The position numbers and the translations under genes were made by a program. A DNA stretch of 64,000 nucleotides from Streptomyces sp. PCS3-D2 (GTDB taxonomy: Bacteria > Actinomycetota > Actinomycetes > Streptomycetales > Streptomycetaceae): the NCBI RefSeq assembly GCF_000612545.2, contig NZ_CP097800.1, positions 2,291,001-2,355,000 of the forward strand, given 5' to 3'. Every line of letters starts with the position of its first letter. Within the stretch, counting starts at the first letter, position 1. Under the pieces are notes generated by a model. It made no database searches and was not told the origin of the DNA. It saw only the letters and a list, made by a program, of their open reading frames with translations. Shown here in pieces: positions 1 to 64,000 of the stretch.

Positions 1-1346
1 ACTACGGCGACAACGGCCTCGCCTACTTCAGGAACTTCACCGACGCGGCTCCCGGGAACCCGCTGTGGGACCAGGGCATGGCCTCGGTCCCCAAGGTGAC
101 CGGCTCCACCCCGGACGACATCGCGGCCGCCATCCGCGCCGACGCCGTCGCGGGCACCCTCCCCCAGGTGTCCTGGGTCGTCGCCAGCGAGGCCTTCTCG
201 GAGCACCCCTACGCCCCGCCCGGCGACGGCGCGCACTTCGTGGACCTGGTCTACCGCGCCCTCGCAGCGAACCCCGAGGTCTTCGACTCCACCGTCCTGA
301 TCCTCAACTACGACGAGAACGACGGCTTCTTCGACCACGTTCCGCCCCCGGTCGCGCCGCCCGGCACCCCCGGTGAGTACGTGGACGGCGTCCCGATCGG
401 GCTCGGCTTCCGCGTGCCCATGCTGGTCATGTCCCCGTGGACGCGCGGCGGATGGGTCAGTTCGGAGGTCTTCGACCACACCTCGGTGCTCCGCTTCCTG
501 GAGACCTGGACCGCCGCCCTCGGCACGCCGGCCACCTGCCCGAACATCAGCGCCTGGCGCCGCCGGGTGGTGGGCGACCTGACCGGCGTCTTCGACTTCG
601 CGCACCCGGTGTACGGGGTTCCGGCGGGCCTGCCGCCGACCGCCAAGGTGATCGGCCAGGCCACCTGCGCCCCGCTTCCCAATCCGGTGCCGCAGGACAA
701 CGCCCTCCCTGCGCAGGAGCCGGGCACCCGTCCGGCGCGCGCCCTCCCTTACCAGGTCAACGGCAATCTGGATCGCTTCGAGTTCGGAGCGGCCGGCCAG
801 ATCACGGCCTGGTTCTCGATGACCAACCAGGGTGCCCAGGCCAAGCGGCCCGCGCACTTCTCGATCCACCCGCACCAGCACCGCGACACGGCGGCCTGGC
901 AGTACACGGTGGACCCGGGCGACACCTCGACCGACTACTTCCACATCGGTCTCGGCCACGGCTCCGGCAAATACGACATCTCGATGTACGGACCGAACCG
1001 CTTCCTGCGGCGCTTCATCGGCGACGCGTCCAAGGCGGGCCGCGCGATCGAGGTGGCGGCGCGGTTCGCGGTGGAACCCGGTACCGGTAGGACGGCGGTC
1101 TGGTTCAAGATGACGAACTCCTCCGCCTCCCCCGTCACCTTCACGATCCGCTCCAACGCCTACCGTTCGGACGGCCCGTGGACGTACACCGTCCCGGCGC
1201 ACTCCTCCCGCGAGGACTTCTTCAACGCGGTGGCGTACACCAAGGGCTGGTACGACTTCACGATCCTGGCCGACTCCGACAGCACCTGGTCGCGCCGCTA
1301 CACGGGCCATATCGAGACGGGCTCGGCGAGCGTTTCGGGGTCGTGA
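1..1346 (+). CDS. Phosphocholine-specific phospholipase C, C-terminal part (5' end outside window)
   Basis: The frame is open from base 3, so the start and any Tat signal lie to the left; 447 residues are visible. It belongs to the PlcH/PlcN-type phosphoesterase family, secreted enzymes that release phosphocholine from phosphatidylcholine or sphingomyelin. The end of the catalytic domain is visible, with NYDENDGFFDHV and SPWTRGGWVSSEVFDH carrying conserved Asp, Glu and His residues. It is followed by two copies of the small beta-rich PLC C-terminal domain (DUF756), at roughly residues 250-340 and 345-435 of the visible part. The gene ends 13 bases before the stop of the oppositely oriented acetyltransferase gene. 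The family call is firm; substrate preference cannot be judged from this part. Confidence 0.9.
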   Translation, partial: YGDNGLAYFRNFTDAAPGNPLWDQGMASVPKVTGSTPDDIAAAIRADAVAGTLPQVSWVVASEAFSEHPYAPPGDGAHFVDLVYRALAANPEVFDSTVLILNYDENDGFFDHVPPPVAPPGTPGEYVDGVPIGLGFRVPMLVMSPWTRGGWVSSEVFDHTSVLRFLETWTAALGTPATCPNISAWRRRVVGDLTGVFDFAHPVYGVPAGLPPTAKVIGQATCAPLPNPVPQDNALPAQEPGTRPARALPYQVNGNLDRFEFGAAGQITAWFSMTNQGAQAKRPAHFSIHPHQHRDTAAWQYTVDPGDTSTDYFHIGLGHGSGKYDISMYGPNRFLRRFIGDASKAGRAIEVAARFAVEPGTGRTAVWFKMTNSSASPVTFTIRSNAYRSDGPWTYTVPAHSSREDFFNAVAYTKGWYDFTILADSDSTWSRRYTGHIETGSASVSGS

Positions 1347-1359
1347 CCCCACAGGTGTC

Positions 1360-1896
1360 CTAGAGGACGTCCCCGTCGCGCCAGTCGAAGTCGAGCCGCC
1401 CGGCGGGGTCCGGCCGGACCCCGCCGGGCGGTGTCCACACATGGGTGGAGCCCTCCTCCTCGGGCAGCCGCACCGGTCCCTCCGGGGAGAGCACCCCCAC
1501 CTCGCCCGGCCACACCGACCAGCCCCGGGCCAGGTAGAGCCCGGCGCCCTGTTCCGAGGCCGACAGGGCGCCCAGCACGTAGGCCCCCGCCACGACCTGC
1601 TCCAGCCGCTCCGTCACCCGCCCGCCGAGGCCGCGGCGGCGCAGGTCGGCCCGTACGGCAACGGCCTCGACGTATCCGGTGCGCAGGGCGCGCCCCCGGT
1701 GCACGACCCGCCGCTGTACGACACTTCCGTGCGCGGCGAGCCTGCCGTCCCCGCCGATCAGCACGTGCATGCCGCCGAGCGCGTGCTCGAAGTCCTCGTC
1801 GGCGAAGTCCCCCTCGAAGGCGTCGTCGAGCAGGGTCCGGATCGCGCGGAGCTCGGCGGCGGTCAGTTCCGAGGTGTGCGCGGTGCGCGTGTCCAT
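1360..1896 (-). CDS. AAC(2')-I-like aminoglycoside 2'-N-acetyltransferase (GNAT)
   Basis: A 178-residue GNAT protein that closely resembles mycobacterial AAC(2')-I enzymes as I remember them. Shared stretches include AFEGDFADEDFEHALGGMH near the N-terminus, the acetyl-CoA binding segment VEAVAVRADLRRRGLG, the stretch GAYVLGALSASEQGAGLY, and a C-terminal DWRDGDV. Family members acetylate the 2'-amino group of aminoglycosides, and in mycobacteria they are intrinsic chromosomal genes. I chose the ATG at 1896 because GGGAG lies just upstream and homology begins there; a longer reading to 1965 lacks support. It stands alone, convergent with the phospholipase gene. Whether the enzyme confers resistance or acts on a cell-wall metabolite cannot be told from sequence. 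Confidence 0.85.
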   Translation of the reverse strand: MDTRTAHTSELTAAELRAIRTLLDDAFEGDFADEDFEHALGGMHVLIGGDGRLAAHGSVVQRRVVHRGRALRTGYVEAVAVRADLRRRGLGGRVTERLEQVVAGAYVLGALSASEQGAGLYLARGWSVWPGEVGVLSPEGPVRLPEEEGSTHVWTPPGGVRPDPAGRLDFDWRDGDVL

Positions 1897-2122
1897 CTCT
1901 GCTCCCGCCAGTCGGTTACTCGGCGTACTCGGTGGACCGCGTGCGGGCGTCCGGGCTCCCGGCATCCGGACGCCGCGCTCCGACGCCTTCGCTCATCCCG
2001 TGAACGTACCAAGGACCGGGGCCGCACCGAGATCGCATTGCGGACGCCGAACGCCGGACACCGGCCGCCATCGGCCGAACCGGCTCTGGCGGTCTGGACC
2101 AGTGCTTCGGCAGACTCGCCCC

Positions 2123-2824
2123 ATGTCGCCCGATACCCAGCAGTGGACCCCCACCCACGGCCAGCCGTACCGTCCGGCCGCCTACCGGCCCGAACGGATG
2201 CCGCAGCACGAATCCCTCGCACGCGCCGCCGAGTTGCGGGCGCGGATGGACCAGCGGCGGACCGTACGCCACTTCTCCCCCGACCCGGTGCCCGAACAGG
2301 CCGTCCTGGACGCCATCGCCTGCGCGGCGACGGCGCCGTCCGGAGCGCACCAGCAGCCGTGGACCTTCGTCCTGGTCAAGGATCCGGCCGTACGCCGGCA
2401 GATCCGTGCGGCCGCAGAACAGGAGGAGGAGCTCTCCTACGACGGGCGCCTCGGCGACGAATGGCTGGCGGCCCTGCGCCCGCTCGGCACGGACGCCGTG
2501 AAAACCCACCTCACGGACGCACCGGCGCTGATCGTGGTCTTCCAGCAGCGGTACTGGCTCGGCCCCGACGGCACGAAGCGCAAGCACTACTACGTGGACG
2601 AGTCGGTCGGCATCGCGGTCGGCATGCTGCTCTCCGCCCTGCACCTGAGCGGCTTGGCCGCCCTGATCCACACGCCGAGCCCGATGCGCTTCCTGAGTCA
2701 CGTCCTGGACCGGCCGGAGAACGAGAAGGCCTTCGCGGTGATCCCGGTCGGTTACCCGGCGGACGACTGCACGGTCCCGGACCTGGTCCGCAAGTCCCTC
2801 GACCAGGTCATCGTCGAGGTCTGA
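2123..2824 (+). CDS. Nitroreductase-family flavoprotein
   Basis: 233 residues with the FMN-binding nitroreductase fold. RRTVRHFSPDPVP around residue 45 and SGAHQQPWTF around residue 75 form the FMN phosphate and isoalloxazine contacts. DESVGIAVGMLLSALHLSG and VIPVGYPADD are the later conserved blocks. The sequence is closer to the iodotyrosine-deiodinase-like branch than to classical NfsB, so it may reduce halogenated or nitro-aromatic compounds with NAD(P)H; that is inference. The ATG at 2123 is the first sensible start after the 226-base gap from the divergent acetyltransferase. A strong hairpin follows the gene. Confidence 0.85.
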   Translation: MSPDTQQWTPTHGQPYRPAAYRPERMPQHESLARAAELRARMDQRRTVRHFSPDPVPEQAVLDAIACAATAPSGAHQQPWTFVLVKDPAVRRQIRAAAEQEEELSYDGRLGDEWLAALRPLGTDAVKTHLTDAPALIVVFQQRYWLGPDGTKRKHYYVDESVGIAVGMLLSALHLSGLAALIHTPSPMRFLSHVLDRPENEKAFAVIPVGYPADDCTVPDLVRKSLDQVIVEV

Positions 2825-2857
2825 CGGCCTCACCGCCGGGCGGCACCGGCCCCTGCC

Positions 2858-2893
<36 letters not shown>

Positions 2894-2919
2894 GGGGTTG
2901 TCCGCCGGGGAACTGGAAA

Positions 2920-2960
2920 CCGCCCCCGTTCCGGACTTGGGGGTACCGGAACGGGGGCGG
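2920..2960. terminator. Bidirectional terminator hairpin between nitroreductase and pruA
   Basis: A perfect 15-bp inverted repeat (CCGCCCCCGTTCCGG and its complement) surrounds an 11-base loop between two convergent genes. There is no T-tract, which is usual for streptomycete terminators. Confidence 0.8.
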
Positions 2961-2979
2961 GGTTCAGCAGGGGCCGGGG

Positions 2980-4611
2980 TCAGCCCATGTGGGGGTAGCC
3001 GTACTCGGTCGGCGGGACCAGGGTCTCCTTGATGGAGCGGGTCGAGGTCCAGCGGAGCAGGTTCGACGCGGCGCCGGCCTTGTCGTTGGTCCCCGAGGCG
3101 CGGCCGCCGCCGAAGGGCTGCTGGCCGACGACCGCGCCGGTGGACTTGTCGTTGATGTAGAAGTTGCCCGCCGCGAAGCGGAGCTTCTCCATCGCGTCCG
3201 CCGCTGCGTAACGGTCCGCGGCGATGATCGAGCCGGTCAGGGCGTACGCCGAGACGGACTCCATCTGAGCCAGCATCTCCTCGTACTTCTCGTCCTCGTA
3301 GACGTGCACGGCGAGGATCGGGCCGAAGTACTCGGTCGTGAAGACCTCGTTCTCCGGGTCGGTGCAGACGATGACGGTCGGGCGGACGAAGTAGCCCTCG
3401 GAGTCGTCGTAGGTACCGCCCGCGACGATCTCACAGGTCGGGTCGGCCTTGGCGCGGTCGATCGCGGCCTTGTTCTTCGCGAAGGAGCGGTCGTCGATGA
3501 CAGCGCCGATGAAGTTGGTCAGGTCGGTGACCGGGCCCATGGTGATGCCGTCGACCTCGGCCGCGAAGGCCTCCTTGAAGCCGTCGTTCCAGATGGAGGC
3601 CGGGACGTAGGCGCGCGAGGACGCCGAGCACTTCTGGCCCTGGAACTCGAATGATCCGCGGGTCAGGGCGGTCTTCAGGATCGCGCGGTCCGCGGACGGG
3701 TGCGCGACGACGAAGTCCTTGCCGCCGGTCTCGCCGACCAGGCGCGGGTAGGACTTGTACGTCTCGATGTTGTTGCCGACCGTCTTCCACAGGTACTGGA
3801 AGGTCTTGGTCGAGCCGGTGAAGTGGATGCCGGCCAGCTCCGGGTGGTTCAGGGCCACCTCGGACACGGCGATGCCGTCGCCCGTCACCAGGTTGATGAC
3901 GCCCTTGGGCAGGCCGGCCTCCTCCAGGAGCTCCATGAGGAGGACGGCGGAGTGGGTCTGCGTGGGGGACGGCTTCCACAGGACCACGTTGCCCATCAGG
4001 GCGGGAGCGGTCGGCAGGTTACCGGCGATGGCCGTGAAGTTGAAGGGCGTGATCGCGTAGACGAAGCCTTCGAGCGGGCGGTGGTCGCTGCGGTTCCACA
4101 CGCCGGCGGAGTTCGCGACCGGCTGCTCGGCCAGGATCCGGCGGGCGAAGTGGACGTTGAAGCGCCAGAAGTCGACGAGCTCGCACGGGGTGTCGATCTC
4201 CGCCTGCTGGGCGGTCTTCGACTGGCCCAGCATGGTGGAGGCGGCGAGCTTCTCGCGCCACGGGCCGGACAGCAGCTCGGCGGCGCGCAGGATGATCGCC
4301 GCGCGGTCGTCGAAGGACATCGCGCGCCAGGCCGGGGCGGCGGCCAGGGCGGCGTCGATAGCCTCCTGGGCGTCGGCCCCGGTGGCGTTCGCGTAGGTGC
4401 CGAGCACCGACTTGTGGTCGTGCGGCTGGACCACGTCGAAGCGCTCGCCGCCGCCCATCCGCTTGACGCCGTTGATCGTCATCGGGAGGTCGATCGGGTT
4501 CTCGGACAGCAGCTTCAGCTGCGCCTCGAGACGCGCGCGCTCCGGGGTCCCGGGGGCGTACGAGTGGACCGGCTCGTTGACCGGCGCGGGGACCTGGGTC
4601 ACAGCATCCAT
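2980..4611 (-). CDS. pruA: L-glutamate gamma-semialdehyde (1-pyrroline-5-carboxylate) dehydrogenase
   Basis: 543-residue aldehyde dehydrogenase of the P5C dehydrogenase class, which oxidises glutamate semialdehyde to glutamate with NAD+, the second step of proline catabolism. The N-terminal block with RMGGGERFDV, the cofactor segment GNVVLWKPSPTQ, the catalytic Glu region VGETGGKDF and the catalytic Cys in FQGQKCSAS are all present, and the length matches the family. AAGGAG precedes the ATG by about 11 bases. It lies 32 bases downstream of proline dehydrogenase on the same strand, so the two form an operon in place of a bifunctional PutA. Confidence 0.96.
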   Translation of the reverse strand: MDAVTQVPAPVNEPVHSYAPGTPERARLEAQLKLLSENPIDLPMTINGVKRMGGGERFDVVQPHDHKSVLGTYANATGADAQEAIDAALAAAPAWRAMSFDDRAAIILRAAELLSGPWREKLAASTMLGQSKTAQQAEIDTPCELVDFWRFNVHFARRILAEQPVANSAGVWNRSDHRPLEGFVYAITPFNFTAIAGNLPTAPALMGNVVLWKPSPTQTHSAVLLMELLEEAGLPKGVINLVTGDGIAVSEVALNHPELAGIHFTGSTKTFQYLWKTVGNNIETYKSYPRLVGETGGKDFVVAHPSADRAILKTALTRGSFEFQGQKCSASSRAYVPASIWNDGFKEAFAAEVDGITMGPVTDLTNFIGAVIDDRSFAKNKAAIDRAKADPTCEIVAGGTYDDSEGYFVRPTVIVCTDPENEVFTTEYFGPILAVHVYEDEKYEEMLAQMESVSAYALTGSIIAADRYAAADAMEKLRFAAGNFYINDKSTGAVVGQQPFGGGRASGTNDKAGAASNLLRWTSTRSIKETLVPPTEYGYPHMG

Positions 4612-4643
4612 GGGGCTGATAACTCCTTAGACCTGGTTCTTGG

Positions 4644-5570
4644 CTAGTTCTTGGTGATCATCGAGCGGACGAAGAACAGGAGGTTGGCCGGCTTCTCCGC
4701 GAGGCGGCGCATGAAGTAGCCGTACCAGTCCGTCCCGTACGCGGTGTACACGCGCATGCGGTGGCCTTCGGCGGCGAGCCGCAGGTGCTCCTCGCTGCGG
4801 ATGCCGTACAGCATCTGGAATTCGTACTCGTCCAGCTTGCGCCCGGCCTTGCGGGCGAGCTCCTGGCCGATGGCGATCAGGCGCGGGTCGTGGGACCCGA
4901 TCATCGGGTAGCCCTCGCCGTCCATCAGGATCTTGAGGATGCGGACGTACGCCTTGTCGATCTCGGCCTTGTCCTGGTAGGCGACCTCGGCGGGCTCCTT
5001 GTAGGCGCCCTTGACGATCCGCACGCGGCTGCCGTTGGCGGCCAGCCGGCGGGCGTCGGCCTCGGTGCGGAAGAGGTACGCCTGGATGACGCAGCCGGTC
5101 TGCGGGAAGTCCCTGCGCAGCTCCTCGTGGATGGCGAACATCGAGTCGAGGGTGGTGTGGTCCTCGGCGTCCAGCGTCACGGTGGTGCCGATGGCGGCGG
5201 CGGCCTCCACGACCGGGCGGACGTTGGCGAGCGCCAGCTCGTGGCCGCCCTCCAGGGCCTGGCCGAACATGGACAGCTTGACGGACATCTCGGCCTTCTC
5301 GCCGAGGCCGAGCTCCGCGAGGCGCTCGATGAGCTGGAGGTAGGCGTCACGCGCGGCGTGGGACTGCGCCACCTCGGTGATGTCCTCGCCGACGACGTCG
5401 AGGGTGACCTCCAGGCCCGCCCTGGTGAGGTCCTCGACGATCGGGATGACCTGGTCGACCGTCTCTCCGGGGATGAAACGGTTCACCACGGGCTTGGTCA
5501 CCGGGGCGGCAGAGACGATACGACGCATCTTGTCGCTGCGCGAAGCGGCGAGGATCACGGGACCCAGCAC
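4644..5570 (-). CDS. Proline dehydrogenase (monofunctional)
   Basis: 308-residue FAD-dependent proline dehydrogenase with the PRODH TIM barrel, oxidising proline to P5C at the membrane. Family motifs seen include TLDAEDHTTLDSM, GCVIQAYL(F)RTE, RIVKGAYKE and, at the C-terminus, EFQMLYGIR followed by YGTDWYGYFMRRLAEKP. I chose the GTG at 5570 because GGAGGTG sits seven bases upstream; an ATG at 5606 would add 12 untypical residues. It is the first gene of the proline operon and is divergent from the PucR-type regulator, separated by about 160 bases that must hold both promoters. Confidence 0.95.
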   Translation of the reverse strand: MLGPVILAASRSDKMRRIVSAAPVTKPVVNRFIPGETVDQVIPIVEDLTRAGLEVTLDVVGEDITEVAQSHAARDAYLQLIERLAELGLGEKAEMSVKLSMFGQALEGGHELALANVRPVVEAAAAIGTTVTLDAEDHTTLDSMFAIHEELRRDFPQTGCVIQAYLFRTEADARRLAANGSRVRIVKGAYKEPAEVAYQDKAEIDKAYVRILKILMDGEGYPMIGSHDPRLIAIGQELARKAGRKLDEYEFQMLYGIRSEEHLRLAAEGHRMRVYTAYGTDWYGYFMRRLAEKPANLLFFVRSMITKN

Positions 5571-5729
5571 GGGGCACCTCCAGCGGGTGGCAGAAGAAAA
5601 GCGCAAGTGAAACCACCGTGAAACCTAAGGATCGCTTCGATCCTCTGCCATCGACAGCTGTCACGCATCCGTGTCCGCGATCTCATACATCTGTCTGAAG
5701 ACGATGGCCGCGGGTGGGAGAATGTCCGC

Positions 5730-7019
5730 GTGAAGGGCGATTACCAGGACCTGGTGGACGAGATCTCGGCGCTGCTCGGCGCCCCGGCGACCCTTGAGAA
5801 CCGGGACTTCCGCCTCATCGCCTTCGGCGCCCACGACAGCGACGACGATCTCGCGATGGACCCCGTGCGCACCCGGTCGATCCTGACCCGACAGTCGACG
5901 GCTGCCGTCCGTGCCTGGTTCGAGGGCTTCGGCATCGCCCGCGCCACCGGCCCCGTCCGCATCCCGGCGGCACCCGACGCAGGCGTGTTCCGGGGGCGGA
6001 TCTGCCTGCCGGTGCGGTCCCGGGGCGTCGTACAGGGCTACGTGTGGCTGCTCGACCAGGAGCCCGGCACGCCCGGCCCCGACCCCTCAGCGCTGGCCGC
6101 GGCCATGGAGGTGGCCCAGCGGATCGGAGTGCTGCTCGCCGAGGAGGCGAAGGCCGGAGCAGACCTGTCACGGGAGTTCCAGGCGGTGCTCACGGCGGCG
6201 CGGGGGTGGCAGCAGGACATGGCGGTGGCTGCCCTGCGGGCCGCCCTCGGGCCGGGCGGGGACGGCCTGCACGCGGCGGTCTGCGTGACGCCCTGGCCCG
6301 ACGAGGCTCCGGCGTCCGTACCGGGCGCGGCGGCCGTCTGCGTCGTACCCCGGCGGGGCGGCGGCGCGGGCGAGCCGGGCGAGGTGCCGGCCGCCGGGCC
6401 CGCGGGCGGCCTGGCTCTGGCTCTGCTGCTCCGGCTGCGGTCGACGGACGCGCTGGCTCCGGCCCTGACGGCGGTGGCACGGCTGCTGCCGCGCGCGGCA
6501 CGGCCGACGGCGACCGCGGCCGCTGCAGGCTCCGCCGCATCCCGCTCCGGGGCGGCGGCCGGCGCGTCCGCGGCCGCCGGTGCCACCCCTGCGGCCGGCG
6601 CGCTCCGGATGACCGCGGGCGTCGCCGATCCCCTCCGCGGCCTCGCCGACCTGCCCGCCGCCTGGGAACAGGCCGTCGCCGCGGCTCGCGCGGCGGTCGC
6701 AGAGCCGCGGCTCGGCCCGGTTGCCCAGTGGTCGCAGATCGGCCCGTACCGGCTGTTGGCGAACCTGGCCGCCGACCCGGTGGACGATCCGGCGGCCCGC
6801 ACCCTGCTCGCCCCCGCACACCGCGAACTGGCCCGTACCGCCGAGGTGTTCCTGGACTGCGCCGGCCAGGCGGGCCGCGCCGCCGCCGCCCTCGGCATCC
6901 ACCGCCAGACGCTCTACTACCGGCTCGGCCGCGTGGAACAGCTGACCGGGCTCGACCTCGACGCGGGCGAGGACCGCCTGCTGCTCCACATGGCCCTGAA
7001 GGCCTCCCGCCTGGCCTGA
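5730..7019 (+). CDS. PucR/CdaR-type transcriptional regulator of proline utilisation
   Basis: 429 residues, GTG start with GGGAG nine bases upstream. The N-terminal half has a putative ligand-sensing domain. The C-terminal about 65 residues form the PucR-type helix-turn-helix ([26 protein letters not shown]). Its position divergent from the proline dehydrogenase/P5C dehydrogenase operon makes it the likely local regulator, probably activating the operon in the presence of proline; this is inferred from context. An alanine/glycine-rich low-complexity insert, around residues 260-290, separates the two halves and may be a flexible linker. It is followed by a 20-bp palindrome that may terminate transcription. 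Confidence 0.85.
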
Positions 7020-7022
7020 GGG

Positions 7023-7042
7023 GCCCCGGGCCGGCCCGGGGC
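7023..7042. terminator. 20-bp perfect palindrome between convergent genes
   Basis: A perfect GC-only palindrome, four bases after the PucR-type gene stop and before the stop of the convergent TetR gene. It would fold as a hairpin in either transcript, so it is a likely bidirectional terminator. Confidence 0.6.
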
Positions 7043-7108
7043 TGCGCCCGGCGCCCCGCCGTTTCGGGTCCGCGGCCGTCGGCCGGGTGTGGCGACTCCG
7101 GGCTCCGG

Positions 7109-7687
7109 CTACCCCTGCGGCCGGGTCATCGCCTCGGCGGCCCGGCGCATGCCCTCGGTGAACTCCTCGGCCGTGGCCGCCGACTCCGGGTCGAAGAGCC
7201 ACTGGATCATCAGGCCGTTGAGCAGCGCCTGGTAGAAGGAGCCCAGGGTGCGTACGTCCCGGTCGTCGAGTTCGCCCTCCGGGGTGCCGGTGAGCATCGA
7301 GATCAGCCCGCGGCGCCCCTCGGCCTGCGAGGCGGCGAGCAGGGTCCGCAGCTCGGGCCGCTGGTCGCGGCCGAGCGCCACCTCCAGGCTCGCCGCCCAG
7401 ACGGGTGCGGACTTCTCGTGCTGCGCGATGACGCCTTCCCACAGTGCGCGGAAGCGCTCCAGCGATCCGCCCTCACCGGCCAGACCGTCCTGGAAGACCG
7501 CCCCCCACTCCTCCATCAGGCCGATGAACGCCTCGGTGAGCAGGGCGTCCTTCGAGCCGTAGTGGTAGCCGATGGAGGCGAGGTTCGTCCCCGACGCGCT
7601 GACGATGTCGCGCGCGGTGGTGCGCACGAACCCCTTCTCCACCAGGCACTTCTTGGCGCCTTCGAGCAGATCTTCGCGATGTCCCAT
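7109..7687 (-). CDS. TetR-family transcriptional repressor
   Basis: 192 residues. The N-terminal TetR helix-turn-helix is clear (AKKCLVEKGFVRTTARDIVS, then GTNLASIGYHYGSKDALLTEA), followed by a helical C-terminal ligand and dimerisation domain. The ATG at 7687 begins at the usual distance before the helix-turn-helix; an upstream start at 7747 would run through the probable operator and is unlikely. It is divergent from a DHA2 efflux pump with a roughly 100-base intergenic region holding a TetR-like palindrome, so it very likely represses the pump and itself, with induction by a pump substrate. Confidence 0.92.
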   Translation of the reverse strand: MGHREDLLEGAKKCLVEKGFVRTTARDIVSASGTNLASIGYHYGSKDALLTEAFIGLMEEWGAVFQDGLAGEGGSLERFRALWEGVIAQHEKSAPVWAASLEVALGRDQRPELRTLLAASQAEGRRGLISMLTGTPEGELDDRDVRTLGSFYQALLNGLMIQWLFDPESAATAEEFTEGMRRAAEAMTRPQG

Positions 7688-7729
7688 GCCCTCACCGTAG
7701 CAAGACGGATGTACCAGACGGCAGTCCCA

Positions 7730-7752
7730 TACAAGCGTTTCACACACTTGTA
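7730..7752. promoter_or_regulatory. Putative TetR operator
   Basis: An imperfect 23-bp palindrome with arms TACAAG and CTTGTA lies in the TetR/MFS intergenic region. The motif AGACGGATGT also occurs twice nearby, at about 7703 and 7755. Size and position suit a TetR dimer site. Confidence 0.55.
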
Positions 7753-7789
7753 ATAGACGGATGTTTTATACGTGTGTACGTTTCTCGGC

Positions 7790-9340
7790 ATGTCGAACCC
7801 CTCCGCCACAGCACGCCTCGCCGGCCGCCGCGAATGGACCGCCTTCACCGTCCTGTTGCTGCCCCTGCTCCTGGTCTCCATGGACGTCTCGGTCCTCTAC
7901 TTCGCCATCCCGGCGATCACCGAACAGCTCGACCCGAGCGCCACCCAGCAGCTCTGGATCTTCGACAGCTACCCCTTCGCCCTCTCCGGACTGCTGATCA
8001 CGATGGGCTCGCTCGGCGACCGGATCGGCCGCCGCAGGCTGCTGCTGATCGGAGCCGGCGCCTTCGGCATCGCCTCGGTGGGTGCCGCCTACTCCACCAG
8101 CGCGGAGATGCTCATCGCCGCCCGGGTCCTGCTGGGCATAGGCGGTGCCACACTGATGCCGTCCACGCTGGCACTCGTCCGCAACCTCTTCCAGGACGAC
8201 GGCCAGCGCGGCAAGGCCATCGCCATCTGGTCCGGCGCCATGACCGGCGGCATCGCGCTCGGATCGGTGCTCAGCGGCATGATGCTGAACCACTTCTGGT
8301 GGGGCTCCGTCTTCCTGGTCAACGTGCCCGCGATGGCCCTCCTGCTCGCCCTGGTCCCCTTCCTGGTCCCGGAGTTCAAGGACCCCGCCCCCGGCCGCTT
8401 CGACCTGCTCGGCGCCCCGCTGTCCGCGGCCGCCGTACTGCCGGTCGTGTACGGCCTCAAGGAGATCGCCGCCGGGGGCTTCGAACCCCTCTACCTGGCG
8501 TGCCTCGCCGTCGGCCTGGGCTTCGGGTACGCCTTCGTCCGCCGCCAGCAGACCCGTGACGACGCCATGATCAGCCGTTCGCTGTTCCGGGGCCGCGGCT
8601 TCGGCGCCGGTATCGCCCTGAACACCCTCGCCGCCTTCGCCATGCTCGGCTCGGCCTACTTCACCACCCAGTACCTCCAGTCGGTACTCGGCATGGGCGC
8701 ACTGGAAGCCGCCCTGTGGAGCCTCGCCCCGTCCGTTGTCATCGGCGCGGCGGCCCCCGCCTCCGCCGCCCTCGCCCGCAGGACGGACCGGGCCCACGTC
8801 GTCGCCGGCGGGTTCGTCCTCGCCGCCGCCGGCTTCTCGCTGATCGCGCTGGTGGGCACCGACTCCCTGTGGCTGCTGCTGACCGGTACCGGTGTCCTGG
8901 CCTCGGGCATCGTCGCCGTGATGTCCCTCGTCTCCGACTTGGCCCTGGGCGCGGCCCCGGCCGAGAAGGCGGGTTCCGCCGCCTCGCTGCTGGAGACCGG
9001 CACGGAGTTCGGCGGCGCCCTGGGCATGGCGGTCCTCGGCAGCCTGGGCACAGCCGTCTACCGCAGCGACCTGGCGGGCGCCGAACCGACCGTACGGGAG
9101 ACCCTGGGCGGCGCCGTGGCCACCGCGCACCGGATCGGCGGGGCGGCCGGTGCCCAGATCCTGGCCCCGGCCCGCGAGGCCTTCGTCCACGGCATGCAGT
9201 ACGCCGCCTGGGGGGCCGCGGCCTTGCTGCTCGGGGCGGCCCTGCTGGCCGCGTCCCTGCTGCGGGGCATCGGTGCCCCCGCCACGCCGGAGCCCGCCCG
9301 GGGGCCCGGGGCGCGGGAGCACGAGGCGGCGTACGACTGA
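7790..9340 (+). CDS. MFS transporter, DHA2 family (14-TM drug efflux)
   Basis: 516 residues, strongly hydrophobic with about 14 predicted membrane helices, typical of DHA2 multidrug:H+ antiporters (EmrB/QacA/LfrA-like). The motif-A region is GSLGDRIGRRRLL around residue 75, and motif C-like Gly/Pro-rich segments lie in TM5. I chose the ATG at 7790, which follows the operator and promoter region; the start at 7772 adds six residues. It exports an unknown, probably hydrophobic or cationic compound under control of the divergent TetR gene. A 14-bp terminator hairpin follows. Confidence 0.9.
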   Translation: MSNPSATARLAGRREWTAFTVLLLPLLLVSMDVSVLYFAIPAITEQLDPSATQQLWIFDSYPFALSGLLITMGSLGDRIGRRRLLLIGAGAFGIASVGAAYSTSAEMLIAARVLLGIGGATLMPSTLALVRNLFQDDGQRGKAIAIWSGAMTGGIALGSVLSGMMLNHFWWGSVFLVNVPAMALLLALVPFLVPEFKDPAPGRFDLLGAPLSAAAVLPVVYGLKEIAAGGFEPLYLACLAVGLGFGYAFVRRQQTRDDAMISRSLFRGRGFGAGIALNTLAAFAMLGSAYFTTQYLQSVLGMGALEAALWSLAPSVVIGAAAPASAALARRTDRAHVVAGGFVLAAAGFSLIALVGTDSLWLLLTGTGVLASGIVAVMSLVSDLALGAAPAEKAGSAASLLETGTEFGGALGMAVLGSLGTAVYRSDLAGAEPTVRETLGGAVATAHRIGGAAGAQILAPAREAFVHGMQYAAWGAAALLLGAALLAASLLRGIGAPATPEPARGPGAREHEAAYD

Positions 9341-9370
9341 CCGGACGGCGCGACGCATCCGGAGGAACGC

Positions 9371-9402
9371 GGAAGGGCCCGGGGTCTCCCCCGGGCCCTT
9401 CC
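9371..9402. terminator. Bidirectional terminator between MFS gene and serA
   Basis: A perfect 14-bp stem (GGAAGGGCCCGGGG and complement) with a TCTC loop lies between the two convergent genes. Confidence 0.85.
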
Positions 9403-9424
9403 CCGTCTCACTGCTGTGGCGGCG

Positions 9425-11014
9425 TCAGGCGAGGCTGACGGTGCGCGCCGAGGCGGCGCCGATCTCGGCGGCGATGTCCGCGAGGACGCCCGCCGGCACC
9501 TCGGCGTCGACGGTCAGGACCGCGAGGGCCTCGCCGTGCTCCTCCGCCCGGGCGACCTGCATGCCCGCGATGTTCAGGCCGCCCTCGCCGAGGACGCGGC
9601 CGACGGTACCGACCACGCCGGGACGGTCGGTGTAGCGCAGCACGACCATGTAGTCGGCGAGCGCCAGGTCCACGTCGTACTCGCCGATGCCCACGATCTT
9701 CTGAAGGTGCTTCGGGCCCGCGAGCGTGCCGGAGACGGAGACCTCCTGACCGTCCGAGAGGGTGCCGCGCACGGTCACCACGTTGCGGTGGTCCGGCGAC
9801 TCCGAGCTGGTGGTCAGACGCACCTCGACACCGCGCTCCTGCGCGAACAGCGGGGCGTTGACGTAGGAGACCGTCTCGTCGACGACGTCCTCGAAGACGC
9901 CCTTGAGCGCGGACAGTTCGAGCACCTTGACGTCATGCTGGGTGATCTCGCCGCAGACCTCGACGTCGAGGCGGACCGCGACCTCGCCCGCGAGGGCTGT
10001 GAAGATGCGGCCGAGCTTCTCGGCGAGCGGCAGGCCCGGACGGACGTCCTCGGCGATGACGCCGCCCTGGACGTTGACCGCGTCCGGCACGAGCTCACCG
10101 GCGAGGGCGAGGCGCACCGACTTGGCGACCGAGACACCGGCCTTCTCCTGGGCCTCGTCGGTGGACGCGCCGAGGTGCGGGGTGCAGACGACCTGGTCGA
10201 GCTCGAAGAGCGGGGAGTCCGTGCAGGGTTCCTTGGCGTACACGTCCAGGCCGGCGCCGGCGACGCGGCCCTCCTTGAGGGCCGAGTACAGGGCGGCCTC
10301 GTCGACGATGCCGCCACGCGCGGCGTTGACGATACGGACCGACGGCTTGACCTTGTGCAGCGCCTCGTCACCGATGAGACCGAGGGTCTCGGGGGTCTTG
10401 GGCAGGTGCACCGTGATGAAGTCGGCGACCTCCAGCAGCTCGTCCAGCGTCAGCATCTTGACGCCCATCTGGGCGGCGCGCGCGGGCTGGACGTAGGGGT
10501 CGTACGCGACGATCTTCATACCGAAGGCCGACATGCGCTGGGCGACGAGGACGCCGATGCGGCCGAGGCCGACGACACCCAGGGTCTTCTCGCTGAGCTC
10601 GACACCCGTGTACTTGTTCCGCTTCCACTCGCCGTTCTTCAGTGCGGTGTTGGCCTGCGGGATGTTGCGGGCCGTGGCGACGAGCAGGCCGCAGGCGAGC
10701 TCGGCGGCGGTCACGATGTTGGAGGTCGGGGCGTTGACGACCATCACACCGGCCTTGGTGGCGGCGGAGACGTCGACGTTGTCCAGACCGACGCCCGCGC
10801 GGGCGACGACCTTCAGCTTCCTGGCCGCGGCGATGGCCTCGGCGTCCACCTTCGTCGCGGAGCGGACGAGGATCGCGTCGACGTCGGCGATCGCGGGCAG
10901 CAGCTCCGCGCGGTCGGCTCCGTTGACGTGCCGGATCTCGAAGTCCGGACCGAGCGCGTCCACCGTGGCGGGCGACAGCTCTTCGGCGATGAGTACGACA
11001 GGTTTCGAGCTCAC
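9425..11014 (-). CDS. serA: D-3-phosphoglycerate dehydrogenase
   Basis: 529 residues, the long type I SerA. It oxidises 3-phosphoglycerate to 3-phosphohydroxypyruvate, the first step of serine synthesis. The N-terminal half has the 2-hydroxyacid dehydrogenase fold (ARAGVGLDNVD, NAD-binding GVVGLGRIG, catalytic NAARGGIVDE and TPHLGAST). An intervening domain (ALKGVFEDVVDETVSYVNAP) and a C-terminal ACT domain (DRPGVVGTVGRVLGE) follow, the latter the likely serine sensor. I favour GTG 11014, with GAGG about nine bases upstream; ATG 11023 is also possible but has the SD sequence against it. It is last of the ilvB-ilvN-ilvC-serA row, 307 bases after ilvC, so it probably has its own promoter. Confidence 0.96.
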   Translation of the reverse strand: MSSKPVVLIAEELSPATVDALGPDFEIRHVNGADRAELLPAIADVDAILVRSATKVDAEAIAAARKLKVVARAGVGLDNVDVSAATKAGVMVVNAPTSNIVTAAELACGLLVATARNIPQANTALKNGEWKRNKYTGVELSEKTLGVVGLGRIGVLVAQRMSAFGMKIVAYDPYVQPARAAQMGVKMLTLDELLEVADFITVHLPKTPETLGLIGDEALHKVKPSVRIVNAARGGIVDEAALYSALKEGRVAGAGLDVYAKEPCTDSPLFELDQVVCTPHLGASTDEAQEKAGVSVAKSVRLALAGELVPDAVNVQGGVIAEDVRPGLPLAEKLGRIFTALAGEVAVRLDVEVCGEITQHDVKVLELSALKGVFEDVVDETVSYVNAPLFAQERGVEVRLTTSSESPDHRNVVTVRGTLSDGQEVSVSGTLAGPKHLQKIVGIGEYDVDLALADYMVVLRYTDRPGVVGTVGRVLGEGGLNIAGMQVARAEEHGEALAVLTVDAEVPAGVLADIAAEIGAASARTVSLA

Positions 11015-11277
11015 GTGGGTCATCCTCACAAGTCCAGTGCGGACGGCCGTCCCGACGGCCGCAGGCGGTGGAGGGGGTAGCCGCGTGGAAGACGCACGAC
11101 ACTGTGGGCCTGACGCGTATGTGTTGAGCAGTGTAGTGGCGTCAGCGGACCGGTTTTCCGCCTGTACGGAAGGATCACTCTTCCGTGGTTGGCCGGGGTG
11201 GACAAGCAGGGCCCGTCAGGGCTCCGTCCCGGCGCTCCGGTCACCGGTGCGGCGAGTGCCGTACCGCACGGTGGTGC
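11015..11277. other. serA upstream region
   Basis: No gene is visible in about 260 bases. It must carry the serA promoter on the minus strand. A short inverted repeat (GGAAG...CTTCC near 11169-11185) is present, but I cannot assign a factor. Confidence 0.4.
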
Positions 11278-11314
11278 GCGGCGGGGCCGGGACCCGGCGT
11301 CCCGACCCCGCCGC
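11278..11314 (-). terminator. ilvC terminator hairpin
   Basis: A 16-bp stem with one mismatch and a 5-base loop lies seven bases beyond the ilvC stop codon. No T-tract. Confidence 0.75.
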
Positions 11315-11321
11315 CGCGAGA

Positions 11322-12473
<1,152 letters not shown>

Positions 12474-12998
12474 TCAGGCGCTGCGGTCGAGCGCGCGCAG
12501 GCTGCGGTCCGTGATGGACCGTCCGCCTCGCCCTATGGCGATCGTGCCGGACTGGACGAGCTCCTTGATGCCGAAGGGCTCCAGCATCTTGAGCATCGCG
12601 CCGAGCTTGTCGGAACCGCCGGTCGCCTCGATGGTGACGGCCTCCGGAGAGACGTCGACCGTCTTGGCGCGGAACAGCTGGACGATCTCGACGATCTGCG
12701 AGCGGGTCTCGTTGTCGGCGCGGACCTTCACCAGAACGAGTTCGCGCTCGATGGCGCTCTGCGGCTCCAGTTCGACGATCTTGAGCACGTTGACGAGCTT
12801 GTTCAGCTGCTTGGTCACCTGCTCCAGCGGGAGGTCCTCGACGTTGACGACGATGGTGATGCGGGAGATGTCGGGATGCTCGGTGACGCCGACCGCGAGG
12901 GAGTCGATGTTGAACCCGCGGCGGGAGAACAGGGCGGCGATCCGGGCGAGGATGCCGGGCGTGTTCTCGACCAGGACGGAGAGCGTGTGCTTGGACAT
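12474..12998 (-). CDS. ilvN: Acetolactate synthase, regulatory small subunit
   Basis: 174 residues with an N-terminal ACT domain (LSVLVENTPGILARIAALFS, RRGFNIDSLAVG) and the longer C-terminal ALS small-subunit domain. It binds valine or other branched-chain amino acids to feedback-inhibit the catalytic subunit and boosts its activity. The ATG at 12998 starts at the first conserved residue. The ribosome site is weak (a GAGAGAGAGA tract), so coupling to ilvB, whose stop is 31 bases upstream, may matter. Confidence 0.96.
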   Translation of the reverse strand: MSKHTLSVLVENTPGILARIAALFSRRGFNIDSLAVGVTEHPDISRITIVVNVEDLPLEQVTKQLNKLVNVLKIVELEPQSAIERELVLVKVRADNETRSQIVEIVQLFRAKTVDVSPEAVTIEATGGSDKLGAMLKMLEPFGIKELVQSGTIAIGRGGRSITDRSLRALDRSA

Positions 12999-13029
12999 GT
13001 GAGGCGTTCTCTCTCTCGGCTCTCTCGGC

Positions 13030-14910
13030 TCAGTCGTCTTCGTTGTCGCCGAAGTCGGGACGGACGCCCCGGGCTGCCATGACCTCGTCGTTGGAGGTGC
13101 CGGCGGCGACCATCGGCCACACCATGGCGTCCTCGTGGACGATGAAGTCGATGACGACGGTACGGTCGTTGATCGCGTTGGCCTCGGCGATGACCTTGTC
13201 CAGGTCGGCCGGGTCCTCGCAGCGCAGCGCCACGCAGCCCATCGCCTCCGACAGCTTGACGAAGTCCGGGACACGCGTGCCCTTGCGGGGGGCGAGGGAC
13301 TCGCCGAGCTGGGAGCCGACCGTGTCGTGACCGGTGTCGTCGGCGTGCAGGACGGTGTTGGAGTACCGCTGGTTGTAGAACAGCGTCTGCCACTGGCGCA
13401 CCATGCCCAGTGCACCGTTGTTGATGATGGCGACCTTGATCGGGATGTTGTTCAGCGCGCAGGTGACCAGTTCCTGATTGGTCATCTGGAAGCAGCCGTC
13501 GCCGTCGATCGCCCAGACGGTGCGCTCGGGCATGCCGACCTTGGCGCCCATCGCGGCGGGGACCGCATAGCCCATGGTCCCGGCGCCACCGGAGTTCAGC
13601 CAGGTGCGGGGCTCCTCGTACGAGACGAAGTGCGAGGCCCACATCTGGTGCTGGCCGACGCCGGCCGCGAAGACCGTGCCCTTCGGCGCGAGCGCGCCGA
13701 TCCGCTCGATGACCTGCTGCGGGGACAGGCTGCCGTCCTCGGGCAGGTCGTAGCCCAGCGGGTACGTCTCGCGCCAGCGGTTGAGGTCGTTCCACCAGGC
13801 GGTGTAGTCGCCGGCGTTCCCCTCGGTGTGCTCGGCCTGCACCGCCTGGATCAGGTCGGCGATGACCTCGCGGGCGTCACCGACGATCGGGACGTCGACG
13901 GCGCGGTTCTTGCCGATCTCCGCGGGGTCGATGTCCGCGTGGATGACCTTGGCGAAGGGGGCGAAGCTGTCCAGCTTGCCGGTGACGCGGTCGTCGAAGC
14001 GGGTGCCGAGCGCGATCAGCAGGTCCGACTTCTGCAGCGCGGTGACGCCGGTGACGCTGCCGTGCATGCCGGGCATGCCGACGTGCAGCGGGTGGCTGTC
14101 GGGGAAGGAACCCAGGGCCATCAGGGTGGTGCAGACCGGGACGCCGGTCAGCTCGGCGAGGACCTTCAGCTCGGCGGTGGCGCCGGACTTCATCACCCCG
14201 CCGCCGACGTACAGGACCGGACGCTTGGCCTGGCAGATGAGCTTGGCGGCCTCGCGGATCTGCTTGGCGTGCGGCTTGGTGACCGGCCGGTAGCCGGGGA
14301 GGTCCTGGGAGGGCGGCCAGGAGAAGGTGGTCTTCGCCTGCAGGGCGTCCTTGGCGATGTCGACGAGGACCGGGCCCGGGCGGCCGGTGGCGGCGATGTG
14401 GAACGCCTCGGCGATCGTCTTCGGGATGTCCTCGGCCCTGGTGACCAGGAAGTTGTGCTTGGTGATCGGCATGGTGATGCCGACGATGTCCGCCTCCTGG
14501 AAGGCGTCGGTGCCGATCGCTTTGGAGGAGACCTGGCCGGTGATCGCGACGAGCGGCACGGAGTCCATGTGCGCGTCGGCGATCGGGGTGACCAGGTTGG
14601 TGGCGCCCGGGCCGGACGTGGCCATGCAGACTCCGACCCTGCCGGTGGCCTGGGCGTAGCCGGTGGCGGCGTGGCCGGCCCCCTGCTCGTGGCGGACCAG
14701 GATGTGACGGACCTTCTTCGAGTCCATCATCGGGTCGTACGCGGGGAGGATGGCGCCCCCCGGAATCCCGAAGACGGTGTCGCACCCCACCTCTTCGAGA
14801 GAGCGGATGAGGGACTGCGCACCCGTGACGTGCTCAACTGCGGCGGGCTGCTGTCCGCCGGAACGGGGCCGCGGCTGCGGATGGTGGGCCCCGGAGGCCT
14901 GCTCGGTCAT
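13030..14910 (-). CDS. ilvB: Acetolactate synthase, catalytic large subunit
   Basis: 626 residues, thiamine diphosphate and FAD-dependent. It makes acetolactate or acetohydroxybutyrate, the first common step of branched-chain amino acid synthesis. The catalytic Glu lies in the N-terminal PYR domain after [14 protein letters not shown] ([16 protein letters not shown]). The ThDP motif is [15 protein letters not shown] in the C-terminal PP domain (DGDG...NN pattern, with IIIN near 13430). I take ATG 14910; ATG 14916 adds two residues and is equally possible by spacing. Expression is preceded by a translated leader and attenuator at 14970-15087, which should link it to charged tRNA levels for Ile, Leu and Val. 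Confidence 0.97.
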
Positions 14911-14969
14911 CGGCATTCTCTTCTCGAAGCTGAGGGTTCTACGCGGATTCGACTCTGTGCCAGTGCAAC

Positions 14970-15003
14970 AAAAAACCCCTCGTGCCAGGAGGCAAGCGAG
15001 GGG
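14970..15003 (-). terminator. ilvB attenuator terminator
   Basis: On the minus strand the stem CCCCTCG...CGAGGGG (with an inner TGCC/GGCA stem) is followed directly by six T residues. This is the only classical T-tailed terminator I see in the window, and it sits between the leader peptide and ilvB. Confidence 0.9.
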
Positions 15004-15059
15004 AGCGCGTCGGGTGTCTTGAGCGGGGACATGGAGGCCCCAGCTTCAGCCGACGCGCT
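15004..15059 (-). promoter_or_regulatory. Putative ilvB antiterminator stem
   Basis: A 10-bp inverted repeat (AGCGCGTCGG and its complement) joins the last codons of the leader peptide (15050-15059) to bases immediately before the terminator (15004-15013). With a two-base internal loop the pairing could extend into the CC bases of the terminator's 5' arm. A ribosome stalled on the Ile-Leu-Val-Leu codons would leave the leader arm free to pair, while one reaching the stop would cover it. Confidence 0.65.
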
Positions 15060-15087
15060 TTCCAAGTACGAGAATTCGGGTGCGCAT
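15046..15087 (-). CDS. ilvB leader peptide (13 residues)
   Basis: ATG at 15087 opens a 13-codon frame that translates to MRTRILVLGKRVG and ends in TGA. Five of the 13 codons specify Ile, Leu or Val, with four in a row, and ATT, GTA and CTT are rare codons in a genome this GC-rich, which would sharpen pausing. GGGAGGG stands eight bases before the ATG. It lies upstream of an antiterminator repeat and the T-tailed terminator, and a similar leader has been described by comparative work upstream of actinobacterial ilvB genes. The peptide itself need have no function. Confidence 0.88.
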   Translation of the reverse strand: MRTRILVLGKRVG

Positions 15088-15095
15088 GGCACTGA

Positions 15096-15115
15096 CCCTC
15101 CCTCTGGCGGGAGGG
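15096..15115 (-). terminator. Hairpin burying the leader-peptide ribosome site
   Basis: A 7-bp stem (CCCTCCC/GGGAGGG, six-base loop) lies between the stop of the c-di-GMP gene and the ilvB leader ATG. It can serve as terminator for the former, and on any read-through RNA it would pair the leader's GGGAGGG ribosome site. Confidence 0.55.
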
Positions 15116-15120
15116 TGATG

Positions 15121-18015
15121 TCAAGTAGGTGGGACGGGCGTCTCATTATGTGAGCCTCTGCGGATGACCATCGAGCCCCCGGAGGAACCGCCCGCCAGTG
15201 CGGGCTGGGCCGCTCCGCCCGGTACTGGGAACGTACCGCGCACCAGCGCACGGCGCAGCCTGTACTCGTCGAGCGGGCCGGAAAACGCCATCCCCTGGCC
15301 GTGCGTGCACCCCATCGCGCGCAGTGCCGCCACCTGCTCCGACAGGTCCACACCATCGGCCACCGAGCGCATACCCAGGTCGTTTGCGATCCGCAAGAGA
15401 CCGGCTGTGATCTTGTGTAGGCGGGCGGACTCGACCACACCCTCCACCAGGCCCCGGTCCAGCTTGAGCATGTCCACGGGGAGGCGGCGCAGGGCGCTGA
15501 TGGCCGCGTAGCCGCTGCCGAAGCCGTCCAGGGCGATTCCCACCCCCAGCCGGTGCAGGGCCGCGAGGCGCCGCTCCAGGTCGTCGAAGGGCACCCTGGG
15601 GTCGGACACCGCGAGCTCCAGCACCAGGGCCCCCGAGGGCAGGCCGTGCCGGTTCAGCAGGGCTTCCACGGAGCCGAGCGGGAGCGCGCTGTCCAGGAGC
15701 CGCTGGGCGGTCATCCGCACAGCCACGGGGACGTCGTGCCCGGCCCGGTGCCGGTCTGCGGCCTGCTCGACAGCCTCCTCCAGCAGCCAGCGCCCCAGCT
15801 CGGCGGTGCGCGAGGCGTCCGGTCCGGGGCCTGCGGCGGCGCCCCGGCCCGCCGCGCCCTCGCTGTACTCGGCCACCCGCAGGAATTCCGCCGGCGTGAA
15901 GAGGATGCCCTGGGCCGACCGCCATCGGGCCTGCGCGGCGACGGCCGCGATCTCACCGGTGGACAGGGAGACCACGGGCTGGTGCAGCAGGGCGAACTCG
16001 CCCTCATGCAGCGCGGTGCGCAGCCGTCCCGCCAGCTCCGCCTTGCGCACCACCTCGGCCTGCATCTGCGGGGCGTAGGTCTCGACGCGGTCCTTGCCGC
16101 CCGCCTTGGCCCGGTACATCGCCAGGTCCGCGTTGCGCATGAGGTCGGATGGGGTGATGCCGGGGTCGGCGAAGGCCACTCCGATGCTGGCGGCGACCCG
16201 AACGTCGCTGCCGCCGATCCGGTACGGCTGGGAGAGCCTGGTGCGCAGCCGGTCGGCGATCTCGCGGACCTGGTACTCGCGGGCGCTGCGGTCGCGACTG
16301 CCGTCGCCCTGGATCAGCGCCGCGAACTCGTCGCCGCCGAGCCGGGCGGCGGTGTCCCCCGCCCGGACCGAGTCCTGGAGCCGTCGGGCTGCCTCGATGA
16401 GCAGTTCGTCGCCGGCCTGGTGGCCGATCGTGTCGTTGACCGCCTTGAAGCCGTCGAGGTCGATGAAGAGGACGGCGGTGCTGTGGTCGCCCGCGCGGCG
16501 GCCCGTGAGGGCCTGGTGCACCCGGCGGGTGAAGAGGGCCCGGTTGGGCAGGTCGGTCAGCGGGTCGTGTTCGGCGCTGTGCTGGAGCTGGGCCTGGAGC
16601 CGTACGCGCTCGGTGACGTCCCGACTGTTGAGGATGAGTCCGCCCTGGTGGCGGTTGACGGTGGACTCCACGTTCAGCCACTCGCCGCCGCCCGACTTGA
16701 AGCGGCACTCGATGCGGGTGGTGGGCTCCTCGGCGGGTGGTGCGGCGAGGAAGCGGCGCACCTCGTGGACCACCCTGCCGAGGTCGTCCGGGTGGATCAG
16801 GGTGGCCAGTTCGGTGCCGACCAGTTCCTCCGCCTCGCGGCCGTAGACCCCGGCGGCAGCCGGGCTGACGTAGCGCAGGGTCCCGGTGGGTGCGGCGATC
16901 ATGATGACGTCGCTGGAGCCCTGGACCAGGGAGCGGAAGTGGTTCTCCTTCTGGGCCAGTTCCTGGGTGAGCGCGATGTTGTCGAGCAGCATGATGCCCT
17001 GCCGGATGACGAGGGCGAGCACGACGGTGCACCCGGTGAAGACGACCATCCTGTCGACCTTCCGACCGTCCACGACGTTGTAGAGGATCCCGAGGGTGCA
17101 CACCGCGGCCGCGAGGTACGGCGTGAGGGCGGGCAGCGAGCCGGTGATCGGCCGGCTGTGCGGCCGGTCCCTGCGCGGGTGACCGGCCGGCACCGGGTCC
17201 TGGTGGGCGCGCCGGGCGCCCCAGGGTGCATACGCCAGCAGCAGCGAACCGGCGAACCAGCCGGCGTCGAGGAGCTGTCCGGACTGGTATTCGGCGCTCA
17301 GCAGGGGTGAGGTGAACAGGGCGTCGCTCAGGACGGTCAGGGCCAGCGCCGCGATGGCGGTGTTGACGGCGGAGCGGTTGGTCTCGCTCCGCCGGAAGTG
17401 CAGGACGAGGACCATGGAGACGAGCGCGATGTCGAGCAGGGGGTAGGCGAGGGAGAGTGCGGCGCGCGGGACGCTGCCGGGGGCACCGGATTGGGCGGTC
17501 CGTGCCGCGTGGGCCAGGGCGAGGCTCCAGGACAGGGTGAGCAGGGAGCCGCCGATCAGCCAGGAGTCGAGTCCCAGGCACACCCAGCCGGCGCGGGTGA
17601 CCGGGCGTTTGGCGAGGACGAGCAGGCCCACGATGGCGGGTGGGGCGAAGCAGAGGAAGGCGAAATCGGCGAGCGAGGGCTTCGGCACGTCTACGCCGAG
17701 GATCACCTCGTACCAGCCCCAGACGGCGTTGCCGCAGGCGCCCATGAGGGAGGAGAAGGCGAAGAGCAGCCAGGCGGGGCGCTCGCGGGTGTCGATCGTG
17801 CGCGCGTAGCTGTAGCAGGAGACGGCGGCGAGCAGTCCGGCCGCGCTGAGTCCGAAGTCGCCCATGACTTCGGCGAGTTCCTCGGACCCCCAGTTGAGGG
17901 CGGCACCGACGGCGTACCCGCCGCTGACGACGGCGAGGACAAGCTGCATCGCCAGGCTCCTGCCTCCGCCCGATACGGACGGCCGGTCCAGGAGCGCCGC
18001 CCCCTGGGTGCTCAC
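15121..18015 (-). CDS. Membrane PAS-GGDEF-EAL c-di-GMP protein with degenerate EAL domain
   Basis: About 964 residues. An N-terminal half with roughly nine membrane helices is followed by a PAS domain (about residues 360-480: GSSDVIMIAAPTG, IHPDDLGRVV), a GGDEF domain with an intact GGDEF signature near residue 560 (ARLGGDEFAALI), and an EAL-like domain. In the EAL domain the signature is replaced (AAQARW where EALxRW is expected), the LELxES Glu is lost (LELAVSD), and the DDFG motif reads DGFG. It is therefore probably an active diguanylate cyclase with a non-catalytic EAL module that might bind c-di-GMP. GTG 18015 has GAGGGG close upstream; an ATG at 18102 would add 29 residues. Its stop is 34 bases from the ilvB leader. 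Synteny suggests the SCO5511-type protein of S. coelicolor (recalled). Confidence 0.88.
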   Translation of the reverse strand: MSTQGAALLDRPSVSGGGRSLAMQLVLAVVSGGYAVGAALNWGSEELAEVMGDFGLSAAGLLAAVSCYSYARTIDTRERPAWLLFAFSSLMGACGNAVWGWYEVILGVDVPKPSLADFAFLCFAPPAIVGLLVLAKRPVTRAGWVCLGLDSWLIGGSLLTLSWSLALAHAARTAQSGAPGSVPRAALSLAYPLLDIALVSMVLVLHFRRSETNRSAVNTAIAALALTVLSDALFTSPLLSAEYQSGQLLDAGWFAGSLLLAYAPWGARRAHQDPVPAGHPRRDRPHSRPITGSLPALTPYLAAAVCTLGILYNVVDGRKVDRMVVFTGCTVVLALVIRQGIMLLDNIALTQELAQKENHFRSLVQGSSDVIMIAAPTGTLRYVSPAAAGVYGREAEELVGTELATLIHPDDLGRVVHEVRRFLAAPPAEEPTTRIECRFKSGGGEWLNVESTVNRHQGGLILNSRDVTERVRLQAQLQHSAEHDPLTDLPNRALFTRRVHQALTGRRAGDHSTAVLFIDLDGFKAVNDTIGHQAGDELLIEAARRLQDSVRAGDTAARLGGDEFAALIQGDGSRDRSAREYQVREIADRLRTRLSQPYRIGGSDVRVAASIGVAFADPGITPSDLMRNADLAMYRAKAGGKDRVETYAPQMQAEVVRKAELAGRLRTALHEGEFALLHQPVVSLSTGEIAAVAAQARWRSAQGILFTPAEFLRVAEYSEGAAGRGAAAGPGPDASRTAELGRWLLEEAVEQAADRHRAGHDVPVAVRMTAQRLLDSALPLGSVEALLNRHGLPSGALVLELAVSDPRVPFDDLERRLAALHRLGVGIALDGFGSGYAAISALRRLPVDMLKLDRGLVEGVVESARLHKITAGLLRIANDLGMRSVADGVDLSEQVAALRAMGCTHGQGMAFSGPLDEYRLRRALVRGTFPVPGGAAQPALAGGSSGGSMVIRRGSHNETPVPPT
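15145..15150 (-). promoter_or_regulatory. Candidate -10 element for ilvB leader RNA
   Basis: CATAAT on the minus strand, in the last codons of the c-di-GMP gene. It would start RNA near 15138, about 50 bases before the leader ATG. No good -35 is visible, so this is tentative. Confidence 0.4.
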
Positions 18016-18292
18016 CGGTCCCCCTCGCCGGCTGGTTCCGGCGCGGTCCAGTCGCGGCAGCGTCGCTTCCGGCGGCTGTGCCGCATCGGATCCTTCGTCC
18101 ATTGGCCGTGCATCGCCCGTCGCCCCCCAAAGTGTCCGATCACTCCCCAGCGCCAGACGTTCGTGGCGCAGCCCCTTCTTCCGGACGATACACCACTTTC
18201 GTCACTCAGGGACATAGTTGCTCTACTCTCCGTTACCGCGCGGGGAGTTGTGGCGACCGCCCGCATTCGAATGGCTGCGGAGCGTACGCAAA
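18016..18292. other. Upstream region of the c-di-GMP gene with a BldD-like site
   Basis: About 280 bases without a convincing gene, carrying the promoter of the minus-strand GGDEF gene. TCACTCAGGGACA at 18202-18214 matches eight of the nine fixed positions of the BldD half-palindrome consensus as I recall it (TnACnCWGnGTnA). BldD is the c-di-GMP-responsive master repressor of development. A second palindrome (AGTG...CACT) lies at 18131-18144. Confidence 0.4.
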
Positions 18293-18300
18293 GGGGGGGG
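18293..18300. repeat. Run of eight G residues at a gene end
   Basis: A G8 homopolymer directly abuts the stop codon of the D-2-hydroxyacid dehydrogenase gene (C8 in its transcript). It is non-coding, so slippage would not affect protein. Confidence 0.7.
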
Positions 18301-19248
18301 TCATCCTGTGATCAGTACGGTGTGCTCCACGAGTTCTCCGGCGGCGAAGCGGGTGAGCTGGCGTGCCAGCAGGCGCTTGGCCCTCGGCTCGAACGCGGAG
18401 CTGCTGCCCCCGACATGAGGCGTGATCAAGACGTTCGGCAGGTGCCAGAGCGGGTGGCCGGCGGGCAGCGGTTCCGGGTCGGTCACGTCGAGCGCCGCGC
18501 GCAGCCGGCCCGACGCCACCTCCGCGAGCAGCGCCCCGGTGTCGACGACGGGGCCGCGCGACACGTTCACGAGCAGGGCCCCGTCCTTCATCCGGCCGAG
18601 GAACTCGGCACCCACCAGACCACGGGTGGCATCGGTCAGGGGGGTCACGAGGATCACCACGTCGGCGTGCGGCAGGAGCCGGGGCAGGTCGGCGACGGCG
18701 TGCACCGGGCCCCGCGGGGTGGTCCGCGCCGCACGGGCCACGCGATCGATCCGCCCGCACTCGAAGGGCACGAGACGGTCCTCGACGGCAGAACCGATGG
18801 ATCCGTAGCCGATGATCAGAACTGACTTGTCGGCGAGTGCGTCGTAGAAGCCGGAGCGCCATTCCTCGCGGTCCTGCCCGCGGACCATACCGGGGATGCC
18901 GCGCAGGGAGGCGAGGGTCAGCGCGAGGGCCAGCTCGGCGGTGCTGGCCGTGTGGACCCCTGCGGCGTTGCACAGCCGTACGCCGGGGCGCAGGGCACCG
19001 AGGCGGCCCAGCACGTCGTCGATTCCGGCCGTCAGGGTCTGGACGACCTCGACGGCGGGCATCTCGGCGAGCGGGCGCACGGCGACCCCGGCGGACTTCA
19101 TGTAGGGGGCCACGTAGAAGACGCAGTCGGCCGGATCGGCCGGGAAGGCGTCCTCGCCGTCCCACTGGCGGTACCGGAAGGAGTCGGGGAGGCCGGCGAC
19201 CTCTTCGGCGGGGAAGGGGAGCCAGACGTCCCGGGGCGTTGCAGTCAT
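18301..19248 (-). CDS. D-isomer 2-hydroxyacid dehydrogenase family protein
   Basis: 315 residues. The Rossmann NAD(P)-binding motif GYGSIG is near residue 140, and the catalytic Arg (NVSRGPVVD), Glu (DVTDPEPLP) and His (ITPHVGG) are all present, so the enzyme should be active on a 2-hydroxy or 2-keto acid, perhaps glyoxylate or hydroxypyruvate; the substrate is unknown. The ATG at 19248 follows no ribosome site, so the mRNA may be leaderless. It is divergent from an aldo/keto reductase, with only 73 bases between the starts. Confidence 0.88.
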   Translation of the reverse strand: MTATPRDVWLPFPAEEVAGLPDSFRYRQWDGEDAFPADPADCVFYVAPYMKSAGVAVRPLAEMPAVEVVQTLTAGIDDVLGRLGALRPGVRLCNAAGVHTASTAELALALTLASLRGIPGMVRGQDREEWRSGFYDALADKSVLIIGYGSIGSAVEDRLVPFECGRIDRVARAARTTPRGPVHAVADLPRLLPHADVVILVTPLTDATRGLVGAEFLGRMKDGALLVNVSRGPVVDTGALLAEVASGRLRAALDVTDPEPLPAGHPLWHLPNVLITPHVGGSSSAFEPRAKRLLARQLTRFAAGELVEHTVLITG

Positions 19249-19321
19249 GATCACGAGGCTATGCCAAGCCGTCTTGATCAAGCCGTTAGTTTGGTGGCCC
19301 GGAGCGGAGGGGGACGCAGGG

Positions 19322-20329
19322 GTGGAGCGCAGGTCGATCGGGGCGGGGGCGCTGAGGGTGGGCGCCGTCGGCCTCGGCTGTATGCCGATGAGCTGGGCGT
19401 ACGCGCCTTCTCGGCGCCGGGGGCACGAGTCTTTGGCCGCCGTGCACGCGGCGCTGGACCTCGGGTCGAACCTGCTGGACACCGCTGACGTGTACGGGCC
19501 GTTCACCAACGAGCTGCTGCTCGGACGGGTGCTGCGCGAGCGGCGATCCGACGCGTTCGTGTCGGCCAAGGTCGGCCTGCGGGCGGGCGACCAGCACGTG
19601 GTGGCCGACGGCAGGCCCGGGTACCTGCGGCGGGCGTGCGACGCCTCGCTGCGTCGGCTGCGCACGGACGTCATAGACCTCTACCAGCTGCACCGGGTCG
19701 ACCCGGAGGTTCCGGTGGAAGAGACCTGGGGGGCCATGGCGGAGCTGGTGGGCGCGGGGAAGGTGCGGGCGCTCGGCTTCTGCGCACTGGGGGCCGGTGC
19801 CGGCCCGGGGGCGGGGCGGCGCGGTGACCGCGGCTACCGGACGACGCTGCGCCACCTGGAGCGGCTGCAGCAGGTGTTCCCGGTGAGCGCGGTGCAGGCG
19901 GAGCTGTCGGTGTGGTCGCCGGACGCGGCGCGGCAACTGCTGCCGTGGTGTGCGGCGCGCGGGGTGGGGTTCCTCGCCGCGATGCCGTTGGGCAGCGGTT
20001 TCCTGACCGGCACACTCACACCGGGCGAGGGTTTCGAGCCGCAGGACGTCCGGGCCCGGCACCCGCGGTTCACGGCGGAGGCGATGGCTTCCAACCAGGT
20101 GCTGGTGGCGGGGCTGCGGCGGGTCGCGCGGCGGCACGGTCCCGGGGTCACGGTCGCGCAGGTGGCTCTGGCCTGGGTGCTGGCCCAGGGGCCGCAGGTC
20201 GTGCCGGTGCCGGGCGCGGACCGCGCGCACTGGGCGGTGGAGAACGCACGGGCGGCGCAGGTACGGCTCACGGCCGCGGACCTGGCCGAGATCGCGGACC
20301 TTCCGGTGGACGTGGGAGCCTGGGACTGA
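19322..20329 (+). CDS. Aldo/keto reductase
   Basis: 335 residues with the AKR TIM barrel. The catalytic tetrad is readable: Asp and Tyr in DTADVYGPFTNE, Lys in SAKVGL and His in YQLHRVD. The NADPH-binding end (VPVPGADRAHWAVENARA) is typical of the AKR11/AKR13-like branch. The GTG at 19322 has GGAGGGGG about eight bases upstream; earlier in-frame starts would run into the divergent dehydrogenase promoter. The natural substrate is not inferable. It may share a promoter region and physiology with the divergent 2-hydroxyacid dehydrogenase. Confidence 0.9.
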   Translation: MERRSIGAGALRVGAVGLGCMPMSWAYAPSRRRGHESLAAVHAALDLGSNLLDTADVYGPFTNELLLGRVLRERRSDAFVSAKVGLRAGDQHVVADGRPGYLRRACDASLRRLRTDVIDLYQLHRVDPEVPVEETWGAMAELVGAGKVRALGFCALGAGAGPGAGRRGDRGYRTTLRHLERLQQVFPVSAVQAELSVWSPDAARQLLPWCAARGVGFLAAMPLGSGFLTGTLTPGEGFEPQDVRARHPRFTAEAMASNQVLVAGLRRVARRHGPGVTVAQVALAWVLAQGPQVVPVPGADRAHWAVENARAAQVRLTAADLAEIADLPVDVGAWD

Positions 20330-20339
20330 CCGCCCAAAC

Positions 20340-20363
20340 CCACTCGATCGGGTGTACGAGTGG
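20340..20363. promoter_or_regulatory. Inverted repeat upstream of the sugar dehydrogenase gene
   Basis: Arms CCACTCG and CGAGTGG separated by 10 bases, about 75 bases before the lipoprotein gene and 10 after the aldo/keto reductase stop. It could be an operator or a weak terminator. Confidence 0.4.
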
Positions 20364-20437
20364 TGGAACTTCGGGAACTGCCCCGGCTGTTGAGACGGGT
20401 GAAGGGCAGGATCGGAGGACCGGAAGGGAGCAGGGCG

Positions 20438-21673
20438 ATGCGATACGGAAGTTCTCCCGGGCAGGCGGGGTCCGAGGGGCGGGGCGCGCGGCGCCGGAGC
20501 GTGCTGGCGGCGGTCGCGCTGGCCGGGTGCGGGGCGCTGCTCGCGGCGGGATGCTCTCCGGACGGCGCCCCGGACACCGGGCGGGGCGGTTCCCCACCGG
20601 GCACGACGGCGGCGGGGACCGGTTCGCCCGGACCGTCGGGGACCGCGGCCGCGTCCCCGTCGGTGTCCGGGCCGTCCGCGAAGGGGGCGGTGTCGGTCAC
20701 CGGCGAGGCCGCCAAGGGCCTCGAATCGCCCTGGGGTGTGGCCCCGCTGCCGGGCGGCGATCTGCTGGTCGCCTCCCGGGACAAGGGGACGATCAGCCGG
20801 GTCACGGCCGGATCGGGTGCGGTGACGCAGATCGGTGAGGTCCCGGGCGTGGATCCCGGTGGCGAGGGCGGACTGCTGGGCCTCGCGCTGTCTCCCGACT
20901 TCGCCTCGGACCGTCTGGTGTACGCCTATTTCACGACCGCCTCCGACAACCGGATCGCACGGCTGCGGTATGACGAGCAAAGACCCCCCGGGCAGCAACT
21001 GGGCGCTCCGGACACCGTGTTCCGCGGGATCCCCAAGGGGCTGATCCACAACGGCGGGCGGATCGCCTTCGGCCCGGACGGGATGCTGTACGCGGGGACG
21101 GGCGAGACCGGTGTCACCGGTCTCGCGCAGGACCTGAAGTCGCTCGGTGGCAAGATCCTGCGGATGACCCCGGACGGCGATCCGGTGCACGGCAATCCGG
21201 AGGCCGATTCGGTCGTCTACTCCTACGGGCACCGCAATGTGCAGGGCCTCGCCTGGGACAAGGACAAGCGGCTGTGGGCGGCCGAGTTCGGCCAGAACGC
21301 CTGGGACGAGCTGAACCTGATCGAGCCCGGAGCGAACTACGGCTGGCCGGAGGCCGAGGGGAAGGCGGGCAGGCCCGGCATGCGGGACCCGGTGGCGGTG
21401 TGGAAGCCCGACGAGGCCTCGCCGAGCGGTATCGCCTGGGCCGAGGGGTCGATATGGATGGCCGGGCTGAGGGGGGCGCGGCTGTGGCGGATCCCGTTGT
21501 CGGGGACGCAGCCGGTCGCCGAACCCGAGGCGTTCTTGCAGGACGAGTACGGCCGGCTGCGGACGGTGATCGCTCTCGGCGGTGACCGGCTGCTGCTGGT
21601 CACGAGCGAGACGGACGGGCGCGGGTCGCCGGAGGCGGGCGACGACAGGATCCTGACGCTGACGGTGCGGTGA
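20438..21673 (+). CDS. PQQ-type glucose/sorbosone dehydrogenase lipoprotein
   Basis: 411 residues. The N-terminus has RRR followed by a hydrophobic stretch and two lipobox-like cysteines (Cys31 in LAGC, Cys39 in LAAGC), so it is an exported lipoprotein, possibly through Tat. A low-complexity Pro/Ser/Gly linker leads into a six-bladed beta-propeller of the soluble aldose dehydrogenase (YliI/Asd) family. Readable blocks are SPWGVAPLPGGDLLVASRD, GEGGLLGLALSPDF, NGGRIAFGPDGMLYAGTGE and YGHRNVQGLAWD. It would oxidise sugars outside the membrane if PQQ is available; many streptomycete homologues have no proven activity. The ATG at 20438 follows GGGAG. Confidence 0.88.
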   Translation: MRYGSSPGQAGSEGRGARRRSVLAAVALAGCGALLAAGCSPDGAPDTGRGGSPPGTTAAGTGSPGPSGTAAASPSVSGPSAKGAVSVTGEAAKGLESPWGVAPLPGGDLLVASRDKGTISRVTAGSGAVTQIGEVPGVDPGGEGGLLGLALSPDFASDRLVYAYFTTASDNRIARLRYDEQRPPGQQLGAPDTVFRGIPKGLIHNGGRIAFGPDGMLYAGTGETGVTGLAQDLKSLGGKILRMTPDGDPVHGNPEADSVVYSYGHRNVQGLAWDKDKRLWAAEFGQNAWDELNLIEPGANYGWPEAEGKAGRPGMRDPVAVWKPDEASPSGIAWAEGSIWMAGLRGARLWRIPLSGTQPVAEPEAFLQDEYGRLRTVIALGGDRLLLVTSETDGRGSPEAGDDRILTLTVR

Positions 21674-21719
21674 GCGGGGCGCCCGGGCGGGCCGGCACAC
21701 CCCGGATCCGGCAGGGGGC

Positions 21720-24700
21720 TCACCCGCCGGGGCGAGGAGCCCGGAGGCGGTCGCCGACCGGCTCCTCCGCGGGCGGGCCGACCGGGCCGGGCGGCGTGAA
21801 GAGCCTCAGCCGGTGGGCAAGGGCGGCCGCCTCCCCGCGGCCGGCGACACCCAGCTTGGACAGGATGTTGGAGACGTGCACGCTCGCCGTCTTCGGCGAG
21901 ATGAAGAGCTCCTCGGCGATCCGACGGTTGGTGCTGCCCGCTGCCACCAGGCGCAGCACGTCCCGCTCGCGGCTGGTCAGGCCGAGGGCCTCGGCCGGGT
22001 CCGGATGCGGTTCGGGATCCGTAGAGGGTGTGGCGTCGGTGGTCAGCGGGATCCGGGCGCGCCGGGAGAGTAGGGCGAGGTCCTCGCTCAGCCGGCGTGA
22101 GCCGATCCGGTCCGCGGTGGCGTGGGCCTCACGGAGGAGCGCGGCCGCCGGCTCCCGGTCGCCGGCGGCCAGCAGCGCCTCGGCGAGCCGGTAGCGGGCG
22201 CGGGCCAGCAGGTACGGGCGCTCCAACGGGCCGACTGACTCCTCGACGGCACGCCAGTCGGCGACGGTGTCCCGAGCCTCGGCCCGCAGCAGCTCGGCCC
22301 GCAGGTACTCGGCGTGGGCGGTCCACACCGGAGCCGGCGTGGCGAGGGTCCGGGCGGCGGTGCGCAGCACCTCCAGGGCGGCGGCGCGGCCGGCTCCGGC
22401 GGCGGGCAGCCCGCGGGCGTCCGCCTCGGCGGAGGCGGACGCAAGCAGCAGGGGCCAGGCATAGCGGTGGTGCCCGAGCGGGAAGCCGTGGTCCACGGCG
22501 GCGGACGTCTCGGCGCGGACGTCGGCGATCCGGCCCTCCCCCGCGGCGATCCCGATGGCCAGCCGGTGCAGCGGGATCCGGTGCTGGGGCTGGGTCTCGT
22601 GCGTGCCGAAGTGAGCGTGGGCGGTGGCGAGCTGGTGGGTCGCCTCGGTCAACTCGCCGCGCGCCAGGGCGAGGTAGCCGAGCCGTGCGGAGGCGGAGCC
22701 GCGCGGGGCCGCGCTCTGGCCCACCTGCAGGGTGCACCGGGCGGCTTCGGCGGCCTCGTCCCAGCGGCCGAGGCTGTAGAGACTCTCGGCCATGTTCCCG
22801 GACACCCAGGCCTCGGTGTCCAGCAGCCGCGACCTCCGGGCCAGTTCGGCCCCTTGTTCGCACAGTTCCACGGCCTCACGGGACCGCCCCAGGCCTTCCA
22901 GGTGAGAGGTGAGGTTGATATGCGCACGTCCTGCCAGCAGCGCCAGACCGAGTTCCGTGGCCCGTTCCCGGACCGCGTGCATCTCGGCGAGGCCCCCCGG
23001 GCCGTCACCGGCGTCGGTGAGGAGCGCGCCGACCGTGATCCGGGCGTTGAGCTCGGTCTCGGCCGCGCCGACCATCCGCGCGTACTCGACCGCCCGTTCG
23101 GCAGCGGCGAGGTTGCCCGGTCCCGGCTTGTGGAGCATGCCCCAGCTCGCTGCCCTGACCAGGACCTCGGCGTGCACCTGGGACGGGGGCAGCCCCCGGA
23201 CGAGCTCCTGGGCCCTGGCTATCTCCTCCCAGCCGTCGCCGCGGCCGAGGGAGGCGACCAGGCGGGAGCGTTCGGTCCAGAACCACGCGGCGCGCAGCGG
23301 GTCGGGGTGCTCCTCCAGCAGGCGCAGCGCCGTCTTCGTGATCTTCAGGGCGCGTTCGCGTTCTCCTCCGTAGCGCGCCGCGACGGTCGCCTCGGCGAGC
23401 AGGTCGAGGCGACGGAGCGGGGTGGTGGCCGGGTCGCAGCCGCAGGGCGGGTACACGTCGGTGTAGTCGGCCGGGCGAAGGTCCTCGCGGACCTCCTGCG
23501 GGGCGCTGTCCCACAGGTCCAGCGCCCGTTCCAGCAGGTTCAGCTGCTCGGAGTAGGCGTGGCGGCGACGGGCCGCGACGGAGGCGGCCAGTACGGCGGG
23601 CAGCGCCTTGGCGGGGTCGTTGGCGGTGTACCAGTAGCTGGCCAGCCGGATGACCCGCTCCTCGGCCCGGATCAGGTGCGCGTCGGCCTCCACCGCCTCG
23701 GCGTAGCGGCGGTTGACCCGGGCTCGCTCGCCGGGCAGCAGGTCGTCGCTGACGGCTTCGCGGACCAGCGAGTGGCGGAAGCGGTAGCCGTCTCCGTCCG
23801 GGGTGGCGAGCAGGATGTTGGCTCCGACCGCGGCCCTCAGCGCCTCGATCAGTTCGTCCTCGGTGAGCCCGGCGACGGCGCGCAGCAGCGGGTACTCCAC
23901 GGTGGAGCCGCCCTCGGCTACGGTGCGCGCCAGACGCTGGGCCTCGTCGGGGAGGATCTCGACGCGGACGAGCAGGAGGTCGCGCAGGGATTCCGTGAGT
24001 CCGGTGCGGCAGCCGCTCTCCTGGCAGGCGACGAGTTCCTCGACGAAGAAGGCGTTGCCGTCGGACCGGTCGAAGACCGTGTCCACGAAGTCCTCGTCGG
24101 GCTGGGCGGCGAGGATGCCGGCGAGCTGGCGGCGCACCTCCGCGCGGTTGAAGCGGGACAGTTCGATCTTCCGAACGGTGCGGAGCCGGTCGAGTTCGGC
24201 GAGGAGCGGGCGCAGCGGGTGGCGGCGGTGGACGTCGTCCGAGCGGTAGGTGGCGACGACGACGAGCCGCCCGCTGCCCAGGGTGCGGAAGAGGTAGGAG
24301 AGCAGGTGCCGGGTGGAGGTGTCCGCCCAGTGCAGGTCCTCCAGGACCAGGACGACGGTCCGGTCGGCGGCGAGCCGCTCCAGCATCCGGGCGGTCAGTT
24401 CGAAGAGCCGGGCGGTGCTCTCCTCGTCGTGCGGACCCCTGGGGGTGTCGCCGAGTTCGGGGAGGATCCGGGCGAGTTCGTCCTCCTGGCCCGCGGCCGC
24501 GGCGGCCATCTCCTCCGGGAGCAGCCGGTGCAGGGTGCGCAGCGCCGTCGAGAACGGGGCGAAGGGAAGTCCCTCCGCCCCTATCTCCACGCAGCCGCCG
24601 ACGGCGACGACGGCGCCCCGCCGGTCCGCCTCGCAGAGGAACTCCTCGGTGAGGCGGGTCTTGCCGACCCCGGCCTCTCCCCCGACGAGCATCGCCTGCG

Positions 24701-24806
24701 GTTCCCGGACCGCTGCGCGCGTCAGTGCACCGGTGAGTACGGCCAGTTCGTCGGCGCGGCCGACGAACACCGGGCTGACAGATCTGGTCTCCACGTCGCC
24801 GAGCAT
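21720..24806 (-). CDS. LAL-type LuxR-family regulator (AAA ATPase plus HTH)
   Basis: 1028 residues. The N-terminal part is an AAA/STAND ATPase with Walker A GGEAGVGKTRL near residue 47 and Walker B VVLVLEDLHWAD around residue 155. A long helical TPR-like middle region, rich in Ala and Arg, follows. The last about 65 residues are a LuxR/GerE helix-turn-helix (LTSRERDVLRLVAAGSTNRR, SPKTASVHVSNILSKLGV). Such proteins use ATP-driven oligomerisation to activate specific promoters, often of sugar or secondary metabolite genes. ATG 24806 has GGGGAC upstream; earlier starts are weaker. It is convergent with the sugar dehydrogenase gene, but a regulatory link is only a guess. Confidence 0.93.
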   Translation of the reverse strand: MLGDVETRSVSPVFVGRADELAVLTGALTRAAVREPQAMLVGGEAGVGKTRLTEEFLCEADRRGAVVAVGGCVEIGAEGLPFAPFSTALRTLHRLLPEEMAAAAAGQEDELARILPELGDTPRGPHDEESTARLFELTARMLERLAADRTVVLVLEDLHWADTSTRHLLSYLFRTLGSGRLVVVATYRSDDVHRRHPLRPLLAELDRLRTVRKIELSRFNRAEVRRQLAGILAAQPDEDFVDTVFDRSDGNAFFVEELVACQESGCRTGLTESLRDLLLVRVEILPDEAQRLARTVAEGGSTVEYPLLRAVAGLTEDELIEALRAAVGANILLATPDGDGYRFRHSLVREAVSDDLLPGERARVNRRYAEAVEADAHLIRAEERVIRLASYWYTANDPAKALPAVLAASVAARRRHAYSEQLNLLERALDLWDSAPQEVREDLRPADYTDVYPPCGCDPATTPLRRLDLLAEATVAARYGGERERALKITKTALRLLEEHPDPLRAAWFWTERSRLVASLGRGDGWEEIARAQELVRGLPPSQVHAEVLVRAASWGMLHKPGPGNLAAAERAVEYARMVGAAETELNARITVGALLTDAGDGPGGLAEMHAVRERATELGLALLAGRAHINLTSHLEGLGRSREAVELCEQGAELARRSRLLDTEAWVSGNMAESLYSLGRWDEAAEAARCTLQVGQSAAPRGSASARLGYLALARGELTEATHQLATAHAHFGTHETQPQHRIPLHRLAIGIAAGEGRIADVRAETSAAVDHGFPLGHHRYAWPLLLASASAEADARGLPAAGAGRAAALEVLRTAARTLATPAPVWTAHAEYLRAELLRAEARDTVADWRAVEESVGPLERPYLLARARYRLAEALLAAGDREPAAALLREAHATADRIGSRRLSEDLALLSRRARIPLTTDATPSTDPEPHPDPAEALGLTSRERDVLRLVAAGSTNRRIAEELFISPKTASVHVSNILSKLGVAGRGEAAALAHRLRLFTPPGPVGPPAEEPVGDRLRAPRPGG

Positions 24807-24865
24807 CGCACAGAGTCCCCGGCCGGCGGCACCCGATACGGGTCTGCTCCGCATCGCTCGCCGGT

Positions 24866-25048
24866 TCACGCGGGCCGGGGCGCGCAGCGGGTGCCGCGGG
24901 GTCCGGACCCTGTCACCCGTTCCCGGGGTTCGTGGCCGCGCGGGGAGGCGCCGCGCGCTTTCCGGGCCTCGCGGACCACCCGGTACGCGGCGGCCTCACG
25001 GAGCAGGTCGGCGGTGCGGGCGGCTGCGGCGATCTCGTGTTCGAACAT
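24866..25048 (-). CDS. Small basic protein of unknown function (60 aa)
   Basis: 60 residues beginning MFEHEIAAAARTADLLREAA, an amphipathic helix, followed by an Arg-rich tail. AGGGAG lies six bases upstream of the ATG, a strong ribosome site that supports a real gene. Similar small MFE-starting proteins recur across streptomycete genomes, but I know no function. It is 60 bases upstream of the LAL regulator on the same strand and may be co-transcribed. Confidence 0.65.
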   Translation of the reverse strand: MFEHEIAAAARTADLLREAAAYRVVREARKARGASPRGHEPRERVTGSGPRGTRCAPRPA

Positions 25049-25257
25049 CTCGTACTCCCTGGTCGTGTTTCCCGGCACCTCGATCGGTGTGATCCGAGAT
25101 TCGCGTCCCAGGGGGTACCGGCACATCGGTCGCATGCCGCATCCGCGGGGTTCCGGAGTCCTTAGTCCCGGGCGCGGTGCGCGGGACGGTCCGGGGGCGT
25201 CTAAGGCGCTGACCGGGGCCTGTGCGGCGGCCGGGGCCGCGATCCGCCGGACGGGCC

Positions 25258-25863
25258 CTACCCCGCCGCCTTCGGGACGGCCAGGAGGAGGTCGAAGTAC
25301 ATGAGGACGAAGAGCAGTACTCCGAGTGCGCCCAGGCCGATGGCGGCCCAGGAGACGGACCGCACCCAGGCGGGGAGGGTGCGCTCGGGGGTGCCGAAGG
25401 CGGGGAGGGCCAGCACGAAGGTGGCGATGATCAGGGCGAGGGCCGAGAAGACGCCGTTGACCATCGCGGTGGTGTGCCAGGGGTTGACGAACTGGGCGGC
25501 GATCTGCGCGTTCGCGTCGGCCGCCTGGCTCAACTCCAGGCGGGCGGCGATGCTCGCACGCTCGGAGACGATGCCGGCGACCCAGCTCCCGCTGAGGGCG
25601 ACCACGGAAAGACCGGCGGAGACGATCGCGAAGGCAGCGGAGCCGACCTGGCTCGGCTGCTCCGCGTCGGCTTCCTCCTCGCGGAAGTCGTCGTCGAGCT
25701 CGTCGTCGAGTTCGGAGCCGGCGAGCGCCGTGGCGGGGTCGGCCGTCGCGGCAGGGCCGGCGTCGGCCTGGGCAGCGGCGGCCCGGGGGGTCCCGCTCGT
25801 GTCGGGGCCGACCGGGGTGTCGGCCTCGGCGGCGTTCGGGGCGGGGGTCTTCGTGGTGTCCAT
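25258..25863 (-). CDS. Membrane protein of unknown function
   Basis: 201 residues. An acidic, Ala/Pro-rich cytosolic N-terminus (with a run of Asp and Glu around residue 55-70) is followed by three or four hydrophobic helices, at about residues 78-100, 125-150 and 165-195. The ATG at 25863 or the GTG at 25872 could start it; neither has a good ribosome site. No family is recognised. It lies head to tail behind a GNAT gene, with unrelated neighbours. Confidence 0.7.
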   Translation of the reverse strand: MDTTKTPAPNAAEADTPVGPDTSGTPRAAAAQADAGPAATADPATALAGSELDDELDDDFREEEADAEQPSQVGSAAFAIVSAGLSVVALSGSWVAGIVSERASIAARLELSQAADANAQIAAQFVNPWHTTAMVNGVFSALALIIATFVLALPAFGTPERTLPAWVRSVSWAAIGLGALGVLLFVLMYFDLLLAVPKAAG

Positions 25864-25960
25864 GCGGGGCACCGTAGGGGTCGCGTCTGAGAGTTGCCTG
25901 AGGATCCGGTGGCCGTGCCCGTACCGGACCCCGCGGCCGGCGGGGCCCGGGTTGCGTGCC

Positions 25961-26515
25961 TCAGGAGGTGCGGGCGTCCGCCCACTCGCGGGCGAGGATC
26001 GACCACACCTCGGTGTCCTGGCGGACCCCCCGGTGGAGGTAGTTCTCCCGCAGGACGCCCTCGCGGGTCATGCCGAGGCGTTCGGCGACGGCGAGGCTCT
26101 TCTTGTTGCCGGTGGCGGCGTGCCACTCGACGCGGTGCATGCCACGCTCGGCGAAGGCGTAGTCGATCAGGACCCGGCAGGCCTTGGTCACCAGGCCGCG
26201 GCCGGCCGCGGCGGGCTCCAGCCAGCAGCCGATCTCGCAGTTCCCGCCGGCGGCGTCGAAGTTGGGGAAGAGCACGCCGCCGACGAGGGTGCCGTCGAGG
26301 CGGATGCCGAAGAACCGGGCGCCGTCCTCACCGGCCTTCACGGCGTACTTGGCCAGGAAGTCCCTGGCGGAGTCGACATCCGGGGACCGGTCCGGGAAGC
26401 CGACGTACTGCCCGATGAACTCGCGTCCGCGCTCGATGTGCGCGTAGAACTCCTCCGCGTGCCGGGCCTCCAGCGGGAACAGCTGGGCGCCTTCGGCGAG
26501 GTCTATCGAGAACAT
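25961..26515 (-). CDS. RimJ/RimL-type GNAT N-acetyltransferase
   Basis: 184 residues with the GNAT fold of ribosomal-protein-serine acetyltransferases. EIGCWLEPAAAGRGLVTKAC is the acetyl-CoA pyrophosphate loop, followed by HRVEWHAATGNKKSLAVAER and RLGMTREGVLRENYLHRG. The substrate might be a protein N-terminus or a small amine such as an antibiotic. GGAAG lies upstream of the ATG. It lies 39 bases downstream of the MMPL transporter gene and may be its operon partner. Confidence 0.85.
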   Translation of the reverse strand: MFSIDLAEGAQLFPLEARHAEEFYAHIERGREFIGQYVGFPDRSPDVDSARDFLAKYAVKAGEDGARFFGIRLDGTLVGGVLFPNFDAAGGNCEIGCWLEPAAAGRGLVTKACRVLIDYAFAERGMHRVEWHAATGNKKSLAVAERLGMTREGVLRENYLHRGVRQDTEVWSILAREWADARTS

Positions 26516-26554
26516 GCGGCTTCTTCCTTGGGTCTCGTGCGGCGGTACGCCGGA

Positions 26555-28804
26555 TCACCGGGAGGCTGGCGCGGGCTCGGCGTCGTCCTCGCTCGTGGCG
26601 GGGACGACGCCGGACCGCTGTGCCGGAAGTTTCGCATGCGGTCGGTGTTCTGGGGGCTCGATGCTGATCCGGGGCAGTCGCCGGTCGAGCCAGGCGGGCA
26701 GCCACCAGTTGGCGCCGCCGAGCATGTGCATCAGGGCGGGAACCAGCAGGGTGCGCAGCACGAAGGCGTCGAGGGCGACGGCCGCGGCGAGCGCGATGCC
26801 GAACATCGCGATGATCCGGTCGCCGCTGAGCACGAAGGCGAGGAAGACGGAGATCATGATGACGGCGGCCGAGTTGATGACCCGGCTGGTCTCGGCGAGG
26901 CCGACGCGTACGGCTCGCCTGTTGTCGCCGGTCTCCAGCCACTCCTCGTACATCCTGCTGACGAGAAACACCTGGTAGTCCATGGAGAGGCCGAAGAGCA
27001 CGGACACCATGATCACGGGCAGGAAGGGTTCGATGGGGCCGGCGCTGCCCAGGCCCAGCCGTTCGCTGCCCCAGCCCCACTGGAAGATCGCGACGACGAC
27101 GCCGAAGGAGGAGGCGACGGCGGTGACGTTCATGGCCGCCGCCTTCAGCGGGATGCCGATGGACCGGAAGGCCAACAGCAGCAGCACACAGCCGAGGGCG
27201 ATCACCACGGAGACGAAGAGCGGCAGCTTGCCGATGATGACCTCGGCGAAGTCGTCGTAGGCGGCCGTCACGCCGCCGACGTGGACTTCCATGGAGTTGC
27301 CCTGGCCGGCGCGTGGGACGACGTCCTGGCGGAGGGTGTCGACGAGGTCGCTCGTGGCCCTGGACTGCGGGGCGGAATCCGGTACGACGGTCAGGACGGC
27401 CGTGTCGCCGCTGCGGTTGAAGACGGCGGGACCGGTGGAGGCGACGCCCGGCGTCGTGCGGAGCGCCTGCGCCAGCTGGTCCACGGCGAGCCGGTCTCCG
27501 GCGCCGTCCAGGCGGGCGACGACTGTGAGCGGGCCGTTGGCACCGGGCCCGAAGCCCTCCGCGAGCAGGTCGTAGGCCTGCCGGGTGGTGGAGCCGGCGG
27601 GGTTGTTGCCCTGGTCGGAGGTGCCCAGGTGCAGGGAGAGGGTGGGCAGGGCCAGTACCACCATGACGGTGGTGGCGACGGCACCGAGCAGCTTGGGGCG
27701 GCGCTCGACAAAGGCGGACCAGCGGGCGGCGAAGCCGGAGGTCCGGTCGGGCTGCGGGCCCTCGGCGGCGAGCCTGCGGCGTTCACGGCCGGAGAGGGCG
27801 CGCATCCCGATGAAGGACAGGAGTGCCGGCAGCAGGGTGACCGAGGCGGCGACGGTCAGGACGACAGTCACGCACGCGGCTATCGCGACGCCGTTGAGGA
27901 AGTTCAGCCGCAGTACCAGCATGCCGAGCAGTGCGATGCAGACGGTGGCACCGGCGAAGACGACGGCCCGGCCGGTGGTGGCGACGGCGCCGACCGCAGC
28001 CTCTTCCACCGGAAGGCCCCGCGCGAGGCCCTTGCGGTGCCGGGTGACGATGAACAGCGCGTAGTCGATGCCGACGCCGAGACCGATGAGGGTGCCGAGC
28101 ATCGGGGCGAAGTCGGCGACCGGCATCGCGTGCCCGAGCAGGGTGATGCCGAAGTAGGCGGTGCCGACGCTGACGAGGGCGGTCGCGATGGGCAGCAGGC
28201 TCGTGGCGAGCGAGCCGAAGGCGAGGTAGAGGACGAGGGCCGCGACGGCCACGCCTATGACCTCGGCGAGGTGCGCGGTCGGCGCCTCGGTGAGCTGGAT
28301 GGCGCGGCCGCCCAGCTCGACCTGGAGTCCGTCTGCCTCGGTGGTGGGGTTCTTCGCGGTGTCGACGACCGCCCGGGCCTGTTCGCCGGGTACGGAGTCG
28401 GCCGGCTGGTCGAAGGTCACCACGGCGTAGGCCGTGCGACCGTCGGGGCTGATGCGCGCGGCACTCTCGGGGCCGGGTCCGTAGGGTCCGGCGACCGACC
28501 CGACACCTGGCAGTGCGGCGACGGCGTCCAGTGCCCGGGTCATGCGCTGCTCGATGTCCGGGGTGCGTGCGCTCTGATGCTCCGGGGCCCGCCACACGAT
28601 GGTGTCGGTATCGCCGCCCTGTCCGTGGAAGCCTTCCCGCAGGAGGTCGTTCGCCTTCCCGGACTCGGTGCCGGGAACCTCGTAGTTGTTGGAGAACGCC
28701 GCTCCGGCGGTCACTGCGGCCGCCGCCGTCCCGCCGAGGGCGAGCAGCCAGATCAGGACGGCGAGGAGGCGGTGGCGCATGCACCACCGCGCGAAGACTG
28801 CCAA
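26555..28804 (-). CDS. MMPL-family RND transporter
   Basis: About 749 residues arranged as two repeats, each with one membrane helix, a large extracytoplasmic loop and five further helices. The TM4 proton-relay motif GVGIDYALFIVTRHR occurs in the first half and GLSMDYQVFLVSRMYEEW in the second. This is the MmpL/ActII-3 class, which exports lipids or antibiotics. I place the start at TTG 28804, which has AGGGAG eight bases upstream; ATG 28780 is possible and ATG 28939 unlikely. No dedicated regulator is adjacent. Confidence 0.92.
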   Translation of the reverse strand: MAVFARWCMRHRLLAVLIWLLALGGTAAAAVTAGAAFSNNYEVPGTESGKANDLLREGFHGQGGDTDTIVWRAPEHQSARTPDIEQRMTRALDAVAALPGVGSVAGPYGPGPESAARISPDGRTAYAVVTFDQPADSVPGEQARAVVDTAKNPTTEADGLQVELGGRAIQLTEAPTAHLAEVIGVAVAALVLYLAFGSLATSLLPIATALVSVGTAYFGITLLGHAMPVADFAPMLGTLIGLGVGIDYALFIVTRHRKGLARGLPVEEAAVGAVATTGRAVVFAGATVCIALLGMLVLRLNFLNGVAIAACVTVVLTVAASVTLLPALLSFIGMRALSGRERRRLAAEGPQPDRTSGFAARWSAFVERRPKLLGAVATTVMVVLALPTLSLHLGTSDQGNNPAGSTTRQAYDLLAEGFGPGANGPLTVVARLDGAGDRLAVDQLAQALRTTPGVASTGPAVFNRSGDTAVLTVVPDSAPQSRATSDLVDTLRQDVVPRAGQGNSMEVHVGGVTAAYDDFAEVIIGKLPLFVSVVIALGCVLLLLAFRSIGIPLKAAAMNVTAVASSFGVVVAIFQWGWGSERLGLGSAGPIEPFLPVIMVSVLFGLSMDYQVFLVSRMYEEWLETGDNRRAVRVGLAETSRVINSAAVIMISVFLAFVLSGDRIIAMFGIALAAAVALDAFVLRTLLVPALMHMLGGANWWLPAWLDRRLPRISIEPPEHRPHAKLPAQRSGVVPATSEDDAEPAPASR

Positions 28805-29011
28805 CGGACGTGCTCCCTGGTGGGTTCGGATCTTTACCGGGAGACAGCCCGTCGCAAAGAACGCGTGAACTCGTGAAGGCCCGGCCGAAGGCCCGGAGGG
28901 TCGCCCCGCGGTTCGGCCCAGATGGTCTGCAACCCCCACGATCTCAACGTTTCGTGATCGTTGGTCGTTTTCGTGTGCATCATCACAGCAGGGCCGGGGG
29001 TGCGCGGGAAC

Positions 29012-29464
29012 TCAGATCCCGGCGGGGGCCCGGCCGTGGGCCTCCGGGGACGGAGCGTCGGCCCGGTCCCCGGGCTCGTCCACCCGGTAGCCGGGAATCG
29101 AGGGCCAGCGGACGGTGAGGACGACCGCGTCCTCCTCCGCGTACCAGGAGTGGTCGACGCCGCGGCCCCAAAGCACGTAGTCCCCTTGTTCATCCAGGAC
29201 GACGGTCCGGCCCGGGAACTCCAGCCGGAAGCGTCCGCTGATCAGGACCAGCAGAGCGGTGCGCTTCTCGGCGGTCGCCCAGCGCTCCCGCCGTTCGCCC
29301 CGGGGGTGCACCCCCCATTTGATCTCCACGTCCTCGCTGTGACGGGGATCGGCCGGGTCCTTGAAGTGGCCGAGGAGCCAGCCGCGGTCGGCGGCGGCGT
29401 CGGGGGCGGCCTTGCCGGTGTAGATGGTGAGGTCGTCGTTCACGCTGGTGAGGCTGTCGTTCAC
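29012..29464 (-). CDS. Cupin-domain protein, signal-peptidase-independent cytosolic
   Basis: 150 residues. A beta-rich cupin-like core is visible (TALLVLISGRFRLEFPG, DEQGDYVLWGRGVDHSW, VVLTVRWPS), with a single His in the second motif, so metal binding is uncertain. Two starts are possible, GTG 29464 and GTG 29443, because a perfect 21-bp tandem duplication repeats the start region and adds seven residues (NDSLTS-like). No function can be assigned. It is divergent from a GNAT gene with about 55 bases between. Confidence 0.75.
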   Translation of the reverse strand: MNDSLTSVNDDLTIYTGKAAPDAAADRGWLLGHFKDPADPRHSEDVEIKWGVHPRGERRERWATAEKRTALLVLISGRFRLEFPGRTVVLDEQGDYVLWGRGVDHSWYAEEDAVVLTVRWPSIPGYRVDEPGDRADAPSPEAHGRAPAGI

Positions 29465-29476
29465 GCTGGTGAGGCT
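29435..29476. repeat. Perfect 21-bp tandem duplication over a start codon
   Basis: GTCGTTCACGCTGGTGAGGCT occurs twice head to tail. On the minus strand each copy contains GTGAACGAC, giving the cupin gene two in-frame starts. Confidence 0.9.
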
Positions 29477-29519
29477 AATGCAGTTGCTCGGGCCGGCCGG
29501 ACGGTGGTGGGCTGGGCGG

Positions 29520-30335
29520 ATGAGGATGGATCTTGATGAGCTGCTGAGGGTACGTGCCCGCTACGACGCCGAGGTGCGTCTCGGTGCCGGACCGGACGGC
29601 GGGGACGCCCTCGTGGAGCGGGTGGGCCGGGTCGTCCGGCAGAGCGTGCCCGGCCTCGGGTGGAACGGCGTCCTCTGGTCGGACCTCGACGAGGAGACCG
29701 CGGATGCGCAGATCGCGGCACAGGTGGCGTTCTTCGCCGAGCGCGGCTGCCCCGATTTCGAGTGGAAGCTGTATACGCACGACGGGCCGGCGGACCTCGG
29801 GGACCGGCTGCGGGCAGCGGGCTTCGTACCGGAGCCGCCGGAGACTCTGATGGTGGGCCGCGTGGCCGAGCTCGCGCGCCTGCCGGTGGAACCGCCGGAG
29901 GGGATCACCCTGCGGGTGGTGACGGACGAGGCCGGCGTCGACCTGATGATGGAGGTCCACGCCGGGGCCTTCGGTACCGAGCGGCCCCGGATCCGCGAGG
30001 CGCTGCTCGGTCGCCTGCGCGACGAGCCGGAGACCGTCGCGGCGGTGGTCGCGATGGCGGGCGACACCCCGGTGAGCGCGGCCCGGATGGAGATGCGGCC
30101 GGGAACGGCCTTCGCCGGCCTGTGGGGCGGCGGCACGATCCCGCGGTGGCGCGGCCGGGGCGTCTACCGCCTGCTGGTCGCCCACCGTGCCCGCGTGGCG
30201 GCGGAGCTCGGCATCCCCTACCTCCAGGTGGACGCCTCGGACGACAGCCGCCCGATCCTGGAACGGTTGGGCTTCGGGGTCATGGGCGTGACCGTGCCGT
30301 ACATCTGGACGCGTCCCGGCCGGGACGCGTCCTGA
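29520..30335 (+). CDS. GNAT-family N-acetyltransferase
   Basis: 271 residues. The first about 120 residues form a helper domain, and the second half is a GNAT domain with GLWGGGTIPRWRGRGVYRLL as the acetyl-CoA loop and YLQVDASDDSRPILERLGF near the end. I chose ATG 29520; ATG 29526 two codons later is equally good. The substrate is unknown. It is divergent from the cupin gene and 84 bases before the DinB-type gene on the same strand. Confidence 0.85.
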   Translation: MRMDLDELLRVRARYDAEVRLGAGPDGGDALVERVGRVVRQSVPGLGWNGVLWSDLDEETADAQIAAQVAFFAERGCPDFEWKLYTHDGPADLGDRLRAAGFVPEPPETLMVGRVAELARLPVEPPEGITLRVVTDEAGVDLMMEVHAGAFGTERPRIREALLGRLRDEPETVAAVVAMAGDTPVSAARMEMRPGTAFAGLWGGGTIPRWRGRGVYRLLVAHRARVAAELGIPYLQVDASDDSRPILERLGFGVMGVTVPYIWTRPGRDAS

Positions 30336-30419
30336 GGCCGCTCCGGCCGGCCGGAGGAGGATGAAGATGAGGAGCATGTGGCTTCCGCAACACAGGGGCC
30401 GACGGGCAGGATCGCGGGC

Positions 30420-30920
30420 ATGGAACGCATCAGCCCGCCCCTGACCGGGGACGAACGCGAGACCCTCCGCGCCTTCCTCGACTACCACCGGGCCACCCTC
30501 GCCCGGAAGTGCGAGGGCCTCACCGACGAGCAGTTGCGCCGTGCCTCGATGCCCCCGTCCGCCCTGTCCCTGCTGGGCCTGGTACGGCACATGGCCGAGG
30601 TGGAACGGCACTGGTTCCGCCGTGTCGTCGGCGGCGAGGAGCTCCCGCACCTGTGGTCGGACCGCCATGACTTCCAGGCCGCCTACGACGCCTCCGGCGC
30701 CGGCCGGGCCGAGGCGTTCACCGCCTGGCAGGAGGAGGTCGGGCACGCGCGCCGGATCGAGGCGGCCGCCGAGTCCCTGGAGGTGACGGTGTACGTGCCG
30801 CGCTGGGAGGAGGAGGCGTCGCTGCGCCTCGTCATGCTCCACCTCGTCCACGAGTACGCCCGCCACAACGGCCACGCCGACCTCCTGCGCGAGGCGATCG
30901 ACGGCGTGACCGGGGTCTGA
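30420..30920 (+). CDS. DinB-like (DUF664) metal-binding protein
   Basis: 166 residues, a four-helix bundle of the DinB/DUF664 group. The likely metal ligands are His in LVRHMAEVERHWF and the pair in HLVHEYARHNGHADLLREA. Actinobacterial members are thought to be mycothiol- or bacillithiol-dependent detoxification enzymes, but no reaction is shown for this one. The ATG at 30420 has AGGA upstream. A perfect 18-bp palindrome six bases after the stop may terminate it. Confidence 0.85.
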   Translation: MERISPPLTGDERETLRAFLDYHRATLARKCEGLTDEQLRRASMPPSALSLLGLVRHMAEVERHWFRRVVGGEELPHLWSDRHDFQAAYDASGAGRAEAFTAWQEEVGHARRIEAAAESLEVTVYVPRWEEEASLRLVMLHLVHEYARHNGHADLLREAIDGVTGV

Positions 30921-30925
30921 CGGCC

Positions 30926-30943
30926 GTCGGGCCCGGGCCCGAC
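30926..30943. terminator. 18-bp palindrome after the DinB-like gene
   Basis: A perfect GC-rich palindrome lies six bases past the stop, between convergent genes. Confidence 0.55.
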
Positions 30944-30947
30944 CACT

Positions 30948-31004
30948 GGCCTCGGACCACAGACCTCGAACCACAGACCTCGGACGTCACGCCTCGGACG
31001 TCAG
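30948..31004. repeat. Four imperfect 13-16 bp repeats near the ferric reductase stop
   Basis: Four successive units built on CCTCGGAC or CCTCGAAC run from the intergenic gap into the last codons of the siderophore-interacting protein gene. Confidence 0.7.
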
Positions 31005-31613
31005 GCCGCGCGCCAGCCATACGTACGCCGTTCCCGGGTCCCCGAGCAGTTCCGGAAGCTCGGCCCGGACCCGGTCGGCCAACGCCGTGCCCTCGCGCGG
31101 CACCCGGCGGATGTCGTGCCGCTCCCCGTCCAGGCGTACCGGCAGCTCCGCGTCGGAGGCGTGCCGGGTCTCGAACCAGATGGTCGCGGGCAGGCCGGGG
31201 AAGGAGTCCAGCAGCGAGTTGACCGCCGGCAGGGAGGCGGGGTCGCCGATGACCAGCAGGCGTTCCGGGGGCGGGGCCGGGGCGGTGAACCCGGTGCCCT
31301 GGACGGTGGCCTCGATGGTGTCGCCCGGTCGGGCGCGCCGCGCCCAGGCGCTGGCGACGCCGTCGTGGAGCGCGAACTCGAAGCAGAGAGTGCCGGTCCC
31401 GGGATCCGGGTCGACCAGCGTGTACGCGCGCTGGTGCGGCTTGCCCGCGTTCCGGAACCGGGCTCGCACCCACATCGTCGGGTGCAGCGACGGACCGACC
31501 GCGGCCAGCAGCCCGCCGTCGGTGAAGGACACCCGGCGGTAGTGCTCCGTGACGTCTTCGGCCCCGGTCACCGTGAAGGTGAAGTCCTTGCCCCTCAGCA
31601 GCCTGAGGACCAC
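30987..31613 (-). CDS. Siderophore-interacting protein (FAD-dependent ferric-siderophore reductase)
   Basis: 208 residues of the SIP/ViuB family. An N-terminal FAD-binding barrel carries the RAYTLVDPDPGTG flavin motif (RxYT) and FEFALHDGVASAWARRARPG. The C-terminal NAD(P)H domain has LLVIGDPASLPAVNSLL. Family members reduce ferric siderophores in the cytosol to release iron. GTG 31613 is the furthest in-frame start; GGGAGG lies very close to it, so the true start may be slightly different. It is divergent from the acylase gene, with an iron box between, so it should be induced by iron shortage. Confidence 0.9.
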   Translation of the reverse strand: MVLRLLRGKDFTFTVTGAEDVTEHYRRVSFTDGGLLAAVGPSLHPTMWVRARFRNAGKPHQRAYTLVDPDPGTGTLCFEFALHDGVASAWARRARPGDTIEATVQGTGFTAPAPPPERLLVIGDPASLPAVNSLLDSFPGLPATIWFETRHASDAELPVRLDGERHDIRRVPREGTALADRVRAELPELLGDPGTAYVWLARGLTSEA

Positions 31614-31669
31614 GCCCTCCCACCCTTTGCCGACCGCCCTGTTCGCCCCTCCCCACCCGACCCCTATGC

Positions 31670-31688
31670 TTAGGGAAGGCTAACCTAA
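31670..31688. promoter_or_regulatory. DmdR/IdeR-type iron box
   Basis: TTAGGGAAGGCTAACCTAA matches 17 of 19 bases of the actinobacterial iron-box palindrome (TTAGGTTAGGCTAACCTAA). It lies 56 bases before the ferric reductase start and 18 before the acylase start. TATGCT at 31665-31670 could be a -10 for the acylase, so repressor binding would block both promoters. Confidence 0.88.
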
Positions 31689-31706
31689 ATACACGTCGGG
31701 GAGAGT

Positions 31707-33905
31707 GTGAGCAGCGTGAGCAGCGTGAGCAGTGAGAGCGGCCCGGAGCCGTACGCGGGCGTCCGGAGCGGGCCCGGCGGGCGGACCCCGGAATCCTATG
31801 ACGTCTTCCGCGACCCCTGGGGCATCCCCCACCTGCGCGCGCCGGACGAGCTCGGGCTGGCCTACGCCCAGGGCCGTGTCACCGCCTTCGACCGCGCCTG
31901 GCAGCTGGAGGTCGAACGGCACCGCGCCGAGGGCTCCAGCGCCTCCTTCCTGGGCCGGGAGTCCGTCGCATGGGACCGCTTCGCCCGCCAGAGCCGCCTG
32001 GCCGACACCGCCCGCCTCTGCCACGAGGCCCTGGTGGCCGACGATCCGGCGACCGCCGCCTGGCTGCGCGCGTACGTGGACGGCGCCAACGAGGGCCTGG
32101 CCGCCGGCGCCGCCCGCGACGAGCGCTTCGCCCGGACCGGCCTCGCCCCCTCGTCGTGGGAGCCATGGGTGCCACTGGCGATCTGGATCGCCACGCACAT
32201 CCTGTTCGCCGGCTTCCCCACCAAGCTGTGGCGCGAGCGCGTGGCCCGCGCCCTCGGCGACGAGACGCTCACCCTCTTCGCCACCGACGGTCCCCGCATC
32301 GCCGGCAGCAACGGCTGGATGGTGCCGGGCGACCGCACCGCCACCGGGGCGGCGATCATCGCGGGCGACCCGCACCGCTTCATCGAGGACCCGGGCGTCT
32401 ACCAGCAGATCCGCCTGTCCTGCCCGGACTACGACGTCCTCGGCCTCGCCGTCCCCGGTATCCCCGGCCTCGCGCACTTCGGGCACACCGGCTCCGCCGC
32501 CTGGGCCATCACCAACGCCATGTCCGACTACCAGGACCTGTACGTCGAGCGGCTGCGCCGCGACGAGGAGGGCGCCGTCGAGGCGCTCGGCCCGGACGGG
32601 GCCTGGGAGCCGGTCGCGCGCCACACGGAGACCATCACCGTGGCGGGCGGCGCCGACGTCGAGGTGGAGGTCCTGGAGACCGCCCGCGGGCCGGTGATCG
32701 TGCACGCGGACGGCGACCTCGGCGCCGACCCCGCAGCAGGCGCCGCCGACCCCGGACGCGCCGACGGCAGCACGCAGACCCTCTCCCTGCGCTACCCGCC
32801 CCGCGTCCGCCGCGACCTCGGCTTCGCCGCCCTGCCCGCCCTGCTGCGCGCCCGTACCGTCGCCGACATCGACCGCGCCCTCGACGGCTGGGCCGAGCCG
32901 GTCAACGTCGTCCACGCCGCCGACACCGAAGGTGGCCTGCTGCACCGCGTCGCGGGTGCCGTGCCGCTGCGCCACCCCGCGAACCGGCTGCGCCCCGTGC
33001 CCGCGTGGGAGCCGGAGCACGCCTGGCGGGGCTGGGCACCGACCCCAGCCGAGCCCGTGCAGGGCTTCGCCGTCATGGCGAACGCGCGCGGCATCGCCTC
33101 TCCGCTCGGCGTGGAGTTCGCACCACCGCACCGCGCGGACCGCATCCGCGAGCTGCTCAGCGGCTCCGCGGACTGGTCCCCGACGGCGATGGCCGACGTG
33201 CACCGTGACACCCATCTGGCCTCGGCCGAGCCGCTGCTCGCCCTGCTGCCCGCCTTCGAGGGGCTGTCACCGGCCGCGCGGGAACTGCGCACGCGATTGC
33301 TCTCCTGGGACCGGCGCATGGAGGCCGGGAGCACCGACGCCGCCGTCTTCTCGGCCTTCCGGACCGCGACCGTACGGCGCCTCGCCGCCGACCCGGTCTT
33401 CGCGGACCTGGCGGGCGCGCCCGCCGGACCGGCCGTGTTCCACCCGTGGCTGCACCTGGTTCCCAAGATCGGTTACGCGCTCGAAGGCCTGCTGAACAGC
33501 GCGCTGCTGCCGGAGCTGGACCGTGCCGCGCACGTCCGCGCGGCCCTGGAGGAGACGGCTGCGGCGGGCTCCCTCGACGTCCCGTGGTCGCAGGTCCACC
33601 GCCTGGCCCCCTGGCAGGCGGTCCCCGACCCGGCCGGCCCGGAGTGGCCCGGCCTCGGCGGCGATCACGACTGCGTGAACGCCACTTCCTCCGTGCCCGG
33701 CTTCACCGACCTCACCGCCCGCGCTTCGGCCGCCCGTTACGTCTGGGACCTGGCCCGCCGCGAGGACAGCCTCTGGGTCGTCCCGCTGGGCGCCGACGGC
33801 GTCGGCGGGACCCCCCATCACCACGACCAGCTCCCCCTGTGGGCACGCTGCGAACTCGTCCCGGTCGTCACCGACTGGACCCGGCTCACCAAGGAATCGA
33901 TATGA
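31707..33905 (+). CDS. Penicillin-acylase-family Ntn hydrolase, apparently cytoplasmic, iron regulated
   Basis: 732 residues of the penicillin amidase family, enzymes that hydrolyse or form amide bonds to acyl groups after self-cleavage. Ser201, in AGSNGWMVPGDRTATG, matches the N-terminal nucleophile of the mature beta chain, and ATNAMSDYQDLYVE and the Asn region GGDHDCVNATSSVPG near the end are present. Unlike PvdQ or E. coli PGA it shows no signal peptide; the N-terminus is a GTGAGCAGC repeat (SSVSSVSS), then charged residues. The iron box lies just upstream, and its stop overlaps the start of a siderophore-type acyltransferase (ATGA). It may remove or supply an acyl group in siderophore assembly. 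It resembles the gene called desG in work on aryl-desferrioxamines (recalled, unchecked). Confidence 0.9.
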   Translation: MSSVSSVSSESGPEPYAGVRSGPGGRTPESYDVFRDPWGIPHLRAPDELGLAYAQGRVTAFDRAWQLEVERHRAEGSSASFLGRESVAWDRFARQSRLADTARLCHEALVADDPATAAWLRAYVDGANEGLAAGAARDERFARTGLAPSSWEPWVPLAIWIATHILFAGFPTKLWRERVARALGDETLTLFATDGPRIAGSNGWMVPGDRTATGAAIIAGDPHRFIEDPGVYQQIRLSCPDYDVLGLAVPGIPGLAHFGHTGSAAWAITNAMSDYQDLYVERLRRDEEGAVEALGPDGAWEPVARHTETITVAGGADVEVEVLETARGPVIVHADGDLGADPAAGAADPGRADGSTQTLSLRYPPRVRRDLGFAALPALLRARTVADIDRALDGWAEPVNVVHAADTEGGLLHRVAGAVPLRHPANRLRPVPAWEPEHAWRGWAPTPAEPVQGFAVMANARGIASPLGVEFAPPHRADRIRELLSGSADWSPTAMADVHRDTHLASAEPLLALLPAFEGLSPAARELRTRLLSWDRRMEAGSTDAAVFSAFRTATVRRLAADPVFADLAGAPAGPAVFHPWLHLVPKIGYALEGLLNSALLPELDRAAHVRAALEETAAAGSLDVPWSQVHRLAPWQAVPDPAGPEWPGLGGDHDCVNATSSVPGFTDLTARASAARYVWDLARREDSLWVVPLGADGVGGTPHHHDQLPLWARCELVPVVTDWTRLTKESI

Positions 33906-34501
33906 CCACCGCCGCCTCCGCGCGACAGCCCGTTCACACGCACCTCGTCGAGGGCTTCGGCACCGTCACCTTCACCCCGGTCGATCCGACCGCCGACGCC
34001 GGTCTGATCCACGCCTGGGTCACACCGGAGCGGGCCCGCTTCTGGGGCATGGGCGGGGCCAGTCGCGAACTGGTCCAGGAGATCTACGAGGACGTCGACC
34101 GCCGCACCACGCACCACGCGTTCATCATGGCCCGCGAGGGCGTGCCGGTCGCGCTGCTCCAGACGTACGACTGCGCCGAGGACCGGATCAGCGAGTGCTA
34201 CGACGTCGAGCCCGGGGACGTCGGCGTGCACCTGCTGATCGGCCCGAGCGAGGGCGGCCCGCAGCCCGGCTTCAGCGGGAACCTGATGGAGGCCCTCATC
34301 GCCTTCGTGTTCGCCGATCCGGCCAGCCGCCGCATGGTCGCCGAGCCGGACTCCCGCAACACCAAGGCGATCACGCGGCTGGAGCGCACCGGGTTCGTGC
34401 TCGGCCCGGAGGTCGTCCTCCCGGAGATCGACCTGCCCGAGGTCCACCTTCCCGCCAAGCCGGCCCGCCTCGCCTTCCTCAACCCGCCGCGGGCTCGCTG
34501 A
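33902..34501 (+). CDS. IucB/MbtK-type siderophore acyltransferase
   Basis: 199 residues of the GNAT subgroup that carries the AlcB/MbtK conserved domain. These enzymes transfer acetyl or other acyl groups to the hydroxylamine or amine of siderophore precursors such as N-hydroxylysine or N-hydroxycadaverine. Readable blocks are IHAWVTPERARFWGMGG, VALLQTYDCAED, GVHLLIGPSEGG and MVAEPDSRNTKAI. The ATG overlaps the acylase stop by four bases (ATGA), implying translational coupling and a joint role. It ends 23 bases inside the oppositely oriented hydrolase gene. Confidence 0.9.
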   Translation: MTTAASARQPVHTHLVEGFGTVTFTPVDPTADAGLIHAWVTPERARFWGMGGASRELVQEIYEDVDRRTTHHAFIMAREGVPVALLQTYDCAEDRISECYDVEPGDVGVHLLIGPSEGGPQPGFSGNLMEALIAFVFADPASRRMVAEPDSRNTKAITRLERTGFVLGPEVVLPEIDLPEVHLPAKPARLAFLNPPRAR

Positions 34502-35315
34502 GGAAGGCGGTGACCAGCGCCGCCCATTCGGCCGGGCGCTCGGCGAACGGGAGGTGCCCGGTGGGCAGTTCCGCGAGCCGGGCACCCGGCAGGATGTGCG
34601 CGAGTTCTCGCTGGAGGCCGGCCGGGACGAGGAGGTCCTGCGTGGTCACGACCACGAGGGCCGGGACGTCGAGCGCCGCGATCTCGGCCCGCAGGTCCGC
34701 CCCCCGGATCAAGGCGGCGTGGTCGGCCTGGCCCGGCGGCAGCGTCCGGGCGGTGTCCCGCACCAGCTGCCGCACCTCCTGCGCGGAGAGGCCCTCCAGA
34801 ACCGCAGGATTCAGCACGAGCGGGACCAGCAGCGAGGCCGCCAGGTCGGGCTCACCGCGGTCGGCGAGGGCCTTCCAGAGATCACCGGCCAGTTCGAGGC
34901 GGTTGTCGGCGCGCGCGAAGGTGGCCGTCAGCACCAGCGCGGTGACCCGGTCGGGATACCGCGTGGCGACCCGGACGGCGACGTTCCCGCCGAGCGAGTA
35001 GCCGAGTACGGCGAACCGCTGCAGCCCCTCGGCGTCGGCGGCGGCCACCAGCTGGTCGGCCAGCTCGTCGAGGAGGAGCGGCGCCTCGGCCCGCGGGGTG
35101 GCGCCGGCACCCGGGTAGTCGACGCCGACGACGCTGAATCGGGCGGCCAGCTCGTCCAGGACCGCGCCGAAGTTGGCTTCGACGGAGCCGCCCGCGCCGT
35201 GGGCGAGGAGCAGGCCGGGGCCACCGCTCTCGGTGCGGACGGTGCGCGCGTACGCCGCGGCGCCGGCTCCGGAGCGGACGGCGTCGGTGTTGACGGCGTC
35301 GGTGTTGACGGACAT
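34479..35315 (-). CDS. Alpha/beta-hydrolase fold protein
   Basis: 278 residues. The oxyanion-hole motif LLLAHGAGG and the nucleophile elbow GYSLGGN (Ser about residue 105) are present, and the His is in TGHLPFAERPAEW near the C-terminus, so the triad looks complete. The substrate is unknown. The N-terminus has a repeated NTDAV. It overlaps the acyltransferase gene tail to tail by 23 bases, and its promoter region carries two operator-like repeats. Confidence 0.88.
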   Translation of the reverse strand: MSVNTDAVNTDAVRSGAGAAAYARTVRTESGGPGLLLAHGAGGSVEANFGAVLDELAARFSVVGVDYPGAGATPRAEAPLLLDELADQLVAAADAEGLQRFAVLGYSLGGNVAVRVATRYPDRVTALVLTATFARADNRLELAGDLWKALADRGEPDLAASLLVPLVLNPAVLEGLSAQEVRQLVRDTARTLPPGQADHAALIRGADLRAEIAALDVPALVVVTTQDLLVPAGLQRELAHILPGARLAELPTGHLPFAERPAEWAALVTAFLSEPAAG

Positions 35316-35324
35316 GGAGATACC

Positions 35325-35390
35325 CCCGATTTCCCTAACGATCGATACAGAAAAGACCGTACCCGATTTACCTAGCGACCGCTACAGAAA
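35325..35390. promoter_or_regulatory. Two 29-bp direct repeats with TetR-like palindromic cores
   Basis: Copies at 35325-35353 and 35362-35390 share about 25 of 29 bases. Each holds a palindromic core, TAACGATCGATA (35336-35347) and TAGCGACCGCTA (35373-35384), with centres 37 bp apart. They lie immediately upstream of the hydrolase start. TAGCG-NN-CGCTA is typical of TetR-family operators, but no TetR gene is adjacent. Confidence 0.6.
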
Positions 35391-35483
35391 CCCGGGCGGG
35401 TACGGATCCACCGTTTCGATTGCCGTACCGATTCCGGCCACGCCAGACTGGCCCCCACTCAACACAGGGCAGCTGGGGGGAAA

Positions 35484-37385
35484 TTGACCAGCCAGAATCT
35501 GCACATCGGGCCGGACGCGGCAGCGGACCGCTACCGCCTGCTCAGGTCGATCGGGCGCGGCGGGGAGGCCGTGCTCTACCTCGCGGAGATCGAACTCGCC
35601 GGCGGGTCGGAGCCCGTGGTCGTCAAGGTGCTCGACTCCAGGACGACCATCACTCCCGAGGTCTTCGACCGCATCAGCCAGAAGTGGAACGAGCAGGCCG
35701 AACTGCTGAGATTCGTCCACCGGCCCGGTGTCGTGGGAGTACGGGAGCACTTCGAAGGACCGCCGATCCACCGGCCCGGGGAGTCGTCCACCCTGACCGG
35801 GCGGGCGCTCGTCCTCGTCATGAACCACATCGACGGGCTCGACCTGCGGGACTGGCGCGCCGAACGGACGCTCGCCACCGCCGCAGAGCGGCGCGACGTC
35901 ATGCGAACCCTGGAACAGCTGGCCGAGGTACTGGACTGGCTGCACTCGGGCAGGGCCACGCCCTCCGGGCGGCAGGTCGTCCACGGCGACCTCTCCCCCG
36001 GCAACGTGATGGTCGACGCCCACGGGCAGGCCACCCTGGTGGACTTCGGGCTCAGCAAGCTGACCGCCGACCACCAGACGGCGGAGGTCTGGTTCACCCC
36101 GGGCTACGCGGCACCCGAGGTGTTCGAGGGCAAGCGGACCCCGGGCACCGACCGGTACGCCTTCGGGGCGATCGCGTACTTCCTGCTCAGCGGAGAGTCG
36201 CCGCCCGCCTCTCCGCAGCAGCTGGCCCATGCGATGGCCGAACTGCCGCAGATCGCACTGCTGGACGCCGAACAACGGGCCCGGATCACGGCCCTGTACG
36301 CGGAGGAGCCCTCCCGGCGGCCCGTGAACCTGGCCGGGTGGATGAAGGACGTTCGGCGCGCCGTGGTGTCCACCACGACGACGTCCACGGCATCGCGGCG
36401 GGCGACCCTCCAGGACTCCCCGCCCCAGCCCGCCGCGCCTCCCCTGCCCACGGCGGCCCCGGCGGTTGCCGCGGCGCCTCCACCGCCCGCCTACCGTCCG
36501 ACCGCACCCGACCCGGCCGCGCCCGACCCGAGCGCTGCGGAGCCGCCCACGGCGCCGCTGACCGCTCCCGAGCCGGCTCAGCAGGCCACGGAGCCCGCAC
36601 CCGTACCGGCGCCCGCACCGGCACCGGCGGCCTCGGTGCCGACGGGGTACGGACCCGCGTACGACCTCTCCCCGGCCCCGCCCGCGCAGGCGCAGGCCGC
36701 CGCGCCGCAGAAGAAGAGGAAGCGGCGGGCCGGTCTGGTCCTGGGCTCGGCGCTCGCCGTGGTCGTACTCGCCGCGGGCGCGGTCGTCGGTGTGAAGCTC
36801 CTGGGCGACAAGGGCCAGGAGGACAACACGGCAAGCGGGAAGCCCGGCGGGGCGAGCGCGCCGCAGTCGCCGGAGCCCGCCCCCTCCGCGGCCTCGCCGA
36901 CCCCGTCCGCGGATTCCACGACGGACGGTTCGGCCGCCGGGGCCCCGCCCACCCCGGAGGGCTCCGCCGGCCCGCACGCTCCGGGAGAGGTCAAGGACAG
37001 CAACATCGCCGACCTGACCGTGCTGTCCTCCGTGGGCGGCGCCGACAACTTCGAGGTCGGCTCCGCGAAGCTGAACACCACGGAGTACGGAGCGGCGCTG
37101 CTCGGCAGCTGCTACTACGGCGCGGCGATCGAGTACGACGTCAACAGGGCCTGGTCCACCCTGGAATTCACCGCCGGCATCGACGACGGCTCGACGGTCG
37201 AGCAGGCACGGCTGACCATCTCGGTGGACGACAAGCCTGCGGTGTTCTCCGAGCTGGTCCACCTGGGCAAGCCGGTCACCAAGTCGCTGGACATCAAGGG
37301 CGCCCTGCGGCTGCGCATCAAGGTGGAGGAGGGCTGCAAGGGCCGCGGCAACGCCGTTCTGGCAGCGCCCCTCCTCAAGCGCTGA
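35484..37385 (+). CDS. Membrane Ser/Thr protein kinase with NPCBM-like extracellular domain
   Basis: 633 residues. The kinase domain (about residues 15-290) has the Gly-rich loop IGRGGEAVLYLAE, Lys48, a catalytic loop HGDLSPGNV with Asp169 (HGD in place of HRD, so probably not activated by the usual loop phosphorylation) and Asp187 of DFG. A Pro/Ala-rich linker leads to one membrane helix near residues 417-440 and an extracellular domain resembling NPCBM/NEW2, a carbohydrate-binding fold (GGADNFEVGSAKLNTTEYG). It may sense cell-wall glycans. The start is TTG 35484, after GGGGGG. The last 11 bases overlap the next, convergent gene. Confidence 0.85.
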   Translation: MTSQNLHIGPDAAADRYRLLRSIGRGGEAVLYLAEIELAGGSEPVVVKVLDSRTTITPEVFDRISQKWNEQAELLRFVHRPGVVGVREHFEGPPIHRPGESSTLTGRALVLVMNHIDGLDLRDWRAERTLATAAERRDVMRTLEQLAEVLDWLHSGRATPSGRQVVHGDLSPGNVMVDAHGQATLVDFGLSKLTADHQTAEVWFTPGYAAPEVFEGKRTPGTDRYAFGAIAYFLLSGESPPASPQQLAHAMAELPQIALLDAEQRARITALYAEEPSRRPVNLAGWMKDVRRAVVSTTTTSTASRRATLQDSPPQPAAPPLPTAAPAVAAAPPPPAYRPTAPDPAAPDPSAAEPPTAPLTAPEPAQQATEPAPVPAPAPAPAASVPTGYGPAYDLSPAPPAQAQAAAPQKKRKRRAGLVLGSALAVVVLAAGAVVGVKLLGDKGQEDNTASGKPGGASAPQSPEPAPSAASPTPSADSTTDGSAAGAPPTPEGSAGPHAPGEVKDSNIADLTVLSSVGGADNFEVGSAKLNTTEYGAALLGSCYYGAAIEYDVNRAWSTLEFTAGIDDGSTVEQARLTISVDDKPAVFSELVHLGKPVTKSLDIKGALRLRIKVEEGCKGRGNAVLAAPLLKR

Positions 37386-37920
37386 CGGAGCCGGTCCCGT
37401 CCGACACCCCGAGGTCGGCCCGCATGGCCGCACGCATCTCCCGGAGCAGGCCCCAGATCTCCTGCTGGGCGGCGGAGACCGCGGCCATCGTCTCGCCCTC
37501 CTCGGGGGCGCCCCGTTCCAGGCGCTTGACCTGGCCGTAGACCCTGCTCAGGGCGTGGTTGACGGCGCTCGCGGGTCCGAGCACGGCGTCCGGGGCGATC
37601 ATCTGCGCCTCGGAGTAGCGGTCGCGCTGGGCGTTCTTGGCCTCGTCGAGCACCTCCCGGTCCGCGTCCTCGACCGGGCGCTCCCGCAGGACGTGCAGAT
37701 GCCGGTTGAGCGCGGTGGTGAACTGCCGGGCGTCCCGGTTGAGGTCCGCGTAGCAGCTCCGCCGCAGCGTCAGACGGTCGCGGATCTCCTGATGGCCGCG
37801 CAGGATCTCTATCTCCCGGCGTTTCGCCCGCTCCGCCCCGCGCTGGGTGAGCAGCGCCGCGCCCAGGGTGCCCACCACACCGACGACCGCGATGACCATC
37901 GCACCGATCTCCACGCGCAA
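37375..37920 (-). CDS. Membrane-anchored helical protein of unknown function
   Basis: 181 residues. One N-terminal membrane helix (IGAMVIAVVGVVGTLGAALL) is followed by a long, charged, mostly helical cytosolic part. No enzyme motif is visible. Its 3' end overlaps the kinase 3' end by 11 bases. It is not clear whether it works with the kinase. Confidence 0.75.
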   Translation of the reverse strand: MRVEIGAMVIAVVGVVGTLGAALLTQRGAERAKRREIEILRGHQEIRDRLTLRRSCYADLNRDARQFTTALNRHLHVLRERPVEDADREVLDEAKNAQRDRYSEAQMIAPDAVLGPASAVNHALSRVYGQVKRLERGAPEEGETMAAVSAAQQEIWGLLREMRAAMRADLGVSDGTGSVSA

Positions 37921-37970
37921 CTCCCCCGTTCCTCCGCCGGACGTGGTCGTCCAGTGTGCGGGAGACGACC

Positions 37971-38025
37971 GGGGCCCCGCACCTTCGGTGCGGGGCCCCG
38001 GGGCGTTCGGGCCGTCGGGCCCGAA
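37971..38025 (-). terminator. Tandem terminator hairpins after gatB
   Basis: A perfect 8-bp stem (38006-38025, loop of 4) and then a perfect 13-bp stem (37971-37999, loop TTC) lie in succession downstream of the gatB stop. Confidence 0.85.
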
Positions 38026-38029
38026 GGGC

Positions 38030-39544
38030 TCAGCCCCCGGCGACGCCCAGGCGCTCCAGGATGAGCTCCTTGACGCGCGCCGCGTCGGCCTGGCCGCGGG
38101 TGGTCTTCATGACCGCGCCGACCAGGGCGCCGACCGCGGCGATCTTGCCCCCGCGGATCTTGTCGGCGATGGCCGCGTTGCCCGCGATCGCCTCGTCGAC
38201 GGCCGCGCCGAGCGCGCCCTCGTCCGAGACGACCTTCAGGCCGCGCTTCTCGACGACCTCGTCCGGGGTGCCCTCGCCGGCGAGGACCCCCTCGATGACC
38301 TGACGGGCCAGCTTGTCGTTCAGGTCTCCGGCCGCGACCAGGGCCGCGACCCGGGCCACCTGCGCCGGGGTGATCGGCAGCTCGTCGACGACGACGCCCT
38401 GCTCGTTGGCGTTGCGGGCCAACTCGCCCATCCACCACTTGCGGGCGGCGGACGAGTCGGCGCCCTCCTCGATGGTGGCGACGATGGAGTCCACCGCGCC
38501 CGCGTTGAGGATCGACTGCATGTCGTGCTCGCTGACGCCCCACTCCTCGCGGAGGCGATTGCGGCGCACGCGCGGCATCTCGGGCAGGCCGGCGCGCAGC
38601 TCTTCCACCCACGCGCGGGCGGGCGCCACGGGCACCAGGTCGGGCTCCGGGAAGTACCGGTAGTCCTCGGCGTTGTCCTTGATGCGGCCGGCCGTGGTGG
38701 AGCCGTCCTCCTCATGGAAGTGCCGGGTCTCCTGGACGATCGAGCCGCCGGAGGACAGCACGGCCGCGTGCCGCTGGATCTCGAAGCGCGCGGCGCGCTC
38801 GACGGAGCGCAGGGAGTTGACGTTCTTGGTCTCCGAGCGGGTGCCGAATTCCCGGGTCCCGTTGGGGCGCAGCGACAGGTTCACGTCGCAGCGCATCTGG
38901 CCCTTGTCCATGCGGGCCTCGGAGACGCCGAGCGCCTTGATGACCTCGCGCAGCTCGGCGACGTACGCCTTGGCAACCTCGGGGGCCCGCTCGCCCGCGC
39001 CCTCGATGGGCTTGGTGACGATCTCGATGAGCGGGATGCCGGCGCGGTTGTAGTCCAGCAGGGAGTGGGACGCGCCGTGGATGCGGCCGGTGGCACCGCC
39101 GACGTGCAGCGACTTGCCGGTGTCCTCCTCCATGTGGGCGCGCTCGATCTCCACGCGGAAGATCTCGCCGTCCTCCAGCTGGACGTCCAAGTAGCCGTTG
39201 AAGGCGATGGGCTCGTCGTACTGGGAGGTCTGGAAGTTCTTCGGCATGTCCGGATAGAAGTAGTTCTTCCGGGCGAAGCGGCACCACTCGGCGATCTCGC
39301 AGTTCAGCGCGAGGCCGATCTTGACTGCGGACTCGACGCCGATCGCGTTGACGACCGGGAGCGAGCCGGGCAGGCCGAGGCAGGTGGGGCAGGTCTGCGA
39401 GTTGGGCTCGCCGCCGAGCTCGGTCGAGCAGCCGCAGAACATCTTGGTCCTGGTGCCGAGCTCGACATGGACCTCAAGGCCCATGACGGGGTCGTACGAC
39501 GCCAGGGCGTCCTCGTACGACAGCAGTTCGGTGAAGGTGGTCAC
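38030..39544 (-). CDS. gatB: Asp-tRNA(Asn)/Glu-tRNA(Gln) amidotransferase subunit B
   Basis: 504 residues, the tRNA-binding and kinase subunit of GatCAB, which converts misacylated Glu-tRNA(Gln) or Asp-tRNA(Asn) to the correct product. [15 protein letters not shown], the Zn-binding [19 protein letters not shown] and the cradle and tail domains are all present at the normal length. GTG start at 39544 with GAGGG about 11 bases upstream. It ends the gatC-gatA-small gene-gatB operon and is followed by tandem hairpins. Confidence 0.97.
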
Positions 39545-39560
39545 GGTGAAACTTTCCCTC

Positions 39561-39806
39561 TCAGCCCAGCAGGACGTCGTCGTCGCCCAGGCGCTTGAGC
39601 TCCCGGTACAGGATCGCGAGGCCGGTGACGATGGCGGCGGCGGACACGGCGGCGTCGACCAGCTTCAGCATGTCGTTCTCGCTGCGGGCCTTCTTGACCT
39701 GCTTGATCACGCTGACGGCGCCGAAGGCCGTGGTGCCGATCGACAGGTAGGTGCCGGTCTTGGACTTCTTGAAGCCCTTGGCCTTGGACAGTGCACTGGT
39801 GCTCAC
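39561..39806 (-). CDS. Conserved small hydrophobic protein within the gat operon
   Basis: 81 residues. A Lys-rich N-terminus ([12 protein letters not shown]) and central [19 protein letters not shown], one membrane segment, then an acidic C-terminus. The GTG start overlaps the gatA stop (GTGA), and GGAGG lies about 10 bases upstream, so it is translated with gatA. No function is known to me. Its placement between gatA and gatB appears to be conserved in streptomycetes (recalled). Confidence 0.8.
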
Positions 39807-41296
39807 AGCGACGGTGCCTCCTCGAGCAGCGGGTGACCCCAGCGTGCGACGAAGGCGGCCTCGACGGCGGCACCGACCCTGTAGAGCCGGTCGTCCTTCA
39901 TCGCCGGGGCGATGATCTGGAGCCCGACCGGGAGACCGTCCTCCGGTGCCAGGCCGCAGGGCAGCGACATGGCGGAGTTGCCGGCCAGGTTGGTCGGGAT
40001 GGTGCACAGGTCCGCGAGGTACATGGCGAGGGGGTCGTCGGTGCGCTCGCCGATCGGGAAGGCGGTGGTCGGGGTGGTCGGGGAGACGATCACGTCGACC
40101 TGCTCGAAGGACTTCTCGAAGTCCTTCGAGATCAGCGTGCGGACCTTCTGGGCGGAGCCGTAGTACGCGTCGTAGTAGCCGGAGCTGAGCGCGTACGTGC
40201 CGAGGATGATGCGGCGCTTGACCTCGTCGCCGAAGCCGGCCTCGCGGGTCAGGGCGGTGACGTCCTCGGCGGACTTGGTGCCGTCGTCCCCGACGCGCAG
40301 GCCGTAGCGCATGGCGTCGAAGCGGGCCAGGTTCGAGGAGCACTCGGACGGCGCGATCAGGTAGTACGCGGCCATCGCGAGGTCGAAGGACGGGCAGTCC
40401 AGCTCGACGATCTCGGCGCCGAGCTCCTTGAGGAGCTCCACCGACTCGTTGAAGCGCTGGACGACACCGGCCTGGTAGCCCTCTCCGGCGAACTGCTTGA
40501 CCACACCGACGCGCAGGCCGGCGACGGAGCCGTTGCGGGCGGCCTCGACGACCGGCGGGACCGGGGCGTCGATGGAGGTGGAGTCGAGCGGGTCGTGGCC
40601 GGCGATCACCTCGTGCAGCAGGGCCGCGTCCAGGACCGTACGGGCGCAGGGCCCGCCCTGGTCGAGGGAGGAGGAGAAGGCGACCATGCCGTAGCGGGAG
40701 ACACCGCCGTAGGTGGGCTTCACACCGACCGTGCCGGTGACGGCTGCGGGCTGGCGGATGGATCCGCCGGTGTCGGTGCCGATGGCGAGCGGGGCCTGGA
40801 AGGCGGCGAGGGCCGCGGCGGAGCCACCGCCGGAGCCGCCGGGGATGCGGGTGAGGTCCCACGGGTTGCCGGTGGGGCCGTAGGCGCTGTTCTCGGTGGA
40901 GGACCCCATGGCGAACTCGTCCATGTTGGTCTTGCCGAGGATGACGACGTCGGCTTCCTTGAGCTTGCGCGTCAGGGTGGCGTCGTAGGGCGGGATCCAG
41001 CCTTCGAGGATCTTCGAACCGACGGTGGTGGGGACCCCGACGGTGGTGAAGATGTCCTTGAGGGCGAGCGGTACACCGGCCAGCGGGCCGAGCTTCTCGC
41101 CCGCCTCGCGCTTGGCGTCGACGGCGCGGGCCTGGGCCAGCGCGCCCTCGCGGTCCACGTACAGGAAGGCGTTGACCTTCTCGTCGGTGGCCTCGATGCG
41201 GGCCAGGTGGGCCTCGGTGACCTCGACGGCGGTGAGCTCGCCGGAGGCGATCTTCTCGGCGGTCTCGGCGGCCGTGAGCTTGATGATGTCGACCAT
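39803..41296 (-). CDS. gatA: Asp-tRNA(Asn)/Glu-tRNA(Gln) amidotransferase subunit A
   Basis: 497-residue amidase-signature enzyme that frees ammonia from glutamine for the GatB reaction. The Ser-cis-Ser-Lys triad is readable: Lys in PLALKDIF, cis-Ser in [11 protein letters not shown] and nucleophile Ser in [12 protein letters not shown]. The start is five bases after gatC stop, and the stop overlaps the next small gene. Confidence 0.97.
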
Positions 41297-41301
41297 GGCT
41301 G

Positions 41302-41598
41302 TTAGTCCTCCCCCAGGATCTGCGGCACCTTGAAACGCTGCTGCTCCTGGGCGGGAGCACCGGAGAGCGCCTGCTCGGGGGTGAGCGACGGACGGACCTC
41401 GTCCGCGCGCATGACGTTCGTCAGCGGCAGCGGGTGGGAGGTCGGCGGGACGTCTTGGTCGGCGACCTCGGAGACACGGGCGACCGCGCCGATGATGTCG
41501 TCGAGCTGTCCGGCGAAGTGATCCAGCTCGTTGCTGGACAGCTCAAGGCGCGCCAGCCGTGCGAGGTGGACGACCTCCTCGCGCGTAATGCCAGGCAT
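41302..41598 (-). CDS. gatC: Asp-tRNA(Asn)/Glu-tRNA(Gln) amidotransferase subunit C
   Basis: 98 residues, the small subunit that clasps GatA and GatB. It begins [20 protein letters not shown] and ends [14 protein letters not shown]...PQILGED, both typical. ATG 41598 has AGAGGATC upstream. It is the first gene of the gat operon, whose promoter must lie in 41600-41680. Confidence 0.95.
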
Positions 41599-41680
41599 GC
41601 AGCGATCCTCTGGGGGTGGGTGGATGTGTAGTTTCGGGCTCAATCCTAGGGGGCCCGGCGCCCGGCCTGCGAAACGGTTT

Positions 41681-41719
41681 GGCCGGGACGCCGCACGGGG
41701 CCCGCGCGGCGTCCCGGCC
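41681..41719 (-). terminator. 14-bp hairpin between rmdB-like gene and gatC
   Basis: A perfect stem (GGCCGGGACGCCGC and complement) with an 11-base loop, 120 bases after the rmdB-like stop and before gatC on the same strand. Confidence 0.65.
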
Positions 41720-41810
41720 GAAGGCGGGCGGGGTCGGGTGCCGGCCCCGCCGGCGTGGGGGGCGCGGGGTCCTGGGGGCGCTCCGGCGGGGGCGCCGCCC
41801 GGCCGGCCGG

Positions 41811-41842
41811 GCCCGGGGGCGGTCAGGCCCGGGGGCGGTCAG
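41811..41842. repeat. Perfect 16-bp tandem duplication at a stop codon
   Basis: GCCCGGGGGCGGTCAG occurs twice head to tail. The copy at 41827-41842 contains the stop codon of the rmdB-like gene; the other gives a spare TGA downstream. Confidence 0.9.
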
Positions 41843-44019
41843 ACCGCGTCGGCCTCGGCGGCAGCCAGTTCCGCCGTGATGTCCGCCGGGCGGCGCCAGC
41901 CGCGCTCGCCCCGGGCCAGCAGCCAGGCGGTGGCTTCCTGCGGCGGCATCGCGGCGGCCACCAGCCATCCCTGCACGGCGTCGCAGCCCAGGTCACGCAG
42001 CCGCTCCCAGGTCTCGTCGTCCTCGACGCCCTCCGCCACAACGAGCAGGCCGAGCGAGTGTGCGAGGTCGACGGTGCACCGGACGATCTCCGCGTCCTGC
42101 GTGTCGACGGCGAGCCGTCCCACGAAGGAACGGTCGATCTTCAGCTCGCTGACCGGCAGGCGGCGCAGGTGGACGAGGGAGGAGTAGCCGGTGCCGAAGT
42201 CGTCCAGGGACATCTTCACGCCGTGCCCGGTGAGGCCGGCCATGGTGTCCGCCGCCCGCTGGGGGTCCTCCAGCAGGACGTGTTCCGTTATCTCCAGCTG
42301 CAGGCCGCTGGCCGGGACACCGTGGCGGGCCAGCCGCGCCGCCACCGCGCCGGCGAAGCCAGGCGTGTGGACGTCGCGCGGCGAAACGTTGACGGCGACC
42401 GGGACCTTCAGGCCCTGTGCACGCCAGCGTGCCACCTGGGCCAGGGCCGTCTCCAGGACGTACTCCGTCAGGTGCGGCATCAGCCCGGACGTCTCGGCGA
42501 TCGCGATGAACTCGTCCGGGGGCACCCGGCCGCGTTCCGGGTGGACCCAGCGCACCAGCGCTTCGAGCCCGGCGACCTGCCCGTCGAAGCGGACCTTCGG
42601 CTGGTAGTGGAGTTCCACTTCGCCCGCGTCGAGGGCCCTTCGGAGGTCGCCGAGGAGACCCAGGCGGTCGGGGGTGTTGCTGTCGCGCTTGGATTCGTAC
42701 ACTTCCACGCCCGTGCGGTCCCGCTTGGCCTGGTACATCGCCACGTCCGCGCGCCGCAGCAGGCCTTCCGCGTCCAGCGCGTGGTCGGGGAAGACGGCGA
42801 GGCCGGCGCTGGCCTCCAGGACGAGTGTGAGGCCGTCCAGGTCGAGCGGGGAGCTGAGTTCCGCGACCAGGTGGCGCGCGATGCGCTGGGCGCTGGTGGT
42901 GGAGTCCGCGACGGGGAGCAGGACGGCGAACTCGTCGCCGCCCAGGCGGGCGGCCTCGGCCTCCTCGGGCAGCGCCTGGCGCAGCCGGTCGGCGATCTGG
43001 AGGAGGAGCCGGTCGCCCGCCAGATGGCCCAGGGTGTCGTTGACCGCCCGGAAGCGGTCGAGGTCGATCAGCACGAGGGCGGCCCGGGTGCCCAGGCGCT
43101 CCGCCTCGTCGAGGGCCGACCAGGCCCGCTCCAGCAGCCACTGCCGGTTCGGCAGCCCGGTCAGCGGGTCCCGTAGCTGCTCCTCGGCGCGCGCCCGGGC
43201 GATCCAGAGGGTGGAGTCCAGCGCGATGAGCGGTACGGCGAACAGCGGCAGCAGGACCGGCTTGGTGACCGCCACCACGCAGATGAGGGGCGCGATGCCG
43301 AGCAGCGCGACCGCCACTAACGCCTGTCGGAGCAGGGCGGTCCGGGCGACGGTGGGCAGCCCGGCGCCGCGCGGGGCCAGGGCGATCCAGAGCAGGAACC
43401 GGGTGGCGAGCAGATAGGCGACGGCGACGAGGACGATCTCGGGCAGGGCGTCCAGCCCCCAGGTGGTGGGCGGCCAGGGGGCTTCGACGGTGGGCGCCTC
43501 GCCGAAGGCGGCGAGCACGAGGGCACCGGCGGCGATGCCGAGGATGTCGACGGAGCCGTGGAGCAGCCCCTGTCGCCAGCGGTGTCTGCGGGCGGCGCCG
43601 ACCAGGGAGACCACCGCGAGCGAGACCAGTCCGGCGGGCACCCAGCCGTAGAGGATGAGCACGGCGAGGGTGAGCGCGGCGCCCGATCCGGTGCCGCCCC
43701 ACCAGCGGTCCCGGCCGAGGGCGACGAGGTGGCCGACGATGATGCCGGTGAGGAGGGCCAGGGCCCAGCCGACCGGCCCGCCGGGGAACAGCGCATGACG
43801 GCCGATCAGGGCGGAAGCGACGCCGGTGGTGAGCACCACGACCGCGAGACCCACGACGAGGAAGGGCAGCACGCCGCGCCGCCCCTGCCCGCCCTCACCG
43901 GTGTCGACCGGTCGGGTGTCCGGAGTCCTGGCCCGCAGGACGCCGAGCCTGCCCGCCCGCATGGGCGGGATCTCCCCGCCGAATTCAGGTGACGGGTCGG
44001 CGCTTTCGGTGGGTTTCAT
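41839..44019 (-). CDS. rmdB: Membrane GGDEF-EAL protein, RmdB type, with an in-frame TTA codon
   Basis: 726 residues. About six to eight membrane helices in the first 270 residues are followed by a GGDEF domain (intact motif near residue 360, ARLGGDEFAVLL) and a full EAL domain (Glu486 in GLEALVRW, LEITEHVLLED, LDDFGTGYSSL). No PAS domain is visible. It sits directly beside ligA, as the S. coelicolor phosphodiesterase RmdB does (recalled), so net c-di-GMP breakdown is likely. Leu234 is encoded by TTA (43318-43320), needing the developmentally regulated bldA tRNA. ATG 44019 follows GAGG; the start at 44055 lacks a site. Confidence 0.9.
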   Translation of the reverse strand: MKPTESADPSPEFGGEIPPMRAGRLGVLRARTPDTRPVDTGEGGQGRRGVLPFLVVGLAVVVLTTGVASALIGRHALFPGGPVGWALALLTGIIVGHLVALGRDRWWGGTGSGAALTLAVLILYGWVPAGLVSLAVVSLVGAARRHRWRQGLLHGSVDILGIAAGALVLAAFGEAPTVEAPWPPTTWGLDALPEIVLVAVAYLLATRFLLWIALAPRGAGLPTVARTALLRQALVAVALLGIAPLICVVAVTKPVLLPLFAVPLIALDSTLWIARARAEEQLRDPLTGLPNRQWLLERAWSALDEAERLGTRAALVLIDLDRFRAVNDTLGHLAGDRLLLQIADRLRQALPEEAEAARLGGDEFAVLLPVADSTTSAQRIARHLVAELSSPLDLDGLTLVLEASAGLAVFPDHALDAEGLLRRADVAMYQAKRDRTGVEVYESKRDSNTPDRLGLLGDLRRALDAGEVELHYQPKVRFDGQVAGLEALVRWVHPERGRVPPDEFIAIAETSGLMPHLTEYVLETALAQVARWRAQGLKVPVAVNVSPRDVHTPGFAGAVAARLARHGVPASGLQLEITEHVLLEDPQRAADTMAGLTGHGVKMSLDDFGTGYSSLVHLRRLPVSELKIDRSFVGRLAVDTQDAEIVRCTVDLAHSLGLLVVAEGVEDDETWERLRDLGCDAVQGWLVAAAMPPQEATAWLLARGERGWRRPADITAELAAAEADAV

Positions 44020-44405
44020 GCCCGTACCTCTCACAGCCGGCGATGCCGATGTCACGCGATGGCCCCCATGTCATGCCACCACGGCCGGAATCGCATCCCG
44101 CAGCCGTGTGCACGACTGGCGCACCCCTCAACAGTAGGACGCGGGAGGCTCCCAGGGGCAGCGGTCGGCAGTGGTTGCCCGAATGCGACCCAGCCATCCT
44201 CATCAGTACGGTATCCGCCGAACGGGTGAGTTTGGACCGGGGCCCCGCCGCCCGTCCGATGATCCGACAGGCCGCCGCCCCGCGACCAGCCTTGTACCGG
44301 CCGTTTACCACCGTCCGCCACGCCTGGCGTGCGCCCGTCCTCACGGCAACACGCCACGCATCCGTTCGCCTTCGCTACTCCCCCTCGGGGATCGCCCGGT
44401 CGGTA
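44020..44405. other. 386-base gap between ligA and the rmdB-like gene
   Basis: No convincing gene on either strand; the short open frames here lack codon bias and ribosome sites. It must hold the rmdB-like promoter. No clear terminator for ligA is visible. Confidence 0.5.
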
Positions 44406-46637
<2,232 letters not shown>

Positions 46638-47621
46638 TCACTCAGGGTTGTCGGCGAGCGACCTCGCCGCCCTGGCGCAATGTGCCTGCACCGCACGGGC
46701 GTAGGCGGGCGAGGCGCCCGCCAGACCGCACGAGGGGGTGACCACGACGGACTCCGCCAGAGTCCCCGGGGCCAGCCCCAGCCTGCGCCAGAGCTTCCTG
46801 ACACCCATGACGCTACCGCCCGGGTCGGACAACGGGCCGTCGGTGCCCGCCACCACTCCGACGAAGAGCTTCGTACCGCCTTCGACGGCCTCCCCGACGG
46901 CGTCGTCCTCGCGCTCCGTGAGCAGGGAGAAATCGAACGACACTCCCGTGGCGCCGGCCCGGCGCAGCAAGCCGAAGGGAACTTCGGGTGCGCAGGAGTG
47001 GACGATCACGTCGCCGTCGTGGACGGCGAACAGATCGCGCAGGACGCCCTCGACGACCTGCCGGTCCACGGCGCGGTAGGTGCGGTAGCCGCTCGCGGAG
47101 CGGACGCGGCCGCGCAGCACGGCCGTCAGGGACGGCTCGTCGAGCTGCAGCACGACGTCGGCGCCGGGGATCCGCCTGCGCACGTCGGCCAGGTGCTCGC
47201 GCAGCCCCTCGGCGAGCGATCCGGCCAGGTCGCGGCAGGCTCCCGCGTCCTGCAGCATCGCCTCGCCGCCGTGCAGCTCCAGGCCGGCGGCCAGCGTCCA
47301 CGGCCCGACCGCCTGGATCTTCAGCTTGCCGGTGTAACCCTGGGTGAACTCCTCCAAAGCGTCCAGGTCCTCGCCCAGCCAGGACCTGGCCCGGCGGGTG
47401 TCGCGCCCGGGCCGGTCGCTGATCCGCCAGCCGCTGGGCTCCACGTGCGCGTACAGGTCGACGAGCAGCCCGGTCGTGCGGCCGATCATGTCGGCGCCGG
47501 GGCCGCGGGCGGGCAGTTCGGGAAGGTACGGGAAGTCCTCGAAGGATCCGGTCGCGGTCTTGGCGGCCTCGCGGGCGTCGCCGCCGGGCAGCGAACCGAC
47601 TCCGGTCGCGCCGGCGCTCAT
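46638..47621 (-). CDS. MetE-C-like methionine synthase family protein
   Basis: 327 residues of the vitamin-B12-independent methionine synthase C-terminal/UroD-like barrel, without the MetE N-terminal half. VGSLPGGD, LQLDEPSLTAV, DVIVHSCAPEVPFGLL and VTPSCGLAGASP include the His, Cys and Glu expected for Zn and homocysteine binding. Such short forms may methylate homocysteine from a corrinoid or other donor; the activity here is not proven. The ATG overlaps the upstream SDR stop (ATGA), so the two are co-translated. Confidence 0.85.
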   Translation of the reverse strand: MSAGATGVGSLPGGDAREAAKTATGSFEDFPYLPELPARGPGADMIGRTTGLLVDLYAHVEPSGWRISDRPGRDTRRARSWLGEDLDALEEFTQGYTGKLKIQAVGPWTLAAGLELHGGEAMLQDAGACRDLAGSLAEGLREHLADVRRRIPGADVVLQLDEPSLTAVLRGRVRSASGYRTYRAVDRQVVEGVLRDLFAVHDGDVIVHSCAPEVPFGLLRRAGATGVSFDFSLLTEREDDAVGEAVEGGTKLFVGVVAGTDGPLSDPGGSVMGVRKLWRRLGLAPGTLAESVVVTPSCGLAGASPAYARAVQAHCARAARSLADNPE

Positions 47622-48307
47622 CGGCCCGGCCTCACGGACAGGTCGTTGACCTCGGCGTCGCGGGGCAGGTCGACGGCCATCAGGACTGTGGTCGCCACCG
47701 ACTCGGGGTCGATCCAGGCGGCGGGGTCGTACTCCTTGCCCTCCTGGGAGTGCACCTTGGCCTGCATGGGGCTGGCGGTGCGGCCCGGGTAGACGGAGGT
47801 GACCCGGATGCCGTTGGCCCGCTCCTCGGCGCGCAGCGAGTCGGCGAGGGCCTTCAGGCCGTGCTTGGAGGCGGCGTACGCGCTCCAGTCGGCGTGGGCG
47901 TTGAGACCGGCGCCGGAGTTGACGAAGACGACGGTGGCCTTGGAGGCGCGCAGGGTCGGCAGCAGCAGCCGGGTCACCTCGGCGGGGGCGACCAGGTTCA
48001 CGTTGAGCTGCTGGTGCCAGGTCTTGGGCCGCAGCTCCCCCACCGGGCCGAGGTCGACGATCCCGGCGATGTGCAGGAGCGAGTCGATGCGCTCGGGGAT
48101 CGCCTGCTGGGAGAAGGCCCAGGAGAGCCGGTCCGGATCGGCGAGGTCGCCCACGAGGGCCCGGGAGCCGGGGTAGCGCTCGACGAGCTGCTTGCCGCGG
48201 GCGGCGTCGCGGGCCAGGAGGACGAGGTCGTCGCCGCGGGCGTGCAGGCGGGTCGCGACGGCGGCGCCGATGCCGGAACCGGCACCGGTGATCAGGTGAG
48301 TAGCCAT
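47618..48307 (-). CDS. Short-chain dehydrogenase/reductase
   Basis: 229 residues. The NAD(P) motif is TGAGSGIG near the N-terminus; the catalytic Ser (FVNSGAGLNA) and the YxxxK motif (YAASKHGLKAL) are present, and NVNLVAP is the usual structural Asn region. Start 48307 (MATHLIT) is the family-typical one; ATG 48316 has a better-placed GGGGG and cannot be excluded. It overlaps the MetE-like gene by four bases, but a common pathway is not evident. Confidence 0.9.
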   Translation of the reverse strand: MATHLITGAGSGIGAAVATRLHARGDDLVLLARDAARGKQLVERYPGSRALVGDLADPDRLSWAFSQQAIPERIDSLLHIAGIVDLGPVGELRPKTWHQQLNVNLVAPAEVTRLLLPTLRASKATVVFVNSGAGLNAHADWSAYAASKHGLKALADSLRAEERANGIRVTSVYPGRTASPMQAKVHSQEGKEYDPAAWIDPESVATTVLMAVDLPRDAEVNDLSVRPGR

Positions 48308-48414
48308 ACCGCACATGCTCGCACCCCCGAGCCCGCGCGGGGCCCGAAGGTCGAGGTCAGGTGCCGGCGGCGGCTGCGCGGGCCCCGCGAGGACGAACGC
48401 GGCCCGGGCGACCG

Positions 48415-48759
48415 TCAGAGGCCGGCTTCGGCGCGCAGGGCCGCGGCCGTCTGCGAGGCGTCGTAGTCGGCCGGGACGCCCTCGACCAGTACGGCTTCGC
48501 CGGCTATGTGCTTCGTACGCAGGGGGAGGATGGCCTGGTAGGCGTCGGAGGCGTACCAGGCGCGGGCCCGCTCGATGTCGGGGAAGCCGATGACGACGAC
48601 GGTGCCGGGGAAGGGGCCCTCCAGGACCTCGACCTGCCTGCCGTGCACGAGGAAACGGCCGCCGTGGGGGTCCAGCGTCGACTGGATGGCCTCGATGTAG
48701 GTGAGGACGTCCTCGTTCATCGTCTCGGGGCGCAGGTGGGCGATGGCGTACGCGGTCAT
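48415..48759 (-). CDS. DUF1330 family protein
   Basis: 114 residues with the dimeric alpha/beta-barrel DUF1330 pattern (FLVHGRQVEVLEGPFPGTVV, FPDIERARAWYASDAYQ). AGGGAG lies seven bases upstream of the ATG. Function unknown. It stands close behind the GlxA-type regulator gene. Confidence 0.88.
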   Translation of the reverse strand: MTAYAIAHLRPETMNEDVLTYIEAIQSTLDPHGGRFLVHGRQVEVLEGPFPGTVVVIGFPDIERARAWYASDAYQAILPLRTKHIAGEAVLVEGVPADYDASQTAAALRAEAGL

Positions 48760-48853
48760 GGTCCGCTCCCTGGTCGGTGCCGAACGGTCCGCTGGTGCGG
48801 GCCGTTGGTCCGATCCTGGCCGCTCGCGGCCGCGGTGGCGATGACCTCCGGGG

Positions 48854-49885
48854 TCATGCCGGGGCAGCGGCGGGCTGGAAGGTGCGCCGGTAGGCGATCG
48901 GGGAGACGCCGAGGGACGCGCGCATGTGCTGGCGCAGGGAGTTCGCGGAGCCGAAGCCGGACCGGTGGGCGACGAGGTCGACCGGGAGGTCGCTGGACTC
49001 CAGCAGGTGCCGGGCCCTTTCGAGGCGTTGGGCGGTGAGCCACTGCACCGGGGTCATGCCGACCTCGTCGCGGAAGCGCCGGGTGAAGGTGCGCAGGCTC
49101 ATCCGGGCGTGGGCGGCGAGCTCGCCGAGGCTGACCGGTTCGGCGAGGCGTTCCAGGGCCCAGGCCCGGGTGGCGGTGGTGGTGGCGACGGTGGGCTCGG
49201 GGACGGGCCGGTCGATGAACTGGGCCTGTCCGCCGTCGCGCCAGGGCGGTACGACGCACATGCGGGCGGCCCGGTTGGTGACGGTCACGCCGTGGTCACG
49301 GCGGATCAGGTACAGGCACAGGTCCACTCCGGCGGAGACGCCGGCCGAGGTCAGGACGTCGCCGTCGTCGACGAACAGGACGTCCTCGTCGAGGCGGACC
49401 CGGGGGTAGGCGCGGCGGAACTCCTCGGCGAGGTTCCAGTGCGTGGTGGCGGGGCGGTCGTCGAGGAGTCCGGCGGCGGCGAGCACGTAGGAGCCGGAGC
49501 AGATCGACACCAGGCGGGTGCCGGGGCGGATGCCGGCGATGGCCGCGGCGACGGCGGGCGGCAGCGGTCCGCCGCGGCCGAGCTCGGGCATGGCGTGGGT
49601 GGGCGGGACGACCACCGTGTCGGCGGCGGCGAGGGCCTCGGGCCCGGCGGCGGGCTGGAGGGTGAAGCCGGAGTCGCTGGGGACCGGGGCGCCGTCGGCG
49701 GTGCAGACGACGACCTCGTACAAGGCCTCGCCCTCGTCGTCCACGGCGCTGCCGAAGACCCGGGAGGGGATGCCGAGCTCGAACGGCGGGAAGCCGGGGA
49801 GGGCCAGGACGGCGACCAGGTGGCGGCCGCCCGCTCCGCTTCCGCGACGGGCCGTGTCCTCGAAGTGCTCCCGCATCTCACCCAT
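48854..49885 (-). CDS. GlxA-type transcriptional regulator (DJ-1/PfpI plus AraC)
   Basis: 343 residues. The N-terminal DJ-1/PfpI-like domain has the Cys elbow (SICSGSYVLAAAGLL). The C-terminal AraC domain carries two helix-turn-helices (VSLGELAAHARMSLRTFTRR and VDLVAHRSGFGSANSLRQH). The family includes regulators of amino-sugar, nitrogen and stress genes. ATG 49885 has AGGA upstream. It is divergent from the oxidoreductase gene by 127 bases, which makes that gene its most likely target. Confidence 0.92.
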   Translation of the reverse strand: MGEMREHFEDTARRGSGAGGRHLVAVLALPGFPPFELGIPSRVFGSAVDDEGEALYEVVVCTADGAPVPSDSGFTLQPAAGPEALAAADTVVVPPTHAMPELGRGGPLPPAVAAAIAGIRPGTRLVSICSGSYVLAAAGLLDDRPATTHWNLAEEFRRAYPRVRLDEDVLFVDDGDVLTSAGVSAGVDLCLYLIRRDHGVTVTNRAARMCVVPPWRDGGQAQFIDRPVPEPTVATTTATRAWALERLAEPVSLGELAAHARMSLRTFTRRFRDEVGMTPVQWLTAQRLERARHLLESSDLPVDLVAHRSGFGSANSLRQHMRASLGVSPIAYRRTFQPAAAPA

Positions 49886-50012
49886 GGCCAGATCCTGTCA
49901 CACAGTGGCCAAACGGCCAACACCGTGGGCGTTCCCCCTGTCCGAATCTGGGACGCGTCGCCGGGGAACGGCCCGGTAGCGGACGCGAACGAACGGAATG
50001 AGGCGGACTGAG

Positions 50013-50936
50013 ATGCGCGCGATCGTCGTCGACAAGTGGGGCGGCCCGGAGAACCTGGTCGAGCGGGAAATCGAGCGGCCGGAGCCCGGTCTGGGCGAGG
50101 TCCTCGTCCGGGTCCACGCGGCGGGCGTCAACCCGGTCGACTGGAAGACCCGCGCGAGCGGCGCCCTGATCACCTGGGGCGAGACCCCGGTCGTGGGCTG
50201 GGACGTGTCCGGCACCGTCGAGGCCGTCGGCCCTGGCGTGACCCTGTACGCCCCGGGCGACGAGGTGTACGGCATGCCGCACTTCCCGCGCCAGGCGGGG
50301 GGCTACGCGCAGTACGTGGCGGCGCCGGCGCGACACTTCGCCCGCAAGCCCGGCTCCCTCGACCACGTGCAGGCGGCGGCGCTGCCGCTGGCGGCGCTCA
50401 CCGCGTGGCAGGCACTGGTGGACACCGCCGGCGTCACGGCCGGGCAGCGGGTGCTCGTGCACGCGGCGGCCGGCGGGGTCGGGCACCTGGCGGTGCAGAT
50501 CGCCAAGGCCCGCGGCGCGTACGTGATCGGCACCGCCAGCGCGGCCAAGCACGAGGTGCTGCGCGGGCTGGGCGCCGACGAGCTGATCGACTACCGCTCG
50601 GTGGACTTCGCCGGGGCGGTCTCGGACGTCGACGTCGTGCTGGACGCGCTGGGCGGCGACACCGCCGAGCGCAGCCTGAAGGTCCTCAAGGCCGGCGGCC
50701 ACCTGATCTCGCTGCCCGGCCCGGACTCCGTCCCGGCGGGCGCCGACGGGGTGAACGCGGCCTGGGTGCTGGTCGACCCGGACCTGAAGGGCTTGGAGGC
50801 GATCGCAGACCTCGCGGACCGGGGCCTGCTGAAGCCGCTGATCGAGACGGTGCTCCCGCTGGAGCAGGCCGCGAAGGCCCACGAGATCGGCGAGCAGGGC
50901 CGCACCACCGGCAAGATCGTCCTGACGGTGGTCTGA
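50013..50936 (+). CDS. Zinc-independent quinone oxidoreductase-like MDR protein
   Basis: 307 residues of the medium-chain dehydrogenase superfamily, quinone reductase branch. The catalytic domain has GVNPVDWKTRASG and VVGWDVSGTVEAVG; the nucleotide motif is AAGGVGHLAVQIAKARGA. Zinc ligands are absent, as usual for this branch. NADPH-dependent reduction of a quinone or enone is likely. ATG 50013 follows GAGGCGG. Its stop lies nine bases from that of mnmA. Confidence 0.92.
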   Translation: MRAIVVDKWGGPENLVEREIERPEPGLGEVLVRVHAAGVNPVDWKTRASGALITWGETPVVGWDVSGTVEAVGPGVTLYAPGDEVYGMPHFPRQAGGYAQYVAAPARHFARKPGSLDHVQAAALPLAALTAWQALVDTAGVTAGQRVLVHAAAGGVGHLAVQIAKARGAYVIGTASAAKHEVLRGLGADELIDYRSVDFAGAVSDVDVVLDALGGDTAERSLKVLKAGGHLISLPGPDSVPAGADGVNAAWVLVDPDLKGLEAIADLADRGLLKPLIETVLPLEQAAKAHEIGEQGRTTGKIVLTVV

Positions 50937-50951
50937 GCCGGTCCGTCAGAC
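50931..50951. terminator. Inverted repeat joining two convergent stop codons
   Basis: Arms GTCTGA and TCAGAC with a nine-base loop contain both stop codons of the convergent genes. It is a weak stem and only a possible terminator. Confidence 0.35.
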
Positions 50952-52079
50952 GGCGGCCGCGGCCCGCGTCGTCGTCGCGATGGTGGCGGAGCCGACCACG
51001 CGGGTGCCGTCGTAGAGCACGATCGCCTGGCCGGGGGCCACGCCGCGGACGGGCTCGGCGAAGGAGACGCGCAACTCGCCGTCCACCACCTCGGCGAAGA
51101 CCTCGGTCTCTCCGCCGTGGGCGCGCAGCTGGGCGGTGTAGGTGCCCGGGGCGGCCGCCTCGGCCCCGCACCAGCGGGGGCGGATCGCGGTGAGGGCGCT
51201 GACGTCGAGGGCCTCGACGGGTCCGACGGTGACGGTGTTGTTCACCGGGGAGATGTCGAGCACGTAGCGCGGCTTGCCGTCGGGGGCCGGGTGGCCGATC
51301 CGCAGGCCCTTGCGCTGGCCGATGGTGAAGCCGAAGGCGCCGTCGTGCGTGCCGACCTTCTCGCCGGTGGCCCCGTCGACGATGTCGCCCTCGGCCTTGC
51401 CGAGGCGGCCGGCGAGGAAGCCCTGGGTGTCTCCGTCGGCGATGAAGCAGATGTCGTGGCTGTCGGGCTTCTTCGCGACGGCCAGCCCCCGCTCCTCTGC
51501 CTCGGCCCGGATCTCTTCCTTGGTGGTGAGGGTGTCGCCGAGCGGGAAGAGGGCGTGGGCGAGCTGCTTGTCGTCGAGGACGCCGAGGACGTAGGACTGG
51601 TCCTTGGCCATGTCGGAGGCGCGGTGCAGCTCGCGGGAGCCGTCCTCCTTCAGCACGACGGTGGCGTAGTGACCGGTGCAGACGGCGTCGAAGCCGAGGG
51701 CGAGGGCCTTGTCGAGCAGCGCGGCGAACTTGATCTTCTCGTTGCAGCGCAGGCAGGGGTTCGGGGTGCGCCCGGCCTCGTACTCGGAGATGAAGTCCTC
51801 GACGACGTCCTCGCGGAAGCGCTCGGCGAGGTCCCAGACGTAGAAGGGGATACCGATGACGTCCGCGGCACGGCGGGCGTCGCGGGAGTCCTCGATGGTG
51901 CAGCAGCCACGGGCTCCGGTCCGGAAGGACTGCGGGTTCGCGGAGAGCGCGAGGTGGACGCCGGTCACGTCGTGCCCGGCTTCGACGGCGCGGGCGGCTG
52001 CGACGGCGGAGTCCACTCCGCCGGACATGGCGGCCAGGACGCGAAGGGGGCGGTCGGTGCGCGGCAGGTTCTCAGTCAT
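50946..52079 (-). CDS. mnmA: tRNA-specific 2-thiouridylase
   Basis: 377 residues. It thiolates U34 of tRNAs for Lys, Glu and Gln. The PP-loop [13 protein letters not shown] is near residue 18, the first catalytic Cys is in [14 protein letters not shown] and the second in [15 protein letters not shown]. The cysteine desulfurase that should supply sulfur lies just upstream on the same strand, beyond the inverted amidase gene. Confidence 0.97.
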
Positions 52080-52148
52080 AGCACCGTCCAGGGTACGGGG
52101 GAACCGAGCGGGGTCACAGCGCGTTATCGGCTACAGGGGGTGGATCAC

Positions 52149-52811
52149 ATGGCCGAGCAGGGGAACAAGAGATCGAAGTCGGGGCGGACGCGCCGGGCGG
52201 TGCTGCTCGGCGGGCTGGGCATCGTCTCCGCGGGGGCGGTCGCCGGCCGGGAGGAGATCCGCCGCGCGTGGTGGCTGCTGCCGGGAGTGGCCAAGCCGCG
52301 CAAGGAGGGCGAGATCGACCACGCGGGGGCGGGCTGGACGGCCGCCTCGCCGGCGAACTGGCGGATGGCCGACCGGCCCGACGACTACCGGGTGGACCGG
52401 ATCGTCGTGCACGTCACACAGGGCGGCTTCCAGTCCTCGGTGGACGCCTTCAAGAATCCGTGGCACAAGGCTTCGGCGCACTACATAGTCCGGGGAGACG
52501 GGCATGTGGAGCAGATGGTGCGCGAGTTGGACGTGGCCTTCCACGCGGGCAACCGGTCGATGAACGAGCGCAGCGTCGGCATCGAGCACGTCGGTTTCGT
52601 GGACCGGCCGGAGGACTTCACGGACGCCCTGTACGCGGCTTCGGCCCGGCTGGCCGCCGACATCTGCCGCCGCTACGACTTCCCGGCGGACCGCAAGCAC
52701 ATCGTCGGGCACTCCGAGGTGCCCGGCGCCGATCACACGGATCCGGGCGGGCACTGGGACTGGGACCGCTACCTGCGCATGGTTCGGGAGGCCCTGGCCG
52801 CTCCGGCCTGA
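52149..52811 (+). CDS. Secreted N-acetylmuramoyl-L-alanine amidase (PGRP/amidase_2 family)
   Basis: 220 residues. A Tat-like signal (GRTRRAVLLGGLGIVSAG) is followed by the amidase_2 domain. The Zn ligands appear as His in VVHVTQG, His in HSEVPGADH and a later His or Asp in GADHTDPGGHWDW; IEHVGF is also typical. It would cleave peptidoglycan between MurNAc and the stem peptide. ATG 52149 has AGGGGG eight bases upstream. It lies inverted between mnmA and the desulfurase. Confidence 0.9.
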   Translation: MAEQGNKRSKSGRTRRAVLLGGLGIVSAGAVAGREEIRRAWWLLPGVAKPRKEGEIDHAGAGWTAASPANWRMADRPDDYRVDRIVVHVTQGGFQSSVDAFKNPWHKASAHYIVRGDGHVEQMVRELDVAFHAGNRSMNERSVGIEHVGFVDRPEDFTDALYAASARLAADICRRYDFPADRKHIVGHSEVPGADHTDPGGHWDWDRYLRMVREALAAPA

Positions 52812-52823
52812 GCCTCCCCGCGA

Positions 52824-53987
52824 TCAGCTGAGACCGGCCGTCCGGGCGCGCTCCACCGCGGGACCGATGGCCGCGGCCAGGGCGGCGACGTCCTCCTTGG
52901 TGGAGGTGTGGCCGAGGGAGAAACGCAGGGTGCCGCGGGCCAGCCGAGGATCGGTGCCGGCTGCCAGCAGGACATGGCTCGGCTGGGCCACGCCCGCGGT
53001 GCACGCCGATCCGGTGGAGCACTCGATGCCCTGGGCGTCGAGCAGGAGCAGCAGGGAGTCGCCCTCACAGCCGGGGAAGCTGAAGTGCGCGTTGGCCGGA
53101 AGCCGCTCGTCGGGGTCTCCTCCGAGGACGGCGTCGGGCACGGCCGCGAGGACCGCGGCCACCAGGTCGTCGCGCAGGGCGCCGACCTCGGCGGCGAACC
53201 GCTCCCGCCGCTCGGCGGCGACGACGGCGGCCACCGCGAAGGCGGCGATGGCGGGAACGTCGAGGGTGCCGGAGCGGACGTGCCGTTCCTGCCCGCCGCC
53301 GTGCAGGACGGGTACGGGACTCTGGTCGCGGCCGAGGAGCAGCGCTCCGATGCCGTAGGGGCCGCCGATCTTGTGACCGCTGACGGTCATGGCGGCGAGG
53401 CCGCTGTCGCCGAAGTGGACATCGAGCTGCCCGAAGGCCTGGACGGCGTCGGAGTGCAGCGGGATGCCGGCCTCGCGGGCGGTGTCGGCCAGTTCACGGA
53501 CCGGCATGACGGTGCCGATCTCGTTGTTGGCCCACATGACGGTGGCCAGGGCGATGTCGCCGGGGTTGCGCTCGACGGCTTCGCGGAAGGCGTCGGGGTG
53601 CACGCGCCCGTAGCGGTCCACGGGCAGGTAGTCGACCTCGGCGCCCTCGTGCTCGGCGAGCCAGTGCACGGCGTCGAGGACGGCGTGGTGCTCGACGGGG
53701 CTGGCGATGACCCGGGTGCGGGCGGGGTCGGCGTCGCGCCGGGCCCAGTAGAGGCCCTTGACGGCGAGGTTGTCGGCTTCCGTGCCGCCCGCGGTGAAGA
53801 CCACCTCGCTGGGGCGTGCGCCGATCGCCTCGGCGAAGGCCTCGCGGGCCTCCTCGACGGTACGGCGGGCCCGGCGGCCGGCGGCGTGCAAGGACGAGGC
53901 GTTCCCCGTGGCGGCGAACTGCGCGGTCATCGCCGCGGCGGCCTCCGGCAGCATGGGGGTGGTGGCGGCGTGGTCGAGGTAGGCCAT
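52824..53987 (-). CDS. Cysteine desulfurase (IscS/NifS class)
   Basis: 387 residues. PLP-dependent enzyme that takes sulfur from cysteine as a persulfide for tRNA thiolation and Fe-S assembly. The PLP Lys is in [10 protein letters not shown], and the active Cys is in [11 protein letters not shown]. Other blocks are [12 protein letters not shown] and WANNEIGT. It begins [11 protein letters not shown], the family-typical start. Probable partner of MnmA, encoded 745 bases downstream on the same strand. Confidence 0.96.
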
Positions 53988-54110
53988 GATCCCCCGATTC
54001 TAGGGGCCCGCCTGCGGCCCTCCGCCCGGCGGGACCCGATCCGGCCGGGCCGCGGGGGCTCATACCCGCCCCGCGACCTCCCGGCCGGGCGCCGCGCCGT
54101 GCGCCGGGCG

Positions 54111-54965
54111 TCACATGCGCAGGGCCCGTGCCAGCTGGCGGGACTGGGCGACCAGGTGGTCGGTGGAGTCCCAGACCTCGGCGTCCTCCTCCAGGAAGCC
54201 GCCGGCCAGGTTGCGGGTGGTGATGGAGATCCGCAGCGGGCCGGGGGCCGGGCGGCGGCGGATGTGCGTGGTGAGCTCCACGGTCGGGGTCCAGGCCACC
54301 AGGCCGAGGTCGAAGGCGGTCGGCGGCAGTGCGTCCACCGCGAGGAGCATGGACAGCGGGTCGGCGTCGCGGCCGTCGGCCAGCTCGAACCAGGCCCGCA
54401 TCTCCCCCTTGCCGGAGGGGGCGCCGACGGCCCAGCCCGCCGTCGCCGGGTCGAGCCGGAGCCGGAGCCGGTCCACGATGGCGGAGCTGCCGGGGATCGG
54501 CGCGGGGCCGGCCTCGGGGCCGATGCAGTTCTCGTAGGAGGGCATGAGCGGCGGCTCGGCGACGGTCCGCACGTCGTCCGGCAGGGACGCGAGGTCGCCG
54601 TACGAGGCGAGGACGCGGATGCGCTCGACCTCGTTGCCGTGCTCGTCGTACTGGAAGAGCGAGGCCTGGCCGGTGGAGAGGGTACGGCCGACTCGGACGA
54701 CCTCGGTGCGGATCACGGCCGGGCCGGGCACGGAGGACGTCAGGTAGTGCGCGGAGACCGTGAAGGGGTCCGGGTGCGGGAGGGCCGCCGACAGGGCCCG
54801 GCCGACCAGGGCCAGCAGGTAGCCGCCGTTGACAGCGGCGATGATCGTCCAGCCGGCGGAGAGCTCCGCGTCGTACACGCCGGGCTCGCCGGCGCGCTCG
54901 GTGATGGCGGTGTCGCGGTCGAACTCGCTGTCGCCGATGGATGCCTGGGCAGCTGCATATGACAT
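54111..54965 (-). CDS. TesB-like acyl-CoA thioesterase family protein
   Basis: 284 residues with a double hot-dog fold pattern (AAVNGGYLLALVGRAL, SAHYLTSSVPGPAVI in the first half; GLVAWTPTVELTTHIRR in the second). Family members hydrolyse acyl-CoA esters. The substrate is unknown. ATG 54965 is preferred by homology, although no clear ribosome site precedes it; ATG 54980 would add five residues. Confidence 0.85.
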   Translation of the reverse strand: MSYAAAQASIGDSEFDRDTAITERAGEPGVYDAELSAGWTIIAAVNGGYLLALVGRALSAALPHPDPFTVSAHYLTSSVPGPAVIRTEVVRVGRTLSTGQASLFQYDEHGNEVERIRVLASYGDLASLPDDVRTVAEPPLMPSYENCIGPEAGPAPIPGSSAIVDRLRLRLDPATAGWAVGAPSGKGEMRAWFELADGRDADPLSMLLAVDALPPTAFDLGLVAWTPTVELTTHIRRRPAPGPLRISITTRNLAGGFLEEDAEVWDSTDHLVAQSRQLARALRM

Positions 54966-55011
54966 GGAACGACGGTACACCTGCTTACTACTAAGCGGTA
55001 GCTTTCTCTTG

Positions 55012-55668
55012 CTACGGCTCTTCGGCCACCGAGGAGCGGCGGTTCCAGGCCAGCGGCGCCCGCCAGTGGTAGCGCATGGCGAGGAGCCTCAGGACGAAGG
55101 TGGTCACGATCGCCAGGCCGGTGGTGACGGCGTTGAGCGAGTCCAGGGCGATGGAGACGGCGACCATCGCGGCACCCACGGTGGCGGGCACGGCGTACAT
55201 CTCGCGGTCGCGCAGCAGCGAGGGCACCTCGTTGACCAGCACGTCGCGCAGTACGCCGCCGCCGACGGCCGTGGCCAGGCCCAGCGCCGCGGACGCGGTC
55301 AGGCCGAGGCCGTACTCGTAGGCCTTGGTCGTGCCGGTCACACAGAACAGTGCGAGGCCGGCGGCGTCGAAGACGTTGATCGCCCGGTTGATCCGCTGAA
55401 CCTCGGGGTGCAGGAAGAAAACGATCGCGGCGGCGATCAGCGGGGTGACGAAGAAGCTGAGCTCACCGAAGGCGGCCGGCGGGACGGCACCGATGACCAG
55501 GTCGCGGAAGAGGCCCCCGCCGAGGGCGGTGACGAGGGCGAGCACGGCGATGCCGAAGACGTCGAAGTTCTTGCGGACGGCGAGCAGGGCACCCGCGGTG
55601 GCGAAGACGAAGATGCCGGCGAGGTCCAGCGCATGCTGGACCCCGGGCGGGAAGAGATCGTGGAGCAC
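55012..55668 (-). CDS. TRIC/YicG (UPF0126) family membrane protein
   Basis: 218 residues made of two repeated three-helix units with Gly-rich signatures ATAGALLAVRKNFDVFG and GTTKAYEYGLG, and GGGLFRDLVIG and GGGVLRDVLVNEVP. The family contains prokaryotic TRIC cation channels and may also transport glycine. I used GTG 55668, which begins at the conserved start; the ribosome site is poor, so the start is uncertain. Confidence 0.85.
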   Translation of the reverse strand: MLHDLFPPGVQHALDLAGIFVFATAGALLAVRKNFDVFGIAVLALVTALGGGLFRDLVIGAVPPAAFGELSFFVTPLIAAAIVFFLHPEVQRINRAINVFDAAGLALFCVTGTTKAYEYGLGLTASAALGLATAVGGGVLRDVLVNEVPSLLRDREMYAVPATVGAAMVAVSIALDSLNAVTTGLAIVTTFVLRLLAMRYHWRAPLAWNRRSSVAEEP

Positions 55669-55901
55669 CGGGCCATTGTCGCCCCTCGGCTCCCGCCCGG
55701 GTGACGCGTCACCCCCGGCTCCCGCCCAGGTGGCGGGCCCCGCGGCGGCCGCCGGACAACCGGGCTCCGCCTGCCGCGGCGGGGCGCCGGCCTGGCCGGG
55801 GATCCGCCACGACGCACCGCGCCCGGGGCCACGGCCGGGGCGGCTGTCCCCGGCGGCGCGCCGGCCGTGCCGGGGACAGCCCCCGGCACGGCCGGGGCGG
55901 C

Positions 55902-57010
<1,109 letters not shown>

Positions 57011-57014
<4 letters not shown>

Positions 57015-58156
57015 AGCTTCGGCGCAATCTCTTCGGTCCAGATCCGGGTCCGCTCGTCCTGCGGCATGTGGCAGGCGGACCAGTGGCGGCTGTCGTCCTG
57101 GGTGAGCTCGGGCCGGACCGTACGCGTCACGTTGCCCTTGGGCACGTCGGCGTACGGGCAGCGCGGGTTGAAGGCGCAGCCGTCGGGGATGTTGATGAGG
57201 CTGGGCGGGGAGCCCTTGACCGGGATGAGGCGCTCGCTCTGCTCGCGGTCGATGCGCGGCATCGAGCCCAGCAGGCCCCAGGTGTAGGGGTGGCGGGGCT
57301 CGTAGAACACCTTCTCGGCGGTGCCCCGCTCGACGCACCGGCCGCCGTACATCACGAGGATCTCGTCGGCCATCTCCGCGACGACGCCGAGGTCGTGCGT
57401 GATCATGATGACGGCGGAGCCGAACTCCTTCTGCAGATCGCGGATCAGGTCCAGGATCTGCGCCTGCACGGTGACGTCCAGCGCCGTGGTCGGCTCATCC
57501 GCGATCAGCAGGTCAGGATTGTTGACCAGCGACATCGCGATCATCGCGCGCTGGCGCATACCGCCGGAGAACTGGTGCGGATAGTCGTCGACGCGCTTGC
57601 CGGGCTCGGGGATGCCCACCCGGTCGAGCATCTCCACGGCCCGCTTGCGCGCCGTCTTCTTGTCCACGTCGTTGTGGACGCGGTACGCCTCCACAATCTG
57701 GGAGCCGATCGTGTAGTAGGGGTGCAGCGCGCTCAGCGGGTCCTGGAAGATCATCGCCATGTCGCGGCCCCGCAGCCTGCGCACCTCCTCGGGATCGGCC
57801 GTCAGCAGTTCCCTGCCCCCGAGCCAGATCTCGCCCGACATCTCGACGCTGGAGCGGTCGGCGTTGCCCGCCCGGTGCAGGCCCATGACGGCCAGCGAGG
57901 TGACCGACTTGCCGGAGCCGGACTCGCCCACGATGCCGAGGGTCTGTCCCTTCTCCAACTGGAAGGAGAGCCCGTCCACCGATTTGACGACTCCGTCGTC
58001 GGTGGGGAAGTGCACCTTGAGGTCGCGGACGTCGAGGAAGGCCTCGGCGGGACGGCCTGCGACCGGATCCGCCGAGAGGGCCGTGCCGGTGGAGGCGGCG
58101 TCCGCGGTACGGGCGTCGGCGCTGACGCCCTTCCCCTTCTGAGTCGGGTCGGTCAC
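57011..58156 (-). CDS. Oligopeptide ABC transporter ATP-binding protein (OppD type)
   Basis: 381 residues. Walker [10 protein letters not shown], signature QFSGGMRQR, Walker B LLIADEP, H-loop ITHDLG. The C-terminal Cys cluster ([11 protein letters not shown] and SACHMP) matches the OppD/OppF extension. The N-terminal about 40 residues are Ala/Thr-rich and variable. It overlaps both the permease gene before it and OppF after it by four bases (GTGA). Confidence 0.95.
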
Positions 58157-59160
58157 GACAGCCTCACCCTCGGGTCGATGATGGCGTAGACGAGGTCGAC
58201 CACCAGGTTGCAGAACACGATGAAGAAGGCGGCGAACAGGGTCACGCCGAGGATCTTCGGCAGGTCGTTGACCGCGATCGCCTGGTAGGCGTACTCGCCG
58301 ACGCCGTGGTACGAGAAGACCGTCTCGGTGACGATCGCGCCGCCGAGGAGCAGCCCGAAGTCCATGCCGAAGATGGTCACGATCGGGGTCAGCGCGGAGC
58401 GCAGTCCGTGGCGGGTGACGACCACCCGCTCGCGCAGGCCCTTGGCCCGGGCGGTGCGGATGTAGTCCTCGCTCATGGTCTCCAGCATTCCGGCCCGGGT
58501 GAGCCGTGCGTAGAGCGCGGAGTAGAGGAAGGCCAGCGTGCACCAGGGCAGGACCAGTCCCTGGACCCAGGCGGCCGGGTCGTCGGAGAAGTCCACGTAG
58601 ACGTTGGTGAACACCGGCCAGTTGAAGACGAAGACGGCCAGCGCGAGGGTGCCGGTGAAGAACATCGGCAGGGAGACGCCGGCGAGGGCCACGCCCATCG
58701 CGAGCCGGTCGAAGAGCGAGCCGGGCCGCAGGGCCGACACCACGCCCGTGGTGACACCGGTGACCAGCCAGATGGCGGCCGCCCCCAGGGTGAGGGAGGC
58801 GGTGACGGGCAACCGGCTCACGATGTCGGGCCAGACCTCGACGTGGTCCTTGAAGGAGTAGCCCAGGCAGGGGGCGTTGCACTGCGAGGGGCTGGGGCCG
58901 TAGTTGAACTCGCGGCCCGCGAAGATGCCCCTCAGGAACTCCCAGTACTGCGCGTACAGGGGTTGGTCGAAGCCGAGGTTCTTCTTGACCGCGGCGATGG
59001 ACTCGGGCGAGGGGTTCTTGCCCACGTACTGCGTGGCCAGCGAGTCGGCCGTGCCGCCGGCCAGCCGGGGCAGCAGGAAGAAGATCGCGAAGGTGATCGC
59101 GCTGACAACGAGCAGCAGGAACACCGCGGCGAACAGCCGCCGGACGATGTACACAAACAC
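58153..59160 (-). CDS. Oligopeptide ABC transporter permease (OppB type)
   Basis: 335 residues with six membrane helices. The EAA-like cytosolic loop is DYIRTARAKGLRERVVVTRHGLR, split here as usual. An insert around residues 85-105 contains two Cys (CNAPC), extracytoplasmic. GTG 59160 is the first start; GTG 59154 also fits, and no clear ribosome site is present. A perfect 18-bp hairpin lies upstream, between it and the binding-protein gene. Confidence 0.93.
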   Translation of the reverse strand: MFVYIVRRLFAAVFLLLVVSAITFAIFFLLPRLAGGTADSLATQYVGKNPSPESIAAVKKNLGFDQPLYAQYWEFLRGIFAGREFNYGPSPSQCNAPCLGYSFKDHVEVWPDIVSRLPVTASLTLGAAAIWLVTGVTTGVVSALRPGSLFDRLAMGVALAGVSLPMFFTGTLALAVFVFNWPVFTNVYVDFSDDPAAWVQGLVLPWCTLAFLYSALYARLTRAGMLETMSEDYIRTARAKGLRERVVVTRHGLRSALTPIVTIFGMDFGLLLGGAIVTETVFSYHGVGEYAYQAIAVNDLPKILGVTLFAAFFIVFCNLVVDLVYAIIDPRVRLS

Positions 59161-59181
59161 GGGGGTCGGCTTCGGCGTCCG

Positions 59182-59222
59182 CCGGTCCGTACCGCCCCCG
59201 GTCGGGGGGCGGTACGGACCGG
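59182..59222 (-). terminator. 18-bp perfect hairpin inside the opp operon
   Basis: Stem CCGGTCCGTACCGCCCCC with its complement, loop of five, lies between the binding-protein gene and oppB on the minus strand. It may be a partial terminator or a 3' stabiliser for the binding-protein mRNA. Confidence 0.8.
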
Positions 59223-59310
59223 CGCGCGCACTGCTGCCTTCACCTGCCTTCCACGGTTCTGGCAGATCTGGCTGAGAGGGTCGAACTGCCTGAGGACTTG
59301 GCGTCCGGGT

Positions 59311-61059
59311 TTACTTCAGGCCGATGTTGAGGTAGTCGTACTGACCGCTCCACGCCGGGTTGGAGACCACGTTGGTGAGCTTGGGCGAGCGGTAGTGCAG
59401 GACCTTGAAGTAGGTCAGGGGCACGATGACCGCCTGGTCCATGACCTTCTTGTCGATCTCGCCGTAGACCTTCTCGCGCGCGGCGGCGTCGGTGTTGGCG
59501 ATGTTGTCGTTCAGCATCTTGTTGATCTCGGGGTCGTTCAGCTGCGACAGGTTGGTGTTACCGGTCTTGCTGATCGCGTCACCGTGTACGACCTGCTGGA
59601 GGAAGCCGAAGCCGCTCGGCCAGTCGGCGCCCCACTGCATCATCATGAGGCCGATCTTGTTGTCCTCGGTGAACTTCGGGACGCCCGCGTAGTCGCTGAA
59701 GTACTTGCCGGCCGGGAACTGCTGGATCTTGACGTTGATCCCGACCTTCTTCAGGGACGCCTGGATGGCCGTGGCCATGTCGACCTCGCCGGCGCGGTCG
59801 TTGCGCGCGGTGATGGTGGTCTCGAAGCCGTTCGGCTGTCCGCAGGCGGTCAGCGCGGCCTTGGACTTGGCCTCGTCGCCCTTGTTGTCGGGGGTCTCGT
59901 AGGTGTTGAAGTCCACGTGCCCCGGGATGTCGGTCGGCAGGACGGTGCTGGCGATGGCGCCGCGGGTGGGACCGCCGAACGCGGTCTGCACCGACACCTT
60001 GTCGATCGCGTACTGGACCGCCTTGCGGCACTCCACGTTGTCGAAGGGCGCCACCTTGGTGTTCATCGCCATGTAGACCAGGCGACCGCCCTCGGCGTTG
60101 TCGGTGTTGGGGTCCTTCGAGGTCAGCAGCTCGGTCTGGGTCTGCTGGGCCACACCGTTGCCGACGATGTCGATGTGGGTGTTGCCGGCCTTCAGGTTGG
60201 AGTCGATCGTCTCCTGGTTGACCTTCAGCTTGACGACGATCTTCTCCGGGAGCTGCTTGCGCAGCGGGTCCGTGGAGGCGTCCCAGTTGGGGTTGCGGAC
60301 CAGGACCGCCTGCTTGTCGTGCTCGTAGCTCTCGAACATGTACGAGCCCGAGGAGACGATGTTCTTCACATAGTCCGCGCCGTTGTCCTTGGCCTTCGGC
60401 ACGGGGGCCGACTGCGGGTTCGCCAGCAGGTAGTCGAACTCGGCGAAGGGCTGCTTCAGCTTGAAGACGATCGTCTGGTCGTCGGGGGTCTCGATGGACT
60501 GCAGCCCCGTGTCGGACTTGTCCTTGTACGGGCCCTCGTAGGGGGTCTCGTTGTCCTTGAGGTACTGCGCGAGGTAGTTCGGGCCGTTGGAGTGCACGTC
60601 ACGGGCGAAGTTGCTCCGCTCGACGGCGTACTTGACGTCCTTGGAGGTGATCTCCGTACCGTCGCTGTACTTCACACCCTTGCGAATCTTGTACGTCCAG
60701 GTGGCACCGCCGTCACTGGGGGTGCCGAGGCTCTCGGCGAGGTCCGGGACGACCTTGTTGCCCTCGGCTCCGGCGCCGGGAGCGAAGGTGGTCAGCGGAC
60801 GGGCGTACAGGCGGCTGAAGTTGAAGACGAAGCCGTAGTAGGTGTTGCCGGGGTCGAAGGAGTCGGGGGTGTCGGACGCCTCGTAGACGAGCGTTCCGCC
60901 CTGCTTGTCGGAGGCGTTGACCACGCCCTTGACGGCGGCGTTGGATCCGGCCGACTTGTCGTCGCCGGCGGTCTTGTCACCACCATTGCAGGCGGAGGCG
61001 GTGAGGGCGACGGTGATGGCGGCGGCAAGCACCGCGGCTTTTCTCGACCTGCTTCTCAT
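59311..61059 (-). CDS. Oligopeptide ABC transporter substrate-binding lipoprotein
   Basis: 582 residues of the SBP_bac_5 (OppA/DppA) family. The signal peptide ends in a lipobox (LTASAC), so the mature protein is membrane-anchored. Conserved blocks are VVPDLAESLG, WTYKIRKGVKYSDGTEITSKD and DNVECRKAVQYAID. It captures peptides or related solutes for the permease OppB/OppC, ATPase OppD/OppF pair. ATG 61059 is the clear signal start, although the ribosome site is weak. Second gene of the operon, 77 bases after oppC. Confidence 0.95.
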   Translation of the reverse strand: MRSRSRKAAVLAAAITVALTASACNGGDKTAGDDKSAGSNAAVKGVVNASDKQGGTLVYEASDTPDSFDPGNTYYGFVFNFSRLYARPLTTFAPGAGAEGNKVVPDLAESLGTPSDGGATWTYKIRKGVKYSDGTEITSKDVKYAVERSNFARDVHSNGPNYLAQYLKDNETPYEGPYKDKSDTGLQSIETPDDQTIVFKLKQPFAEFDYLLANPQSAPVPKAKDNGADYVKNIVSSGSYMFESYEHDKQAVLVRNPNWDASTDPLRKQLPEKIVVKLKVNQETIDSNLKAGNTHIDIVGNGVAQQTQTELLTSKDPNTDNAEGGRLVYMAMNTKVAPFDNVECRKAVQYAIDKVSVQTAFGGPTRGAIASTVLPTDIPGHVDFNTYETPDNKGDEAKSKAALTACGQPNGFETTITARNDRAGEVDMATAIQASLKKVGINVKIQQFPAGKYFSDYAGVPKFTEDNKIGLMMMQWGADWPSGFGFLQQVVHGDAISKTGNTNLSQLNDPEINKMLNDNIANTDAAAREKVYGEIDKKVMDQAVIVPLTYFKVLHYRSPKLTNVVSNPAWSGQYDYLNIGLK

Positions 61060-61136
61060 GACGGAGTGATGCCCCCTGATTCGGAGTGGTGGTGGTACGG
61101 GCGGTGCCTCGGCCGGATGCCCGGGAGACGGGCGGA

Positions 61137-62132
61137 TCAGCGCGAGCTCTTGGGGTCCAGGGCGTCGCGCAGGCCGTCGCCGAGGAGGTTGAAGGCGAGC
61201 ACGGTGAGGAAGATCGCCGTGCCCGGGACGACCATGAACATCGGGTCGACCTTGTAGTAGTCCACGGCGGAGCTGAGCATTCCGCCCCACGAGGCCTGCG
61301 GTGGCTGGATACCCACGCCGAGGAAGCTCAGAGAGGCCTCGAAGAGGATGTTGGTCGGGATGAGCAGGGTGGCGTAGACGAGGATCGGCGCCACCAGATT
61401 GGGCAGCAGCTCCCGGAAGACGATGAAGGGGCCGCGGGCGCCGAGGCTGCGGGCCGCGTCGACGAACTCCCGCTCGCGCAGCGACAGCGTCTGGCCGCGC
61501 ACGATGCGCCCGATGTAGGGCCAGCCGAAGAAGCCGATCACGAAGATCAGCACGCCGATGTGCAGCGGCAGTCCCTCCAGCCCGAAGGCCCCGCCCTGGA
61601 GGGCGGCCGAGATGGAGATCGCGAAGAGCAGCAGCGGGAAGGCGAGGAAGGTGTCCATCATGCGGCTGATCACCGTGTCGGCCCAGCCTCCGTAGTACCC
61701 GGCGACGACGCCCAGCACCGAGCCGATCAGCACCGAGAGGAGGGTCGACCCGAAGGCGACCAGCAGGGAGACCCAGGAGCCTTCCAGGATGCGGGTGGCG
61801 ATGTCGCGGCCGAACTTCGGCTCCACGCCGAGGGGGTGCTCCCAGCTGATACCGCCGAAGGAGCCGATCGGAGTGGCCAGGGAGGGGTCGATGAGGTCCT
61901 GGTGCAGCGCGTCCGGGTCCAGGCCGAACACCCACTGGATCGGCTGCGACAGCGCGGCCAGCACCACGAGGAGCAGCACGACCGCGCCGCCGGCCATCGC
62001 CACCTTGTCGCGCTTGAGTCTGGTCCACGCGATCCGGCCGAGCGAGCGGCCCTCGATCGCCTTCTGCGGAACGTCGGGGGTGGCCACGGCCGCGGACTCG
62101 GCCGCGTTGGTGTCGTGCAGTGGTGCCGTCAT
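61137..62132 (-). CDS. Oligopeptide ABC transporter permease (OppC type)
   Basis: 331 residues. An N-terminal cytosolic tail and the OppC_N helix (KVAMAGGAVVLLLVVLAALS) are followed by five further helices, and the EAA loop (EFVDAARSLGARGPFIVFRE). It pairs with OppB. ATG 62132 has GAGAGGGG about 11 bases upstream. It is the first gene of the operon, so the promoter must lie in 62133-62480. Confidence 0.95.
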   Translation of the reverse strand: MTAPLHDTNAAESAAVATPDVPQKAIEGRSLGRIAWTRLKRDKVAMAGGAVVLLLVVLAALSQPIQWVFGLDPDALHQDLIDPSLATPIGSFGGISWEHPLGVEPKFGRDIATRILEGSWVSLLVAFGSTLLSVLIGSVLGVVAGYYGGWADTVISRMMDTFLAFPLLLFAISISAALQGGAFGLEGLPLHIGVLIFVIGFFGWPYIGRIVRGQTLSLREREFVDAARSLGARGPFIVFRELLPNLVAPILVYATLLIPTNILFEASLSFLGVGIQPPQASWGGMLSSAVDYYKVDPMFMVVPGTAIFLTVLAFNLLGDGLRDALDPKSSR

Positions 62133-62488
62133 CGTGGTGGGGACCCCTCTCGGCCGACGGTGGCCGGCCCATGCCCGCCGCTGTGGCGGCTTGGTTCAAT
62201 CGGCGTCGCTGGTGGTGCGATTGGCGAGAAAATGTGCCGGAAGTGCACGTGAAGAGCCGGTGTTCGTGAGATGGACCGGCCTTCGGTGGGGGGAGTCTTC
62301 AACGCGCTCTCAACCGCCCGCCAGACCCCCCGGGGATGTGATGCGCAACCGTGATCTGGGCTTACACCTTCCGCTATCCGAACCGCCAGGCCTGTTGAGC
62401 GGTGAAACACCGCGCGTTCGGCGCGGAACGGACATCAGGCCCAACTGCCCTTTCAGACGTGAATCCTGGGCCTATTCAGCGGATACGC
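62133..62488. other. opp operon upstream region
   Basis: No gene is seen in about 356 bases, apart from weak shadow frames. It holds the opp promoter. GCGGTGAAACACCGC at 62399-62413 is a perfect 6-bp inverted repeat with an AAA centre that could be an operator. Confidence 0.45.
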
Positions 62489-62523
62489 CGAAGGCCGCAC
62501 CGATGGGACCGGTGCGGCCTTCG
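62489..62523 (-). terminator. Terminator of the SseB-like gene
   Basis: A perfect 14-bp stem (CGAAGGCCGCACCG and complement) with a 7-base loop, 76 bases beyond the stop. Another GC-rich imperfect stem at about 62554-62591 precedes it. Confidence 0.75.
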
Positions 62524-62599
62524 AGATGGACGTCTCGATATGCGGAATTCGCGCCAGGAGCCCCCGCGGGTCCGCGCGGACTCCTGGGGGCGGGCCGGG

Positions 62600-63400
62600 T
62601 CAGTACGCCGGGGCCTGGCCCTCGCGGTCGTAGAAGGGCCGGGTCTGCGCCCGCAGCCACATCGCCACGGGGTCGTGCTCGTCGCCCAGCGCGACGGTGC
62701 ACACCGGGACGCCCTCGGGCACCGCCCCGACCGACTGGCGCATCATTTCCCGTACGGATTCCAGCGCGGGCGCGGAGGCGTCGTACAGGTCGAGCCCGAC
62801 GGCGAGGTAAGGCGACCCGAGTGCCGGCTGCACCCAGGCGCGGCGCAGCGACCGCACGGCCGGTGTGCGGTGCGCGTGCTGGGTCAGCAGGCCGTAGAAC
62901 TGGGGCAGTTCGATGCTGGGCTCGGACAGCCGCAGCGGGCCCGCGGGCATCCGGTCCAGGCCGGTCGCGATGCGGCGCAGGTCGGCCCAGGGCACGCCGA
63001 GGCCGCCGCCCTGGGCATGCGGGTTGAGCCACAGACCCCAGCGGTCCGGGTAGAGGGCGCGGGCGATGTCCCGCCCCGTGACCACCTCGTAGCCCCGGTT
63101 CCAGCCGCTCGCGGCCAGTTCCTGGGGGGAGGTGACGCAGGGGGCGTAGCCGAGCCCCTCGACCTCCATGCCGCCGTACTGGGCGTCCGGGGACCCCGGC
63201 TGCCCCTGCCACAGCAGCATCCACAGCCGGCCCTCGGACAGGGCCCGCAGCAGTGACTCGTAGCTCTCGTAGCGCCCGGGAGTCACCTGGCGCATCATGT
63301 GCTCGACCTGCCCGGCCGCGGCCGTGCCTGACGCACTCACCCGGTACCCCTCTTCGTCCGCCCGTCGCTCCACGCGTGCCTTACCCGGGCCAGCGCTCAT
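62600..63400 (-). CDS. SseB-like (enhanced serine sensitivity) protein
   Basis: 266 residues. It matches the SseB family pattern of an N-terminal YxxLLRALSEGRLWMLLW region and a C-terminal domain with YLAVGLDLYDASAP and PVAMWLRAQTRPFYDRE. SseB proteins are linked to serine sensitivity and, in other bacteria, to secretion chaperones, but streptomycete members have no known role. ATG 63400 is the longest start; a later GTG is possible. It is 36 bases after a second SseB-like gene on the same strand, a likely tandem duplication. Confidence 0.8.
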   Translation of the reverse strand: MSAGPGKARVERRADEEGYRVSASGTAAAGQVEHMMRQVTPGRYESYESLLRALSEGRLWMLLWQGQPGSPDAQYGGMEVEGLGYAPCVTSPQELAASGWNRGYEVVTGRDIARALYPDRWGLWLNPHAQGGGLGVPWADLRRIATGLDRMPAGPLRLSEPSIELPQFYGLLTQHAHRTPAVRSLRRAWVQPALGSPYLAVGLDLYDASAPALESVREMMRQSVGAVPEGVPVCTVALGDEHDPVAMWLRAQTRPFYDREGQAPAY

Positions 63401-63436
63401 GCGTGCGGCCGGGAGATGTAACCAGCTTAAGCGGCC

Positions 63437-64000
63437 CTACGCGAGGTAGAAGGGGCGTACGCGCTCACGAATCCAGTCCGTGACCGGGTCCTGGGCCGCG
63501 TCCAGGAGGATCAGTTGCACGGGCCACGGCGCCGGAACGCGCGCCAGGGCGCGTCCGAGCGCCTCCATCGGCGCCTCCCGCATCTGTGGCTCCCATCCCG
63601 CCAGGCGGACACCGACGAAGAGTTCCGGTGCCCCGCCCTCGACGCTGGCGAGGCAGCGGTGCGCCGCCGCGACCACTCCGGTGGCGCGGAACTCCTCGCC
63701 GGCGGCAGCCAGGAAGTCCACCGGGTCCTCCTGCCAGTCGGGCTCGAAGAGCCGTACGCGGCCGCCGGTCGCGGAGCCGTCGAGCGGGCTGCGGCCCGCA
63801 CGGCAGAGCTCGGCGACGGCGGGCGGGGGCAGCGGGACGCCGACGGCGCCCTCCGGATTGACCGCGATGCCGAGCTGCGGGGGCAGCCCCCGGGCGAACT
63901 CGACCGCCGGGGCCACCGCGAAGTCCATGCCGGGGCCGACACAGGCGAGGAACTGGGCCTCGGAGCTGTAGACCGGGACGTACGCCGCCCCGCCGATGTC
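63437..64000 (-). CDS. SseB-like protein, partial (5' end outside window)
   Basis: The frame stays open to the window edge, 187 residues visible. VPVYSSEAQFLACVG and GIAVNPEGAVGVPLPP suit the SseB N-terminal domain, and the end (DPVTDWIRERVRPFY) parallels the C-terminus of the neighbouring gene (DPVAMWLRAQTRPFY). The shared pattern supports a paralogous tandem pair. The true start lies beyond base 64000. Confidence 0.8.
   Translation of the reverse strand, partial: DIGGAAYVPVYSSEAQFLACVGPGMDFAVAPAVEFARGLPPQLGIAVNPEGAVGVPLPPPAVAELCRAGRSPLDGSATGGRVRLFEPDWQEDPVDFLAAAGEEFRATGVVAAAHRCLASVEGGAPELFVGVRLAGWEPQMREAPMEALGRALARVPAPWPVQLILLDAAQDPVTDWIRERVRPFYLA

Follow-up and report, generated by a model that had tools for sequence, protein, structure and literature searches.

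Desferrioxamine B is a drug for iron overload, and the name desG, carried by one of the genes that set its output, reportedly first appeared in a FEMS 2017 paper. The closest described system to the locus analysed here is desJGH of Streptomyces coelicolor, SCO4048-4050 (Augustijn et al., 2025; PMC12161575). According to that paper, a desG null makes about 1000-fold less desferrioxamine B and a desH null about 16-fold less, with desferrioxamine E rising in both, single-gene complementation of either null restores B, loss of desJ raises B, and desJGH is linked to the iron regulator. In the model published there, N-hydroxy-N-succinylcadaverine is desuccinylated by DesG and the product is acetylated by DesH; the same text gives aryl capping as the original hypothesis for DesG. 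A plain two-step model does not require the desG null to be more severe than the desH null, and the desG stop may have had a polar effect on desH, which it overlaps, despite the reported restoration of B by desG complementation. The desG-desH pair sets the B:E ratio in S. coelicolor, which matters because B is a medicine.

Because its domains, layout, iron box and distribution agree, we identify the locus at 30987-34501 of the window (the whole stretch analysed, 64,000 nucleotides from Streptomyces sp. PCS3-D2) as the Streptomyces copy of desJGH, the correspondence with SCO4048-4050 being drawn through domains, layout and the description in PMC12161575 rather than sequence alignment. The biology of such iron-controlled cap-editing genes is already known, and in this strain one of the three genes is visibly shortened. 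A PF01804 gene and a PF13523 gene within 1 kb, the rule for desGH in PMC12161575, are found here with a four-base overlap, and the same genome carries the desABCD genes: desD lies at C1:4859145-4860923, 2.5 Mb distant from desJGH, with desE, F, A, B and C adjoining, and a perfect 19/19 iron box stands beside this desEFABCD cluster. A first-pass annotation had named a desG/desH kind of pair, which the iron-box link, domains and layout bear out; the 17/19 iron box that it saw between a reductase gene and an Ntn-hydrolase gene, and the four-base overlap of the latter with an IucB/MbtK-type acyltransferase gene, were both recovered (31670-31688 and ATGA at 33902-33905). A survey of 42 loci of about 12 kb found DesG and DesH in all 42 and DesJ in 31, together with an upstream GNAT (25), an MMPL protein (23), a mycothiol transferase (22) and a kinase (17); the alpha/beta hydrolase at 34479-35315 is present in five. 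On these conservation counts the flanking genes were dropped as parts of the locus. An Rfam scan of 30900-34700 returned no match.

The predicted DmdR1 operator lies between desJ and desG on the plus strand (31670-31688), where TTAGGGAAGGCTAACCTAA agrees at 17 of 19 positions with the iron-box consensus TTAGGTTAGGCTAACCTAA. Being near-palindromic, it is listed on both strands. It is the sole site in the window at three mismatches or fewer, 100 shuffles yielded no match, and the whole genome holds 9 forward and 8 reverse matches to the pattern, while the backwards pattern has none in either direction. Among 48 assessable orthologous loci, 44 carry a box at three mismatches or fewer within 250 bp upstream of desG (reversed control, 0/48), and four have none within that distance. 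Sigma-70 and terminator scans of 31550-31850 found nothing.

On the minus strand, 30987-31613 encodes DesJ, a siderophore-interacting flavin reductase of 208 aa with FAD_binding_9 (PF08021, 4e-11) and SIP (PF04954, 5.4e-8) domains. An alternative frame at 30832-31653 was rejected as a wrong frame with no family match. The reductase of the first-pass annotation thus has both expected domains, but its C-terminus is cut short: the SIP domain covers only profile positions 3-86 of 119, and the protein ends ...YVWLARGLTSEA, while a GYWR motif is reached by 34 of the 35 orthologues found. Reading 30800-31200 in all three minus-strand frames turns up no GYWR-type end. Two abutting arrays of 14-bp tandem repeats occupy 30941-31007 (TRF 30941-30985, score 69; 30978-31007, score 53), and in an alignment of related loci the desJ end is kept at the repeat position in all four. 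The conserved C-terminus has been lost, with the 14-bp tandem repeat in its place, and DesJ function in this strain is probably impaired, making the strain a natural test of the role of desJ. The annotation had also given the reductase the task of releasing iron. That the pair needs such a partner is not supported, given the reported rise in B on desJ loss in S. coelicolor (PMC12161575), the truncation here, and the failure to find desJ in 12 of 47 assessable loci.

DesG is a penicillin amidase-family Ntn amide hydrolase of 732 aa with a GTG start (31707-33905, plus strand; PF01804, Penicil_amidase, E 9.1e-147). Self-cleavage is predicted at Gly200-Ser201, with Ser201 (codon 32307-32309) as the nucleophile. 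Residues G200, S201, H223, R224, Y232, H257, N270, N459 and R476 are identical in 26/26 orthologues of alignment A1, which comprises the window and 25 of 52 loci (L051, L055, L056, L059, L060 and L062 were omitted as partial or frame-broken, others as redundant). By eye, in an alignment with 4hsr, S201, H223, N459 and R476 correspond to the catalytic Ser1, His23 and the active-site Asn and Arg of glutaryl/cephalosporin acylase. The closest solved chains are 35sz, 4hsr/4hst and 7ea4/7eby; glutaryl-7-ACA acylase scores 5e-66, D-succinylase 2e-30, penicillin G acylase 1.6e-22 and the best PvdQ chain 1.3e-8, and among relatives whose substrate is known, the nearest are dicarboxylic monoamide acylases. 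Both glutaryl-7-ACA acylase and D-succinylase outscore PvdQ, in keeping with desuccinylation, and this kinship opens that activity to a direct test needing a single enzyme and a single substrate. PvdQ, which the first-pass annotation had taken as its guide, is not supported in that role: besides its distant chain score, the NCBIfam PvdQ model (cut-off 950 bits) scores 42 bits, over DesG residues 199-332. The class I glutaryl acylase holds its glutarate through Arg255 (SY-77 enzyme, beta-chain 57; PMC8197700). DesG lacks this Arg and has His257 at beta-57 (alignment, counted by hand), as the class III enzyme 4hsr likewise has His at that position, also counted by hand; these pocket arguments are drawn from sequence. 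As a crude measure of an export signal, mean hydropathy was taken over 12-residue stretches ahead of the conserved core: the highest value is 0.67 for the window DesG, and none of the 48 measured exceeds 1.22. L054, where the core gave no match, and L055, whose sequence is too incomplete, fell outside this N-terminal test.

DesH (33902-34501, plus strand, 199 aa) is a GNAT acyltransferase of the IucB/MbtK/DfoC-N type (PF13523, Acetyltransf_8, E 1.6e-46), whose top match among solved chains is 5o7o of the desferrioxamine protein DfoC (2.6e-26), followed by MbtK (1e-15); it is 40% identical over the aligned part to the genome's own DesC. The desG stop and desH start share ATGA (33902-33905, plus strand), an overlap that suggests translational coupling. 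In all 49 assessable loci desH is directly downstream of desG. When the desH start nearest to -4 is chosen, the four-base overlap is available in 33 of these, with 10 at -8, two at -11, one at -14, one at +26 where the desG frame is broken, and two fused in frame; in Kribbella turkmenica and K. steppae the two genes read through as a single open frame.

The distribution of desG depends on that of desD. A strong desG match (best E <=1e-130; 95 genomes reach about 1e-39 or weaker and four fall between) occurs in 148 of 247 Streptomyces genomes, and desD in 148/148 of them. The 49 genomes without desD have no strong match (0/49), two holding desG fragments, and a further 48 have desD and no strong desG; weaker penicillin-amidase matches are found in 247/247. 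These genome lists were compiled by hand and the counts are uncorrected for relatedness, and a strong match does not guarantee that the gene is intact: the match is split or partial in several of the 148. The four intermediate genomes (G010, G078, G111 and G229) were left out of the two-by-two table and examined apart: all their matches are fragments, two in genomes without desD, among them G078, where a DesH match over residues 8-194 persists, while G111 and G229 have desD and desG as pieces only. G002, scored desG-negative and desD-positive, retains two short desG remnants. Across 398 Actinomycetota genomes, 26 of the 27 with desG (E <=1e-80) have desD, the exception being the orphan G590 (E 9.6e-175), with no IucA/IucC gene and no adjoining desH. 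Of the 10 that are not Streptomyces, nine have desG no more than 10 kb from desD (these counts were made by eye), and in one genome the genes desA-B-C-D-G-H stand consecutively behind an iron box. Every count excludes locus L063 (28% identity), and regions L075 and L076, seemingly duplicates of L012 and L017, added nothing. That desG is strong only with desD, and fragmentary elsewhere, is support for the pathway assignment that does not rely on the mutants.

Together, desJGH most likely exchanges succinyl for acetyl on a siderophore building block, thereby setting desferrioxamine B output. At low iron, as the box and the S. coelicolor work suggest, DmdR1 would leave the iron box and permit transcription on both sides. 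DesC would succinylate N-hydroxycadaverine, DesG would strip that succinyl, and DesH, co-translated through the ATGA overlap, would add acetyl in its stead, the N-hydroxy-N-succinylcadaverine monomer being the presumed DesG substrate. As the acetylated monomer could not be ring-closed, the product of DesD would then be the linear, capped desferrioxamine B and not the cyclic desferrioxamine E. DesJ would serve as an accessory ferric-siderophore reductase, dispensable for the acyl exchange. We hold this explanation as a whole, DesG desuccinylation followed by DesH acetylation to give capped B with DesJ as an accessory, with considerable confidence.

The published model places the exchange on the monomer; the DesG sequence, for its part, does not tell a monomer pocket from an oligomer pocket. 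DesG might instead desuccinylate a linear desferrioxamine already made by DesD, for example trimer G1, a known Streptomyces product and DesD substrate (PMC9571020), with DesH acetylating the freed end to give B. Such a cap swap would fit the published mutant profiles equally well and would account for the more severe effect of DesG loss with no extra assumption, and we still think it unlikely, though the most plausible of the alternatives. Equally doubtful is its fuller form, in which DesG and DesH are a coupled cap-exchange machine editing an assembled linear trimer or dimer; there the ATGA overlap, like the in-frame fusions of DesG to DesH, would point to direct hand-over of the freed hydroxylamine end from enzyme to enzyme. 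If such post-assembly editing were true, the orphan DesG of G590, which has no NIS synthetase, would suggest that it acts on ferrioxamines of foreign origin.

The first-pass annotation had the pair editing siderophore acyl groups, adding and removing them or freeing aryl acids such as phenylacetate, with the reductase releasing iron. Its core is sustained, since the genetics published in PMC12161575 have the pair altering the acyl groups of desferrioxamine; aryl release is not. DesG does belong to the penicillin amidase family, and according to that paper desG was originally proposed for phenylacetyl-capped desferrioxamines in some strains, and aryl- and fatty-acyl-capped forms are reported from desGH-bearing strains. 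By its account, however, no arylated desferrioxamine is known from S. coelicolor, whose mutants, that of desG included, lose the acetyl-capped B; penicillin G acylase is moreover a weaker relative of DesG than glutaryl acylase, and a reductase missing or truncated as set out above sits poorly with the iron-releasing step. We consider this version, with aryl or other caps added to and taken off finished siderophores and the reductase releasing iron, highly improbable. Least credible of all, and already disfavoured, is a beta-lactam acylase or PvdQ-like quorum-quenching acylase lying near an iron box by chance: a 2016 review (PMC6273383) uses SCO4049 as an outgroup only, labelling it a putative penicillin acylase, and a weak PvdQ family match exists, but at 42 bits against 950, and desG is tied to desD, a conserved desH partner and an iron box.

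Set against known systems, DesG and DesH show several partial likenesses. PvdQ, the pyoverdine acylase, removes a long fatty acyl chain and is periplasmic, with an export signal. It shares with DesG the broad Ntn acylase family, a siderophore context and deacylation, but is not known to have an acyltransferase partner, and DesG falls far short of its family cut-off. Glutaryl-7-ACA acylase (class III 4hsr/4hst; class I SY-77) shares the Ntn fold family and the Ser nucleophile, His23, Asn and Arg conserved in DesG, and removes a dicarboxylic half-amide acyl group; it differs in natural substrate, in the class I glutarate-binding Arg at beta-57 where DesG has His, and in that DesG has no signal-peptide-like stretch by our crude measure. 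D-succinylase (7ea4, 7eby), of the same family, removes succinyl, but from N-succinyl D-amino acids, and reaches only E 1.8e-30 to DesG. DesC and the DfoC N-terminal domain belong to the GNAT family of DesH and act on N-hydroxycadaverine; unlike DesC, DesH in Streptomyces is tied to desG rather than to desABCD. The S. coelicolor desJGH locus is alike in its three gene families, DmdR1 iron-box control, desG-then-desH order and stand-alone position apart from desABCD, and differs in length: the window desJ product has 208 aa against about 241 implied by the mutant description, and DesG 732 aa against about 782 implied in PMC12161575.

An iron box at 31670-31688, matching 17 of the 19 positions of the consensus, lies between a siderophore-interacting flavin reductase gene (desJ, 30987-31613, minus strand) and an Ntn-hydrolase gene of the penicillin amidase family (desG, 31707-33905, plus strand; PF01804, 9.1e-147). 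Shuffling the window 100 times gave no such box, and the whole genome holds nine forward sites vs. none for the reversed pattern. The ATGA at 33902-33905 is common to the end of desG and the start of a GNAT acyltransferase gene of the IucB/MbtK type (desH, 33902-34501, plus strand; PF13523, 1.6e-46). The first-pass annotation had reported, from sequence alone, an iron box between a reductase gene and an overlapping acylase/acyltransferase pair, and that observation was correct. The start of desG carries an in-frame repeat (GTG AGC AGC three times, 31707-31733) that gives three possible GTG starts, and an alpha/beta hydrolase gene (34479-35315), convergent with desH, overlaps the desH end by 23 bases.

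The same layout has been described in S. coelicolor as desJ (SCO4048), desG (SCO4049), and desH (SCO4050) (Augustijn et al., 2025; PMC12161575). The portions of that paper drawn on here report that desJ and the ferrioxamine reductase gene desF are paralogues, that desG belongs to the penicillin amidase family and desH is DesC-like, and that desJGH is regulated by the iron regulator DmdR1. In these portions, the linear, acetyl-capped desferrioxamine B fell ∼1000-fold in the desG null and ∼16-fold in the desH null while the cyclic desferrioxamine E rose, the desJ null made more desferrioxamine B, and complementation of the mutants restored B (PMC12161575). Aryl capping is recounted there as an earlier proposal for desG, and the same portions state that no arylated desferrioxamine was identified in S. 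coelicolor (PMC12161575). A literature search on desJGH, desGH, SCO4049, and SCO4050 returned no enzyme study, judged by title. The window locus is an orthologue-like copy of the system described in 2025, likened to SCO4048-4050 by the description in PMC12161575. The system is already known, and what is added here is its distribution, relatedness, fusion, and a truncated desJ.

Fetching loci from named genomes with DesG as query gave 52, of which the 51 close relatives form the basis of the counts. Where enough contig was available, desH lies directly 3′ of desG (49/49 loci), and the four-base overlap recurs in 33 of these 49. Of 48 loci, 44 carry a box with at most three mismatches in the 250 bp upstream of desG (those without are L044, L050, L052, and L062), compared with 0/48 for the reversed control, and desJ is present in 35/47. 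In two Kribbella species desG and desH form one open frame (L052:5001-7604 and L058:5001-7607); fusions are named for S. atratus and Micrococcus in the consulted portions of PMC12161575, and a different Kribbella, K. speibonae, is reported as a desferrioxamine B producer in those of PMC7411998. The alpha/beta hydrolase is near desGH in just 5 of 42 loci and other neighbours in 17-25 of 42; the flanking genes are outside the module.

The DesJ encoded in the window is 208 aa long and ends ...YVWLARGLTSEA; the GYWR motif is reached in 34 of 35 DesJ orthologues, the exception being that of Streptomyces sp. G-G2 (L061). The DesJ of another locus, L027, has no match to the first 43 residues. The missing end is absent from the frames of 30800-31200, two 14-bp tandem arrays (30941-31007) stand in its place, and close relatives keep a full desJ. 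As sequenced, the window's desJ is broken at its end, with an assembly error a possible explanation. Because desJ was not found in 12/47 loci and the window copy is truncated, the gene looks dispensable, consistent with the published desJ mutant as given in the consulted portions of PMC12161575.

The desferrioxamine genes desEFABCD, accompanied by a 19/19 iron box, lie at 4.86 Mb on the window's own contig, at a distance of 2.5 Mb. Among 247 Streptomyces genomes, 148 have a strong desG match and 198 the desferrioxamine synthetase gene desD. All 148 strong-desG genomes carry desD, 48 have desD without desG, and 47 have neither, four genomes with intermediate desG matches being excluded from this table (Fisher p = 7e-24, uncorrected for relatedness). 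All 247 of the 247 genomes give weaker penicillin-amidase matches, so the desG-desD pattern is not that of the family at large. In the four intermediate genomes desG is present only in pieces, and desD is missing from two, G010 and G078. The corresponding loci (L078 and L080, respectively) contain desG remnants and desJ pieces, and G078 retains a DesH match over residues 8-194. In 398 Actinomycetota genomes, desG (E ≤ 1e-80) was found in 27, of which 26 have desD; 17 of the 27 belong to the window's genus, and 12 of these are shared with the Streptomyces draw. Of the 10 desG genomes from other genera, 9 have desG no more than 10 kb from desD, counted by eye, and in one genome (G582; L088, 839-8951) desA, B, C, D, G, and H come one after another downstream of a box, placing DesC and DesH in one cluster. 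The exception is G590, an actinomycete with a desG match of 9.6e-175 (L087, 8226-10286, minus strand) between a sensor kinase gene and a sulfate permease gene, with no IucA/IucC gene in the genome and neither desH nor a box in the surrounding 19 kb. This orphan desG and the DesH match in G078 count against strict dependence on desD. Two more IucA/IucC synthetase gene pairs in the window's genome (G000:C1), at 2.03 Mb (L065, accompanied by another Acetyltransf_8 gene) and 0.35 Mb (L066), likely represent other siderophore clusters.

In the published model, as given in the consulted portions, DesG removes the succinyl group from N-hydroxy-N-succinylcadaverine, and the resulting compound is acetylated by DesH (PMC12161575). 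We infer as an alternative that DesG could act on a linear oligomer instead of the monomer, which would yield the same end products, and the mutants do not tell the two substrates apart. A crude test of the DesG N-terminus revealed no export-signal-like hydrophobic stretch (0.67 for the window, maximum 1.22 among 48 measured), consistent with action on a cytoplasmic intermediate. Judging from the ATGA overlap, an early desG stop could also reduce desH translation, and this might contribute to the stronger desG phenotype, but rescue by desG alone, as reported, speaks against a polar effect as the whole cause.

The closest solved chain to DesG is a penicillin acylase family protein (35sz, 5e-103), followed by glutaryl-7-ACA acylase (5e-66) and D-succinylase (2e-30), and more distantly by penicillin G acylase (1.6e-22) and PvdQ (1.3e-8). 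Glutaryl-7-ACA acylase and D-succinylase both remove dicarboxylic half-amide groups, of which succinyl would be one, and this ranking by sequence, while no proof of specificity, agrees with such an activity. In the active site, Ser201, His223, Asn459, and Arg476 are invariant across 26/26 orthologues, as are Arg224, Tyr232, His257, and Asn270 near the expected acyl pocket. In class I glutaryl acylase, according to the portions of PMC8197700 drawn on here, Arg255 holds the acyl carboxylate, and its replacement by Gly or Ala gives weak activity toward long-chain lactones. In alignments read by hand, the residue at the Arg255 position is His both in DesG and in the class III enzyme 4hsr, and a carboxylate pocket in DesG is plausible.
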